The notes under the pieces were generated by a model. It was not told the DNA's origin. It was given only the letters and a program-made list of their open reading frames with translations, and ran no database searches. The position numbers and the translations under genes are program-made. A stretch of DNA of 46,891 nucleotides, taken from contig JAPLFX010000008.1 in NCBI GenBank assembly GCA_026390445.1, positions 1-46,891 of the forward strand, in the 5' to 3' direction. This document shows, piece by piece, positions 1-46,891 of this stretch (within the stretch, counting starts at the first letter, position 1; every line of letters starts with the position of its first letter). The DNA comes from Pseudomonadota bacterium. Lineage in GTDB: Bacteria; Bdellovibrionota_B; Oligoflexia; Oligoflexales; CAIYRB01.

Positions 1-95
1 CTGCGGCGGCCGAAAGAAGCGCCTCTCGAAGAGCTATTTTAAATCTAGTGCCCGGCCCTGCTTTACAGCGGGGCCTTTTACTGCAAGCTGCACCA

Positions 96-344
96 TCATG
101 CAGCGTGGCAGATACTCCATCGATTATCGTGATCGCTCTCACCGAGCGCCTCCAGCCTTTTGATGCGCTGGTCGTCAAGTGCGACCCCACTATGAATGAG
201 CAATCCGCCGGATTGCGGAAGTCGGTACACGACCATATTGCGTGGGATGTTACCTCGGGGCAAACGTCCCGTGACTTGCCACAGGTTGCGCTGCATCTCG
301 ACAAGGTCGCTGTGGGGATGAACATGTGCATTCCAGTCCGTCAT
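96..344 (-). pseudogene. N-terminal fragment of a DUF4336/metallo-hydrolase-like protein
   Basis: The peptide starting at the ATG at 344 (MTDWNAHVHPHSDL...) carries the run NMVVYRL, then GGLLIHS, then VALDD. This is the usual opening of short DUF4336 / metallo-beta-lactamase-like proteins, where a strand-turn-strand precedes the metal-binding core. Homology stops after LEALGE, and the frame ends about 15 residues later without the metal-binding part. The next stretch towards position 1 has no convincing continuation in another frame. The family assignment is from memory of the pattern. A truncated pseudogene is inferred; a short functional protein is unlikely. Confidence 0.42.
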
Positions 345-478
345 GGTGGGTCTCTCGGTATTTAGGATGACCGTGATTGGCAAAGCACTGGCAATAGCTG
401 GCCGATATTCTTACTTCCCATAGCGCTGGAACCACTGCGAACAACGAAGGAATAGGTCAACGGACTGGTGCTGCCGCT

Positions 479-1216
479 TTGACCCGTTCTAGCGCACAGA
501 TCATTCTGCCGCAGGTCGATAGGATTGTCGATCCGCCCGGGTCAGAAATGATCAAGCCCTTTGCGCGCTTCTCAACTCTGGTAAAATACGCCCACCTCTC
601 ACGACACGATCAGAACCGAGACATAAAAGATGTCTTAAAACTGCTCACGATGGCCGGCGTCATCCTCCCCATTTATCATTCCGATTGTTCTGGCATTCCC
701 TTGGCAGCCGGCGAGGACACGGCGGCATTAAAGCTGCTGTTTCTGGATGAAGGCTTGGCTTGTCGTGCGCTGGGCCTGGACTGGAGTGAGCAGCTTCATC
801 TGGAATACGTTCGTCTAATTAATGACGGCGCCTTGGCCGAGCAATTCGTCGGGCACGAACTGGCGGCCGTGGGTTCGCCCCGGGAAGCCGCGCATCTCCA
901 TTTCTGGCGGCGGGATAAAGCGCAGAGCGAAGCATAAATTGATTACGTCATCGCTCTTTCCCGCAATATTGTGCCAATAGCGGTCAAATCCGGAGCCAGC
1001 GGCACCCTGCGTTCTCTGCATCAGTTTGTGTTGGCAAAAAGTCCACGGCTGGCGCTTCGGTTCGACAGCAGTCCTCCCAGCCAATTTATGATTAACCACA
1101 GTGTGCCGGGACCCGATGCGCAAAGAACCGTTGAATATCCGCTTCTGCCTTTGCCACTATACTTTGCGAGCCAAGGACCGCGGTTGGCTAAAGAGCTTTT
1201 GTCTGAGTTGAAATGA
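479..1216 (+). pseudogene. C-terminal half of a DUF4143-type AAA ATPase with an in-frame stop
   Basis: Reading from a TTG at 479, the frame gives KYAHLS, ALKLLFLDEGLACRALGLD, DGALAEQFVGHEL and LHFWRRDKAQSEA, then TAA at 935-937. The same frame resumes at once with IDYVIALSRNIVPIAVKSG, then SLHQF and YPLLPLPLYFA, ending at 1216. These match, in order, the DUF4143 C-terminal region of the bacterial AAA ATPases that carry a restriction-like nuclease fold; the family normally has an E-[IV]-D-Y motif exactly at the stop. A single GAA-to-TAA change would explain it. The N-terminal P-loop ATPase domain (about 200 residues) is absent upstream. Two independent lesions make this a clear pseudogene. Confidence 0.72.
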
Positions 1217-1795
1217 CCCATGAACGCGGTCGTGAAGTTAACAGACGTCGGCGACGGCACTGACGCCCATGGCTTGCTTATGTCGCGAAAAATCAGGACT
1301 GAACTCCGGAAATTCCGGGATTATCCGGAATGATGTCTGGATGAGCCAGAGTATTTTCGGGTGGTTATGCCAATAATTGAGTGGGAGTGCAGAACTCATC
1401 CCGAGGCGAACTTGAGCTATTGGTTGGTCGTCAATATTCCTCTCAACGGACATATATGACGATTGAGAGACATATTGAAATCGCCTAAGTGGACATTTAA
1501 CTGCGCATATTGAGTGACTTACCTGTCGGGGCACCGACGCTCTTGAGGCGGGCACCGGCACAGGCGATTGCACGCAGCCTGCAACCAACACGGCTCGCAG
1601 TTCATGCCATGGCCGATATGCCGAGTTGGCGCCGTCAGGGCGACCTCTTATACCCGAAGGGATGAGCCACTCCCGACAGATAGACAATCTTTGGCCGACA
1701 GACATGGTAAACCCCAAGTGCAAAGAGACAGGCAACAGTCTCTTGGCCGAGACCTTGACAGTGTGGCATCAGTGAAGAAACTAGGGAGTCTAACT
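1217..1795. other. Gene-free stretch
   Basis: Open frames exist here (for example on the minus strand at 1238-1735), but none resembles a family I recognise, none has a good ribosome site, and their composition looks random. I see no repeats or RNA gene. It is probably decayed sequence between two gene remnants. Confidence 0.4.
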
Positions 1796-1799
1796 TTAA

Positions 1800-2049
1800 T
1801 GGCAACCCACCAAGAACCATGGATCGATCTATTCGCCAACGCCCCACTGGCACCACGCATCGGCAAGCCGATCAAATGTAAGCCGCCAAAGCGATGCACA
1901 ACCGGGAGAATTTCGCAATCAAGCACCGCCCAATCCGTGCGCAGAGTCTCGCAAAATCCAAGCTGGGAGAACGCTCCGCGCAGTCGCTCAAGAACGCTCG
2001 CTTCCAGGGCCCAGTCATCGAAGAAGCGGCGTCCGGTGCGGGTGTAAAC
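1800..2049 (-). pseudogene. Fragment of a bacterial Pnkp-like RNA-repair protein
   Basis: On the minus strand from about 2049 the frame reads VYTRTGRRFFDD, then LRGAF, then LRTDWAVLDCEILP. Bacterial polynucleotide kinase-phosphatases (Pnkp, RNA end-healing) carry a closely similar segment in the C-terminal ligase-like domain: a TGRRFF motif, a helix, then TDW..LDCE.MPW. The rest of the roughly 850-residue protein is missing: there is no start, no kinase P-loop and no phosphatase motifs nearby. After about 1800 the frame drifts into unrelated residues. I infer a remnant left by deletion. The assignment rests on about 45 residues. Confidence 0.45.
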
Positions 2050-2078
2050 ACCCCCGACACTGAATGGTCACTGGTACT

Positions 2079-2918
2079 TTACTGTTTTGTCATAGTAAAG
2101 TAGCTCAACGTATCATTGTCCGGGTTATTGTCGCCATCAAGTTTGATACCCACAGTCGGCGCCACACCCAGGGCAATCTTGTAGTGAAGCCGAGCGTTTG
2201 AGTAGCTGTCAAACTTGCGCAAAAAATCCTGGGGGCCGCTTCCCGAGCTCATAAAGAATGAGTCGCTAAAGACATCACTGAAAACATTCGACGCTGAGTC
2301 AAGGCTTGCCCGATATCCGGCGACTGAAACTTGTGCGCTGCCATCGGTAAATTGGACAAGTTGAATCTCGCCAACATATACGGCGTATAAGGATCCAAAT
2401 TCGGTTCCGAGATTTGGCGCGCTGATGTAGGAATTTAGGTGATATTTCCAGAGACTCCCAATCTTGATACCGTCGGCTCCATTGCAGACATAACTTGTGG
2501 CTTGTACTTCATTGTCCGAGAGATTGCCGTTAACGTCCGCGTCGATTCCAGATTTAATCGATTTGCCTCCGGCCGCACAATTTCCTCCGGCTGCCTCGGC
2601 ATCGACCTTAACAAGTGCAGACTTGCCAGCGGCTCCGACCGCAGTAGTGACCGCTGACCAAGCTCCCGAAGTACACGCCATAAAAGTCGATGTTGCCTTC
2701 ACGTATGCCAGACGACCCTCTCCGCCTGAATCACATTGCGGTAGTCCAGCCGAGTCGGCCACCGTAATGCTCCAGCTAGGCGAGCCAGAAGCCCCTCCCC
2801 CTGATTCCTGTTGTTTCACGGCACTGACGCCCGGCGAGCTACCCTGGCCATCTTTTGAACCACATGCAACGATTGATGCTAAAGCTGAAGACAGAATCAC
2901 AATGCGAAAGCTAATCAT
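2079..2918 (-). CDS. Secreted lipoprotein with DUF7151-like domain
   Basis: The 279-residue product opens with a short basic/hydrophobic signal and a lipobox (SIVAC, cysteine at about residue 19), so it should be lipid-anchored. A Gly/Ser-rich linker follows. Residues about 98-145 (GKSALVKVDAE, GNCAAGGKSIKSGID, then ATSYVCNG) match the small cysteine-containing DUF7151 repeat of surface lipoproteins. The C-terminal half (about 150-279) has no family I recognise. The start ATG has a purine-rich GGGGGAA upstream. It lies 39 bp downstream of the XRE regulator gene on the same strand, so the two may be co-transcribed. Function unknown. Confidence 0.75.
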   Translation of the reverse strand: MISFRIVILSSALASIVACGSKDGQGSSPGVSAVKQQESGGGASGSPSWSITVADSAGLPQCDSGGEGRLAYVKATSTFMACTSGAWSAVTTAVGAAGKSALVKVDAEAAGGNCAAGGKSIKSGIDADVNGNLSDNEVQATSYVCNGADGIKIGSLWKYHLNSYISAPNLGTEFGSLYAVYVGEIQLVQFTDGSAQVSVAGYRASLDSASNVFSDVFSDSFFMSSGSGPQDFLRKFDSYSNARLHYKIALGVAPTVGIKLDGDNNPDNDTLSYFTMTKQ

Positions 2919-2957
2919 TTTGAATTCCCCCGGTTGTTGTTATTGCCAAACTCCCCT

Positions 2958-3290
2958 CTATGACTGTCTCTTTACAGGTCGCAAACGGACCTCGAACAGA
3001 CCTACGTAGGTGCCGTCCTTTCCCGGGATGAGAAGGCCTGGGACCATTCCCTCATGCTGGTCACGGTCATCATGACGGCCACGATCACCGGTTAAATCTC
3101 CAAATATAAGTTCATCCAACGTATGACCTGTTGCGTCGGCGACAGCCTTCAGATGTTGAATGTTGCTCGGAGTCGTACCTGCAAGCCAGCTCGATAGCGT
3201 AGCCCTAGGGACCATGGCTCTGCGTGCTAGAGAGGCTGCTGACAGGCCATTGGCCTTGAGATAGGTCTGCAAGTTTTTTCTGACGTTCAT
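2958..3290 (-). CDS. XRE-family helix-turn-helix regulator
   Basis: A 110-residue protein. Residues 5-62 form a classic Cro/C1-type HTH, with the recognition helix in VPRATLSSWLAG and the closing segment VADATGHTLDELIFG. The tail (about 63-110) is polar and not part of the fold. The start is fixed by GAGGTGATTC directly before ATG. The gene is upstream of, and likely co-transcribed with, the lipoprotein gene. Regulators of this short type with a TLDELIFG end are common in Bdellovibrionota-like genomes (from memory). Targets are unknown; autoregulation and control of the lipoprotein are plausible. Confidence 0.82.
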   Translation of the reverse strand: MNVRKNLQTYLKANGLSAASLARRAMVPRATLSSWLAGTTPSNIQHLKAVADATGHTLDELIFGDLTGDRGRHDDRDQHEGMVPGLLIPGKDGTYVGLFEVRLRPVKRQS

Positions 3291-3885
3291 GAATCACCTC
3301 GTAATTGCCAGGTACTCAACCACTGTCGACACGGAGACGAAAAAACGTTAGGGGAATCTGTCAGGCTAGACACGATGTCTTGACGACCAGACACATCTTC
3401 CAATTCGCTGGACGATAGGAATTCCATGCAGCGTTTTTGGCTTCTCGCACCGTGAGGGCCATCAGACACGCTTGCCGTAAGCGTGCGACGGCGGTGACAT
3501 TGACGATGCAGTAGGTCGCGACGGCCAGTCGGTAGGGTTTGCAGGTGCGCATGCAAGACTCCTGAGTTTAATGTCACCGTTGTGGCGTCATAAAAACCCG
3601 TGTCGAGCGCGGCTGTGTCAGCAGAGGTCACATACCTGTTTATGTTCGTAGCATCAGCCAGTTAGTCGCCAGAGCGAAACGCGCCAGCGACTAATTGGAG
3701 TCAGTGCTTGCATGCAAAGGACCGATCCCAGTTGGCCTAAGCAAGTGAACGTGGCTTAACTCCCGCATTCTGGAGATCCATCGCAATCGCGTCAGACAAA
3801 CTACGTGGGATATCCTAATTAACCCCACCAGTGTCCTCAGCTGACAAGCACACACCCGACCTCACTTCTGTACAACAAAGCGGAG
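3291..3885. other. Intergenic stretch with only short uncertain frames
   Basis: No convincing intact gene. A 63-codon minus-strand frame at 3361-3552 contains MALTVREAKNA and later CLVVKTS. These resemble the start of the arm-binding domain of tyrosine integrases (DUF4102), but too few residues support it. The upstream part holds the XRE gene's ribosome site at about 3293-3300. Nothing else was recognised. Confidence 0.3.
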
Positions 3886-4206
3886 GTGTGCCGGCGATAT
3901 TTGTATGCTGCAGGTATGATTGGAACCGGCCTCATCGCCCCTTTTATCGACCGGAGCCGCGAGGCGCGCAAAGTGGTCGGCGCCTCTTGTGGTGTCTGCT
4001 CGGTAATTGCGGCCGCAGCGGTGCTCAAAGGGCCGGCGCCACTGCTGTCGGTGCACGGAGTGAACGTGATGACGCCTCTGGAGCTGGTTTACGCATGCAT
4101 TGCCTTGAGCGTCGTGCGGCATGTGGTCACCCGAAACCGAGTGTATCATTTGGGGCATGCGATAGGCTTTGTCATCGGGCTATGCGTGGTGGACTGGATA
4201 GGCTAG
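3886..4206 (+). pseudogene. C-terminal fragment of a rhomboid-family intramembrane protease
   Basis: Membrane-type segments are visible: LYAAGMIGTGLIAPFI, VVGASCGVCSVIAAAAVL, LELVYACIALSVV and HLGHAIGFVIGLCVV. GAS-x-G on the second segment corresponds to the rhomboid catalytic-serine motif (usually GASG), and HLGHAIG to the late helix with the catalytic histidine. The first transmembrane helices of the family are missing and no normal start is seen (only a GTG without a good ribosome site). The glycine after the serine is replaced by cysteine. I infer a truncated, probably inactive remnant. It converges with the nucleotidyltransferase gene. Confidence 0.5.
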
Positions 4207-4222
4207 ATCGGTGCTGTTAGCA

Positions 4223-4915
4223 CTAATCGTGACATACAACCACCTTCACCAAGGCCTCCAAATCCGCAATCATCGCATTGGCTCGCATCGCCTTAGCAAA
4301 AGCATTTGCCGCCTCTTGGTCGTGTTGCCTCAGCCACTGAAACGCACTCTTTGGCCCCTGATACCAACGCCCTCGCAGCACGAAATAGTCCTCGAGCATG
4401 CTCATCACCAGCCAATGCCGCCGATAATTCCCCTCTAGGTCATCGACCTTCGCCCGATCGAGCATTTTCTGCGCCCAAACCCGCTTCGCTCGCGTCTCGT
4501 CGGCTGGCAACGCCCTCGGACCATGGGCGAAAATTTGCTGCAGCTTGCCGAGAAAGTCCGAGCCGATGGTGTCTTTCTCAACCAAAACCTTGCCACCCAG
4601 CATGTAAATTAAAGACTCGTCGGGTGCCTGTAACTTGGCCTCAGGAAAGACAAAAATATCCAAATAGACGCCCTGCCAGAGTCGTGCATCGCGCTCGACC
4701 TCCCCCTTAGGCCTGACGCCGAGAATATCGTAATCACTCGTGGCGGTGAAGTCTCCACGCGCTCGAGACCCATAAAGGATCACGGTATGGCAGCCGTGAT
4801 CCCGGCACAGGTCTGCCACGATCTGGACAAGCAAAGGGTCGGTCGAGGTGATCAAGTTAACTCCTGGCTGGCTGAAATTCGGGCCCATCCTGGTCCAAAC
4901 CTGAACCAAAGACAC
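4223..4915 (-). CDS. Nucleotidyltransferase-domain protein
   Basis: The motif GSRARGDFTATSDYDILG (about residues 49-66) is the GS...D.D active site of the pol-beta-like nucleotidyltransferase fold, with a third acidic residue probably in YLDIFVF. The C-terminal half (about 120-230) is helical and rich in W/Y/R, as in HEPN-like or substrate-binding domains fused to such enzymes. It may transfer a nucleotide to a small molecule, protein or RNA; the substrate cannot be read from sequence. The start is uncertain: a TTG at about 4852 has AGGAG five bases upstream, whereas the long form starts with GTG at 4915. It is divergent from the peptide operon at 5.0 kb. Confidence 0.75.
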   Translation of the reverse strand: MSLVQVWTRMGPNFSQPGVNLITSTDPLLVQIVADLCRDHGCHTVILYGSRARGDFTATSDYDILGVRPKGEVERDARLWQGVYLDIFVFPEAKLQAPDESLIYMLGGKVLVEKDTIGSDFLGKLQQIFAHGPRALPADETRAKRVWAQKMLDRAKVDDLEGNYRRHWLVMSMLEDYFVLRGRWYQGPKSAFQWLRQHDQEAANAFAKAMRANAMIADLEALVKVVVCHD

Positions 4916-4963
4916 ACCGCGCCAAAACGGCTGTGTGTTTAATTATCAGTAAAATCATCAATC

Positions 4964-4983
4964 ATCGCCTATGACGAGGCGAT
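4964..4983. promoter_or_regulatory. Inverted repeat next to the sigma-54 promoter
   Basis: ATCGCCT (4964-4970) and AGGCGAT (4977-4983) form a perfect 7-bp inverted repeat with a 6-base spacer, ending eight bases before the -24 element. The same arms occur in the hairpin after the peptide gene (5196-5228). It could be an operator or an RNA/DNA structural element; the role is not known. Confidence 0.45.
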
Positions 4984-4990
4984 CTCCGCG

Positions 4991-5006
4991 TGGCACGGAC
5001 TTTGCT
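4991..5006 (+). promoter_or_regulatory. Sigma-54 (-24/-12) promoter
   Basis: TGGCACGGACTTTGCT matches the sigma-54 consensus TGGCACG-N4-TTGCW at every specified base. GG (4992-4993) and GC (5004-5005) are separated by the required 10 bases. Transcription should start near 5017, about 45 bases before the peptide start codon at 5061. Known biology: such promoters need an enhancer-binding activator ATPase. None is encoded in this window, so the signal controlling the operon is unknown. Confidence 0.75.
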
Positions 5007-5060
5007 TATGGCATTTTGCGCAATGTCGCGCAAGTTTCACCATAAAAAGAGGTACTCACC

Positions 5061-5186
5061 ATGGCTATTGCCCACATCGTTTCCAGCGTCACAAGCGAAG
5101 ATCTCCGCAATGTTTCCATTCAGACTGCCGAAATGGAAAAGCTCGTCACTGCGATTCAGTTCAACATGATCGCTATCCAAAACTGA
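5061..5186 (+). CDS. Candidate RiPP precursor peptide (41 aa)
   Basis: An ATG at 5061, preceded by AAAAAGAGG at a spacing of 8 bases, opens a 41-codon frame ending with TGA at 5184-5186. The peptide begins MAIAHIVSSV, has a charged middle (SEDLRN, EMEK) and ends in an uncharged Gln/Asn/Ile-rich tail (TAIQFNMIAIQN). It has no cysteine, no secretory signal and no GG cleavage motif. It is the first gene after the sigma-54 promoter, and a hairpin plus a HExxH enzyme and an ABC exporter follow. That context, with the leader-like front and uncharged tail, suggests a ribosomally made, modified peptide. I recognise no homologue; the core boundary and the product are inferred. Confidence 0.65.
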   Translation: MAIAHIVSSVTSEDLRNVSIQTAEMEKLVTAIQFNMIAIQN

Positions 5187-5195
5187 ACTCGGGTC

Positions 5196-5228
5196 GGGAA
5201 GAGATCGCCTAAGAGGCGATCTCTTCCC
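5196..5228 (+). terminator. Perfect 15-bp hairpin between peptide and enzyme genes
   Basis: The stem arms are 5196-5210 and 5214-5228 (left arm GGGAAGAGATCGCCT), with loop AAG. All 15 pairs are Watson-Crick. No U-tract follows, so it is a weak or partial terminator, or an RNA stabiliser. Either would raise the amount of peptide mRNA relative to the downstream enzyme and exporter, as is common in peptide operons. It begins 10 bases after the peptide stop codon. Confidence 0.65.
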
Positions 5229-5255
5229 ACGTCGATTTAATCTAGAGGAACAGTC

Positions 5256-6125
5256 ATGATCAGCATCTTAGGTTCAGATCAAGTAATCAAAAGCATTTAC
5301 ATGCTTTCTAGACCGTATCTAGCGGGTGCTGAAATTTCCACTGTCGAACAACTTCGGTCGCCGTACCTGAAGTTCTTGTCGCAGCATCAACCTCGGCAGG
5401 TCTTAAATAACTCCAGCGATCCTGTAGCCATCGATGAGTCTGCCACTGCTGCCCTTAGCGGCGCGTTTGGACACAGCAAGTTCAACGATTTGTCACAGGA
5501 AAACATGCTTGGAGATCAGGTCGAAGCCGACGAAAAGCTGCGTCTCAAGGCGCTAGTTCGTGACGGCTACGCATTCCTCGCTAGCCGGAGTCCGGAAGTC
5601 AAAGCCATCTTTGACCTGGCCATCCACAGCATCTTTTTTGTCAAATCCAAGACAAACAAGCGAGGGCACAATTCATTCGGCGGATCCTCCTCGGGTGCCA
5701 TCGGATCGATCTGGGTGAGCGGTCAGGGTGACTTCAATAAATTCGATATTTCGGAATTTTTGCTGCATGAGCTGACGCATCATCTATTGTTCCTTGCCGA
5801 GCGCTGCGAGAACCAGTTTCACTATGATGCCATAGCACTACCCGAAAACTACGCCCAGTCGGCGATTCTGAACTACAGACGGCCGCTGGACAAAGTGGTG
5901 CACAGTATCGTCCTCTCGACTGAGATCATCCTAGCGCGCGATTCTTTTCTTGGGAATCAACGCGTCTCATTGCACCCATCGACTGAGGTCATGCTACAGC
6001 AGACTATCCTATCGATCGGTAGCGTCTTTGATCTCAAAAACCTTGATGACCTATTGACACCGTGGTCGATCGACATAGTGAAACGTTGCAACAACATCCT
6101 CAAATCATGCGGCAAAGCCGCCTAA
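5256..6125 (+). CDS. aKG-HExxH/mod_HExxH-like putative peptide-modifying enzyme
   Basis: A 289-residue cytosolic protein. Residues about 142-156 (GGSSSGAIGSIWVSG) precede a helix with HELTH at 171-175 (two metal-binding histidines and a glutamate). RRP at 208-210 and VVHS (His 216) follow, the latter a good third ligand. This order (Ser/Gly segment, x-W/F-S, HExxH, RP...H) is what I recall for the HExxH family found in RiPP clusters, some members of which are 2-oxoglutarate-dependent peptide beta-hydroxylases rather than proteases. The N-terminal 100 residues may bind the precursor. The start has AGAGGA seven bases upstream. The exporter gene follows after 12 bp. A metalloprotease role remains possible. 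Confidence 0.7.
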   Translation: MISILGSDQVIKSIYMLSRPYLAGAEISTVEQLRSPYLKFLSQHQPRQVLNNSSDPVAIDESATAALSGAFGHSKFNDLSQENMLGDQVEADEKLRLKALVRDGYAFLASRSPEVKAIFDLAIHSIFFVKSKTNKRGHNSFGGSSSGAIGSIWVSGQGDFNKFDISEFLLHELTHHLLFLAERCENQFHYDAIALPENYAQSAILNYRRPLDKVVHSIVLSTEIILARDSFLGNQRVSLHPSTEVMLQQTILSIGSVFDLKNLDDLLTPWSIDIVKRCNNILKSCGKAA

Positions 6126-6137
6126 GGCGATAGATCC

Positions 6138-7514
6138 ATGAGCAGTATTTTCAAAAACAAACTATTTAAATACGCCGCTGCGTTGTGTATCCTACAGCAG
6201 GTGTTCGTCGGTTTGTCGACGTTCATCATTGGCTCTGCAGGTGCATCGCTCGCCGATCCGAAGCGAGTTCTCCTCCTCCTCGGAGCTTTTTTTGGCTCAA
6301 GCGCTACGGCCTACGTGGTCGGCACCTCCTATCAGTGGTTAGCAGCGCGTTTGGCCAATGACCTCTGGAAGAAGTATGCCCTTGGCTTACTGGACGAACT
6401 CGGCAGAGATATGGGCTATGCATCCCCGGCCAACAGAAATTTGACCAATACCTGGCTGACCGGCGAAGCTCAGTCTACGCTGGAGCACGCCGCAAACTTT
6501 AGCCTCGATTTCCTCTCAATCAGCTGCAATGTTGTGTTTACCCTGGTTGCCTTCCTGGCTATTTTGGGCCCACTGATCACCGCCGCGATCGTCGTCGCTT
6601 TGATTTCGTCGTTCTGCCTGTTGGTTGCGGCACGGCGGGCGATCAAAAGCGCCGGCAACGAGATCCAAGGATCGAAGCTGGCAGCGTTCATGTCCGTACA
6701 ATCCCTGTGGGATCAGATCTTCTTCGGAAATGGGATGACACGTGCCGTTCCGGTTCAAAAGAATGAAACCTTGATGCTGAGCTACTTCAAGCAGGCTGAG
6801 CGCTACCGTTTGCTTGAACAAGGCGTCTCATGCCTGCCCATATTCCTATCCATGGCGGTACTCTATGTTGCGGTCGCTCACCAGATTAACCATGGAGCGA
6901 TCGTACTCGCGGCGTTAGTCGCGGTCCTACCGCGTTCACTTCAGCTCTTTCAGAACGTGCATACGATGACGACCTACAGCAGTCAGTTTCTTTTGCTGAA
7001 AGCCAAGCTGTCTAACCTTAAAGCCTTCAGCAGCCGCTTAGATCGACGCCACATGGGCCAGCATGTACAAAAGGACAAGATTTCGATCCTAGAAGTGACT
7101 AGCGAGACAATCATCTCGATCGATGATCTATTGGCACAGGTCGCCGCCAAATCCTTGCAGAAGACCGGACGACTGCGTTTAACCGGCAGTAACGGAGCAG
7201 GTAAATCATCGTTCCTGCGCGACATCAAGGCGTTGATCCCGCAGGCAGTCCTCGTCGGCCCTGATATTCATCTCCTGCCAGTTGAGACTAAAGGATCGAC
7301 GGGTCAGATCCAAAAACAAACACTCATGGCCCTCATGAAGCTGGATGTCGAGGTATTGCTGGTCGATGAGTGGGATGCCAACCTCGATCAGGTCAATATG
7401 GACCATGTCGATCAACAGCTTCAATCCTTTGCAGAAAGTGCTCTAGTGATCGAGGTACGGCATAGCCGCCAGGCCCAGACCAGCGCACACCAAGCTAAGC
7501 TTTTAGCGCAGTGA
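6138..7514 (+). CDS. Cyclic-peptide-type ABC exporter with compact ATPase domain
   Basis: A 458-residue fusion of membrane and ATPase domains. About six hydrophobic segments are seen (near 10-36, 43-65, 125-146, 148-168, 232-252 and 256-275). The ATPase domain has Walker A GSNGAGKS (about 350-357), STGQIQKQ in place of LSGGQ, Walker B VEVLLVDEWDANLD (Asp 410, Glu 411) and EVRH as the switch histidine. STGQ plus DEW is typical of the SyrD/PvdE/YojI cyclic-peptide exporter family. Walker A and B are only about 60 residues apart, roughly half the usual distance, so the helical subdomain is much reduced. No C39 leader-peptidase domain is present. It probably exports the modified peptide encoded upstream. 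Confidence 0.8.
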   Translation: MSSIFKNKLFKYAAALCILQQVFVGLSTFIIGSAGASLADPKRVLLLLGAFFGSSATAYVVGTSYQWLAARLANDLWKKYALGLLDELGRDMGYASPANRNLTNTWLTGEAQSTLEHAANFSLDFLSISCNVVFTLVAFLAILGPLITAAIVVALISSFCLLVAARRAIKSAGNEIQGSKLAAFMSVQSLWDQIFFGNGMTRAVPVQKNETLMLSYFKQAERYRLLEQGVSCLPIFLSMAVLYVAVAHQINHGAIVLAALVAVLPRSLQLFQNVHTMTTYSSQFLLLKAKLSNLKAFSSRLDRRHMGQHVQKDKISILEVTSETIISIDDLLAQVAAKSLQKTGRLRLTGSNGAGKSSFLRDIKALIPQAVLVGPDIHLLPVETKGSTGQIQKQTLMALMKLDVEVLLVDEWDANLDQVNMDHVDQQLQSFAESALVIEVRHSRQAQTSAHQAKLLAQ

Positions 7515-7578
7515 TCAAGGTTCATCCCGAATCCAGGACTAGTGCGCAAAGCTCGAAGGGTCGCAGCTGGACTGATCA

Positions 7579-8295
7579 CTAACTATCAAATCCCACATTC
7601 GGCAAATCAAAGACCATCACTTCTGAGTCGTCCCTACCAACGACCTTGATCTCTGCCTCGTCCCACACAGCAACCCCATCACCGGTTTGCAGTTGCTGCC
7701 CCTGCACGCTGACGCCACCTGTGACGATCTGGATCCAAGCGCGGCGCTTGGGTCTCAGCGGAAAGTGAAGATGGTCGTTTGCCTTCAGCCGCGCAACATA
7801 CAAATCGACATCCTGGTTGATCGCCACGGAAGCGTCGCGACCTTCCTTTGAGATCACCAAAACCAGCCCACCCCGCGCCAGCTCCGCACTGAAGTCCTTT
7901 TGTCCATAGCTTGGCGCCAAGCCCCGCTGAGTCGGCTGAATCCAGATCTGAAAAAAATGCGTCACTTTGTCGGTCTCGTGGTTCATTTCGGCGTGAACGA
8001 TGCCGCTACCAGCACTCATCCTTTGCACTTCACCTGGGCGAATCACCGTCTCGTTACCCATCGAATCACGGTGAGCGAGGCCGCCATCCACGACATAGGA
8101 AATGATCTCCATGTCGCGATGAGGGTGGGCGCCAAAGCCAGAGCCGCCCTCGATGCGGTCCTCATTGATGACCCGGAGGGTGCCGAATCCCCTATGCTCA
8201 GCATCGTGATATTCGGCGAAGGAAAACGTGTGCCGAGATTTTAGCCAGCCATGGTCGGCAAGCCCGCGCTGGTTCGATGGTCGAATCTTCAACAT
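7579..8295 (-). CDS. yhhW: Pirin-family bicupin (YhhW-like)
   Basis: A 238-residue protein, the normal length for the family. The N-terminal cupin shows FGTLRVINED, then GFGAHPHRDMEIISYVVDG (metal-binding His residues) and GIVHAEMNHE, the pirin signature. Residues 115-238 form the second, degenerate cupin. YhhW members can show quercetin 2,3-dioxygenase activity; the physiological role is usually a redox or stress-linked one and is not certain. It lies just downstream of the DoxX-like gene on the same strand, and both are divergent from a LysR regulator. This is a common arrangement for LysR-controlled pirin genes. Confidence 0.92.
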   Translation of the reverse strand: MLKIRPSNQRGLADHGWLKSRHTFSFAEYHDAEHRGFGTLRVINEDRIEGGSGFGAHPHRDMEIISYVVDGGLAHRDSMGNETVIRPGEVQRMSAGSGIVHAEMNHETDKVTHFFQIWIQPTQRGLAPSYGQKDFSAELARGGLVLVISKEGRDASVAINQDVDLYVARLKANDHLHFPLRPKRRAWIQIVTGGVSVQGQQLQTGDGVAVWDEAEIKVVGRDDSEVMVFDLPNVGFDS

Positions 8296-8324
8296 AGGCG
8301 ACTCCTTTGGGCGTTCATCCGTGT

Positions 8325-8774
8325 TTATTTCGCGGCCAAAACCGTCCGATAGCTATCCCAGCGGGACCAAGCTGCGGCGAGGTGGAACACCAGCAGTGCT
8401 GCCGCAATAGGGGCTCCTGCAGGCGCTAAGACAATGTGAAAGAGCACAATGTTAACGGTGATCGGCGCCAGCACAATGAGTGCCAAGGGAACGAAGCGAT
8501 TGCTCAGCAAGGCCAGTGCCACCAGGAGCTCGGTCCCTTTGAGCAGCACTAAGAAGTACGGAGCGCTGAAGAGTCCTCCCATGAATGCCTGGGCGCCCGC
8601 TGGCAGCGGTGGCTGCGGCGCAAAGTTAAAGATCGCATTGGCCACGCCAAAGAGTAGCAGAGCCGCCAAGAGGTAGCGTGCCGCTGCGAATGCACGCACG
8701 CCCCATACTGATTGGCTGTGTACAGAGGATGATCCAACAGAGTTCATAGAGTTCAAGCTTTGGTTCGTCGTCAT
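8325..8774 (-). CDS. DoxX-like small integral membrane protein
   Basis: After a polar N-terminus there are about four hydrophobic helices: YLLAALLLFGVANAIF, FLVLLKGTELLVALALL, LIVLAPITVNIVLFHI and IAAALLVFHLAAAW. This is the length and topology of DoxX-family membrane proteins, whose function is mostly unknown (some take part in quinone or redox-stress complexes). The ATG at 8774 has GGGAGA seven bases upstream and is preferred over the ATG at 8789. It is probably co-transcribed with the pirin gene 29 bp downstream and controlled by the divergent LysR protein. Confidence 0.8.
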   Translation of the reverse strand: MTTNQSLNSMNSVGSSSVHSQSVWGVRAFAAARYLLAALLLFGVANAIFNFAPQPPLPAGAQAFMGGLFSAPYFLVLLKGTELLVALALLSNRFVPLALIVLAPITVNIVLFHIVLAPAGAPIAAALLVFHLAAAWSRWDSYRTVLAAK

Positions 8775-8842
8775 CGTCGTGTCTCCCATCTGAAGTTAGT
8801 GGTGTCCCTCACACGAACAACTATTCGGCAGATGTTCGATTA

Positions 8843-8874
8843 GACAATAGATGGGAAAATATGAAATGATTGTC
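8843..8874. promoter_or_regulatory. Candidate LysR-type operator in divergent intergenic region
   Basis: GACAAT (8843-8848) and ATTGTC (8869-8874) form an inverted pair separated by 20 bases, between the divergent DoxX-like and LysR genes. The spacing suits a dimer-of-dimers contact by a LysR regulator. The site would be partly inside the coding region if the LysR gene began at the TTG at 8870, which favours the ATG at 8903. Confidence 0.4.
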
Positions 8875-8902
8875 CATCATACTGAACAAAGGCACCCTAC
8901 CT

Positions 8903-9787
8903 ATGGAACTTAATGATATTACGGTATTTATTAAGGTTGTCCAGGCAGGCAGTTTCACTGAGGCAGCCCGAAGGCTAGGGGCGCCAAAGTCGACCGTGAG
9001 CTCAAAGGTATCGGGCCTTGAGCGAAGGCTGGGCGTTACCCTCCTTCAACGGACCACCCGCAAGTTGCACCTAACGGACGAGGGCAAGATCTTCTTTCAG
9101 TCCTGCGCCAGGGCGCTCGCTGAGATTGAATCAGCGGAAGCGGTGGCGGCAGGGGGCCAGAAGGTGCCTCAGGGCCGGGTGAGCATCACAGCGCCTAGCG
9201 GCTCGAGTCGGCTGCTTTCGCAGTTTTTGAAGGGCTTTTTCGCTAGATACCCCGGCGTCAGTGTCGACTTGCTCCTGACTAACCGTTACGTTGACTTGAT
9301 CGGCGAAGGAGTCGACGTTGCCATTCGAGCAGGAGTTCTCCAAGACTCATCTTTGGTGGCGAAAAAGGTCGCGACGACCAACTGGGCGCTCTTTGCCTCG
9401 CCGGGATACGTGGCAGGAGCTGGCGTGCCGCAACAACCAAAGGACCTTGCTAGCCACCAATGCATCGTATTCCCCAAGGCGAAGAGTCACGAGTGGGAGA
9501 TGGTCAATGGCAGACAGCGAGCGAGGATCAAGGTGGCAGGCTCTGTCACCGCTGATGATATCGGCGCGTTGAAAGAGTTGGCGATGGATGATCATGGGAT
9601 TGCCCTGATCCCAACCTTTGTCTGCCGCGAAGATGTAGCAGCAAAGAGGCTTGTTCCGATCCTTCCTGGCTGGTCTTCCGAATCATCGCCCATTTGCATT
9701 GTCTATCCAGGCCAAAAGTTCCAGCACCCCAAGGTTCGAGTGCTGGTGGACGAACTCGCGAAGGCGCTGACCTCTGCGTATCGATAG
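8903..9787 (+). CDS. LysR-family transcriptional regulator
   Basis: From ATG 8903 (MELNDITVF) the N-terminal 60 residues are a winged HTH of the LysR type (SFTEAARRLGAPKSTVSSKVSGLERRLGVTLLQRTTR, positions about 17-53). An effector-binding domain follows (VSITAPSGSSR, then VDVAIRAGVL, then GIALIPTFV). The length of about 294 residues is normal. It resembles the AaeR/DmlR-like subgroup that controls adjacent divergent genes. Here the divergent DoxX-like and pirin genes are the likely targets. The inducer is unknown. The convergent end of the DUF1552 gene is one base away. Confidence 0.9.
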   Translation: MELNDITVFIKVVQAGSFTEAARRLGAPKSTVSSKVSGLERRLGVTLLQRTTRKLHLTDEGKIFFQSCARALAEIESAEAVAAGGQKVPQGRVSITAPSGSSRLLSQFLKGFFARYPGVSVDLLLTNRYVDLIGEGVDVAIRAGVLQDSSLVAKKVATTNWALFASPGYVAGAGVPQQPKDLASHQCIVFPKAKSHEWEMVNGRQRARIKVAGSVTADDIGALKELAMDDHGIALIPTFVCREDVAAKRLVPILPGWSSESSPICIVYPGQKFQHPKVRVLVDELAKALTSAYR

Positions 9788-9788
9788 T

Positions 9789-11234
9789 TTACAACTTCAT
9801 AAGCTTCGAGCCGCCTTGGAAATTATCCATGCCCAAGCCAAGGATGTTGTTGAAGGTGTAGAACATGTCGGAGACGTCATAAGCTCCGAAGTCAAAGACC
9901 TGGCCAGGGGTTAAGAAGTTGCGACCTCCAGCTACCAAGGTCGGCGGGCTCTTCGTATTGGAGGCATTGTGCATACCATCCTTTACGCCAAAACCAGCGT
10001 GTATAATGGTGTTGTCCAAGACAGCACCACCATTGGCATCGCGAGCGGATTTAAGTTTGGTGATGAGGTCCACGACCACCGACAAATAAAAGCGGTCTCG
10101 CGTGATGCAACGCGGGATGCCATCTGGCGTGGAATGAGAATAGTCACCAGATTCAAAGTGGCCGAAGTGAGATAGCAGGTGATTATTCCAACCGGCGATG
10201 TCGGCGCCTTGGTAGACAAGGCTGGGCGGCGCCGCTGGGAGCGATCGTCCCCCGGTTTCGACATCCAACATCACGCTGATGGACCGAGTGATGTCGCAGG
10301 AGAACGCAATCGTAATCAGATCGTTGAACACCCGCATGCGCTCGAGATACAGACTACCGTTAGCCGCCGCGGCCGCGCTGTCAACCGCCGCGTCATTGGT
10401 CGGGGCAACGCAGGCGTTGCCCACCGGAGTAGGCGTCGACGGGCTAGTGCCAGGGCTAGTGCCGGGACTTGTGCCGGGGGTGCCTGGCGCCGCGCCGGCC
10501 ATCTTCATCTCAAGACTGCGTACCCCTGACATATAGTCATCCAGGCGCTGTTGATCGCTCTTGCCCAGCCGCGAACGCAACTGATTGAGGTCAACCAGCG
10601 CGCTATCTAAAATGGATTTCGCGACGGGACTCGTCGGCGAACCAGCCAGGGCTAAAGCCGCCGAAGGAGCGACCTGGCCGAGAAGTTGCCGATATAGATC
10701 GCCGGGATTCGAAATCCCGCGCACTTGGCGGCCATTCAGAAAGGAGATGGCGTTGTCGGCTTGGGCATCACCTTGATCGGCGGTATTGCCTTGCAGGACG
10801 ATGGCGGGTTTGCCAACCTTAGCGGCAATCATATGTTCAAAAGAAATATTTGGGTTCATGTTCGGAGAACAGGTTATAAACGCAACGGATGCGCCATTGT
10901 GCTGACCCGCCTGGTTCTGAAGGTTGTCTGAGGCGCGAGTGCTGATGTCGCGGTATATCGACAAATCCCCCATGACGGACCCGAACGGAGCTAGGACCGG
11001 AGACAGGGTACCAGCGGTGAGTGGCCCGACCGGGGGATACCAGGTGACCTGGTCGGTGCGATTGTAGGTGCCGTTAGGAAAGTAGAAGGAGATAAAGCGA
11101 CGAGGGTTGGTGGTATCGGCCAGGGCAAGTCCGCCGAGTCCGATATTCTCCAGCGCACTTTCAAACCATGGCAGCGTTAACAGCGTGCCAGCTCCTGATA
11201 CAAACAGTCTTCTCGTCAGCTTAAAGTTACTCAC
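9789..11234 (-). CDS. DUF1552 domain secreted protein
   Basis: A 481-residue protein with a Tat-like signal (TRRLFVSGAGTLLTLPWFES) followed by RRFISFYFPNGTYNR, the usual start of DUF1552. Other conserved pieces are SIYRDIS, GQHNGASVAFIT and DNTIIHAGFGVKDGMHN. A low-complexity linker of repeated PGTS units (about residues 245-265) splits the domain. The GTG start has GGAGG upstream and overlaps the stop of the DUF1592 gene (GTGA), so translation is probably coupled. The two families co-occur in planctomycetes, myxobacteria and related groups, as secreted proteins of unknown function, perhaps in extracellular polymer or redox processes. Confidence 0.88.
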   Translation of the reverse strand: MSNFKLTRRLFVSGAGTLLTLPWFESALENIGLGGLALADTTNPRRFISFYFPNGTYNRTDQVTWYPPVGPLTAGTLSPVLAPFGSVMGDLSIYRDISTRASDNLQNQAGQHNGASVAFITCSPNMNPNISFEHMIAAKVGKPAIVLQGNTADQGDAQADNAISFLNGRQVRGISNPGDLYRQLLGQVAPSAALALAGSPTSPVAKSILDSALVDLNQLRSRLGKSDQQRLDDYMSGVRSLEMKMAGAAPGTPGTSPGTSPGTSPSTPTPVGNACVAPTNDAAVDSAAAAANGSLYLERMRVFNDLITIAFSCDITRSISVMLDVETGGRSLPAAPPSLVYQGADIAGWNNHLLSHFGHFESGDYSHSTPDGIPRCITRDRFYLSVVVDLITKLKSARDANGGAVLDNTIIHAGFGVKDGMHNASNTKSPPTLVAGGRNFLTPGQVFDFGAYDVSDMFYTFNNILGLGMDNFQGGSKLMKL

Positions 11235-12961
11235 GGTGCCTCCCCATTCTGAAGACCGAATTGGCGGCTCAAAACCACCGCCTTGACCAAATCAGAAAAC
11301 CTGGATCCATCAGCCAATCCACTTGTTCCAGTCGATTTCGCCACGCACAGGTCATCCGTCGCGTTCGCCACTCGCGATAACGCCATTTCCATCATCTTAC
11401 GCGCGACACAGGTCTTTACCGTCTGGCTCGAAGCCAGGTACTTGATCATGTCAGCGGTGCCACTGATCGCGGTGCCGTCAGCTAGCGTCCCCGAAGCATC
11501 GATTGGCACATTGGCAATCGCCGCGTAAGTCGTGCGCCAACGTCCATAGGAGTCAAAGGACTCCATGCCGATCCCTAGCGGGTCGAGCACTCGGTGACAG
11601 GAGGCACAGGATGGATTGCTGCCATGCACGGCCAACACCTGCTTGGGTGTCGAATTGGGCGGTAGCGCTGCGGAATTGATCGCCGGGACGTTGGGTGGTG
11701 GTGGCGCCACGTCCGAGCAGGTCCAGTTGGATGCCAAGGCGTGGCCACGTTTGACCGGACGGGTCTCGCTGGTGGAGCCAGCCGATACAAGAAGAAAGGC
11801 CGCCTGCGATAGAACTCCGCGGCGTGGAGTGGCACTTAGGTCGACTTTGACGAAGGCTTTTGGGTCGGCACCTGGAAATGGCAGGCTGTAGAGGTCCGCA
11901 AGCTCTTTGTTGAGGAACGAATATGCGGCAGACGTCATGGTCAGGAGACTGGAGTTGCTGGACACGATGTCCTGAATCAGACGCTGGGTTTCCTGTGCCA
12001 TCGAGCCTTTAACGCTTTCGGGGAGGCTTGGCGTCACGATGTTGGACAGATTGTCGATACCCACCCAGTCGTTGATGATGTTGTTAGCGAGATGTGCTGC
12101 ACGGGGGCTAGCAAGCATACGATCGACCTGTGCACCAATATTTGCCGCATCCGCGAGCTTGCCGTCCGCGGCAGCACTGAATAGTTCGTTATCGGGCATC
12201 GACCCCCAAAGATAGTAAGAAAGGCGGCTGGCCAACTGAAACTGATCGAGTGCAAATGCCGCTCCTGCGGTCGTGGACTGGGGGGAAGTGACACTTACAA
12301 ACAAGAAATTTGGACTGATCATTAGGGCCTGAATGAGCGCCTTTAGTCCATCGTCGAAGGTACCGGCTCCGTTCATGATCGCTAGGAGACGCGATGATTC
12401 ATCACCGTCAGAACCAGCGGCAATCGGGCGACGCCATGCCCTTTGGCCTAGCGTGAGGACCACCTTTTGATAGCAGCTTTGAGGCACGGAGCTTTGACCG
12501 ATGGCGCAGCCAGCAATCTGAGCGTAGGCGCCACCCTGACCTTTGCTGCGCAGCAGTTCATCGGCAAGCGCTGTTGCAGCATTCCAATATTTGGTCACGG
12601 TCAAGTCGGTCATAGCAAAATTTCCCGTATCGGTAGCAAAGCCAGTGGTGCCCTTCGGGGCCGCCTCGAAGATCGCCAAGTCGCTCGCCTTGCTCGATGT
12701 AAACAGCAAGTCGGACGCGGTCCGGTTGTATTCCTCGGTGGACAATAGATGCAGGGCAGCATGTCCAGGTGAGTAGGATGCACCACAGGCCACGGCATTT
12801 TGGAATGCTGCGCTATTACCCGCGGGCACGGTCACCGCATTGGCGCCGTGGGGATCGGATTTTCTCGTGCTACGCCAGTCGAAATATCCGGACCCACAAT
12901 GGGCAAGTGAAAAGCCCAAAATGATCACATACAAAACCGATAATCTCGGAGTCTGAAGCAA
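11231..12961 (-). CDS. DUF1587/1592/1588/1585 lipoprotein, cytochrome-like
   Basis: From the TTG at 12961 (GAAAGG upstream) the product begins with a hydrophobic signal and lipobox FSLAHC-G, so it should be lipidated. A longer form from the TTG at 13054 would bury this signal. Modules in order are DUF1587 (LLSTEEYNRTASDLL), DUF1595/1592 (LASRLSYYLWGSMPDNELF), DUF1588 (RRGVLSQAAFLLVS..ETRPVKRG), a single haem-type motif CASCH followed by RVLDPLGIGMESFDSYGRWR, and DUF1585 at the C-terminus. The combination is known from planctomycetes and other secretors with unknown role; the CxxCH suggests electron transfer. It is translationally coupled to the DUF1552 gene. Confidence 0.87.
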   Translation of the reverse strand: MLQTPRLSVLYVIILGFSLAHCGSGYFDWRSTRKSDPHGANAVTVPAGNSAAFQNAVACGASYSPGHAALHLLSTEEYNRTASDLLFTSSKASDLAIFEAAPKGTTGFATDTGNFAMTDLTVTKYWNAATALADELLRSKGQGGAYAQIAGCAIGQSSVPQSCYQKVVLTLGQRAWRRPIAAGSDGDESSRLLAIMNGAGTFDDGLKALIQALMISPNFLFVSVTSPQSTTAGAAFALDQFQLASRLSYYLWGSMPDNELFSAAADGKLADAANIGAQVDRMLASPRAAHLANNIINDWVGIDNLSNIVTPSLPESVKGSMAQETQRLIQDIVSSNSSLLTMTSAAYSFLNKELADLYSLPFPGADPKAFVKVDLSATPRRGVLSQAAFLLVSAGSTSETRPVKRGHALASNWTCSDVAPPPPNVPAINSAALPPNSTPKQVLAVHGSNPSCASCHRVLDPLGIGMESFDSYGRWRTTYAAIANVPIDASGTLADGTAISGTADMIKYLASSQTVKTCVARKMMEMALSRVANATDDLCVAKSTGTSGLADGSRFSDLVKAVVLSRQFGLQNGEAP

Positions 12962-13244
12962 TGTGAGACCTTTCAATCGACAACTGACGTCAGCGCTCTT
13001 ATCGGCATAAAGCCACTGAAAGTTGAGACATATTTTTAGGTTAACTAAAGCCAATGATTAGCCTCAGCATTTTTGCGGCCACCGCAATCATGTGCAGCGG
13101 CTCACTTTTTGCTCACTTCCACAAAACTGAAAAATCTTTGGTCACCTGTGACGGGATGTCGCACAGTCTCATCTGAGGCCTAGTCCTCGCGTCGAAAAAA
13201 AGCCGCCAGAGCTTTGCTTTATCTAATTACTTTAATAGGTTACG

Positions 13245-13272
13245 AATTAATTTAGCGCTTACTAAATTAATT
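13245..13272. promoter_or_regulatory. 28-bp palindrome, candidate TetR operator
   Basis: AATTAATTTAG (13245-13255) and CTAAATTAATT (13262-13272) are perfect inverted copies around a 6-base spacer, 35 bp upstream of the hydroxylase start codon. The operon ends with a TetR-family gene, and such regulators bind palindromes of this length at their own promoters. I infer this is the regulator's operator. Confidence 0.6.
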
Positions 13273-13306
13273 TGTTAAACTACTTCTGATTACATAGGGG
13301 GCTGAT

Positions 13307-14272
13307 ATGGATGCTGTATTTACCACCATTGCCTACTCATCACCTGTTTTACTGACCTTGGCTGCCATCGAGATTTACTGGCTAAGGCGCCACGGACGCC
13401 CCTACCAGGCTCGTGACAGCCTGCTTTCGCTTGCGGACCTGGCGATTCGACGCGTGGTTTCCGCGGTGATCGGTGGCAGCGTGTTGATCACGGTTGCACG
13501 GTGGATTCCCTATCGCTGGATGGATCTCCCGCTACGCACCGAGAGTGGTTGGAACTGGCTGAACATGGGCATCCTGGTGTTGGCCGTTGAGTTTTTTTAT
13601 TACTGGTTCCATCGCTGGTCGCATGAGATCCGCTGGTTCTGGGCGACACATGCCGTCCATCATTCATCCAATACCATGTCGCTACTAACAGCGGAGCGCC
13701 TCGGCTGGACGCAAAGTCTTTCGGGCGCCGCGTTGACCTTCTTCCCCTTGGTGCTGCTTGGGTTTAAGGCGCAGGACGTCTCGATCGTATTGAGCCTCAA
13801 TCTACTCTATCAATTCTGGTTGCATACGGAAGTGATCGGCAACTTAGGATGGTTTGAATCCGTCTTCAACACGCCGTCGCATCACCGGGTACACCACGGT
13901 GCCAACCCACGGTATCTGGATGCCAACTACGGTGGCATATTAATCATCTGGGACCGCCTGTTCGGCACTTTCGTCGCCGAATCCAACGCTGAACCTGTGC
14001 GCTTTGGCCTAGTCAAGCCAGTCGTCAGCAATAATCCGATATACATTGCGCTGCACGAATGGATGAACCTTGCCAAGGATGTCTCCCGCCATTGGCGCAG
14101 TCCCAAACGTCTGCTAGGTTACCTGTTTGGCCCTCCCGGCTGGAGCCACGATGGTTCGCGCCTCACCTCGGCGCAGATGAAGCAAGGAGTTGCAGGTAAA
14201 AGCATACCCTATTCATCGTTCACTGGATCGATCAATCAACCCTACGACCAATGCACACAAAACGGACGATGA
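13307..14272 (+). CDS. Sterol desaturase/fatty acid hydroxylase-family membrane protein
   Basis: A 321-residue membrane protein with the histidine clusters of the di-iron hydroxylase superfamily: HRWSH (102-106), HAVHH (115-119), His 173 in WLHTE, and HHRVHH (192-197) followed by YLDANYGGILIIWDRLFGT. Hydrophobic stretches at about 8-25, 52-66, 85-101 and 140-170 anchor it. The family adds OH groups or double bonds to lipids or sterols; the substrate cannot be told. The TetR gene starts three bases after its stop, so the regulator probably responds to a lipid-like compound and controls this gene through the palindrome upstream. Confidence 0.88.
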   Translation: MDAVFTTIAYSSPVLLTLAAIEIYWLRRHGRPYQARDSLLSLADLAIRRVVSAVIGGSVLITVARWIPYRWMDLPLRTESGWNWLNMGILVLAVEFFYYWFHRWSHEIRWFWATHAVHHSSNTMSLLTAERLGWTQSLSGAALTFFPLVLLGFKAQDVSIVLSLNLLYQFWLHTEVIGNLGWFESVFNTPSHHRVHHGANPRYLDANYGGILIIWDRLFGTFVAESNAEPVRFGLVKPVVSNNPIYIALHEWMNLAKDVSRHWRSPKRLLGYLFGPPGWSHDGSRLTSAQMKQGVAGKSIPYSSFTGSINQPYDQCTQNGR

Positions 14273-14275
14273 ACG

Positions 14276-14944
14276 ATGAAGAGCAGCGTTGCCAAGCCAG
14301 TCCGCAACACACGCAAACTAGGCCGTCCTCGAAAGCAGGGTGGACCGGGAAGCCGGAGCTTGATTCTCGAGGCAGCGCTGGAGTTGTTTTCAAGTCAAGG
14401 CTACGAACCGACGTCGATCAAGCAGATCACCGACAAGCTTGGATTTTCCGATAGCGCATTATATGGGCACTTCGACAGTAAAGCAGATATTCGAACGGAA
14501 TTGTTTATGACTTTTGGGCCAGGTGCGCGACTCCTTGAGTGGTCCGCTTTGGATCTGTCGGGCGCCTTCGATCATCCCAAGGATTTTGTTAAAGACATTC
14601 TGCATCGACTAGTGGAGCGCTGGATGGATCCGCGGGAGCGGCAGTTCTTTCGCTTTATGCTCATGGAAAGCCTACGAACGGATCATGAGCCCATCCTGAA
14701 GTTTGGCGAGGTGCAGGCGGAAGTGCGCCAACAGCTGACGCAGATTGCGCAAAAACTCATGGACCGCGGCCTACTTCTCCGTCTGGATCCCATCTGGCTG
14801 GTAGGGCAATTTGTGGCTCCGATCATCAGTCTACGCTTGGACGTGGCGTTTGAAATCGAAGCACCGGTGACCCACGCCTTGGTGGCGCGGCTAGATCAGC
14901 ATGTGGAGCTATTTTTTGCCACGTTCGGCACAGCACGGACTTAG
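14276..14944 (+). CDS. TetR-family transcriptional repressor
   Basis: A 222-residue protein. After a basic N-terminus, residues about 23-70 give the TetR HTH (LILEAALELFSSQGYEPTSIKQITDKLGFSDSALYGHFDSKADI). The remainder is the helical ligand-binding domain. It follows the hydroxylase gene with a 3-base gap, probably in the same transcript, and probably represses it through the 28-bp palindrome at 13245-13272. The ligand is unknown. Confidence 0.9.
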   Translation: MKSSVAKPVRNTRKLGRPRKQGGPGSRSLILEAALELFSSQGYEPTSIKQITDKLGFSDSALYGHFDSKADIRTELFMTFGPGARLLEWSALDLSGAFDHPKDFVKDILHRLVERWMDPRERQFFRFMLMESLRTDHEPILKFGEVQAEVRQQLTQIAQKLMDRGLLLRLDPIWLVGQFVAPIISLRLDVAFEIEAPVTHALVARLDQHVELFFATFGTART

Positions 14945-14980
14945 GGCTTGCCCCAATGACCCTTACTCTGGCTGCAGCCT

Positions 14981-15028
14981 AGCAACGAAGCAACGAAGCA
15001 ACGAAGCAACGGAGCAACAAAGCAATAT
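14981..15028. repeat. Six tandem 8-bp repeats (AGCAACGA)
   Basis: Units at 14981, 14989 and 14997 are exact AGCAACGA; the next three are AGCAACGG, AGCAACAA and AGCAATAT, decaying away from the first. The array lies between the convergent ends of the TetR gene and cysN and is in neither coding region. It is a short-unit repeat able to change copy number by slippage. Confidence 0.85.
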
Positions 15029-15037
15029 CTTAAACCG

Positions 15038-16582
15038 CTACGAGCGCATCCAACGCTCAAGCAGAGCCTGCGCCTCAGGTCCGTCTTCGACGACACACGA
15101 CCACCCGGCCCCCTCCATGGTTTTGATCAAATCAATCTGCGTCTCCAAATGATTCACTCGAAGCAACTCTTTGGGCACGCGCAAAGAACGGGTCTTCAAG
15201 GCCGACGACTGAGCCGAAGCGGGGCCCGGTTCAAATCGGCTAACGACCGTCAGACCTAGTGCACGCGTTTGAGCATCCAAAGTGGCATCGACCTTGGACT
15301 CGATGGATTCGATCATGCCCGCTGCGACCGTACGGTGCGTTTGCGGATCAATCAAGATAAACGCACCAGCCGCTTTGTCTGCGGCGAAGGCCCGAGCATA
15401 GATGGGCTTACTAAACTCCAGCGAAACCAGCGCAATATCGTTCATCGCCAAGGTTACGCCAACTGCCGATCTTGGTTCTAGCGCGATCAAGTCAAAGAGG
15501 TGATCAATCGCCTTAACCTCCACTCTAGCGGTTTGGGTGCCCAGACGCAGGTGATAGCGTCGGTCAGGTTGCAAAGGCTCATGGTCAAACCACACCAACT
15601 GAGACCGCACGGCCAGGCATGGTGACCACCGCATTGCGGCTGATACCACCAAGGTACCGCGACCGATATCGCGCTCATCGCTGAGGGCAATGGCGACGGC
15701 ATCACCTGGCCTCGCCGCGCTCGCAGGCTCGCCATTGACCCACAGCGCAGCCACATGACTAAGCTCCTGCGACGGCAGGAGCTGCACCTCACCTCCCACC
15801 TCCAAGCTAGCACCCTGCAGCGTCCCCGCCGCGAGGCGGCTCTGTCCATCGCGAATCACTTGCTGGACGGGCACATAAAAGGCCGTATCGGCCGACTTGC
15901 GAACGAGCTCTTCAGCTAGGTCCGTACTCGCGGGTAAGCTATCTAACAGCGTTCGCAGCGACGGCCCATGGTACCACGGAGTCCTGCTGCTCGACGCGCT
16001 GATGTTGTCGCCCACCAGAGCGCTTAGCGGCACAATATGCAGGCTTTGGTGCGCCGCTACCCACGCTAGCTGACGAAATTCAGCCGCGATGCGCAAGATA
16101 CGACTGCGGTCATAATCGATTAAATCAATCTTATTGATCGCGACGATCACGTGCGTCACATCCAGAAGATGCAGCAGATAGGCGTGTCGACGGGTTTGCT
16201 CGACGACGCCGTGGCGCGCATCGATCAAAATAATGCCGACGTCGGCCCGCGAGGCGGCGGTGACCATATTGCGCGTGTACTGAAGGTGGCCGGGCGCGTC
16301 GGCCAATATAAATTTACGGTGACTACTGGCAAAATATTTATACGCTACATCGATGGTGATTCCCTGCTCGCGCTCCGCTTTAAGGCCATCGGTCACCAGG
16401 GACAAGTCTGGCTCATCGCCACCACGCCTGGTACTGGCCAATTGATCATCGAGAAGGGCGTTCGACTCATAAAGCAAGCGACCGATTAACGTCGACTTGC
16501 CATCGTCCACGCTGCCGGCAGTGGTGACGCGTAGGAGAGAGGAATATTGCCGCCGAGGGTGCGATGGTGATGCTGTTGCCAT
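15038..16582 (-). CDS. cysN: Sulfate adenylyltransferase subunit 1 (GTPase)
   Basis: A 514-residue EF-Tu-like GTPase that drives ATP-sulfurylase (sulfate + ATP to APS). Motifs are SVDDGKSTL (G1, about 24-32), EQGITIDVAYKYF (switch I), DAPGH (G3) and NKIDL (G4). Two beta-barrel domains follow. No APS kinase (CysC) domain is fused at the end. The ATG overlaps the cysD stop (TGATG), so the two subunits are made together. It is the last gene of the sulfate assimilation operon. Confidence 0.95.
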   Translation of the reverse strand: MATASPSHPRRQYSSLLRVTTAGSVDDGKSTLIGRLLYESNALLDDQLASTRRGGDEPDLSLVTDGLKAEREQGITIDVAYKYFASSHRKFILADAPGHLQYTRNMVTAASRADVGIILIDARHGVVEQTRRHAYLLHLLDVTHVIVAINKIDLIDYDRSRILRIAAEFRQLAWVAAHQSLHIVPLSALVGDNISASSSRTPWYHGPSLRTLLDSLPASTDLAEELVRKSADTAFYVPVQQVIRDGQSRLAAGTLQGASLEVGGEVQLLPSQELSHVAALWVNGEPASAARPGDAVAIALSDERDIGRGTLVVSAAMRWSPCLAVRSQLVWFDHEPLQPDRRYHLRLGTQTARVEVKAIDHLFDLIALEPRSAVGVTLAMNDIALVSLEFSKPIYARAFAADKAAGAFILIDPQTHRTVAAGMIESIESKVDATLDAQTRALGLTVVSRFEPGPASAQSSALKTRSLRVPKELLRVNHLETQIDLIKTMEGAGWSCVVEDGPEAQALLERWMRS

Positions 16583-17496
16583 CAGAAGTAGCCCTCCCGT
16601 TTCTTTAGTTCCATCGATGCATCTTGATCATGATCAATGATGCGCGTCGATCGCTCTGACGTTTTGGCGTGAAACAATTCGTCGATAATGGCATCGACAC
16701 TGGTCGCCCGCGAAGCGACGGCTCCCGTGCACGGACTGCAGCCAAGCGTTCTAAATCGACACCACACCTGTTCAGCCTGCTGACTGCTGCGGCGCGGATC
16801 GCCGTCATCGAGCGGAATCAACTGCTCACCCCGCCGCAGCACCCACCGCGGCGCCGCGAAATATAGCGGCACCAACGCGATGTTCTCGCGCCGTATGTAG
16901 GCCCACACATCCCCCTCGGTCCAGTTGGACAGGGGAAATACCCGCATGTTTTCGCCGGGATGGACACGCGAGTTATACAGTTGCCAGAGTTCTGGGCGCT
17001 GCTCTTTCGGGTTCCATTGACCATGCCGATCGCGAAAGGAAAACACCCGCTCCTTGGCACGAGAGCGCTCCTCATCGCGCCTGGCCCCGCCGATGGCAGC
17101 GTCGATCTGGTACTGCTTCAGCGCCCCTAAAAGGGCTTCCGTTTTCAGCAGTCCGCAGCAGGCCTTAGTCCCTAACTGGTGCGGGTTAGTTCCCGCGGCG
17201 ATAGCGCTTTCGTTGCGATGAACGATCAGCTCGCCCCCATAGGCACGCACGGCTTTATCACGAAACAGGTACATCTCCTTAAATTTAAAGCCGGTGTCGA
17301 CATGCACGAGAGGGAAAGGAATCGACCCAGGCGCAAAAGCCTTGCGAGCTAGATGGAGCAAGACGGATGAGTCCTTGCCGACCGAATAGAGCATCGCGGG
17401 ATGCTCGTAGCTCGCCGCCACCTCGCGGAGAATTTCTATGCTCTCCGCCTCTAACTGGCGCAGGGCCTCGTCGCCTATCGTCGTATTAATTGACAC
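16582..17496 (-). CDS. cysD: Sulfate adenylyltransferase subunit 2
   Basis: The catalytic subunit of ATP-sulfurylase, an N-type PP-loop enzyme. The loop is [13 protein letters not shown] near residue 40. [29 protein letters not shown] and [15 protein letters not shown] follow, with [10 protein letters not shown] near the end. From the GTG at 17496 (GAGG upstream) the length is 304 residues, the normal CysD size; a longer reading from 17811 would add 105 unrelated residues that overlap cysH. The gene overlaps the 3' end of cysH by 11 bases. Confidence 0.95.
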
Positions 17497-18235
17497 GGTG
17501 AACCTCAGGATCGCGGCGTAGATGCAAACCACACTCCTTACGACTGGTCTCTTCCCACCACCAGCGTCCTGAGCGCGGATCGCCCCCAGGTGCCACGGCC
17601 CGAGTACACGGGCTGCAACCGATACTTGGGTAGCCTTGCTGATACAGGACGTTGTATGGCAGTCGATGCTCGTGCGCATAATTCCACACATCGGCGTCTG
17701 TCCATGCCGCCAAGGGACTGATTTTAAGTCGTCCGGCTTCATCTCGGTCAAAAACCGCGGTGGCTTGGCGATAGGCCGATTGCCCACGGCGCAGCCCGGT
17801 AAACCAAGCATCGTGGTTGACCAAAGCTCGCTGCAGCGGTGCTAACTTGCGGACGGCGCAGCACTGTTGGCGCAGTTGGGCGCTGCGGTAAAACGCATTG
17901 GGACCGTGCTCCTGCGTAAAGGCGGAAAGCGCCTCGGCATCAGGATTACATATCTGGACTGGTAGATGGAACTCCGTCCGCCAGCGCTCGATGACGGCAT
18001 GCGTTTCCTCTGGCAAACGACCGGTGTCCAGAACAAAGACCGCCACCTTGGGCAGCCACGGCAACAGCAGATGCTGCAGCACGACATCCTCGATACCGAA
18101 GCTGTTGGCAAAGGCGATCCTGCCGGCAAAGTTGGTGGCGACCAATTTGACGAGGGCCGTCGTCGGGAGCTGACCGTAGCGATCATGGAGCTCCTGCGTG
18201 GTCGCAGTCCTTAGGTCAGTCCCACCATCACTCAT
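17486..18235 (-). CDS. cysH: APS reductase (phosphoadenylylsulfate reductase family)
   Basis: A 249-residue PAPS/APS reductase. After the PP-loop-like start ([11 protein letters not shown]) come [12 protein letters not shown], then CCAVRK, and later GCSPCTRAV and ECGLH. The CC and CxxC pairs that bind a [4Fe-4S] cluster mark the APS-using type rather than the E. coli PAPS-only type. This agrees with the absence of cysC (APS kinase) in the operon. ECGLH carries the catalytic cysteine that forms the S-sulfo intermediate. The start overlaps the cysI stop by four bases (ATGA). Confidence 0.94.
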
Positions 18236-19908
18236 AGTTCTCCTCCCAACCGCTCCACACCGATACGATGGGCAAAATCACCTAGGTATTCATCCGGCTC
18301 GCCTGCTGCCGACCACTTCGCTACTAGCTGCTGAAACAGCTGCGGCAAATCTTGGCTCTTGACCTTGTCCTTAAGTTTGACCGCAAGCCGCCGCCCTTCG
18401 CGGTCGCCCCCGATAAAGATCGCATATTGACCCGGCATTTGTCCCACCAAACCGAGTTCGGCAGTGTAGGGGCGAGCACAGCCGTTGGGGCAGCCAGTGA
18501 TACGCACCACCGGAGCGCGGCTGCTCAAGGCAAACTCGTCGAGACTCTCCTGCAGCCAGGTTAAGATTTGCGGACCAACACGCTCAGCTTCGGCGAGAGC
18601 TTTGCTGCAGGTGGGCAAGGCGACGCAAGTTAAAGCCCGATCAAAGAGGCGCTGGGGACTCGCAGGACTTAAACCCTGCGCATCGAGTATGGTCTCGACT
18701 TCACCTTTGTCACGAGGAGAGATCCCGTAGAGGATGAGGTCTTGATCGGAGGTCAGCTGCACCGACAGCCGAAAGCGTTCAATTAAAAGACGCAGGGCGC
18801 CCTTTAGCGGCCGCGTTGGTGTGTCGACTAACCGTCCAGATAAGGTGTGAAAACCCAGCGTCAGGCTACCATCACGGTGCTCATGCCAGCCTAAATAGCT
18901 GGGTGTATGCCAAGCCGGAAGGTCTCGCTCCGTAAACGCCACCCTCGCTCGCCGTTCGACTTCGCCGCGAAACCAGTCCACGCCGCGACTGTCGAGAAGG
19001 TATTTAAGACGCGCGAAGGTGCGATCGGCACGATTGCCGTAATCGCGCTGTGTCGTAACGACGGCCTCGGTCACTGCGAGCACCTTGGCGGCGGGCACCC
19101 AGCCGAGGTTATCCGCAAGACGCGGGTGCGTCTCCTGATCGCTGTGCGACATCCCCATGCCGCCACCCGCAAAGACAAAGTACCCATCGATGCGATCATC
19201 GCTCGCGTACGTGGCGGCTAGCCCAAGGTCCTGGGTATAGATATCGATGGCGTTATTCCCAACCGCGGTCACCCCGATCTTAAACTTACGCGGTAGGTAA
19301 CCCTTGCCGTAAATCGGATCGACCTCAGACTCCGCTGCTTCTGGGCCAACCGCCTGGTCATCTAGAAAAATTTCTACATAGGCGCGCGACCGAACCTCAA
19401 AGCGCCGAGATATCTCTTCAGCGAGGCTTTCCAACTGCTTCAGGCGCGGATCTCCCCAGGGATTGACCGCCTCGGTGACGTTGCGAACCACGTCACCGCA
19501 AGCCCCCGTCGTCGATACCAAGGACTCATTGATGTCTTGAATCGCTCCTTTGAGATCATGCTTGAGCACGCCATGCAGCTGCAGGCTCTGCCTCGTCGTC
19601 AGACGCAGGCCGTTGGTCGCGTAACGATCCGCAATACGGTCCCAGGCGAGCCACTGGTCTGCACCAAGCCTGCCGCCGGGAATCCGACCACGCACCATCA
19701 GCGTGAATGGTTTAGGCCCAGTATGGGTGTCGCCAGGCTGGCGTCGATCGCGGTCCTTCTGCTGGTAGATGCCGTGGAACTTAAGCAAGGTCTCGGCTGC
19801 ACCGCCAAAACGTGGCTCGTCACTCACCACGTCCGCGACGAGCGTGCCGCGCAGGCCCTGTGATTCTTCTTTGAGTAATTCGGCTTTAGTCTTTTCGCTG
19901 TCGCTCAT
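18232..19908 (-). CDS. cysI: Assimilatory sulfite reductase haemoprotein subunit
   Basis: A 558-residue sulfite reductase (sulfite to sulfide; 6 electrons). Near the N-terminus TLMVRGRIPGG and TTRQSLQLHGV match the sulfite/nitrite reductase ferredoxin-like half-domain. The siroheme-[4Fe-4S] ligands are the pairs CVALPTC and CPNGC (followed by ARPYTAELGLVG). No flavoprotein partner (cysJ) is in the cluster; electrons must come from an unlinked CysJ or from ferredoxin. Overlaps on both sides (4 bp with cysH and with the siroheme gene) indicate one transcript. Confidence 0.95.
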   Translation of the reverse strand: MSDSEKTKAELLKEESQGLRGTLVADVVSDEPRFGGAAETLLKFHGIYQQKDRDRRQPGDTHTGPKPFTLMVRGRIPGGRLGADQWLAWDRIADRYATNGLRLTTRQSLQLHGVLKHDLKGAIQDINESLVSTTGACGDVVRNVTEAVNPWGDPRLKQLESLAEEISRRFEVRSRAYVEIFLDDQAVGPEAAESEVDPIYGKGYLPRKFKIGVTAVGNNAIDIYTQDLGLAATYASDDRIDGYFVFAGGGMGMSHSDQETHPRLADNLGWVPAAKVLAVTEAVVTTQRDYGNRADRTFARLKYLLDSRGVDWFRGEVERRARVAFTERDLPAWHTPSYLGWHEHRDGSLTLGFHTLSGRLVDTPTRPLKGALRLLIERFRLSVQLTSDQDLILYGISPRDKGEVETILDAQGLSPASPQRLFDRALTCVALPTCSKALAEAERVGPQILTWLQESLDEFALSSRAPVVRITGCPNGCARPYTAELGLVGQMPGQYAIFIGGDREGRRLAVKLKDKVKSQDLPQLFQQLVAKWSAAGEPDEYLGDFAHRIGVERLGGEL

Positions 19909-20522
19909 GTGTGGTGTTCCTCCGGTTGCGGCTGGCTAGCTGATCGATTGGATTGCAACCATGTTGCCAATTGGCCCTTTAAAGCAGCCATTCGTGATGT
20001 GGGATCGGTCCAGCGCTGCTGAGCGCTGCGACGCAGGTTGGATAGGTCCTCGACGTCTTGCCCAAGGGAAGCTGGAAGAAGTTCGTCCAGCCAGACTCGC
20101 ATGGCACGTGCTAGCCCAGGAAATTTCCCGTGTGTCGAGATCGCAATCAGTAGCGGCCCGCGCTCGACCTGGGCGCCAAAATAACAGTCCGTACTGCCTG
20201 GGGCATCGACCGCGTTGATCAGCACCTTGGCGGCGCGTGCAGCTGCGGCAATCCGAGCATGTTCGTCCGAATCGTCGACCGCCGAAATGACTAAGCTCGC
20301 AGCAAGTACGTCCGACGTCTGCCAGGTTCTTTCGTGGTGCTCGATAGAAGAATGTAAAAGGAACTGGCGCGTCTCCGCATGAATCCGCCGCGCCACGACG
20401 GTGATCTGCGCACCGGTCGGTAGCAACTTGCTCAGCTTCTCATGGGCACTAGCCCCACCTCCGATCACTAATACCGGCTTATCTTCTAAGTTAAGAAAAA
20501 TTGGCAATAGCGACATGCTCAT
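19905..20522 (-). CDS. Precorrin-2 dehydrogenase/ferrochelatase (CysG N-terminal half, Met8-like)
   Basis: A 205-residue protein with an N-terminal Rossmann fold (PVLVIGGGASAHEKLSKLL), VISAVDDSDEHARIAAAA, then DAPGSTDCYFGAQVERGPLLIAISTHGKFPGLAR. This is the bifunctional dehydrogenase and iron chelatase that converts precorrin-2 to siroheme. It is the N-terminal half of CysG on its own polypeptide; the methyltransferase half is the next gene upstream (20491-21363), overlapping by 32 bp. It supplies siroheme to the CysI product encoded next. Confidence 0.92.
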   Translation of the reverse strand: MSMSLLPIFLNLEDKPVLVIGGGASAHEKLSKLLPTGAQITVVARRIHAETRQFLLHSSIEHHERTWQTSDVLAASLVISAVDDSDEHARIAAAARAAKVLINAVDAPGSTDCYFGAQVERGPLLIAISTHGKFPGLARAMRVWLDELLPASLGQDVEDLSNLRRSAQQRWTDPTSRMAALKGQLATWLQSNRSASQPQPEEHHT

Positions 20523-21363
20523 GACCCTCCGCTGTGTTGGCGACCACGTTGGGCGTCGCCGCAGTCATTGGCTCGTCCATCAGTGCTACGTTAGCGCCGA
20601 CATAGATAATGGCAGGACCTTGTGAATGCCGAGTAAATCCGGCAGCAAGGACGTCGGCAAGCGCACCGCGCGTCACCTGCTGGACAGCGCCATGGCCATG
20701 ATCTAGGGTTTCGATGACCGCATAGGATGTATGCGCCCCAAGGCCGGCTTGCACGAGTTTTTGTGCAATGATCCGCCACTGGTTACTACCCATGAAAATG
20801 ACCAAGGTACCGCGGTAACGCGCGAGATCTCGCCAGTACTCGTCATCCTCCGGCAGACGATGGCCTTGTATGGCACGAAATTCATTCGCCAGCGTGCGCG
20901 AAGTCAGAGGCAGAGCGCACTGCGCTGCAACCCCATTCAGTGCACTCACTCCGGGGATCACCGTGTAGGGCAGTCCAGCTTGACGCAACGCGTCTAGTTC
21001 CTCGCTCCCCCGACCGAAGATAAAGGGATCCCCGCCTTTAAGCCGGACCACTCGCCGCCCTTGCTCGGCGTAGCTGACGATCAACGCATTGATCTGTTCC
21101 TGCTTAAACGCATGCCGGCCGCAGCGCTTACCGGTATAAATGGCCTTAGCACGGCTGGGAATGAGGTCCACCAGCTCGGCGGACAACAGCGCATCATAGA
21201 GCACCACCTCGGCGTCGCGAATGGCTTTCAGCCCCGCCAAAGTCAGGAGCTCAGCGCTGCCAGGACCAGCGCCCACCAGGGTGACAAATCCCGCCCTGCC
21301 AGCCCTACCAGCTGACAAGCTCAGCCTGCGGCGCTTCTGACTAATCATAACGTCATGCCTCAC
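20491..21363 (-). CDS. cobA: Uroporphyrinogen-III C-methyltransferase (CobA/SUMT)
   Basis: A 290-residue SAM-dependent methyltransferase making precorrin-2. Motifs are VTLVGAGPGSAELLTLAG (residues about 27-45), the YDALLS region, RRVVRLKGGDPFIFGRG (about 100-117), VIPGVSALNGVAA and ALPLTSR. The basic N-terminus (about 25 residues) is longer than usual; a start at an internal site is possible. It is the first gene of the sulfate operon (cobA, siroheme N-domain, cysI, cysH, cysD, cysN), so siroheme supply is tied to sulfite reductase synthesis. Confidence 0.93.
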   Translation of the reverse strand: MRHDVMISQKRRRLSLSAGRAGRAGFVTLVGAGPGSAELLTLAGLKAIRDAEVVLYDALLSAELVDLIPSRAKAIYTGKRCGRHAFKQEQINALIVSYAEQGRRVVRLKGGDPFIFGRGSEELDALRQAGLPYTVIPGVSALNGVAAQCALPLTSRTLANEFRAIQGHRLPEDDEYWRDLARYRGTLVIFMGSNQWRIIAQKLVQAGLGAHTSYAVIETLDHGHGAVQQVTRGALADVLAAGFTRHSQGPAIIYVGANVALMDEPMTAATPNVVANTAEGHEHVAIANFS

Positions 21364-21953
21364 TCATGGGGTCTAGGACCGCCGGGTTGAGAAATCCACA
21401 TGCCAAAACCGTCTGCGCGCCATTGATCAATGCCCGCAATGCCGATACCTCGGTCGAACCCGCAGAGACAGCCGCTTAGTGCGGCTCACAGTGCACAGCA
21501 TCAGCAGCGTTGGTTAACATCCAAGCGCAACTCAGTAAGATGCTCGCACCACGAGGTCACTACGATTTAAGGACGAGGAATGAATGGAATGTAACTGACG
21601 ACGCTGTTGAGTAGGATCAACAGCAACAAAAGCAGAGTGGACACTGGAGGGAGGCGGAGGCGAACACTTGAGCTAAATGAGGAGATAATGCAACCTGGCC
21701 ATCAGGCTGACCGCCGGTCGTGCTTCGAGGTTTAACAAGCATCAATGAATCCTCCACCAATAAGGCCTTGTATAACGGGCCGGCGCTAAGGCTGATCGAA
21801 ATAATCAGGGGTGTCAAGCTACTTTATACTGGCGTTTGATCCTTGATCCTATTCCCAACGGCAAAACCAGGCTCGACCTCCCGCCATCGCCTTCAGTACT
21901 ACTGCAGATGATTGCAATCCTTGGTGAGGTCACTGCGATCCGCAGATGAGAGT
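21364..21953. other. Non-coding gap upstream of the sulfate operon
   Basis: About 590 bases without a supported gene. It should hold the promoter of the minus-strand sulfate operon near 21364-21500. AGCCGC (21470-21475) and GCGGCT (21481-21486) can form a small hairpin in the leader, but I see no match to a known riboswitch. The small minus-strand frame at 21617-21817 looks random. A separate inverted repeat at 21603-21624 is listed on its own. Confidence 0.4.
21603..21624. terminator. 8-bp hairpin, possible terminator of the Nif3 transcript
   Basis: GCTGTTGA (21603-21610) and TCAACAGC (21617-21624) form a perfect 8-bp stem with a GTAGGA loop. It lies about 330 bp past the stop of the minus-strand Nif3 gene. 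No U-tract follows, so a termination role is only possible. Confidence 0.3.
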
Positions 21954-22742
21954 CTAGGCAAACTGAAACGGATCCGCATCACGCTCGCTAACGAGAAAAG
22001 ACACGCTCGGGTGCGTCTTGCCAAGGCGATCGCACAAGGGGATCAGGGCTCGCCGCTCGCTACAAGAGTGCCGAGTACAGATGACCATTACGCCGGCTGC
22101 GGCGGCGGCTAGCGCATCGTGGTGGCGAAGCTCACCGGTAATCACCGCATCGGCACCCTGATTGATCGCTAGCTGCAGCAAATCACCTGCGGCCCCGGCC
22201 GCGACAGCGACCTTGTTTAGGGGCCCCTCAAGTGGTCCCGCGACCAGCACTTGGTCCACGCCTAGTCCACCTTTGACGCGCTCGATCAACGCAAGGCGGC
22301 TGCTCGGGCTGACACCGCCGATCCGCCCCATACCGATCCATGCGGAGCTGGACGTTGATACCGAGCTTGCGACTTTGCGGATGGGAACTCGGGATAACAA
22401 GCCAGCAACATCGGCCAGGTGATCATTTGTCCCTCCGGTCGCAGCATCGAGGGCTGTATGCGGCGAGTATATGGCGATCCGCTGACTTAAGGCGAGCCCC
22501 ACTGGCGAGCGCGCATCTATGCGCTTCAAACCTGTGAAGATCGGTGGATGATACGCGATGATTAACTGACAACCATTCACCTGCGACTCTTGTAGCACCG
22601 GTATCGTCAGGTCAATCGTGAGTATAACTTTAAGTATGTCCTGGTCTAGGTCACCCGCAAGCAGGCCAACATTGTCCCATGGCTCAGCAAACTGCAGTGG
22701 TGCGAAGTCGTCCAGTGTCATCACCAGATCTTCGAGTTTCAT
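21954..22742 (-). CDS. Nif3/YbgI-like dinuclear metal protein
   Basis: A 262-residue Nif3-family protein. Conserved pieces are EPWDNVGLLAGD near residue 20, ILTIDLT, LIIAYHPPIF, YSPHTALDAATGGTNDHLAD, and the C-terminal pair GADAVITGELRHHDAL and HSCSERRAL, with the His/Asp/Glu ligands for two metals. It is of normal length. These proteins are ring-forming and often annotated as GTP cyclohydrolase I type 2, but the true activity is uncertain. The 65-bp gap to the coiled-coil gene upstream on the same strand allows co-transcription. Confidence 0.93.
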   Translation of the reverse strand: MKLEDLVMTLDDFAPLQFAEPWDNVGLLAGDLDQDILKVILTIDLTIPVLQESQVNGCQLIIAYHPPIFTGLKRIDARSPVGLALSQRIAIYSPHTALDAATGGTNDHLADVAGLLSRVPIRKVASSVSTSSSAWIGMGRIGGVSPSSRLALIERVKGGLGVDQVLVAGPLEGPLNKVAVAAGAAGDLLQLAINQGADAVITGELRHHDALAAAAAGVMVICTRHSCSERRALIPLCDRLGKTHPSVSFLVSERDADPFQFA

Positions 22743-22808
22743 CGCATGGTCCTCAATATTTCTATGCTTTCAACATATCCTAGGCCAAAAATCCAGGCGT
22801 CCACAGCG

Positions 22809-23135
22809 CTAGCCTTTTATTCTGTCCCGAACCACACTCTCAACAACCGAGAGCCTAATTTCGTGGCGCTCCACCATGTCGATGACTTGATCGACTTGTG
22901 CGGCGCGAGCCTTGACTGGTATCACGGCATCTAGAATCAATTTCAAATCGTGCTGCATCGCTTCCATGGTCAAACCCAAGTAGCGTTGGCCATCACGCAA
23001 TGATCGGACGTCCGTCTTGAGGACAGCAACGTCCGTCTTGAGGACAGCAACGTCCGACTTTAGTTGCCGCACGGACTGATTGCTGTCGATTGCCTCATCG
23101 ATCACCAAACTGAGCGGCCTAAAGACTGAACCCAT
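22809..23135 (-). CDS. Small coiled-coil protein of unknown function
   Basis: A 108-residue protein with a good ribosome site (GGAGTAAAAA before ATG). Residues about 23-50 are a heptad coiled coil built from near-identical units (KSDVAVL, KTDVAVL, KTDVRSL), then helical segments to the end (MEAMQHDLKLILD, VIDMVERHEIRLSVVE). No signal or membrane segment and no known domain was recognised. The unit repeat is also an exact DNA repeat of 21 bp, so the coil length could vary. Confidence 0.7.
   Translation of the reverse strand: MGSVFRPLSLVIDEAIDSNQSVRQLKSDVAVLKTDVAVLKTDVRSLRDGQRYLGLTMEAMQHDLKLILDAVIPVKARAAQVDQVIDMVERHEIRLSVVESVVRDRIKG
23010..23051. repeat. Two exact 21-bp tandem repeats within the coiled-coil gene
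   Basis: The 21-bp unit at 23010-23030 is repeated exactly at 23031-23051, with a diverged third copy after 23052. 21 bp equals one heptad (7 codons), so gain or loss keeps the frame and the coiled-coil register. Confidence 0.9.
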
Positions 23136-23380
23136 TTTTTACTCCAATGACATTTGTCCCACTGACCCTGGGATAGCAACTGGCCGGCGACTCGACCATG
23201 CCAGTAGATTTATCGGTCCCCAGGCTATCAGGCCGCCACCATCCTGGGAACTGACTTGAGCCACGCGCCCGATTGCAGCCTATGCAGCTAAAATAACAAT
23301 ATGATATGATTGAACTCTTAACACATTGTGCAGGATGCCGCCGAAGTCTCTCCAAGACTCCAACCCCTAGTCGTGGTTCT

Positions 23381-23941
23381 ATGCAACAGCCGTCAATCAG
23401 GACTTGGCTATGGGTGAACCTTAAGATTGGTGCTTTGAGTTTCGGCTCAGTCTCTCGCACCGTGCTGTTCCAGGATGAACTAGTCGCGAAACGATCCTGG
23501 CTCAGTCCTGAGGATTTTCAAGAATCATTGACGATAGCCCAGGTGCTGCCCGGACCAAATCTGGTCAACCTTGCCGTATGCCTAGGCTTTAGGCTTTTCT
23601 CCCCGGGGGTCGCCCTGGCCGGGCTGGTACCGCTGGTCACACCAGGGGCTTTCCTAGCGGTGCTGGTCGGTGTTTGGGTGCCGCTCGATAACCCTGGCAT
23701 TAGGGCACTTTTTGCTGGATTTGCCATTGGCGCCTTCCTGCTGATGGGTAACTTCTTGTGGATGCTCGGCAAGGGCATGCTCAGTCATGGACCGGCCACG
23801 GCGGCTAGACCTCGCCTCAAGGTGATTGGTCGCTTTTTAATTGGCGCCCTGGTGGCGTTTGGGATGTCTGCTGGGGTGGCTGTCTTGCCGCTGATCTTCG
23901 CTGCGGTCGCCGTCTGTCTGCTTTGGGAATTTCTAACATGA
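23381..23941 (+). CDS. Chromate transporter, first half (ChrA-like)
   Basis: From ATG 23381 (MQQPSIRTW), about 186 residues. The ChrA half-domain is shown by LKIGALSFGSV near the start, LSPEDFQESLTIAQVLPGPNLVNLAVCLGF, and several membrane helices (23-residue runs at VALAGLVPLVTPGAFLAVLVGV, FAGFAIGAFLLMGNFLWML and others). It is a short-chain ChrA, made as two polypeptides that pair; the partner starts within its stop codon (ATGA). The upstream ATG at 23306 would add a non-conserved 25 residues. Chromate or sulfate antiport is the family role; the substrate here is untested. Confidence 0.87.
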   Translation: MQQPSIRTWLWVNLKIGALSFGSVSRTVLFQDELVAKRSWLSPEDFQESLTIAQVLPGPNLVNLAVCLGFRLFSPGVALAGLVPLVTPGAFLAVLVGVWVPLDNPGIRALFAGFAIGAFLLMGNFLWMLGKGMLSHGPATAARPRLKVIGRFLIGALVAFGMSAGVAVLPLIFAAVAVCLLWEFLT

Positions 23942-24477
23942 TTTACTGGCAGCTTTTCTGGCTATTTTTTCGCATCAGCCTAATCGCATTTGGTGGCGTG
24001 TTCGGCGTCTTACCCGAACTGCAGCAGGTCGTCGTCGATCGGTACCATTGGCTCAGCGCCGACCAGTTCGTACAAAGCTATGTCGTTGGCCAGTTTGTTC
24101 CCGGGCCAAATATGTCGATGGCTGCGCTCGTTGGCTACCGCATCGCTGGGGTCGGAGGAGCACTGTCCAGTATTTTTGGTATTTACTCCGGCCCCATTGT
24201 CTTGCTCAGCGCTGCAACCACACTATATAGCCGGTACCGCACATTTTCATGGGTGAAGCGCACCGAGCTCGCGCTACGGCCGCTCGTCTTTGGACTGATC
24301 TTTGCGTCGACTGCCCTCTTTCTCAAGCAGCAGATTGGCCACCAATGGCTATCTGGACTGCTTCTCGGAGCTCCCTTGATCTGGCTACACTGGACCGGCC
24401 ATCTGGGCGCGATGGCTTGCATCTTTCTCGCCGGATTTGTTTGGTGGGGCATCTACGCCTTAGGTCTACAGATTTAG
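23938..24477 (+). CDS. Chromate transporter, second half (ChrA-like)
   Basis: From ATG 23938 (MIYWQLFWLFF), about 180 residues. It is the partner half of the pair, with IAFGGVFGVLPELQQVVV, WLSADQFVQSYVVGQFVPGPNMSMAALVGYR and further helices. The duplicated PGPN motif in the two proteins is diagnostic of ChrA halves. The four-base overlap (ATGA) couples translation to the first half. Confidence 0.88.
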   Translation: MIYWQLFWLFFRISLIAFGGVFGVLPELQQVVVDRYHWLSADQFVQSYVVGQFVPGPNMSMAALVGYRIAGVGGALSSIFGIYSGPIVLLSAATTLYSRYRTFSWVKRTELALRPLVFGLIFASTALFLKQQIGHQWLSGLLLGAPLIWLHWTGHLGAMACIFLAGFVWWGIYALGLQI

Positions 24478-24496
24478 CATCGCCACTTCTGATAGA

Positions 24497-25339
24497 ATGG
24501 ACTATGCACGGCACCTTGAAGTCCCATCCCTACCAGCCCCAGGAGACCGCGTGTACGCAACCTTCAATCATCGGCAGCTACGCCAGTACGTTGGTGGTGT
24601 AGCGTGGCCCACCATTGGTCTCGCGGTAGCCACATGGGTCGTCTTTATTGGCTCAGTCACCGCCTTCGCCCTGGGACACATACCCGCATGGGCCTTAGTC
24701 TTCATCAACAGTATCTCGAATTTCTATAGCTTCACGGTTCTGCATGAGGCCGTTCACGAAAACATCGAGGGTAGCGGTCGCGGCAAACTCCTGACGGTGG
24801 TCTTGGGCTGGGCATCAGGACTGCTTTTTCTGGCACCTTTCCCGCCATTTCGCGTCATTCATCTAACCCACCACCAACACACCAACGTTCCCGTCAAGGA
24901 CCCTGATATATGGGTCGCGGGAAGCAATCCCTTCTTGATCCTTCTACGCTGCCTCTTGATCTATCCCCACTACCTCTATGAATATATGGTTAAGTTCGAC
25001 AAGCCGATTGGTCACAAAATGAAGACACTTCTGATTTTTCTTTTGTATTGGGGTTCAGCAACAGCTCTTTTGTTTACGCCGCTTGCTGATATAACGCTCT
25101 ATGGACTGATTCTTCCTTCAATCCTTGGCACTGGATTAACCGCGCTCCTATTCGATTGGCTTCCCCACCACCCGCACAAAGACCTAACGATTGCCGGCCA
25201 CACCCGCAACTTTCCTAGCCGCACGCTCAACATCGTCCTTGCTGGGCAGAACTATCACCAACTTCATCACGTGAATCCACGCGTCCCCTTTCACCGCTAT
25301 CAGGCGGCATTTAAGGCAGCTAGCGTGGTCAAGCAATGA
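24497..25339 (+). CDS. Membrane fatty acid desaturase-family protein
   Basis: A 280-residue protein with the three histidine boxes of the acyl-CoA/lipid desaturase superfamily: HEAVH (83-87), HLTHHQHTN (from 122) and HQLHHVNPRVPFHRY near the C-terminus. Membrane segments occur around 35-60, 63-80, 100-115 and 175-215. The compact size and the HEAVHEN box also suit beta-carotene hydroxylase-like members. The substrate is therefore open (fatty acid or carotenoid). The ATG at 24497 is 19 bp past the chromate gene, so it may be in that transcript. Confidence 0.84.
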   Translation: MDYARHLEVPSLPAPGDRVYATFNHRQLRQYVGGVAWPTIGLAVATWVVFIGSVTAFALGHIPAWALVFINSISNFYSFTVLHEAVHENIEGSGRGKLLTVVLGWASGLLFLAPFPPFRVIHLTHHQHTNVPVKDPDIWVAGSNPFLILLRCLLIYPHYLYEYMVKFDKPIGHKMKTLLIFLLYWGSATALLFTPLADITLYGLILPSILGTGLTALLFDWLPHHPHKDLTIAGHTRNFPSRTLNIVLAGQNYHQLHHVNPRVPFHRYQAAFKAASVVKQ

Positions 25340-25349
25340 ATGTAGGGGT

Positions 25350-25378
25350 CGAGACCGGACACTTCATACTCGGTCTCG
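25350..25378. terminator. Hairpin between convergent genes
   Basis: CGAGACCG (25350-25357) and CGGTCTCG (25371-25378) form a perfect 8-bp stem with a 13-base loop between the convergent desaturase and SRAP genes. No U-tract flanks it. A bidirectional transcription end is plausible but not proved. Confidence 0.4.
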
Positions 25379-25385
25379 CCCGTCG

Positions 25386-26189
25386 CTACGCGGCTTTAGG
25401 CAGTGCATGCCTAAATACCACTCGCCTGTGACTCTTCAGTAGCTGTGCCATAGCCGCAGCTGTCTTACCTTGAGGATTCATCCACGCATCCATGTCGGTA
25501 GCATCCAACACCACGGGACAACGATCATGTCCGGCCTCGCTGATCTCGGGCGGTGGCTCATAGGTGACCACGGCGAACCCGGCATCGACACGACAACCCT
25601 CAAGCTGCCGCAGGGAAAAAATCACCGGAATCATTAAGTCTGCCCCATCCAGCGGTCTAAACTCGATAATGATCTTGCGCAGCCTAGGGTCCTTAACCTC
25701 CGTCGGGGTCGGCTTCCACACCTTGCCCGCAGCCTCTACGTGCTTACGTCGGCCGTCCATTTGCTGCGTGAAGGTTGCTCTCACTTGATCAATCGAGACA
25801 ACCCCCGCCTGTAGCAGGGTCTTAACCTCAACCCACTCGTAAAAAGCCCTAAACACGACCATTCCGTGGTGGTGGCCAAAAGCCTGAGACCAAAACGGAC
25901 TGCTCAAGTTCTCAAGCCTTGCATTGAAGGTTGTATAGCGCGAGGGGTTGGCGATATGGAGCGGCGGATAGGCGCCGTAACGTTGAATGCCTATGACGCG
26001 TTCGCCTGCACGTGGACATATCACCGGCGCGTAGTGGCCGGGATATATGCGATCGGCCAGAGGCGGATACAATTTGGGGGCCGCAGCACTGGCCTGAAGA
26101 TAGTCCTCGACCTGTTCGCGAATGACGATGGCGCCGTAGCGACGATGCAGGTCGTCCAAGTCTCTTTTTACGAGTGCGCTATAGCACAT
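25386..26189 (-). CDS. SOS-response-associated peptidase-like DNA-protein crosslink protein (SRAP/YedK)
   Basis: A 267-residue SRAP protein. Cys 2 (after Met removal) would form a stable crosslink with abasic DNA. The other site residues are Asn 89 (FNARLENL), Glu 118 (AFYEWVEV) and the GHDRCPVVLD histidine. A GGAGGAATCG ribosome site precedes ATG. SRAP proteins shield abasic sites in single-stranded DNA. It is divergent from the acyltransferase gene. I see no clear LexA box upstream. Confidence 0.9.
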   Translation of the reverse strand: MCYSALVKRDLDDLHRRYGAIVIREQVEDYLQASAAAPKLYPPLADRIYPGHYAPVICPRAGERVIGIQRYGAYPPLHIANPSRYTTFNARLENLSSPFWSQAFGHHHGMVVFRAFYEWVEVKTLLQAGVVSIDQVRATFTQQMDGRRKHVEAAGKVWKPTPTEVKDPRLRKIIIEFRPLDGADLMIPVIFSLRQLEGCRVDAGFAVVTYEPPPEISEAGHDRCPVVLDATDMDAWMNPQGKTAAAMAQLLKSHRRVVFRHALPKAA

Positions 26190-26314
26190 CGATTCCTCCT
26201 CTCGCCGTTCATCCTAGGACCTGACATCGGCCAGGTTCCAGCGGGATACCGCCAACCTTACCACGATGCCGCGCGACTCTCTCGGCCTCTAATATATTAA
26301 TAACATTATATAGT

Positions 26315-26343
26315 TTGACAACAATTTTAATTTATGTTATTAA
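26315..26343 (+). promoter_or_regulatory. Sigma-70-type promoter of the acyltransferase gene
   Basis: TTGACA (26315-26320), 17 bases, then TATTAA (26338-26343) in an AT-rich stretch. Transcription would begin near 26350, after the possible ATG at 26334. That favours the downstream start at 26373 for the acyltransferase. Confidence 0.55.
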
Positions 26344-26372
26344 GTTCGTATTATGAACTATGCCGAGATTCC

Positions 26373-27428
26373 ATGCTTCTCCCGACGCCAGAAGTAGACT
26401 CCAAGCACCGCCTGAAAGCGCTCGACGGCTGGCGTGCCATTAGTATCTTGCTGATACTTGTGACGCACATGGTGCCTCTCAGCCCGCGTAGCTGGGACCT
26501 TCCGATCAACAAATGTACCGGCAATATGGGGATGAGTCTCTTTTTTATTTTGTCGGGATTTTTGATCACCTCGAATCTATTCCTCCGTGGCGACACCGTC
26601 ACGTTTTTCATCCGCCGACTGTTTCGCATTTTACCCTTGGCGTGGCTCTATCTCTTGATCGTGTTGCCCTTCTTGACCTCTGATTTAGTCACCTGGGCCG
26701 CTCATCTGAGCTTTTCAGCAAACTACTTTCCCAATCTTTTTTTCGATCCGGTGACCCTGCACTTCTGGAGTTTATGTGTTGAGCTGCATTTTTATCTATT
26801 GATCGGCCTAATGTTCGCTCTATTCGGCAAAAAATCGCTTTATGCGTTGCCACTGCTATGGGCGACCGCGTCGATTCGCACGATCCTCTTTCTGCCCACC
26901 GTGAGCGATGAATGGATGCAAACCCACATTCGCATCGATGAAATCTTGGCCGGATGCACTCTTGCGCTGATCCACCTTGATCCACAAGCACAACGCATTC
27001 GGCAGACCATCGCTCGCATACCGCTCTCACTGCTATTTCCATTGCTTTGCATTGCCTCATGGACGCGGTTTTGGGACTTTTATTGGCTGCGCGGTATCGC
27101 TGCCATGCTGCTTATCGGCCACACTCTCTATCGAGATAGGCCGTGGCTATCAAAAGTTCTAGAGAGTGCTTTTTTGTTTGTCATCGCGGAGCTTTCATAC
27201 GCCCTCTACGTCCTCCACCCAATCACCATGGTTGGCTGGCTAGGCTCAGGTGATACTTTGGTTCGGTACCTAAAGAGGCCTCTGTGCATTGCCCTGACCT
27301 TTGCCCTAGCGTATCTCTCGACGCACTATTTTGAAGCGCGGTTTATCACACTGGGCAAGACTCTGGCCGGCCGTTTTGCGAAAAAAGAGCGGCCGTCAGC
27401 GACAGATGGCCAGCAGCTTCAACTATAA
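26373..27428 (+). CDS. Acyltransferase-3 family membrane protein (OafA-like)
   Basis: From ATG 26373, about 351 residues with roughly ten hydrophobic helices. The family signatures are LKALDGWRAISILLILVTHM (catalytic His), FFILSGFLIT, FFIRRLFRILPL and HFWSLCVELHFYLL. Such proteins acylate exopolysaccharide, lipopolysaccharide or other envelope glycans, taking acyl groups across the membrane. The substrate is unknown. It has its own promoter (26315-26343). Confidence 0.87.
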   Translation: MLLPTPEVDSKHRLKALDGWRAISILLILVTHMVPLSPRSWDLPINKCTGNMGMSLFFILSGFLITSNLFLRGDTVTFFIRRLFRILPLAWLYLLIVLPFLTSDLVTWAAHLSFSANYFPNLFFDPVTLHFWSLCVELHFYLLIGLMFALFGKKSLYALPLLWATASIRTILFLPTVSDEWMQTHIRIDEILAGCTLALIHLDPQAQRIRQTIARIPLSLLFPLLCIASWTRFWDFYWLRGIAAMLLIGHTLYRDRPWLSKVLESAFLFVIAELSYALYVLHPITMVGWLGSGDTLVRYLKRPLCIALTFALAYLSTHYFEARFITLGKTLAGRFAKKERPSATDGQQLQL

Positions 27429-27514
27429 GCAAGCCAATGATGGACGGGAAATCAGACTCAATCTAAGGTAAAATTGGTCACGATTTCTTTAGAGCCCAGA
27501 GGCGAACGCATCCC

Positions 27515-28114
27515 ATGATCGACACTCCGTTTCGTCGCATCCTCGCGCATACCTCGCCGATGATCGTCAAGGTTTACAGGCGACTTGGACTACGCCCGAA
27601 CCACATCACCGTGGGCGCAACCCTCACGGCGGCAGCCTCTGCGGTTGCTTGCGGCGCCGGCCACACGTGGCTAACACTTGGCCTTTGGTGGGCTAGTCGC
27701 TGGTTCGACGGCACCGATGGGATTTACGCTAGGGGCACCGACCAACAGACCGACTTCGGGGCCTATCTCGACATCGTCGGCGATATGGCGGCCTATTCGA
27801 TGATGATCCTGGGCTTCATGGTCCGCCGTCCTGACCTCCAATGGTCCTGGCTTGGCATCGTTTTTCTCTACGTGCTTTGCATTAGCAGCGCCTTGGCCCT
27901 AGGCACCCTAAGCGATAAAAGAGGCCTCACAAGTCAGGACAATCGTGGCCTACGCCTCGGAGCTGGCCTGGCCGAGGGTGGCGAGACTGGTATTGCGTAC
28001 ACCTTGTTTTTACTCCTGCCGCAATACCTCGGGCCTCTGACGTCCATCTGGCTAGTCATCCTAGCAATGACGGTGATCGCCAGAACCCTCTTAGCGAGAA
28101 ACCTCCTACGCTAA
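27515..28114 (+). CDS. CDP-alcohol phosphatidyltransferase
   Basis: A 199-residue membrane protein with the full CDP-OH-P signature DGTDGIYARGTDQQTDFG followed by AYLDIVGD (D..DG..AR, eight residues, G...D...D). Helices surround it. These enzymes join CDP-diacylglycerol or another CDP-alcohol to a small alcohol, making phospholipid head groups. The specificity cannot be read. The 3' end overlaps the convergent ABC transporter gene by 4 bp. Confidence 0.88.
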   Translation: MIDTPFRRILAHTSPMIVKVYRRLGLRPNHITVGATLTAAASAVACGAGHTWLTLGLWWASRWFDGTDGIYARGTDQQTDFGAYLDIVGDMAAYSMMILGFMVRRPDLQWSWLGIVFLYVLCISSALALGTLSDKRGLTSQDNRGLRLGAGLAEGGETGIAYTLFLLLPQYLGPLTSIWLVILAMTVIARTLLARNLLR

Positions 28115-29847
28115 GCATCCTCGCTAAACTGACGCTGCAACAGCTTGAAATAGAGCCCCGCGTGATCGCGAGCTAGCTCCTCGTGGCGCCCTTGCTGGAC
28201 GATCTGGCCGCTACTCACCACGAAGATCTGATCGGCGTCCTTCACCGTGGCCAGGCGGTGGGCGATGATCAAGGTGGTTCTGCCACGCATCAGGCGCTGC
28301 AGGGCCACTTGCACCAAGGATTCGCTAGCGGTATCGAGGTTGCTGGTCGCCTCATCGAGAAGGAGGATGCGCGGATTTTTCAAAATCGCTCGCGCGATGG
28401 CCACTCGCTGCTTTTGTCCGCCAGAAAGCTGTACGCCCTTTTCCCCAACCTGAGTCTCAAAACCGTCGGGGAACCGTTCGATAAATTCCAAAGCATTGGC
28501 ATCGCTTGCTGCCTGCCGCATCTGCTCGAGGCTGGCGTTAGGGCATCCGTAGCGGATGTTGTCAGCAATGGTCGCGGAAATCAGCACAGGCTCTTGCGAC
28601 ACCATGCCGATCTGTTCTCGCAGGAAGCTCGGCTTGATGGAATCAACCCGAATCCCATCGAGCAGGATATGGCCAGATTTTGGCTCGTAAAACCTCGGGA
28701 TCAAATGCGCGATGGTCGTTTTACCCCCGCCTGAGGACCCGACTAAGGCCACCACCTGACCAGGCTCGACGGTCAAATCGACGCCGCGCAGCACCTCGAC
28801 GTCCGGACGTGATGGGTAGCTAAACCGCACCTGACAAAATTCCATGCGCCCGCTGATCGTGTCCAGGGTACTGCCTAAGTCGGCCACGTCTGGATCGCGC
28901 TCGATGATGGCAAACACGCGCTTACTAGCGCCAATACCGGCCATCAAGTCGCCCCACAAGCTACCGAGACTACCCGACCCGATCGCGACGATCATGAGAT
29001 ACATCAGAAACTGCGTCATATCACCGATCGACATGTGATCTAAGATCACCTCACGCCCGCCGTACCAAAGCACGAAGCAGATCGCACCGAGGCCGACGAT
29101 CAAAGCGACCGTCATAAATTCGGCGATGGCGCGGATGCGTTTGATGACGACCGCCAGGGCCTGATCGAGTGAGGCTCGGTAGCGTTCGCTTTCGGCGCCC
29201 TCTTGCACAAAGGACTTAACCGTGCGCACGCCGGAGATGGTCTCCTCAGCGACGATGCCCGAAGCCGCAAGGGTATTTTGAAACTCTTTGGAATAGCCGC
29301 GGATACGCTTACCGAAAACCGCGGTCGCTGCCGCAACGGGCGGCACCATCAGCAGCATCAATGCCGACAACTGCCAGGAGGTATAAAACATAAAAGCAAA
29401 GCCACCAGCGACCTGACTGATATTGCGCATGCCCTGGGACACGTTGACGCTCACAGTATTTTGTAGCGTCGTGCAGTCTGACGCTAGGCGGCTCATCAGA
29501 TCACCGGTCCGATTGCTATCGAAGAACGCCAGATCCTGCACCAAGATGCGCCGGTAGAGAGTCTCGCGCAATTTGAGCACGATGCGTTCACCGCTGACCG
29601 AAAAGAGGTAGTAACGAATCGACCCGGCGATACCGAGCAGGGTAAAGGCCGCAAAGAGACCTAGCGCTGCCGGCAACAGCAACTCGGCCTTTTTAGGTTG
29701 CAGCACTGAATCGATCATCCAACGAATCAATTGCGGAAAAAGTAGGCTCGTACCGCTCGAGATTGCCAGAAAAAATAAACCAAAGAGGATATTGCGCCGC
29801 TCTGGCCGAGCGGTTTCATAGAGGCGGCGCCAGGTGGTCTTTTGCAC
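28111..29847 (-). CDS. MsbA-like ABC exporter (half-transporter)
   Basis: A 578-residue fusion of a six-helix membrane domain (about 20-320) and a full-length ATPase domain. The motifs are Walker A GSSGGGKTT, signature LSGGQKQR, Walker B ILLLDEATSNLD and switch IIAHRLAT. It is the standard ABCB/MsbA type, probably a homodimeric exporter of lipid or drug. The GTG start has AGGA upstream. Unlike the exporter at 6138-7514, its ATPase domain has the normal Walker A-to-B spacing. Confidence 0.92.
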   Translation of the reverse strand: MQKTTWRRLYETARPERRNILFGLFFLAISSGTSLLFPQLIRWMIDSVLQPKKAELLLPAALGLFAAFTLLGIAGSIRYYLFSVSGERIVLKLRETLYRRILVQDLAFFDSNRTGDLMSRLASDCTTLQNTVSVNVSQGMRNISQVAGGFAFMFYTSWQLSALMLLMVPPVAAATAVFGKRIRGYSKEFQNTLAASGIVAEETISGVRTVKSFVQEGAESERYRASLDQALAVVIKRIRAIAEFMTVALIVGLGAICFVLWYGGREVILDHMSIGDMTQFLMYLMIVAIGSGSLGSLWGDLMAGIGASKRVFAIIERDPDVADLGSTLDTISGRMEFCQVRFSYPSRPDVEVLRGVDLTVEPGQVVALVGSSGGGKTTIAHLIPRFYEPKSGHILLDGIRVDSIKPSFLREQIGMVSQEPVLISATIADNIRYGCPNASLEQMRQAASDANALEFIERFPDGFETQVGEKGVQLSGGQKQRVAIARAILKNPRILLLDEATSNLDTASESLVQVALQRLMRGRTTLIIAHRLATVKDADQIFVVSSGQIVQQGRHEELARDHAGLYFKLLQRQFSEDA

Positions 29848-29927
29848 GAAGTTAGGTCCTTTAGCGTGACGAAGACGTCAAATTGGAAGGTCGGGCGGTC
29901 ATCATAACTGCAACCTGTGTGTATGGT

Positions 29928-31553
29928 CTATGAACTGCATGAAAGCGTGGAGCATCCCGGCTTATGACGCGCCCACTCGGGCCTTTTACTGGCCAAAGAC
30001 CAATGCTCCGGCTGCTCGTCATATGGCGCCTCGAGCACCTTCGCCAGAAGGTCCAAGGGTCCAAGATCCTGCTTTTGCTCGATCGCCAATGCCGCCTCCT
30101 GGGCAAGGTAGTTGCGCAGAACAAACTTGGGGTTGGCCCGGTGCATCAACGCTAGCCGCTGATCTGGCGAAAGGGGATCGGTGGTCAAGCGCTTGCCATA
30201 GCGCCGGACCCAATCAGCTAGGAGCTTCTGATGCTCCTCGTCCTCGGCCAATGGACGGTAGAAGGCTTCGGCAAGCTCTTGCGTCAGCTTAGCATCACCT
30301 AGGCTTGATGCCGGCTCGCCCAAGGGAACTGCCGCAAGACGACGATAGAAGATGGTCATATCGGTTTCCACAGCACTGAGCAGTTGCAACAGATCGTTGA
30401 CCAAGGCCTCGTCGGCGGCACCTTGCAGGGCGGCAAGGCCAAGTTTGTTCGCTGTCATAGCTGCGTGTGTCTGAGCAAAGGTCGTCTGATAGGTATCCAG
30501 TCCGCGCTCCAACTCCCCTTGCAGCCCTAGCGGGCCAAACAATGGATGCAGGGCTGCAGCGAGACACTGAAGATTCCACGCGGCGACATGCGGCTGATTG
30601 CCAAAACAATAACGCCGGCGGTCCGCGTCGGTGGTGTTTGGCGTCCAGCTCGGATCATATCCCTCAAGCCAACCGTAGGGTCCGTAGTCGATCGTCAGGC
30701 CCAGAATCGACATATTATCGGTGTTCATCACGCCATGAACAAAGCCAATGCGCTGCCAGTGCGCGACCATCACAGCGGTGCGGCTACAGACGTCACTAAA
30801 CCAGCGCCCGTAGGTGGCGGGAGACGGCGGACCCAGCTCGGGAAAATAAGTCACGATCGTATAGTCGATGAGTCGTCGAAGCAGCTCCAGCTCACCACTC
30901 GCTGCGAGGATTTCAAAATTGCCAAAGCGCAGAAAGGTCGGCGCAACGCGACAGACGACCGCACCAGGTTCGGCCCTTGGATGTCCGTCATAAAACATGT
31001 CACGGACGACCTCCTCGCCAGTGCCCACCAAACTAAGGGCCCGGGTCGTCGGCACGCCCAGGTGATGCATCGCTTCGCTGCAGAGAAATTCGCGCACCGA
31101 TGACCGCAACACGGCACGTCCATCACCGCTCCGCGAGTAAGGCGTCGGCCCAGCCCCCTTTAGCTGGATGTCCCAGCGCGTCCGGTCTGGCAGGGTCAGC
31201 TCACCCAAGGTGATCGCGCGACCATCACCCAACTGACCAGCCCAACGCCCGAATTGATGACCACCGTAGCGGGCGGCATAGGGTTTCATGCCGGGTAACA
31301 CCTGATTCCCAGCCAATACGGCGGTAAGGACTGCAGCGTCATCCGCCGGCTTCGTGATACCAAGCGGCCTGGCCGCATGATTGGACCAAGCCAAGAGACT
31401 AGGTTTGGTCACGGCTGATGGTAACACCAGAGTGTAACAAGCCTCCCTGACCTCCCTCGGGGCATTGACCGAGCTAAGATCAGCAGGGAGATGATCGACG
31501 AACCCTTGGTCAAAGACCAAGGAGCCAGAGTCACCACAGGATTGAACACTCAC
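29928..31553 (-). CDS. selO: SelO-family protein adenylyltransferase (YdiU)
   Basis: A 541-residue SelO/UPF0061 pseudokinase. Marks are AARYGGHQFGRWAGQLGDGRAITLGE, QLKGAGPTPYSRSGDGRAVLRSSVREFLCSEAMHHLG (shown here in separate words: QLKGAGPTPYSR and GDGRAVLRSSVREFL) and FVHGVMNTDNMSILG. The family transfers AMP to proteins. The C-terminus is CSTLSCSS: in eukaryotic homologues a selenocysteine sits near this end; here an ordinary cysteine is present and the gene ends at TAG. Length and start (GTG, GAGG upstream) are normal. Confidence 0.93.
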   Translation of the reverse strand: MSVQSCGDSGSLVFDQGFVDHLPADLSSVNAPREVREACYTLVLPSAVTKPSLLAWSNHAARPLGITKPADDAAVLTAVLAGNQVLPGMKPYAARYGGHQFGRWAGQLGDGRAITLGELTLPDRTRWDIQLKGAGPTPYSRSGDGRAVLRSSVREFLCSEAMHHLGVPTTRALSLVGTGEEVVRDMFYDGHPRAEPGAVVCRVAPTFLRFGNFEILAASGELELLRRLIDYTIVTYFPELGPPSPATYGRWFSDVCSRTAVMVAHWQRIGFVHGVMNTDNMSILGLTIDYGPYGWLEGYDPSWTPNTTDADRRRYCFGNQPHVAAWNLQCLAAALHPLFGPLGLQGELERGLDTYQTTFAQTHAAMTANKLGLAALQGAADEALVNDLLQLLSAVETDMTIFYRRLAAVPLGEPASSLGDAKLTQELAEAFYRPLAEDEEHQKLLADWVRRYGKRLTTDPLSPDQRLALMHRANPKFVLRNYLAQEAALAIEQKQDLGPLDLLAKVLEAPYDEQPEHWSLASKRPEWARHKPGCSTLSCSS

Positions 31554-31686
31554 AGGAACCTCGACGACAACATACCATCAGCGAACGCTATATGTGCCAC
31601 ACTACCGAAAGCCTTTGCGACAAGACAATCGGGCTTCTATAAAATACCCTGCGACTGATTTCACCAGGTCCATGGAGGCTATCATC

Positions 31687-32523
31687 ATGCTCCACTTCGC
31701 CAATCGCTTTCGCGTCGACGGTCGAAAAAAGATCAAACTTCGCGACATCGCCACGCAGTGGCACGGCGCCGCTGCGACTCGCAAAGCCGAACGGGCGCTG
31801 TCAGAGGCGCAAGATAGGGCGCTTTCAAGCCTCCAGCAGCAGCTTTATGCTGAACATAAACAATCACTTCTGATCATCCTCCAAGGACTGGATGCCGCCG
31901 GCAAAGACGGCGTTATCAAGCACGTTATGGCCGGCGTCAGTCCGCAGGGCTGCACGGTCACGTCGTTTAAGCGCCCGACCAAGGAAGAGCTAGACCACGA
32001 TTTTCTCTGGCGGATTCATCACCATACCCCACGCCGCGGCGATATCGCCGTGTTCAACCGCTCACACTACGAGGACGTGCTGGTCGCACGGGTGCATCAT
32101 CTTGTCGAAAAGAGCGTGTGGTCCAAACGCTACGAGCAGATCAATCAATTTGAGGCCATGCTCAGCACCGACAGCAACACCAAAATCGTCAAATTTTATC
32201 TGCATATGTCGCCCGAAGAACAGCTGCGCAGGTTCAAAAGGCGCCTCGAAGACCCGCTGCGCCAATGGAAGATCAGCGAAGCCGACTACGGCGAGCGTAA
32301 GTTTTGGGACGACTATATCGACGCCTACGCAGATCTTCTGCGCAAGACCAGCAGCGATCATGCCCCATGGTACATCATCCCAAGCGACAAAAAGTGGTTC
32401 CGTAACTATTCCATAGGCCAAATCATCATCGAAACTATGCAGGGAATGGACATCCAAGTGCCTGTGCCCACAGTCGATTTAGCCGCCATCGAACGGGAAT
32501 ATCACGCCGCAGTGACGACATAA
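31687..32523 (+). CDS. ppk2: Polyphosphate kinase 2
   Basis: A protein of about 278 residues from ATG 31687, which has GGAGG eight bases upstream; the upstream start at 31594 lacks one. The Walker A motif is GLDAAGKDGVIKHVM. SFKRPTKEELDHDFLWRIHHH, IAVFNRSHYEDVLV and LEDPLRQWKISEADYGERKFWDDY follow, all typical of PPK2. It interconverts polyphosphate and NDP/NTP (or NMP/NDP), a role in energy storage or salvage. Divergent from selO. Confidence 0.92.
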   Translation: MLHFANRFRVDGRKKIKLRDIATQWHGAAATRKAERALSEAQDRALSSLQQQLYAEHKQSLLIILQGLDAAGKDGVIKHVMAGVSPQGCTVTSFKRPTKEELDHDFLWRIHHHTPRRGDIAVFNRSHYEDVLVARVHHLVEKSVWSKRYEQINQFEAMLSTDSNTKIVKFYLHMSPEEQLRRFKRRLEDPLRQWKISEADYGERKFWDDYIDAYADLLRKTSSDHAPWYIIPSDKKWFRNYSIGQIIIETMQGMDIQVPVPTVDLAAIEREYHAAVTT

Positions 32524-32681
32524 CCATATGTTATTACAGATGAATAGTTCAGGCCGTGGGGACAGCGCGGCAACCTTATCGCTTGTCGCTCGCATTTAGG
32601 CTACTGTGTGCCGTGTTCTCGGCCTACCCAGAGCCCGGATGACGCTACGACCAAAGGCCCACTCATTTTAATAAAGCTCCT

Positions 32682-33518
32682 ATGAAGATACCGTCTCGTT
32701 TAATGCCCTTACTTCAAGCCGACTTGATCGACGAAGTCGTTGGCCAGCTGCAAAGCGGCAAAGAGGCTGAGGTCTATGTTGTGCGCACCGGCGATGTCTA
32801 CCGCTGCGCCAAGGTTTACAAAGAAGCCAACCAGCGCACGTTCAAACACCGTACCCAGTACACCGAAGGCCGCCAGGTCCGCAGCAGCCGCAAGGCTCGC
32901 GCCATGGACAGCAACAGCCGCTACGGGCGCCAGGAGCGCGAAAGCGAATGGCAAAACACTGAGGTCGATGCCCTGTTTTTGCTCGGTGGCGCCGGAGTGC
33001 AGGTACCTCAAGCCTATACCTTCTACGAAGGCGTGTTACTCCTCGAAATCGTCACCGATGCGGACGGCGATCCAGCACCACGCCTCAACGATGTCGACCT
33101 GACACCTGACCAGGCACGCGAATACCATAAATTCCTTATGCGTCAGGCCGTGCTGATGCTTTGCGCTGGACTCATCCACGGCGACTTGTCGGAATTCAAC
33201 GTGCTGGTGGGCCACAAGGGCTTGGTCATCATCGACTTCCCGCAGGCTGTCCAGGCCACGGCAAACAATGCCTTTGCTATCTTTGAGCGCGACCTCAAGC
33301 AACTTGCCGCGTTCTTTGGGCAGTATGCACCAGAGATCCTAACGACAGAGTACCCAAAGGAAATCTGGAAACTCTACCAGAACGGCAAGCTGAAACCCGA
33401 CTCGCCGCTTACCGGCCGCTTTCAACAAAGCGGCAAAAAGGCCGACGTCAACGCCGTGCTCAGCGAGATTGACGACGCCCGCGACGAGGCCATGGAGCGT
33501 CGCGGCTTTAGAAAGTAA
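32682..33518 (+). CDS. RIO-family atypical serine kinase
   Basis: A 278-residue RIO1-like kinase. The catalytic pieces are the N-terminal GKEAEVYVV and RCAKVYK (ATP-binding lysine), the HGDLSEFNVLV loop and the metal-binding IIDFPQAVQ. RIO kinases act in ribosome maturation in archaea and eukaryotes; bacterial members are known but of unclear role. The length is normal. PPK2 is 158 bp upstream on the same strand, so a shared transcript is possible. The 3' end converges with queH. Confidence 0.9.
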   Translation: MKIPSRLMPLLQADLIDEVVGQLQSGKEAEVYVVRTGDVYRCAKVYKEANQRTFKHRTQYTEGRQVRSSRKARAMDSNSRYGRQERESEWQNTEVDALFLLGGAGVQVPQAYTFYEGVLLLEIVTDADGDPAPRLNDVDLTPDQAREYHKFLMRQAVLMLCAGLIHGDLSEFNVLVGHKGLVIIDFPQAVQATANNAFAIFERDLKQLAAFFGQYAPEILTTEYPKEIWKLYQNGKLKPDSPLTGRFQQSGKKADVNAVLSEIDDARDEAMERRGFRK

Positions 33519-33525
33519 ACAAGAT

Positions 33526-34218
33526 CTAGGCTTCGGTCAGAGGTGACTCACTCGGATTGGTCGCCTCAGTCGCCTCGGCATAGTGCTCGGTACCAATATG
33601 AATCATCGGCCGACCGCGCTCTTGCCGCGATAGATTGGTATCGCGCAGTGAGTAGACGCAGCCGCAGTACTCCTGCTTATAAAAGCCCTCACGCTTGGCA
33701 ATCTCGTACATCCGGTGCGAGCCGCCCTGCTTGCGCCAGTTAAACGTCCAGTAGCTTAGACCGGGATAACGCGCCGCTGCACGTTCGCCGCAGCCGTTGA
33801 TCTGGTCCATATCCTTCCACCGCGAGATGCCAAGACAACTCGTGAAGACGTCAAACCCATGCTCCGCGGCGTAGGCAGCCGTCTTTTCAAAGCGCATCGA
33901 AAAGCACTCGGTGCAGCGAATGCCCTTCTCGGGCTCATCCTCCATGCCCTTAGTGCGGTCAAACCACCGGCCGGTATCGTAGTCGGCATCGATAAACTCA
34001 ATCCCCATCTTCTCGGCAAAGCGGATGTTCTCCTCCTTGCGCAGGAGATACTCCTTACGCGGATGAATGTTGGGATTGTAAAAATAGATCGTCATATCGA
34101 TGCCGGACGCATGCATCGACTCCATCACCTCACCGGAGCAGGGGGCACAGCAGGAATGGAGCAACACGCGCCTGGACCCGTTGGGTGGGGTCAAGCGCGG
34201 TAAGGATTGATCTGACAT
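33526..34218 (-). CDS. queH: Epoxyqueuosine reductase QueH
   Basis: A 230-residue QueH (DUF208) protein that finishes queuosine synthesis (epoxyqueuosine to queuosine in tRNA). The cysteine motifs are [10 protein letters not shown] near residue 22, CTECFSMRF and [20 protein letters not shown] and [19 protein letters not shown] are typical. It lies 7 bp downstream of prpB, so it may be co-transcribed with the catabolic operon. Confidence 0.93.
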
Positions 34219-34225
34219 GAGGCGG

Positions 34226-35125
34226 TTACTTTATCCGAAAGTTGAAAATTCCCTGATCCAGGGTGTTGTAAGCTTCGTAGCGCGACAAGGCGTAGAGATC
34301 CTTGCGGTGCTGCATCTTGTCCAGCAAGCCCTCTTGGGTGCCCTTGCTCTTGATCTCCCCGAGGCCATCCACCGTCGCCTTCATGGCCAGACGGAAGGTC
34401 GTCACTGGATAGATGACGATGTTGTAGCCGAGTCCGGAAAGCTGGTCAAAGGTCAACAGCTTTGATTTACCAAACTCAGTCATATTTGCCAATAAAGGCG
34501 CCTGGATAGCCTTTCGGAAGGCGGCGAACTCGGCCTCGTTTTCGAGCGCTTCAATAAAGATACAGTCGGCGCCAGCATCGATATAAGCCTTGGCCCTATC
34601 AACGGCCTTGGCCAAACCCTCCGTCGCCCGAGAATCGGTCCGTGCGATCAGGAGAAAGTTGGCGTCGAGCTGCTTGCCGTGGGCAGCGGCAGTGATCTTA
34701 CGCACCATGTCATCGCGGCTCACGATCGCCTTACCGTCGAGGTGACCGCAGCGCTTTGGATTGACTTGGTCTTCCAGATGACAACCCGCCAACCCCATCT
34801 CGATCATCTCCTGCACCGAACGACTGGCACTCATCGGCTCACCAAAGCCGGTATCGATGTCGATAATCGACGGCAGTTTAGTCGTACGGGCAATCTGCCG
34901 ACCTCGCTGCGCCACCTCGGTAAGGGTCGTCAGTCCGATGTCTGGATAGCCGAGATCATTGGAGAGCACGGATCCAGAAATATAGACGCCATCAAAACCC
35001 TGCTCTTCGATGGCCATGCTTACCAGCGGCGACCAAGACCCAGGAAACTGCAGCAAGCGCCCACTGCTTAGAGCCTGCCGCAGTGCCAGTCGCTTCTCTG
35101 CCGGAGAGACCGTTGGGAACAGCAT
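34226..35125 (-). CDS. prpB: 2-Methylisocitrate lyase
   Basis: A 299-residue isocitrate-lyase-family enzyme: 2-methylisocitrate to pyruvate and succinate. Features are [40 protein letters not shown] (KRCGH active site) and [12 protein letters not shown]. Its ATG overlaps the prpD stop by one base (TAATG). This is the last step of the 2-methylcitrate cycle. Confidence 0.95.
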
Positions 35126-36633
35126 TAAAAGATCCCCCGGTCGTCACGCTTGTGGTGACTAAGGCGGCTTAAGTCCACCTGGACGTTGAGCAACTTCACT
35201 TGAGCGGGGCTGAGTTCTGGAAGTTGTTCGACTAGGCCGATAAAGCGGTCGCGTTCCGCCTTAGCAATGACCTCGCCGGTCAGCAGATCAAACTTGCGGA
35301 TATAGTCCGCACGTTTAAACGGCCTGGCGCCGGCGGGATGAGCATCGGCTAGCTTAAGCTCGTCTTGGAACTTTTCGCCATTGTTTAGGGTGATCTCGAC
35401 ACGACCACCGAAGGCCTTCTTGTTAGGATCCTGCTCGTGATAGAGCTGTGTCCACTGCGCCTCCTCGACGGTAGTGATCTTGTGCCATAGGCGGACGGTA
35501 TCGGCGCGCTTGGCCCGCTCGGGTGCGTAGGAGTCGACATGATGCCAAACGCCATCCTGCAGGGCGACCGCGAAGATATACATGATCGAATGGTCCAAGG
35601 TCTCACGTGAGGCATTGGGATCCATCTTTTGTGGATCATTGGCACCGGTACCGATCACATAGTGGGTATGGTGCGAGGTATGGATGACGATGCTCTTGAT
35701 GTCGTCAAAGTTCTTAATCCTTGGCCGCATCTTGCGGGCAAGATCGATCAGCGCCTGAGACTGGTATTCAGCCGAGTGTTCCTTGGTGTAGGTTTCCAGG
35801 ATCGCGCGCTTCTCCTCGCCGGACTCTGGCAGCGGGACTTCGTAGTGGCCTTGTTTGCCGCCGAGCATATAGGCGATGACCGAGTCTTCTCCTTCGTAAA
35901 TCGGCGACGGAGCGCCCTCGCCGCGCATGACGCGGTCCACTGCTTCGATGGCGAGCTTCCCAGCATGGGCCGGCGCATAGGCTTTCCACGACGAAATTTC
36001 GCCCTTACGCGACTGTCTTGTGGTGAATGAGACATGCACCGCTTGCTGAATGGCCTGATAGATGGTCTCCGTCGACAGACCCAGCATCGTCCCGATGCCG
36101 GCCGCTTGGGCGGGGCAAAGGTGGGCGATATGGTCCTTTTTAAACTCATGCAGACAGATGGCCTTGACCAGATCGACGTGGATTTCATAGCCGGTGACGA
36201 TGCCCGCAAGCAGCTCTTTACCCGACTTATTCAGCTGCTGCGCAACACTGAGGATCGGCGGAATATTATCGCCCGGATGCGAGTAATCAGCCGCAAGGTA
36301 GGTGTCATGATAGTCGAGCTCACGCACCGCCGTGCCGTTGGCCCATGCCGCCCATTCACAGTCAAAGCGCTGGTCATTGGGCATGCCAAACACCGTGGCG
36401 CCAGTGCTGCGCGGGTGGGCGATTGCCATGGCCCGAGCTGAGGCAACGGGGCGGCGATTTACCGAAGCGATGGCGACCGAGGCATTGTCGATAATGCGAT
36501 TGATCACCATATCGACTACGTCGGCTTTGATGGGTGTCTGATCTGCAGCGACCGCAGCCATCTTCCAGGCTAGCTGATCTTTGCGAGCCAGGGGCTCTTT
36601 CGACGGATAGACGCGAACAGGGTGCTTTTTCAT
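35125..36633 (-). CDS. prpD: 2-Methylcitrate dehydratase
   Basis: A MmgE/PrpD-family enzyme of about 502 residues, dehydrating 2-methylcitrate to 2-methylaconitate. [31 protein letters not shown] and [18 protein letters not shown] are typical. AGGA suits the ATG at 36633 better than the ATG at 36639, where it would be one base away. The stop overlaps prpB. No separate aconitase (acnD) or PrpF is in the window; PrpD may do the dehydration alone, with a general aconitase for rehydration. Confidence 0.94.
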
Positions 36634-36656
36634 AGTCATTCCTATAGGTGAAAGGC

Positions 36657-37627
36657 CTAAGCTGAAACGGCTTTAGTCGGGGTTAGGAGCTGCAAGATGC
36701 TGGAGAAATCCTGACCACCATGGCCAAGTTTGCTCCACATCGCAAAAAGATCTCGGGCTAAGTGACCAAGCGGAGTCGCCGTCTGCGCGGATTGGCTAGC
36801 GGCTAAGGCTAGGCCGAGATCCTTGGCCATGAGATCGACGGCGAAGCCGCCTGAATACTGGCGCGAAGCAGGGGCGTTTTCCATCACGCCAGGATATGGA
36901 TTGTAAACCTCTAGAGACCAGTTGCGACCCGAGCTTTTGCTCATGATGTCGCTGAGGACCTTCGGCTCCATACCCAACGCCACGCCTAGATTTAAGGCCT
37001 CGGAGGTCCCGATCATGTGGATGGCCAGCAGCATATTGTTGCATATCTTGACGACCTGACCACTGCCAGCCGGTCCGGCATGAAAGATGTTTTTACCCAT
37101 CGCCTGGAGGATTTTTTCTGCTTCGGCGACGACATCAGGCAAACCGCCCACCATAAAGGTCAGGGTCCCGGCCTTGGCGCCGCCGACGCCGCCGGACACC
37201 GGAGCATCGATCATCCGACTACCGTGCTGGGTTGCGCCGTGACTCACCTTGCGGCTGGCCTGGGGTGAGATCGTGCTGCTATCGATCAGCAGACAGGACC
37301 GCTTGTTGAGCGCAGCCAAAATGCCCTTAGGGCCGAGGTATAGCTCTTCGACCAATTGGTCAGACGGGAGCATTGAGACCACGACGTCGACATTTAAGCA
37401 CGCTTGCTCAACGCTGTCGGCGGCTTTACCCCCAGCCGCGACGAAGCTCTCCACGGCCGCCGCGACTGGATCAAAGCCAGTCACCGTATGTTACCCCCAG
37501 CCGCGACGAAGCTCTCCACGGCCGCCGCGACTGGATCAAAGCCAGTCACCGTATGACCAGCGTGGAGCAGATTTGCGGCCATGGGGCCGCCCATATTGCC
37601 GAGACCAAAAAATGCAATCTTGCTCAT
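36657..37627 (-). pseudogene. mmsB: 3-Hydroxyisobutyrate dehydrogenase, frameshifted by a 65-bp duplication
   Basis: The ATG at 37627 starts MSKIAFFGLGNMGGPMAANL, the Rossmann NAD motif of this dehydrogenase. After 48 codons the frame meets TGA at 37483-37481, because an exact 65-bp copy was inserted (37426-37555). The rest, from a GTG at 37484, is in another frame for 275 residues: VVVSMLPSDQ, APVSGGVGGAKAGTLTFMVGG, and KICNNMLLAIHMIGTSEALNLG are the family's middle and C-terminal parts. The GTG overlaps the TGA, so the second piece might be re-initiated, but without the Rossmann loop. Loss of one copy would restore the full gene. The enzyme oxidises 3-hydroxyisobutyrate to methylmalonate semialdehyde. 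Confidence 0.88.
37426..37555. repeat. Exact 65-bp tandem duplication within mmsB
   Basis: Copy 1 is 37426-37490 and copy 2 is 37491-37555; both start TTACCCCCAGCCGCG and end GTCACCGTATG and are identical. The unit is 65 bp (not a multiple of 3), so the frame shifts by two bases. Perfect identity means it is recent (or an assembly artefact). Confidence 0.93.
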
Positions 37628-37699
37628 CAGGAACTCGTTTCACCATGGGGTTGTTAAAACCATATCGACGCGCCAAACAGCGCAAAAAAACTTAGCGAC

Positions 37700-38839
37700 C
37701 TATTTTAAGCTGCGCAGAGGATGCTCCACGTCACCCCAGACCGGGGCGACATAGGACGAGATGGACGCGCGACTCACCTCCGCGAGCGAGGCAGGACTCC
37801 AATGCGGCTTTTGATCCTTATCGATCAACACAGCCCGCACGCCCTCAACAAAGTCGGCATGCGCCGTACACCTAGTGACCACCTGAAGCTCGTAGCGAAA
37901 TGCTGACGCCAAATCAATGTCACGGCCTTTATCCTGCTGCGCAAAGATGAGTGCCGCAATACTCGGAGATCCGTTTAAGAAGGTCTTCTTACCGGCATCA
38001 ATCCAATCGTCTCCGGGTGGAACTTTCTGCATCAAAGCGGCAAATGATGCCAGATCCGGCCCCGAACATACCGACTCAATAAACGCCAGGTGCTCTTCAA
38101 GCGGCGAGGCCACCTTCGCAAGCGTCGCAGCAGTCTGGGCCTTTTGCCGCAAATATCGACTCAGCACAGCGTCATTGGCGCCGCGGTCGGCTGCGGCCCA
38201 GTCAAGATCTGGCAGCTCTTTCAGTAGACTGGGCAGCTGTTCGGCGCTGAGCAAAAAGTCGGCAAGACCAGCAAAGACCCCATCCGCGCCATTGATCCGG
38301 GTCCCCGTCAACGCCAGATAAAGCCCGACCTTCGACACTAAGCGGGGTAGAAAATAAGTCGCGCCGACATCGGGCAAGAGTCCGATGGAGATCTCTGGCA
38401 TGGCGAGTTTGGTCTTGTCGGTGACAACGCGATGCGACGCTCCGACCATGAGGCCGAGGCCACCGCCCATCACGATGCCGTGGCCGAGGCACAGGACCGG
38501 TTTTGTATACTTGTGTATATGATAATCAAGGGCATATTCACGCGTAAAAAACTCGGCGCAAACCTTTGAATAGGCATCCCCTTCGGCCTGGCTACGCCGC
38601 GCGGCTGCGTACAGAAAGCGGACGTCCCCACCGGCGCAAAAGGCCTTGCCACCAGCCCCTTGAAGGACGACGCAGACCACCTGCGGGTCGCGTTCCCACC
38701 GCTGCAGCTGCGCGGCAAGGAGGTCGATCATTTCTAGAGTGAGTGCGTTGAGACTTGCCGGTAGGTTGAGCGTCGCAACCCCGATGATCAGACCATGACC
38801 CGCCGCCAGGTCTTCGACTAGGATCACTTCTTCCGCCAT
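37700..38839 (-). CDS. 3-Hydroxyisobutyryl-CoA hydrolase
   Basis: A 379-residue crotonase-fold enzyme: 3-hydroxyisobutyryl-CoA to 3-hydroxyisobutyrate + CoA in valine breakdown. The oxyanion pieces are GGKAFCAGGDVRFLY and HGIVMGGGLGLMVGASHRVVT. The longer C-terminal part (VPPGDDWIDAGKK, DFVEGVRAVLIDKDQKPHW) separates HIBYL-CoA hydrolases from plain enoyl-CoA hydratases. Good ribosome site (GGAG). It lies between the acyl-CoA dehydrogenase and mmsB. Confidence 0.9.
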   Translation of the reverse strand: MAEEVILVEDLAAGHGLIIGVATLNLPASLNALTLEMIDLLAAQLQRWERDPQVVCVVLQGAGGKAFCAGGDVRFLYAAARRSQAEGDAYSKVCAEFFTREYALDYHIHKYTKPVLCLGHGIVMGGGLGLMVGASHRVVTDKTKLAMPEISIGLLPDVGATYFLPRLVSKVGLYLALTGTRINGADGVFAGLADFLLSAEQLPSLLKELPDLDWAAADRGANDAVLSRYLRQKAQTAATLAKVASPLEEHLAFIESVCSGPDLASFAALMQKVPPGDDWIDAGKKTFLNGSPSIAALIFAQQDKGRDIDLASAFRYELQVVTRCTAHADFVEGVRAVLIDKDQKPHWSPASLAEVSRASISSYVAPVWGDVEHPLRSLK

Positions 38840-38868
38840 ATCGACACTCCTAGGAATGGGTACCGGGA

Positions 38869-40029
38869 TCAGCGCAGCGTCAGCGCTGCACCTTCTTCAA
38901 GAATCGCTCTGGCGATGATGACGCGCATGATCTCGTTGGTGCCTTCAACGATTTGATGCGCACGGGCATCGCGCATCAAGCGCTCCAGCGGATATTCTTG
39001 GGTAAAGCCGTAGCCCCCATGAATTTGCAGGGCGTCGTTACAAACCTTAAAGCTCAGATCGGTGGCGAGGCGCTTGGCCATGGCACAATAGACACTGGCG
39101 TCTTCGCTCTGCTGATCTAGTTTAGTCGCGGCAAGTCGCACCATCTGGCGCGACGCGACCGTCTCCGTCAGCATATCGGCCAGCTTGAATTGGAGCGCTT
39201 GGAACGATGCCAAGGCTTTGCCAAATTGCTCGCGCTGGTGCATGTACTTTTGCGTCTGCGTCAGCGCCGCCTGTGCTGCACCGACCGAGCAGGTGGCGAT
39301 ATTGATGCGACCGCCGTCGAGACCTTTCATGGCAATACGAAACCCGCTGCCTTCCGTGCCGAGGAGGTGAGACTCGTCGACTGTCACATCATCAAAATAG
39401 ATCACCCGGGTCGATTGCGAGTTCCAGCCAAGCTTGCGCTCATTCTCGCCAAAGGTGATCCCCTTGCTACTGGTGGGTACCACAAAGGCCGAGACTCCTT
39501 TAGGCCCAGAGGCTCCGGTCCGGGCCATAACGACGAGAACATCGGTTTCGCCGCCACCCGAAACAAAAGCCTTACTGCCCTTAAGGATATAACTTGAACC
39601 CTTTTTGGTTGCCGTCGTGCGCAAGGCGGCAGCATCAGAACCCGAGCCAGGTTCTGTCAGGCAATAGGACCCAAGCTTGGTACCCGCCGCCAACTCCGGA
39701 CAGTAGAGCTGCCGGATTTCTGGTTTGGCAAAGGTGTCAATCATCCACGTCACCATATTATGAATGGTGATATAGGCCGTCGTGGACGGACAGGCCGCCG
39801 CGAGTTCCTCAAAGGCGATGGAAGCATCGAGGCGCGGCAAACCAAGTCCACCGACGTCCTCGCGGGTATACATCCCGCAAAAACCCATCTCGCCAGCTTG
39901 AGCGATCGCTGCTCGCGGAAAGATCTTGTGTTGATCCCAGTGCGCCGCCTCAGGCGCCAGAACCGTCTCTGCGAAGGTTCTAGCTGCCTGTTGGATGGCC
40001 GCCTGCTCGTCATTCAAATCAAAATTCAT
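38869..40029 (-). CDS. Acyl-CoA dehydrogenase, probably isobutyryl-CoA dehydrogenase
   Basis: From ATG 40029 (MNFDLNDEQ; the upstream start at 40074 overlaps mmsA) about 386 residues. Motifs are CLTEPGSGSDAAALRTTA, KAFVSGGGETDVLVVMARTG, GFRIAMKGLDGGRINIA and the catalytic-glutamate region IVEGTNEIMR. The FAD enzyme would make methacrylyl-CoA from isobutyryl-CoA. The assignment to isobutyryl-CoA rests on its neighbours in the valine pathway. Confidence 0.9.
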   Translation of the reverse strand: MNFDLNDEQAAIQQAARTFAETVLAPEAAHWDQHKIFPRAAIAQAGEMGFCGMYTREDVGGLGLPRLDASIAFEELAAACPSTTAYITIHNMVTWMIDTFAKPEIRQLYCPELAAGTKLGSYCLTEPGSGSDAAALRTTATKKGSSYILKGSKAFVSGGGETDVLVVMARTGASGPKGVSAFVVPTSSKGITFGENERKLGWNSQSTRVIYFDDVTVDESHLLGTEGSGFRIAMKGLDGGRINIATCSVGAAQAALTQTQKYMHQREQFGKALASFQALQFKLADMLTETVASRQMVRLAATKLDQQSEDASVYCAMAKRLATDLSFKVCNDALQIHGGYGFTQEYPLERLMRDARAHQIVEGTNEIMRVIIARAILEEGAALTLR

Positions 40030-40070
40030 AGCACCTACAGACCTAAAATTGGCGAAACCCGCGCTGACAG

Positions 40071-41564
40071 TCACTGCAAGCTGATGGTCATATTCGGACC
40101 CGAGACCACCTGGTCGTCAAACCAGCGCGCCGTCACGGTCTTGGTTTCGGTGTAGAAACGGACCCCCTGCTTACCGTAGGCATGTAGGTCGCCAAAGAAC
40201 GACTTGCGCCAGCCAGTAAACGAGAAAAACGGCAGCGGCACTGGGATCGGCACGTTGATGCCGACTTGACCGACGAGAATTTCATGCTGGAATTTACGTG
40301 CGGCAGCGCCCGAAGAGGTGAAGATCGACGTGCCATTGCCGTACGGATTGTTATTGATCAGCTCTATCGCTTCGCTGAGCGTCTTCGCGCGTAGCAGCAA
40401 CAGCACCGGACCAAAGATCTCTTCTTGGTAGATCGTCATCTCTGGTGTGACTTGATCGAAAAGAGTCGGACCGACAAAATTGCCGCGTGGATGCGTTTTA
40501 GAGGTAAAGGCGCTCCCATCGAGCAGACATTTGGCCCCCTCTTTGCGACCTTGGGCGATGAGGCCAAGGATCTTGTCCCGAGCTTTGACACTGATCTGCG
40601 GACCGTAGGCAGCCTCGGGCTGATCCCAGCTGCCTGGGCTAATCGTCGTCATGGCTTGTTTGATGTCATCGACCCAATGTCCAGCCTCGCCAACAAGCAC
40701 GGCGACGCTGTTGGCCATACATCGTTGACCACCGGCTCCGCAGGCCGAACCCAAAAGATTGTTGATGGTCTGTTCTTTGTTAGCATCGGGCATCACGACC
40801 ATGTGGTTCTTCGCGCCGCCAAAGGCCTGGACGCGCTTTAGATTACGCGTGCCAGTACGGTAGACGTGCTCGGCGACAGGTACCGATCCGACAAAGGAGA
40901 TCGCCTGAATATCAGGATGATTGAGCAAGAAATCGACCTGCTCCTTGCCGCCATGAATGACGTTGAGCACACCCTTGGGAAAGCCAGCCTCGACAAATAG
41001 CTCAGTCAGGCGCGTCGGTGTCAGCGGATCTTGCTCCGACGGCTTCAGGATAAAGGTGTTACCGCAGGCAATCGCCATCGGGTACATCCACAGCGGGATC
41101 ATCGCCGGAAAGTTAAACGGCGTAATGCCGGCACAGATACCAAGCGGCTGCACGTAGCTGTAGGTATCGATGGCCCGCGCCACATTTTCGACGGTCTCGC
41201 CCATCATCAGGCTGGACACGTTGCAGGCGTGCTCAACTACCTCGATGCCGCGCCATACGTCGCCTTTAGCATCAGCCAAAACCTTGCCGTTTTCCTTTGC
41301 CAGGATCTCGGCGATCTCGTCTTGATGTTGCTTTAGTAGATGCTGATACTTAAGGAACAACCGTGCCCGCTCCGGAGTCGGCACTTCCTTCCAGGTTTTA
41401 AAGGCGCTTTTAGCGCTAGCCACAGCCGCCTGCATCTCTTCTAGAGTGGCAAAAGGGACCTGCGCCAGTTCTTCTTGGTTGGCCGGGTTGATAACCGGCA
41501 CCGTATGACTGGCACGGCTTTGGACGAACTCACCGTTGATAAAGAGTGGAACTTTTTTTGACAT
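40071..41564 (-). CDS. mmsA: Methylmalonate-semialdehyde dehydrogenase (acylating)
   Basis: A 497-residue CoA-acylating aldehyde dehydrogenase that makes propionyl-CoA + CO2. Typical pieces are [46 protein letters not shown] and the catalytic-cysteine segment [17 protein letters not shown]. The family's usual [20 protein letters not shown] is near the C-terminus. Start has GAGG upstream. Confidence 0.95.
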
Positions 41565-41615
41565 GAGGCAGCCTCGCGCAATGTGTGAAAGAATCTTTCG
41601 CCGGTCGCTTCGGTC

Positions 41616-42779
41616 TTAGCGCTGCGCCAGCGGCGCCACTTTGCGCTGAGCAGCGCCAACATACTCACTTAATGGCCGGATGATGCGGTTATTTGCGACC
41701 TGCTCCATCACGTGGGCAGACCACCCCGTAGTGCGGGCCATGACGAAGATCGGGGTAAAGAATTCAATCTCAAAACCCATCATGTAGTAGGCCGGACCGG
41801 AGGGAAAATCGAGGTTCGGGTAGATCTTTTTCTTTTCGACCATGACCTTTTCCAGGCCATCGTACATCTTCATCCACTTGCTCTCGCCGGTGACCTGAGC
41901 CATCTGCTGTGCATATTTTTTCATCGTCGGAACGCGCGAATCACCGGACTTATAGACGCGGTGACCAAAGCCCATGACCTTTTTCTTGCTAGCGAGAGCA
42001 TCGAGCATCCAGCTCTCGGCCTTGGCGGCGTCGCCGATCTCGATCATCATATGCATGACCTGCTCATTGGCCCCACCGTGTAGCGGCCCCTTTAGAGCGC
42101 CGATCCCGGCCACAGTTGCCGAGTATATATCCGATTGCGTCGAGGTGACGACGCGCGAGGCAAAGGTCGATGCATTGAAGCTATGCTCAGCATAAAGCGT
42201 CAAGGACACCTCAAAGGCCCTGACTATTTCCGCTTGCGGCACCTTGCCAAAGTACATGTAGAAGAAGTTTGCGGCGATCGATAGATCGGTCCGCGGTGCC
42301 AGGACTTCTAGCCCCTTTCTGATACGGTAATCAGCGGCGACGATGGTTGGCATCTTGGCCAAAAGCGAGATCGCCTTGTCCAAATTGGTCGCTGGCGTAT
42401 CGTCCCAGATGCGCTCGTCTTCGCAACCGAGCAGAGATACCACCGTACGCAGAGAGTCCATGGGATGGCATTTGCGCGGCAGGGTCTTTAAGACGGCCAA
42501 TGCGGCTGGCGACAAGGTCCGTAGCGAGCGCTCCTTTTTCGTAAATGCAGCCAATTCACTTTGGTTTGGCAGCTCGCCTTTGTAGAGTAGGTAAGCGACC
42601 TCTTCAAACGTGCAGTTTTCCGCCAAATCCTGCACCGGGTAGCCGCGATAGACCAGCGAGTTGGTGTCTGGATTCACCTTGGATACGGCGGTCGTATCGA
42701 TGACTGCACCTTCTAAACCCTTTTTGACGTTCATGCGCTCGGGTTCAGGGACGTAATCTGGGTTGATATACTCGCTCAT
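41616..42779 (-). CDS. prpC: 2-Methylcitrate synthase (citrate synthase family)
   Basis: A 387-residue citrate-synthase-family protein. The catalytic histidines are in GPLHGGANE and GFGHRVYKSGD, with the aspartate in the later FFTPIFVMARTTGW / PSGPAYYMMGF region. The neighbourhood (prpD, prpB, mmsA) and the type II-like length make 2-methylcitrate synthase (propionyl-CoA + oxaloacetate) the best call over plain citrate synthase. It is the first gene of the operon. Confidence 0.93.
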   Translation of the reverse strand: MSEYINPDYVPEPERMNVKKGLEGAVIDTTAVSKVNPDTNSLVYRGYPVQDLAENCTFEEVAYLLYKGELPNQSELAAFTKKERSLRTLSPAALAVLKTLPRKCHPMDSLRTVVSLLGCEDERIWDDTPATNLDKAISLLAKMPTIVAADYRIRKGLEVLAPRTDLSIAANFFYMYFGKVPQAEIVRAFEVSLTLYAEHSFNASTFASRVVTSTQSDIYSATVAGIGALKGPLHGGANEQVMHMMIEIGDAAKAESWMLDALASKKKVMGFGHRVYKSGDSRVPTMKKYAQQMAQVTGESKWMKMYDGLEKVMVEKKKIYPNLDFPSGPAYYMMGFEIEFFTPIFVMARTTGWSAHVMEQVANNRIIRPLSEYVGAAQRKVAPLAQR

Positions 42780-43146
42780 GAACGCTGGTCCTCATCGCTG
42801 GAAGGGGAGTAGAGAAAATCTTAAGCGATTTCCTAACATACGCCGCATGGACAATCACTTGAGCCGGATAATGGCCGCACCATACCGAAAAAGCTATGCT
42901 TTTGACATCCTGATTTTTATCCAATGAATATAGCGAATACAGGGTCTTCGCCCTGACCCAGGCGATAGGGGCGGGCAAACAATCGCCCCTACTTGAAGGA
43001 AAGATAAATATCGGCTATTTTGTCCCAATACCGTCGCTGCGCACCTGTATGGAAGGCCCATCTGTCCTGCCCAGATGGCTTGTATGGCAAGATCCAGGGA
43101 TATGCCTTGTTGCAGGCATCGAACAGCCAAGAAAGTACGAACGACG
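42780..43146. other. Gap between prpC and a secreted HAD-like gene
   Basis: 367 bases with no gene. It must hold the divergent promoters of prpC (minus strand) and the HAD-like gene (plus strand). A repeat with two palindromes lies at 42940-42991. I see no clear promoter hexamers. Confidence 0.45.
42940..42991. repeat. REP-like double palindrome
   Basis: CAGGG (42940-42944)/CCCTG (42951-42955) and TAGGGGCG (42966-42973)/CGCCCCTA (42984-42991) form two adjacent GC-rich hairpins of 5 and 8 bp. This is the style of REP-type extragenic repeats. Only one copy is in the window. Confidence 0.45.
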
Positions 43147-43782
43147 ATGTTTAGACTCATCACACTCCTCTGGTCCTCCCTGATATGCCTGACCACGCCA
43201 GTCCGCGCGGCTGATTGGGTGTACTTCGACCTAGGCGAGGTGATCCTCACCGGCTCGCCCGCTAGCGGCTATACCTTCGTAGCAGGGGTCATTGATGAGA
43301 TCACTCAACTGCACCAAGCCGGATACCAAGTCGGCATCATCTCCAACACACCTGAAGCCTGGGGTGCTGACTGCCATGCGAAGTTCACCTTTCTGCAAAA
43401 CTTTATCGCACCACGCCTAAAGGAACCGGTGGTGTTCCCGTGGAACGATTTCAGCAAGGTTGTTCAGCCGCCATTTGATCGGTATCGCAAACCTCAGGCC
43501 TTCATGTTTCTGCAGGGATTGGTCCAAGCATGCCCCAACCGTGCTTTGTACATCAGTGAGACGCGAAGCGAATTGGATGCCGCTAAAAAACTTGGCTATG
43601 CCACCTTCTTTAAGGCTGACAAGTCCGCGCCCTGGCCAAAAGTTGCCGAACTATCGCACCTGCTTGACGAGCAGTTCAGCTTCACCTATCCAAGCAACTG
43701 CGACCTCACTCCAATCCTTGCCGCTAGCCTCTTAGAGCAAGACCGCAGCAGCGGCGTTGCTGGCTGTGTCAGCACGCCTTAA
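43147..43782 (+). CDS. Secreted HAD-superfamily-like protein
   Basis: From ATG 43147 the product begins with a signal peptide (MFRLITLLWSSLICLTTPVRA). The HAD pieces are VYFDLGEVIL (motif I, nucleophile Asp), IISNTPEAWG (motif II), YRKPQAFMF (motif III Lys) and ETRSELDAAKKLGYATFF (motif IV). HAD proteins are usually cytosolic; this one is probably periplasmic. The second motif-I acid is replaced by Gly, as in many FDLGGV-type members. Phosphatase activity is plausible but unproved. The ORF could start at 43075, but the signal peptide supports 43147. Confidence 0.75.
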   Translation: MFRLITLLWSSLICLTTPVRAADWVYFDLGEVILTGSPASGYTFVAGVIDEITQLHQAGYQVGIISNTPEAWGADCHAKFTFLQNFIAPRLKEPVVFPWNDFSKVVQPPFDRYRKPQAFMFLQGLVQACPNRALYISETRSELDAAKKLGYATFFKADKSAPWPKVAELSHLLDEQFSFTYPSNCDLTPILAASLLEQDRSSGVAGCVSTP

Positions 43783-43786
43783 GGCC

Positions 43787-44932
43787 TCACTCGAATAAAA
43801 ACGCGGTGATTTGCTCGCGCATCCGGTGCACGTCCTGACGACCAAGCTCGGCGATCAAGCGGCAAAAGGCCGGCTCAAACAGCAGATAGCTGGCCAGCTC
43901 AGATGCCTCGGTGCGCGAGCCCAAACCGCGGACGATATACTGGATCGGCCCAGGCAGCCGGTGAAACTGCTGCGCTGCCATCTCGCCGAGATCTTCAGAG
44001 GGCTGAATCGATAAAAACTCGATCTCTTTGATCGGCATCTGATTGCGATAAACTTCAGGCACACCACGTATCACTGAATTCAAGCGCGCCAAACGGTCGA
44101 TATCGTATTCAACCGTGTCCATCATCACGGCGTTGATCACCACACCAAGAATTTTACCTATAGACGGCCGCAGCGTTGGTGGCAGATGGTCTGGCGGCGA
44201 GGCGGTACGGTCTCGACCATGGCGCACGCCGACGATCAAAAGACGGCGTGCACCGAGGCGAATCGCCGGACTAAACGGCGCCGGATTGCGCACGCAGCCA
44301 TCGCCGTAGTAGCGACCCTCGACACTCACTGGGGGGAAGATCAAGGGAATGGCCGACGACGCCAGGACATGCTGCGATGCAATTTCTGTGAACACCGAAC
44401 GGCGGCGCGGGTGGACCCATGCGACCATGGGCATCCGACTCATGATAAAGGAGACGTTTTCCGACGTCCTATAATCCAAAGCCGAGACTTCGCAGGCCTG
44501 GATGATGCCCCGATCCAGGTTGGCGCGGATCCGCCTGAAGGGAATGCTATCGATGATCAAGCGCTCCAGTGGGGCGGTGTCGAACAGCGCACTGGCGCGC
44601 TTGGACCTTTTAAGACCCCCCAAGGTCAAGTCGCCAGCCCAATGCAGCCCAGTGCGACCCAATGCCCGTACATCGGTGCGGAACACCGAGTTCGCATGCA
44701 AGCTGCCCCAAAAGTTGGCGAGTTGCGTCATGGCACTGGTGAAGTCGTCGGCAGCAGCAGCAACAAAGCTTGCATTAATCGCTCCGGCACTTGCGCCTGA
44801 GATGATACCAAAAGGCACGGTCTTGCCATATTTAGCGGCGATCTCGGCAATGCCGCGCAGGGCGCCAGCTTGATAAGCACCGCGCGCGCCGCCTCCGGTC
44901 AGCACCAAGCCAGTTTCTTTTTGTTTGCTCAT
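43787..44932 (-). CDS. Patatin-like phospholipase (RssA-like)
   Basis: A 381-residue patatin-fold hydrolase. The oxyanion loop is GGGARGAYQAGALRG (near residue 13), the serine nucleophile is in GASAG, and the Asp dyad partner in YYGDGCVRNPAP. SSAIPLIFPP is typical of the family. It lacks a signal peptide, so it acts in the cytosol or at the inner membrane face. It probably hydrolyses phospholipid or acyl esters. The 3' end is 4 bp past the HAD-like gene (convergent). Confidence 0.9.
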   Translation of the reverse strand: MSKQKETGLVLTGGGARGAYQAGALRGIAEIAAKYGKTVPFGIISGASAGAINASFVAAAADDFTSAMTQLANFWGSLHANSVFRTDVRALGRTGLHWAGDLTLGGLKRSKRASALFDTAPLERLIIDSIPFRRIRANLDRGIIQACEVSALDYRTSENVSFIMSRMPMVAWVHPRRRSVFTEIASQHVLASSAIPLIFPPVSVEGRYYGDGCVRNPAPFSPAIRLGARRLLIVGVRHGRDRTASPPDHLPPTLRPSIGKILGVVINAVMMDTVEYDIDRLARLNSVIRGVPEVYRNQMPIKEIEFLSIQPSEDLGEMAAQQFHRLPGPIQYIVRGLGSRTEASELASYLLFEPAFCRLIAELGRQDVHRMREQITAFLFE

Positions 44933-45050
44933 TGGCCCTGGGCCTCCCCAGGACCTATCGACGCATCAGCTTCAAACCTTTAGGGCTCTTGATACGTCAT
45001 GCCGATGTTCCAGAGATTCATTGGTGGGGACCGAAAGTGGACTTAGAGGC

Positions 45051-45155
45051 TGTCCGAGAATTCCGCGTCTCCCTACTTCCGCGCCTCCGTAGTCAAACCC
45101 AAACGCCAATTAAGCACAGAGGCGCGGAAGTAGGGAGACACGGAATTTTCGGACA
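45051..45155. repeat. 40-bp inverted repeat (hairpin element)
   Basis: The left arm 45051-45090 and right arm 45116-45155 match at 37 of 40 positions, with a 25-base loop. The arms contain ACGGAATTTTCGGAC-like and GGAAGTAGGGAGAC-like sequence. It is a MITE- or REP-like extragenic element, downstream of no plus-strand gene and upstream of the patatin gene. Confidence 0.8.
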
Positions 45156-45186
45156 TGTTCTTACCCACTGCCCGCAGTGAAGCGGA

Positions 45187-45297
45187 GTTATTGAATAAAC
45201 ACCTCTCCCTTTCTCCCCACTCCCTTTTTTCGTGGTCAAAAAGGCCTGCGTTAGACCACGGAGTCGCGGAGGCCGGGAGGAGCGGAATTTTTCAACA
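45187..45297. repeat. Second, degenerate copy of the hairpin element
   Basis: 45256-45297 is clearly similar to the right arm of the previous element (both end in CGGAATTTT and start near CACGGAG or CACAGAG). CGTGGTC (45231-45237) pairs with GACCACG (45254-45260) and a degenerate left arm runs from about 45187. Two adjacent copies indicate an extragenic repeat family. Confidence 0.5.
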
Positions 45298-45378
45298 AAG
45301 CCCAGTGAAGCGATCAACCATTGAATACTACTGTGGTTTACAGCAGTGACCAAACGAAAGCTAAAGTCCAATGACCAT

Positions 45379-45416
45379 CCAACCGAAAGGCCCTTAACTT
45401 GAGGGTTGGTTTTTTT
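45379..45416 (+). terminator. Terminator-like hairpin in the leader of the kinase gene
   Basis: CCAACC (45379-45384) and GGTTGG (45404-45409) can pair, followed by seven T (45410-45416), eight bases before the kinase ATG. No plus-strand gene precedes it, so it would act as an attenuator or end of readthrough. The stem is short with a long inner part. Confidence 0.35.
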
Positions 45417-45424
45417 GGGGCCTC

Positions 45425-46891
45425 ATGATACTTTCAATCAAACTAAAATTCTCCCTAACTTTAGCTTTGGTAGTCCTTGCGACCGCCCTATCTGGCATAG
45501 TTTCTCTTGCGGCAGTGCGAGCGACTTCAGGACTACTCCAGGAACTCGAAGAGAGCCGACTCCAATCACTCCTGTTAGCCCGCGATGCCCGTGCAGCCTT
45601 TCAACGCTTTAACAAAGATATCGAGGTCGCATTATCAACCCAAGAGACCTCTACTTTGAGCGATGGACCTGCGGTCATCGCCGGCATTCACCGCGACCTG
45701 ACTGATTTCAGCCGCATCAACGGGTCATTCGGCAGCGACATCCATGGCGACCTCGATACCTTTGTCATTGACGCGAATAAATTCCTGGCCCTGCATACCA
45801 AAAACTTGGTCGCGACCAGCGCCTTTATTGACGCCGGGACCACTTTGAACAAACGACGTACGGCTATCAGTGAAGAGCTGGGGAACATTGAAGCGACGGC
45901 CAATGCGAATTTCGAAAGTCACCTCGATGAGATCAGACAGCACAGCAGGCGAAGCACCTACATCGCCTTCGGCATGATCTCGGTGGTGACTTTGATCACG
46001 GTCACCTTCAGCAGCTCGATTTTGACGACGGTCCTACGCCGCATCCGGCGCATCGGTTTGCATTTCGCCGGCACCGACATCGATAAAATCGACCCTCTCA
46101 CCAGCGATACCAGCGGCGATGAGCTCGGGGAGTTAGCCTCCGCCGCAAACCGCATGTTGTTAGGCATCAAGGACTCGCGTCGCGCCTTGGTCGATAAAAA
46201 ATTGGTCGATAGCGTGATGGAGGCTTTGGTCGATGCTGTGCTCGTCACCAATCACGACGGCACGATCAAACGGGTCAATCAAGCTGGTAGCAAACTGCTG
46301 CAGATGCCTGCAGAAAGTCTGGTCGGCATGGCGCTCATCGACCTACTTGGGCTCGATACGGAGTCCAAAACCAGCGACCCAGCCGAATTATTAGCACAGG
46401 TGTTCGCACAATATACCGTAAGCGACCAGCTAACCCTGAAGCTCCCAAGTGACCAGACTGTTGCCATTGCCTTGGTCGGCGCACCTCTTGCCGGAGGCGA
46501 TATCGGCGCAGCGGCAGTTTTTGTCCTCCAAGACCTGACGCTTGCTCGTCGCCGTGAGGCGGAACTCCGCACCATCCAAGGCCAGTTGGTCCAGTCCTCA
46601 AAGCTCGCCTCGCTCGGCACCCTAGGCGCCGGAGTCGCCCATGAGCTAAACAATCCACTCACCGCGGTCCTCGGCTTTGCCGAAGTCATAGGCACCGGCG
46701 CCGTTGCTCCCGAAAGGACTAAAGAACTCGCCGCTAACATCGTTCGGGCATCGTTGCGCATGCGCAAAATCATCGACCATCTGCGCACCTTTTCTGCCGA
46801 CACGTCACGCCAAAAGAAAAAGCCGATCAGCCTCAATGCGGTGATCCAGGATTCGTTGATCTTACTCGGCAAGCAGTTCGCCGACCATCGC
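45425..46891 (+). CDS. Sensor histidine kinase (cut by window end)
   Basis: The frame from ATG 45425 runs to 46891 without a stop (489 codons shown). The order is TM1 (about residues 7-28), a periplasmic helical sensor domain (29-178), TM2 (about 179-201), a HAMP-like stretch, a PAS domain (about 255-325, VMEALVDAVLVTNHDGTI) and a HisKA domain with phospho-accepting His 406 (GAGVAHELNNPLTAVLGFAE). The ATPase domain lies beyond the window. It resembles NtrB/AtoS-type kinases with the HELNNPL H-box, often paired with sigma-54 activators; its partner is not visible. Confidence 0.9.
   Translation, partial: MILSIKLKFSLTLALVVLATALSGIVSLAAVRATSGLLQELEESRLQSLLLARDARAAFQRFNKDIEVALSTQETSTLSDGPAVIAGIHRDLTDFSRINGSFGSDIHGDLDTFVIDANKFLALHTKNLVATSAFIDAGTTLNKRRTAISEELGNIEATANANFESHLDEIRQHSRRSTYIAFGMISVVTLITVTFSSSILTTVLRRIRRIGLHFAGTDIDKIDPLTSDTSGDELGELASAANRMLLGIKDSRRALVDKKLVDSVMEALVDAVLVTNHDGTIKRVNQAGSKLLQMPAESLVGMALIDLLGLDTESKTSDPAELLAQVFAQYTVSDQLTLKLPSDQTVAIALVGAPLAGGDIGAAAVFVLQDLTLARRREAELRTIQGQLVQSSKLASLGTLGAGVAHELNNPLTAVLGFAEVIGTGAVAPERTKELAANIVRASLRMRKIIDHLRTFSADTSRQKKKPISLNAVIQDSLILLGKQFADHR

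What the first reader, a model, noticed from the sequence alone, without database searches (positions are those of the whole stretch)
4991..7514. Candidate new RiPP operon: sigma-54 promoter, 41-aa peptide, HExxH enzyme, cyclic-peptide exporter
Seen: a small peptide gene, a protein with HELTH and a third His, and a 6-TM ABC exporter with STGQ/DEW motifs, in one compact row behind a consensus sigma-54 promoter. Known: HExxH (mod_HExxH/aKG-HExxH) proteins occur in modified-peptide clusters and some hydroxylate peptides; STGQ/DEW exporters of the SyrD/PvdE/YojI type move cyclic or modified peptides. Inferred: the three genes make and secrete a modified peptide. There is no radical SAM enzyme, cyclase or protease, so this would be a minimal class.
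Basis: partly seen in the sequence, partly recalled or inferred. Interest (0 to 1): 0.9.

Follow-up and report, generated by a model that had tools for sequence, protein, structure and literature searches.

The report
One-enzyme peptide-modifying and export operon
A small bacterial operon makes a 41-residue peptide, an iron/2-oxoglutarate-type enzyme predicted to oxidise its tail and a pump to export it; related sets with the same peptide tail motif occur in other bacteria, suggesting a stripped-down kind of ribosomal natural product.

Summary
In detail: consensus sigma-54 site (4991-5006), 41-aa peptide (5061-5186), HExxH protein (5256-6125) and ABC exporter (6138-7514) in one row. The HExxH protein passes the curated cut-off of TIGR04267, aKG-HExxH-type peptide beta-hydroxylases; its family profile finds ChlH in the PDB. 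The peptide is a gene: against a same-genus relative, 5 of 5 base changes are synonymous. The set recurs with an MFS transporter in a same-class genome and with an ABC gene on an Acinetobacter plasmid; all three peptides carry (N/R)MIA(Y/I) near the C-terminus (17 of 2000 shuffles). A second enzyme clade, mainly on Staphylococcus plasmids, has MQ(I/L)H peptides. The exporter's compact-ATPase family elsewhere sits beside TP-methylases (SonM-like where tested) or DUF6875 proteins with Trp-ending peptides: a RiPP exporter whose partner enzyme is swapped. Best reading: a one-oxidase RiPP operon. Residue and reaction (beta-hydroxylation, or oxidative cleavage at the conserved Ala) are inferred; nothing is shown biochemically, and the row has no protease gene.

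The parts
4991..5006 (+). sigma-54 type promoter-like site (-24/-12), 54 bases before the peptide start codon
   Evidence: exact match to TGGCACGRNNNTTGCW; rpoN in the genome; same in L006; pattern not enriched genome-wide (3 matches against 3 for the control)
5061..5186 (+). precursor peptide gene, 41 aa, ending FNMIAIQN
   Evidence: 5 of 5 substitutions synonymous against L006; MIA block shared with L003 and L007
5163..5183 (+). codons of the C-terminal NMIAIQN, proposed core with the modification site(s)
   Evidence: (N/R)MIA(Y/I) in three different precursors; core assignment inferred
5196..5228 (+). 15-bp RNA hairpin between precursor and enzyme genes; no T-run follows, so more likely an mRNA stabiliser or partial terminator that keeps precursor above enzyme
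   Evidence: -33.6 kcal/mol for 5184-5258, z -5.28, 0 of 200 shuffles as stable; stem kept in L006, loop changed; role inferred
5256..6125 (+). aKG-HExxH-type peptide oxidase, 289 aa (HELTH 171-175, R209, H216)
   Evidence: TIGR04267 48 bits, cut-off 40; ChlH 8s5f hit by family profile, E 3.6e-12
6138..7514 (+). ABC exporter, 458 aa, membrane domain plus compact ATPase (GAGKS at 353, STGQ at 387)
   Evidence: family members lie beside other RiPP-type enzymes

Best explanation
A minimal RiPP operon. A sigma-54 promoter drives a precursor peptide whose N-terminal part acts as leader and whose last residues (NMIAIQN) are the core. The single stand-alone aKG-HExxH enzyme binds Fe(II) and 2-oxoglutarate and oxidises the core, either by beta-hydroxylation around N-M-I-A-I or by alpha-hydroxylation and backbone cleavage at the conserved Ala (which would leave a C-terminal amide). 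The product is exported by an ABC transporter of a family dedicated to such peptides. Shown by computation: gene content, coding constraint on the peptide, enzyme family membership, recurrence of the set and of the C-terminal motif, repeated association of the exporter with RiPP-type enzymes. Inferred: promoter activity, the leader/core division, the residue oxidised, which reaction occurs, leader removal (no protease here) and the role outside the cell (bacteriocin or signal).
For: TIGR04267 above cut-off; the family profile finds ChlH at E 3.6e-12, the next PDB hit at 0.22; the HExxH and RP...H segments align with ChlH there. Peptide under purifying selection. Peptide-HExxH-transporter recurs in L003 (MFS) and L007 (ABC). 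MIA block: 17 of 2000 shuffles reach it at width 6, 41 of 2000 at width 5. MIA precursors go with one enzyme clade (97/98 support) and MQ(I/L)H or MILK precursors with another (90/98, drawn open). The exporter family is next to HExxH (2) or a TP-methylase (3; the one compared with the PDB, L044, is SonM-like) in all 5 of the 58 phylum genomes that have it at E up to 1e-10, and next to DUF6875 on two plasmids.
Against: The window protein alone finds ChlH only at E 0.1. The peptide matched no Pfam or NCBIfam family, leader families included. No protease gene in the row. The MIA block statistic is moderate, and the same tests do not join the MIA and MQIH groups. Two plasmid relatives of the exporter (L010, whose gene is cut short beside an IS3-family transposase, and L011) have no modifying enzyme recognisable from the annotation beside them. 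The sigma-54 site is not seen at six other precursors. The structure model failed (mean pLDDT 34.7).
Confidence: 0.8

Rival explanations
1. The HExxH protein is a metalloprotease that trims the peptide hydrolytically before export; no oxidation takes place.
For: HExxH is a zincin motif; weak SprT-like similarity (E 0.35); Spartan at E 0.26-0.27 with the family profile. The related enzyme PflC hydrolyses its peptide when the leader is missing (PMC12636437, section 12 read).
Against: Curated family above cut-off is the hydroxylase; best structural relative is ChlH; R209 and H216 invariant in 11 of 11, an Arg fitting 2-oxoglutarate binding (inference).
Confidence: 0.12
2. The enzyme does both: beta-hydroxylation plus oxidative backbone cleavage at the Ala of MIA, releasing AIQN and leaving an amidated ...FNMI end, as PosC does at ARMD. 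(A specific form of the best explanation; its odds lie within that 0.8.)
For: PosC cleaves before Ala of a C-terminal tetrapeptide; small residues favour cleavage, larger ones beta-hydroxylation (PMC12636437, sections 11 and 13 read). Ala is present in all three MIA precursors and starts a C-terminal tetrapeptide here; in the MQIH precursors Ile or Leu stands there.
Against: No ARMD motif, no Gln run; in L003 and L007 the Ala begins a tail of 7 and 12 residues; no direct test.
Confidence: 0.25
3. Not a natural product: the peptide is an intracellular or membrane peptide (toxin-antitoxin or regulatory) and the ABC protein is its immunity pump.
For: Accessory distribution (HExxH gene not found in 4 of 6 genus genomes); relatives on plasmids and a phage of Spbetavirus type.
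Against: Same exporter family beside TP-methylases and DUF6875; the C-terminal motif tracks the modifying enzyme's clade while the transporter differs (ABC or MFS).
Confidence: 0.07

Closest known systems
ChlH / rSAM-fused aKG-HExxH (cyclophane RiPPs; PDB 8s5f)
   Same: HExxH domain, RP...H segment, peptide beta-hydroxylase family
   Different: no radical SAM domain or gene in the row, different precursor; the ChlH paper itself was not held, its chemistry is taken from PMC12636437 (introduction read)
PflC/PosC of the Pseudomonas pfl/pos clusters (PMC12636437, sections read)
   Same: aKG-HExxH enzyme acting near the C-terminus of a small precursor; no protease gene in the cluster
   Different: pfl encodes an acetyltransferase, an MNIO-nitroreductase and two transporters; ARMD and Gln run absent here; the 41-aa peptide matched no Pfam or NCBIfam family
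PesO of the nitrilobacillin cluster (PMC13060819) and BipH/BpmH of biphenomycin (PMC12707348, PMC12257519), passages seen
   Same: aKG-HExxH used as peptide beta-hydroxylase
   Different: there one of several tailoring enzymes; here the only one
McjD (microcin J25 exporter) and BmrA
   Same: ABC exporter membrane domain (profile hits)
   Different: about 65 residues between Walker A and signature are missing in the window family
SonM-type split borosin clusters
   Same: relatives of the window's exporter sit beside TP-methylases in L042-L044; the one compared with the PDB (L044) is SonM-like
   Different: the window has no N-methyltransferase in the row

Membership tests
aKG-HExxH peptide beta-hydroxylases (TIGR04267) | curated HMM score above cut-off | tested here: met
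   48 bits, cut-off 40
aKG-HExxH peptide beta-hydroxylases (TIGR04267) | HExxH motif with conserved third His and Arg, alignable to ChlH | tested here: met
   H171 E172 H175, R209, H216; HE..H and RP...H aligned in 8s5f; metal and 2-oxoglutarate roles of these residues are inferred
aKG-HExxH peptide beta-hydroxylases (TIGR04267) | Fe(II)/2-oxoglutarate/O2-dependent oxidation of a peptide | not testable with these tools
   needs enzyme assay
rSAM-fused aKG-HExxH (ChlBH) | fused or adjacent radical SAM enzyme | tested here: not met
   289-aa protein with only the TIGR04267 match; in the non-overlapping list of ORFs of 90 aa or more the row holds only the HExxH and ABC genes
Pfl/Pos-type HEXXH RiPPs | C-terminal Gln run plus ARMD | tested here: not met
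   peptide ends FNMIAIQN
RiPP biosynthetic operon | conserved precursor gene next to a peptide-modifying enzyme | tested here: met
RiPP biosynthetic operon | modified, leader-cleaved secreted product | not testable with these tools
   no protease gene in the row; needs mass spectrometry
SyrD/PvdE/YojI cyclic-peptide exporters | curated family match | tested here: not met
   44 NCBIfam families at E up to 1, best 25 shown, none of these above its cut-off and none of that name; the STGQ/DEW resemblance to that type is recalled only
SprT/zincin metalloproteases | family score above cut-off | tested here: not met
   SprT-like 11.2 bits, cut-off 25.6

The most novel reading that the evidence does not exclude
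A modular one-oxidase RiPP platform: a compact-ATPase ABC exporter stays while the single oxidase and the matching core are swapped (aKG-HExxH with MIA, DUF6875 with Trp-x-Trp ends), with borosin-type sets as a third partner; in the window the lone HExxH enzyme both oxidises the core and cuts its own substrate at the conserved Ala, giving a C-terminally amidated exported peptide without any protease or amidase.
Probability: 0.25. Interest if true: 0.8.

Novelty: new variant of a known kind. Interest (0 to 1): 0.62.

Why it matters
In the aKG-HExxH pathways I read about, the enzyme is one of several tailoring enzymes, which blurs what it does on its own. A three-gene system with a 41-residue substrate, one enzyme and one exporter would let substrate rules (hydroxylate or cut) be tested cleanly. 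The exporter family could also serve as a search hook for RiPPs with unrelated modifying enzymes (HExxH, DUF6875, TP-methylase), which searches that start from one enzyme family may miss.

Tried and rejected
Structure: single-sequence AlphaFold2 of the HExxH protein gave mean pLDDT 34.7, so no fold search was run. Viral contigs: two scans found no relative. The window HExxH protein (E up to 0.01) and ABC protein (E up to 1e-6) have no hit in the phage collection, while the S. warneri enzyme has one. Uniting motif: I first took MIA and MQIH as one motif; the tests did not support the link. Heuristic block search: all seven peptides, width 6, 61 of 200 shuffles reach the score, with a block elsewhere in the peptides; width 7, 5 of 200, with the three MIA ends aligned to leader parts of the other four; the quartet window/L007/L013/L062, 59 and 36 of 200. 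Exact triplets across groups: 228 to 540 of 2000, again with other blocks. So I claim two separate motifs. L062 (MILKEEE) joins the Firmicutes enzyme clade in the tree but not the MQIH block (1282 and 1421 of 2000). Mobile-cassette idea: the block shared with L006 is window 4777-7553 (94.7%), but parts of both window flanks occur on the same contig of G018, so it looks like one ancestral site with rearranged flanks. Anti-phage defence: PADLOC gave only a match over residues 387-443 for the ABC protein (mad3, E 6.7e-8) and none for the HExxH protein. PHROGs gave none for the window HExxH protein. In print: searches of the held library listed no paper whose title or abstract start describes a stand-alone HExxH + exporter operon or a DUF6875 RiPP; I read only the papers named in the report, in part, and subscription papers (the ChlH paper) were not held.
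Full report
Observation. Between peptide and enzyme lies a 15-bp hairpin (5196-5228; -33.6 kcal/mol for 5184-5258, z -5.28, 0 of 200 shuffles as stable). No T-run follows it. The flanking genes, a nucleotidyltransferase at 4223-4915 and a pirin at 7579-8295, are on the opposite strand, which bounds the operon.

Is the peptide a gene? A same-genus genome (G018; the same contig is locus L006, titled Umea_bin-10125) has the same trio. Compared codon by codon, the peptide gene differs at 5 bases, all third positions and all synonymous; 26 of its 123 sites are synonymous, so five by chance is about 4e-4. The enzyme gene has 20 synonymous and 10 non-synonymous changed codons, the exporter gene 55 and 19. 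The shared block is window 4777-7553. No match to the HExxH protein or the exporter was found in the other 4 of 6 genus genomes held.

Promoter. The site is an exact consensus and the genome has rpoN, but the pattern occurs 3 times in 4.17 Mb, no more than its reversed control (3). It is shared with L006 but was not found within 300 nt upstream of the precursors in L003, L007, L012, L013, L046 or L062 with up to 3 mismatches. A sigma-54 promoter here is plausible by position, not proven, and not a trait of the family.

Enzyme. NCBIfam TIGR04267 ('aKG-HExxH-type peptide beta-hydroxylase') is matched at 48 bits against a cut-off of 40; the five relatives scanned the same way (L003, L007, first gene of L012, L014, L062) also pass (47.3 to 62.3 bits). 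A profile of 11 sequences finds ChlH (8s5f) at E 3.6e-12; the next PDB sequence is at 0.22 and Spartan proteases at 0.26-0.27. The single window sequence finds ChlH first but only at E 0.1. G150, H175, R209 and H216 are invariant in all 11 and H171/E172 in 10; the exception, Streptomyces L047, has lost the HExxH motif. Pfam gives only a sub-threshold SprT-like match.

Recurrence. Genomes of the phylum: the protein search matches 5 of 58, the family search 10 of 58 (7 over the cut-off). In G051 (L003/L045) a 47-aa peptide ending SKYNMIAYDELSN precedes the HExxH gene (33% identity), followed by an MFS transporter. On an Acinetobacter plasmid (L007) a 71-aa peptide ending LRMIAYEDMTSEKVI precedes the HExxH gene (29%) and an ABC gene (20-22%). 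A second plasmid (SAAs470) carries the same HExxH protein and was not read further. The other HExxH loci of the phylum (L033-L041, L004/L005) do not show the MIA peptide in the ORF lists I made of them (in L035-L041 only ORFs of 30 aa or more were listed). The best ungapped block of the three different peptides is NMIAIQ/NMIAYD/RMIAYE, reached by 17 of 2000 shuffles at width 6 and 41 of 2000 at width 5; a heuristic version gave 0 of 200 at width 6 and 1 of 200 at width 7. In Staphylococcus and Cytobacillus plasmids the small ORF before the HExxH gene ends NMQIHDEE, RMQIHTKEK, RMQIHTEEK or carries VMQLHDEGN (L012, L013/L049, L048, L046), and 0 of 2000 shuffles reach the block of three of them (L012, L013, L046). 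Bacillus phage SPbetaL1 has a 66-aa peptide with VMILKEEE before its HExxH gene. In all 10 loci of these two groups that I read (window, L006, L003, L007, L012, L013, L049, L048, L046, L062) such a peptide directly precedes the enzyme gene or what is left of it. Two actinobacterial relatives have a small ORF before the gene with other ends (L014 NAAMMGGWT, L047 STMGCGTE). In a tree of 18 HExxH proteins the MIA enzymes form one clade (97/98) and the MQIH and MILK enzymes another (90/98, drawn open), so core type follows enzyme clade (L004, L035, L046, L048 and L049 were not included). Shuffles do not support joining the two motifs into one.

Exporter. Eight sequences align, with 20-31% identity to the window protein. 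Profile hits include BmrA and McjD, the microcin J25 exporter. Between the Walker A helix and the signature the window family has about 13-18 profile positions where McjD and BmrA have about 77-84 residues, so most of the helical subdomain seems to be missing; the ABC-F protein Lmo0919 aligns through this stretch without such a gap. In the phylum 5 of 58 genomes have this exporter at E up to 1e-10: two beside HExxH (G000, G018) and three (G045, G048, G049; L042-L044) beside a TP_methylase. The L044 methylase, the only one compared with the PDB, matches at E up to 1e-8 only TP-methylase entries, SonM borosin alpha-N-methyltransferase among them (best 5.2e-14); L043 and L044 also have a radical SAM protein. 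On plasmids (7 records): two beside DUF6875 (L008 Moraxella, 40-aa ORF ending PPVTPWRW; L009 Methylophaga, peptide ending CGWGGGWSW), two Acinetobacter plasmids that carry HExxH (one read), two with no enzyme recognisable from the annotation (L010, whose exporter gene is cut short beside an IS3-family transposase, and L011), and one ABC-F protein that is not an exporter. DUF6875 proteins are reported as heme-binding and capable of L-tryptophan oxidation (PMC13307353, passages seen), which fits the Trp-rich ends. I take this as evidence that the exporter family serves RiPPs whose modifying enzyme is swapped.

Mechanism. Reported aKG-HExxH enzymes hydroxylate His, Asp, Phe, Gln or Pro (PMC13060819, passages seen). 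PosC also cuts before Ala of a C-terminal ARMD, leaving an amide; Ala or Gly favours cutting, larger residues beta-hydroxylation (PMC12636437, abstract and sections 4, 6, 11, 12 and 13 read). Here Ala38 starts a C-terminal tetrapeptide (AIQN), and Ala is kept in all three MIA precursors while the MQIH precursors have Ile or Leu there. I therefore give oxidation of the core 0.8 overall, with cutting at Ala as a serious option (0.25). That pfl/pos also lacks a nearby protease gene makes its absence here less of an objection. The activity of the product is unknown; bacteriocin or signal are guesses.

Novelty. The enzyme family is known. A stand-alone HExxH enzyme with one short precursor and one exporter, the MIA and MQIH core motifs, and the shared compact-ATPase exporter did not appear in what I saw of the papers listed by searches (mostly titles and abstract starts; sections or passages of PMC12636437, PMC13060819, PMC12452194, PMC12257519, PMC12707348, PMC12614342, PMC7726476 and PMC13307353). 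I rate it a new variant of a known kind.

Noticed in passing
L008:3132-5323 and L009:4116-6329: DUF6875 gene (reported heme Trp oxidisers) between a small ORF ending in Trp (PWRW; GWGGGWSW) and the same exporter family: a candidate Trp-oxidised RiPP on Moraxella and Methylophaga plasmids.
   Followed up: partly
L043:3163-6648, L044:3042-6270, L042:474-4379: TP-methylase (SonM-like in L044, the one compared with the PDB) beside the compact-ATPase exporter, with a radical SAM protein in L043/L044 and another methyltransferase in L042: candidate borosin-type clusters in the window's class.
   Followed up: partly
L036-L041: A different HExxH set in the window's class and order: in 6 of 6 a gene for a protein of about 500 aa lies next to or near the HExxH gene, and in 5 of 6 (not L040) also a 66-108 aa small protein; the one large protein tested (L037) is a family 5 solute-binding protein (PF00496).
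   Followed up: partly
L034:3888-4858: 37-aa ORF ending EPRVDRAAF just before an HExxH gene; resembles the P-R(V/T)DN motif of nitrilobacillin precursors (PMC13060819).
   Followed up: no
L062:3756-4840: Bacillus phage SPbetaL1 carries a peptide plus HExxH pair, annotated only as hypothetical proteins.
   Followed up: partly
L047:3466-5827: Streptomyces plasmid: small peptide, an HExxH-family protein that has lost the HExxH motif, then a radical SAM gene; perhaps a partner protein rather than an enzyme.
   Followed up: no
L012:6733-10089: Plasmid with two consecutive HExxH genes after one MQIH peptide, then an MFS transporter.
   Followed up: no
window 5016-5033: TTGCGCAA-TG-TCGCGCAA repeat just downstream of the promoter-like site, identical in L006; possible operator.
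   Followed up: no
window 4223-4915: Nucleotidyltransferase gene (PF01909) on the other strand; in L006 only its start remains. Matches to PADLOC PDC-S09 models (best E 4.5e-7).
   Followed up: no
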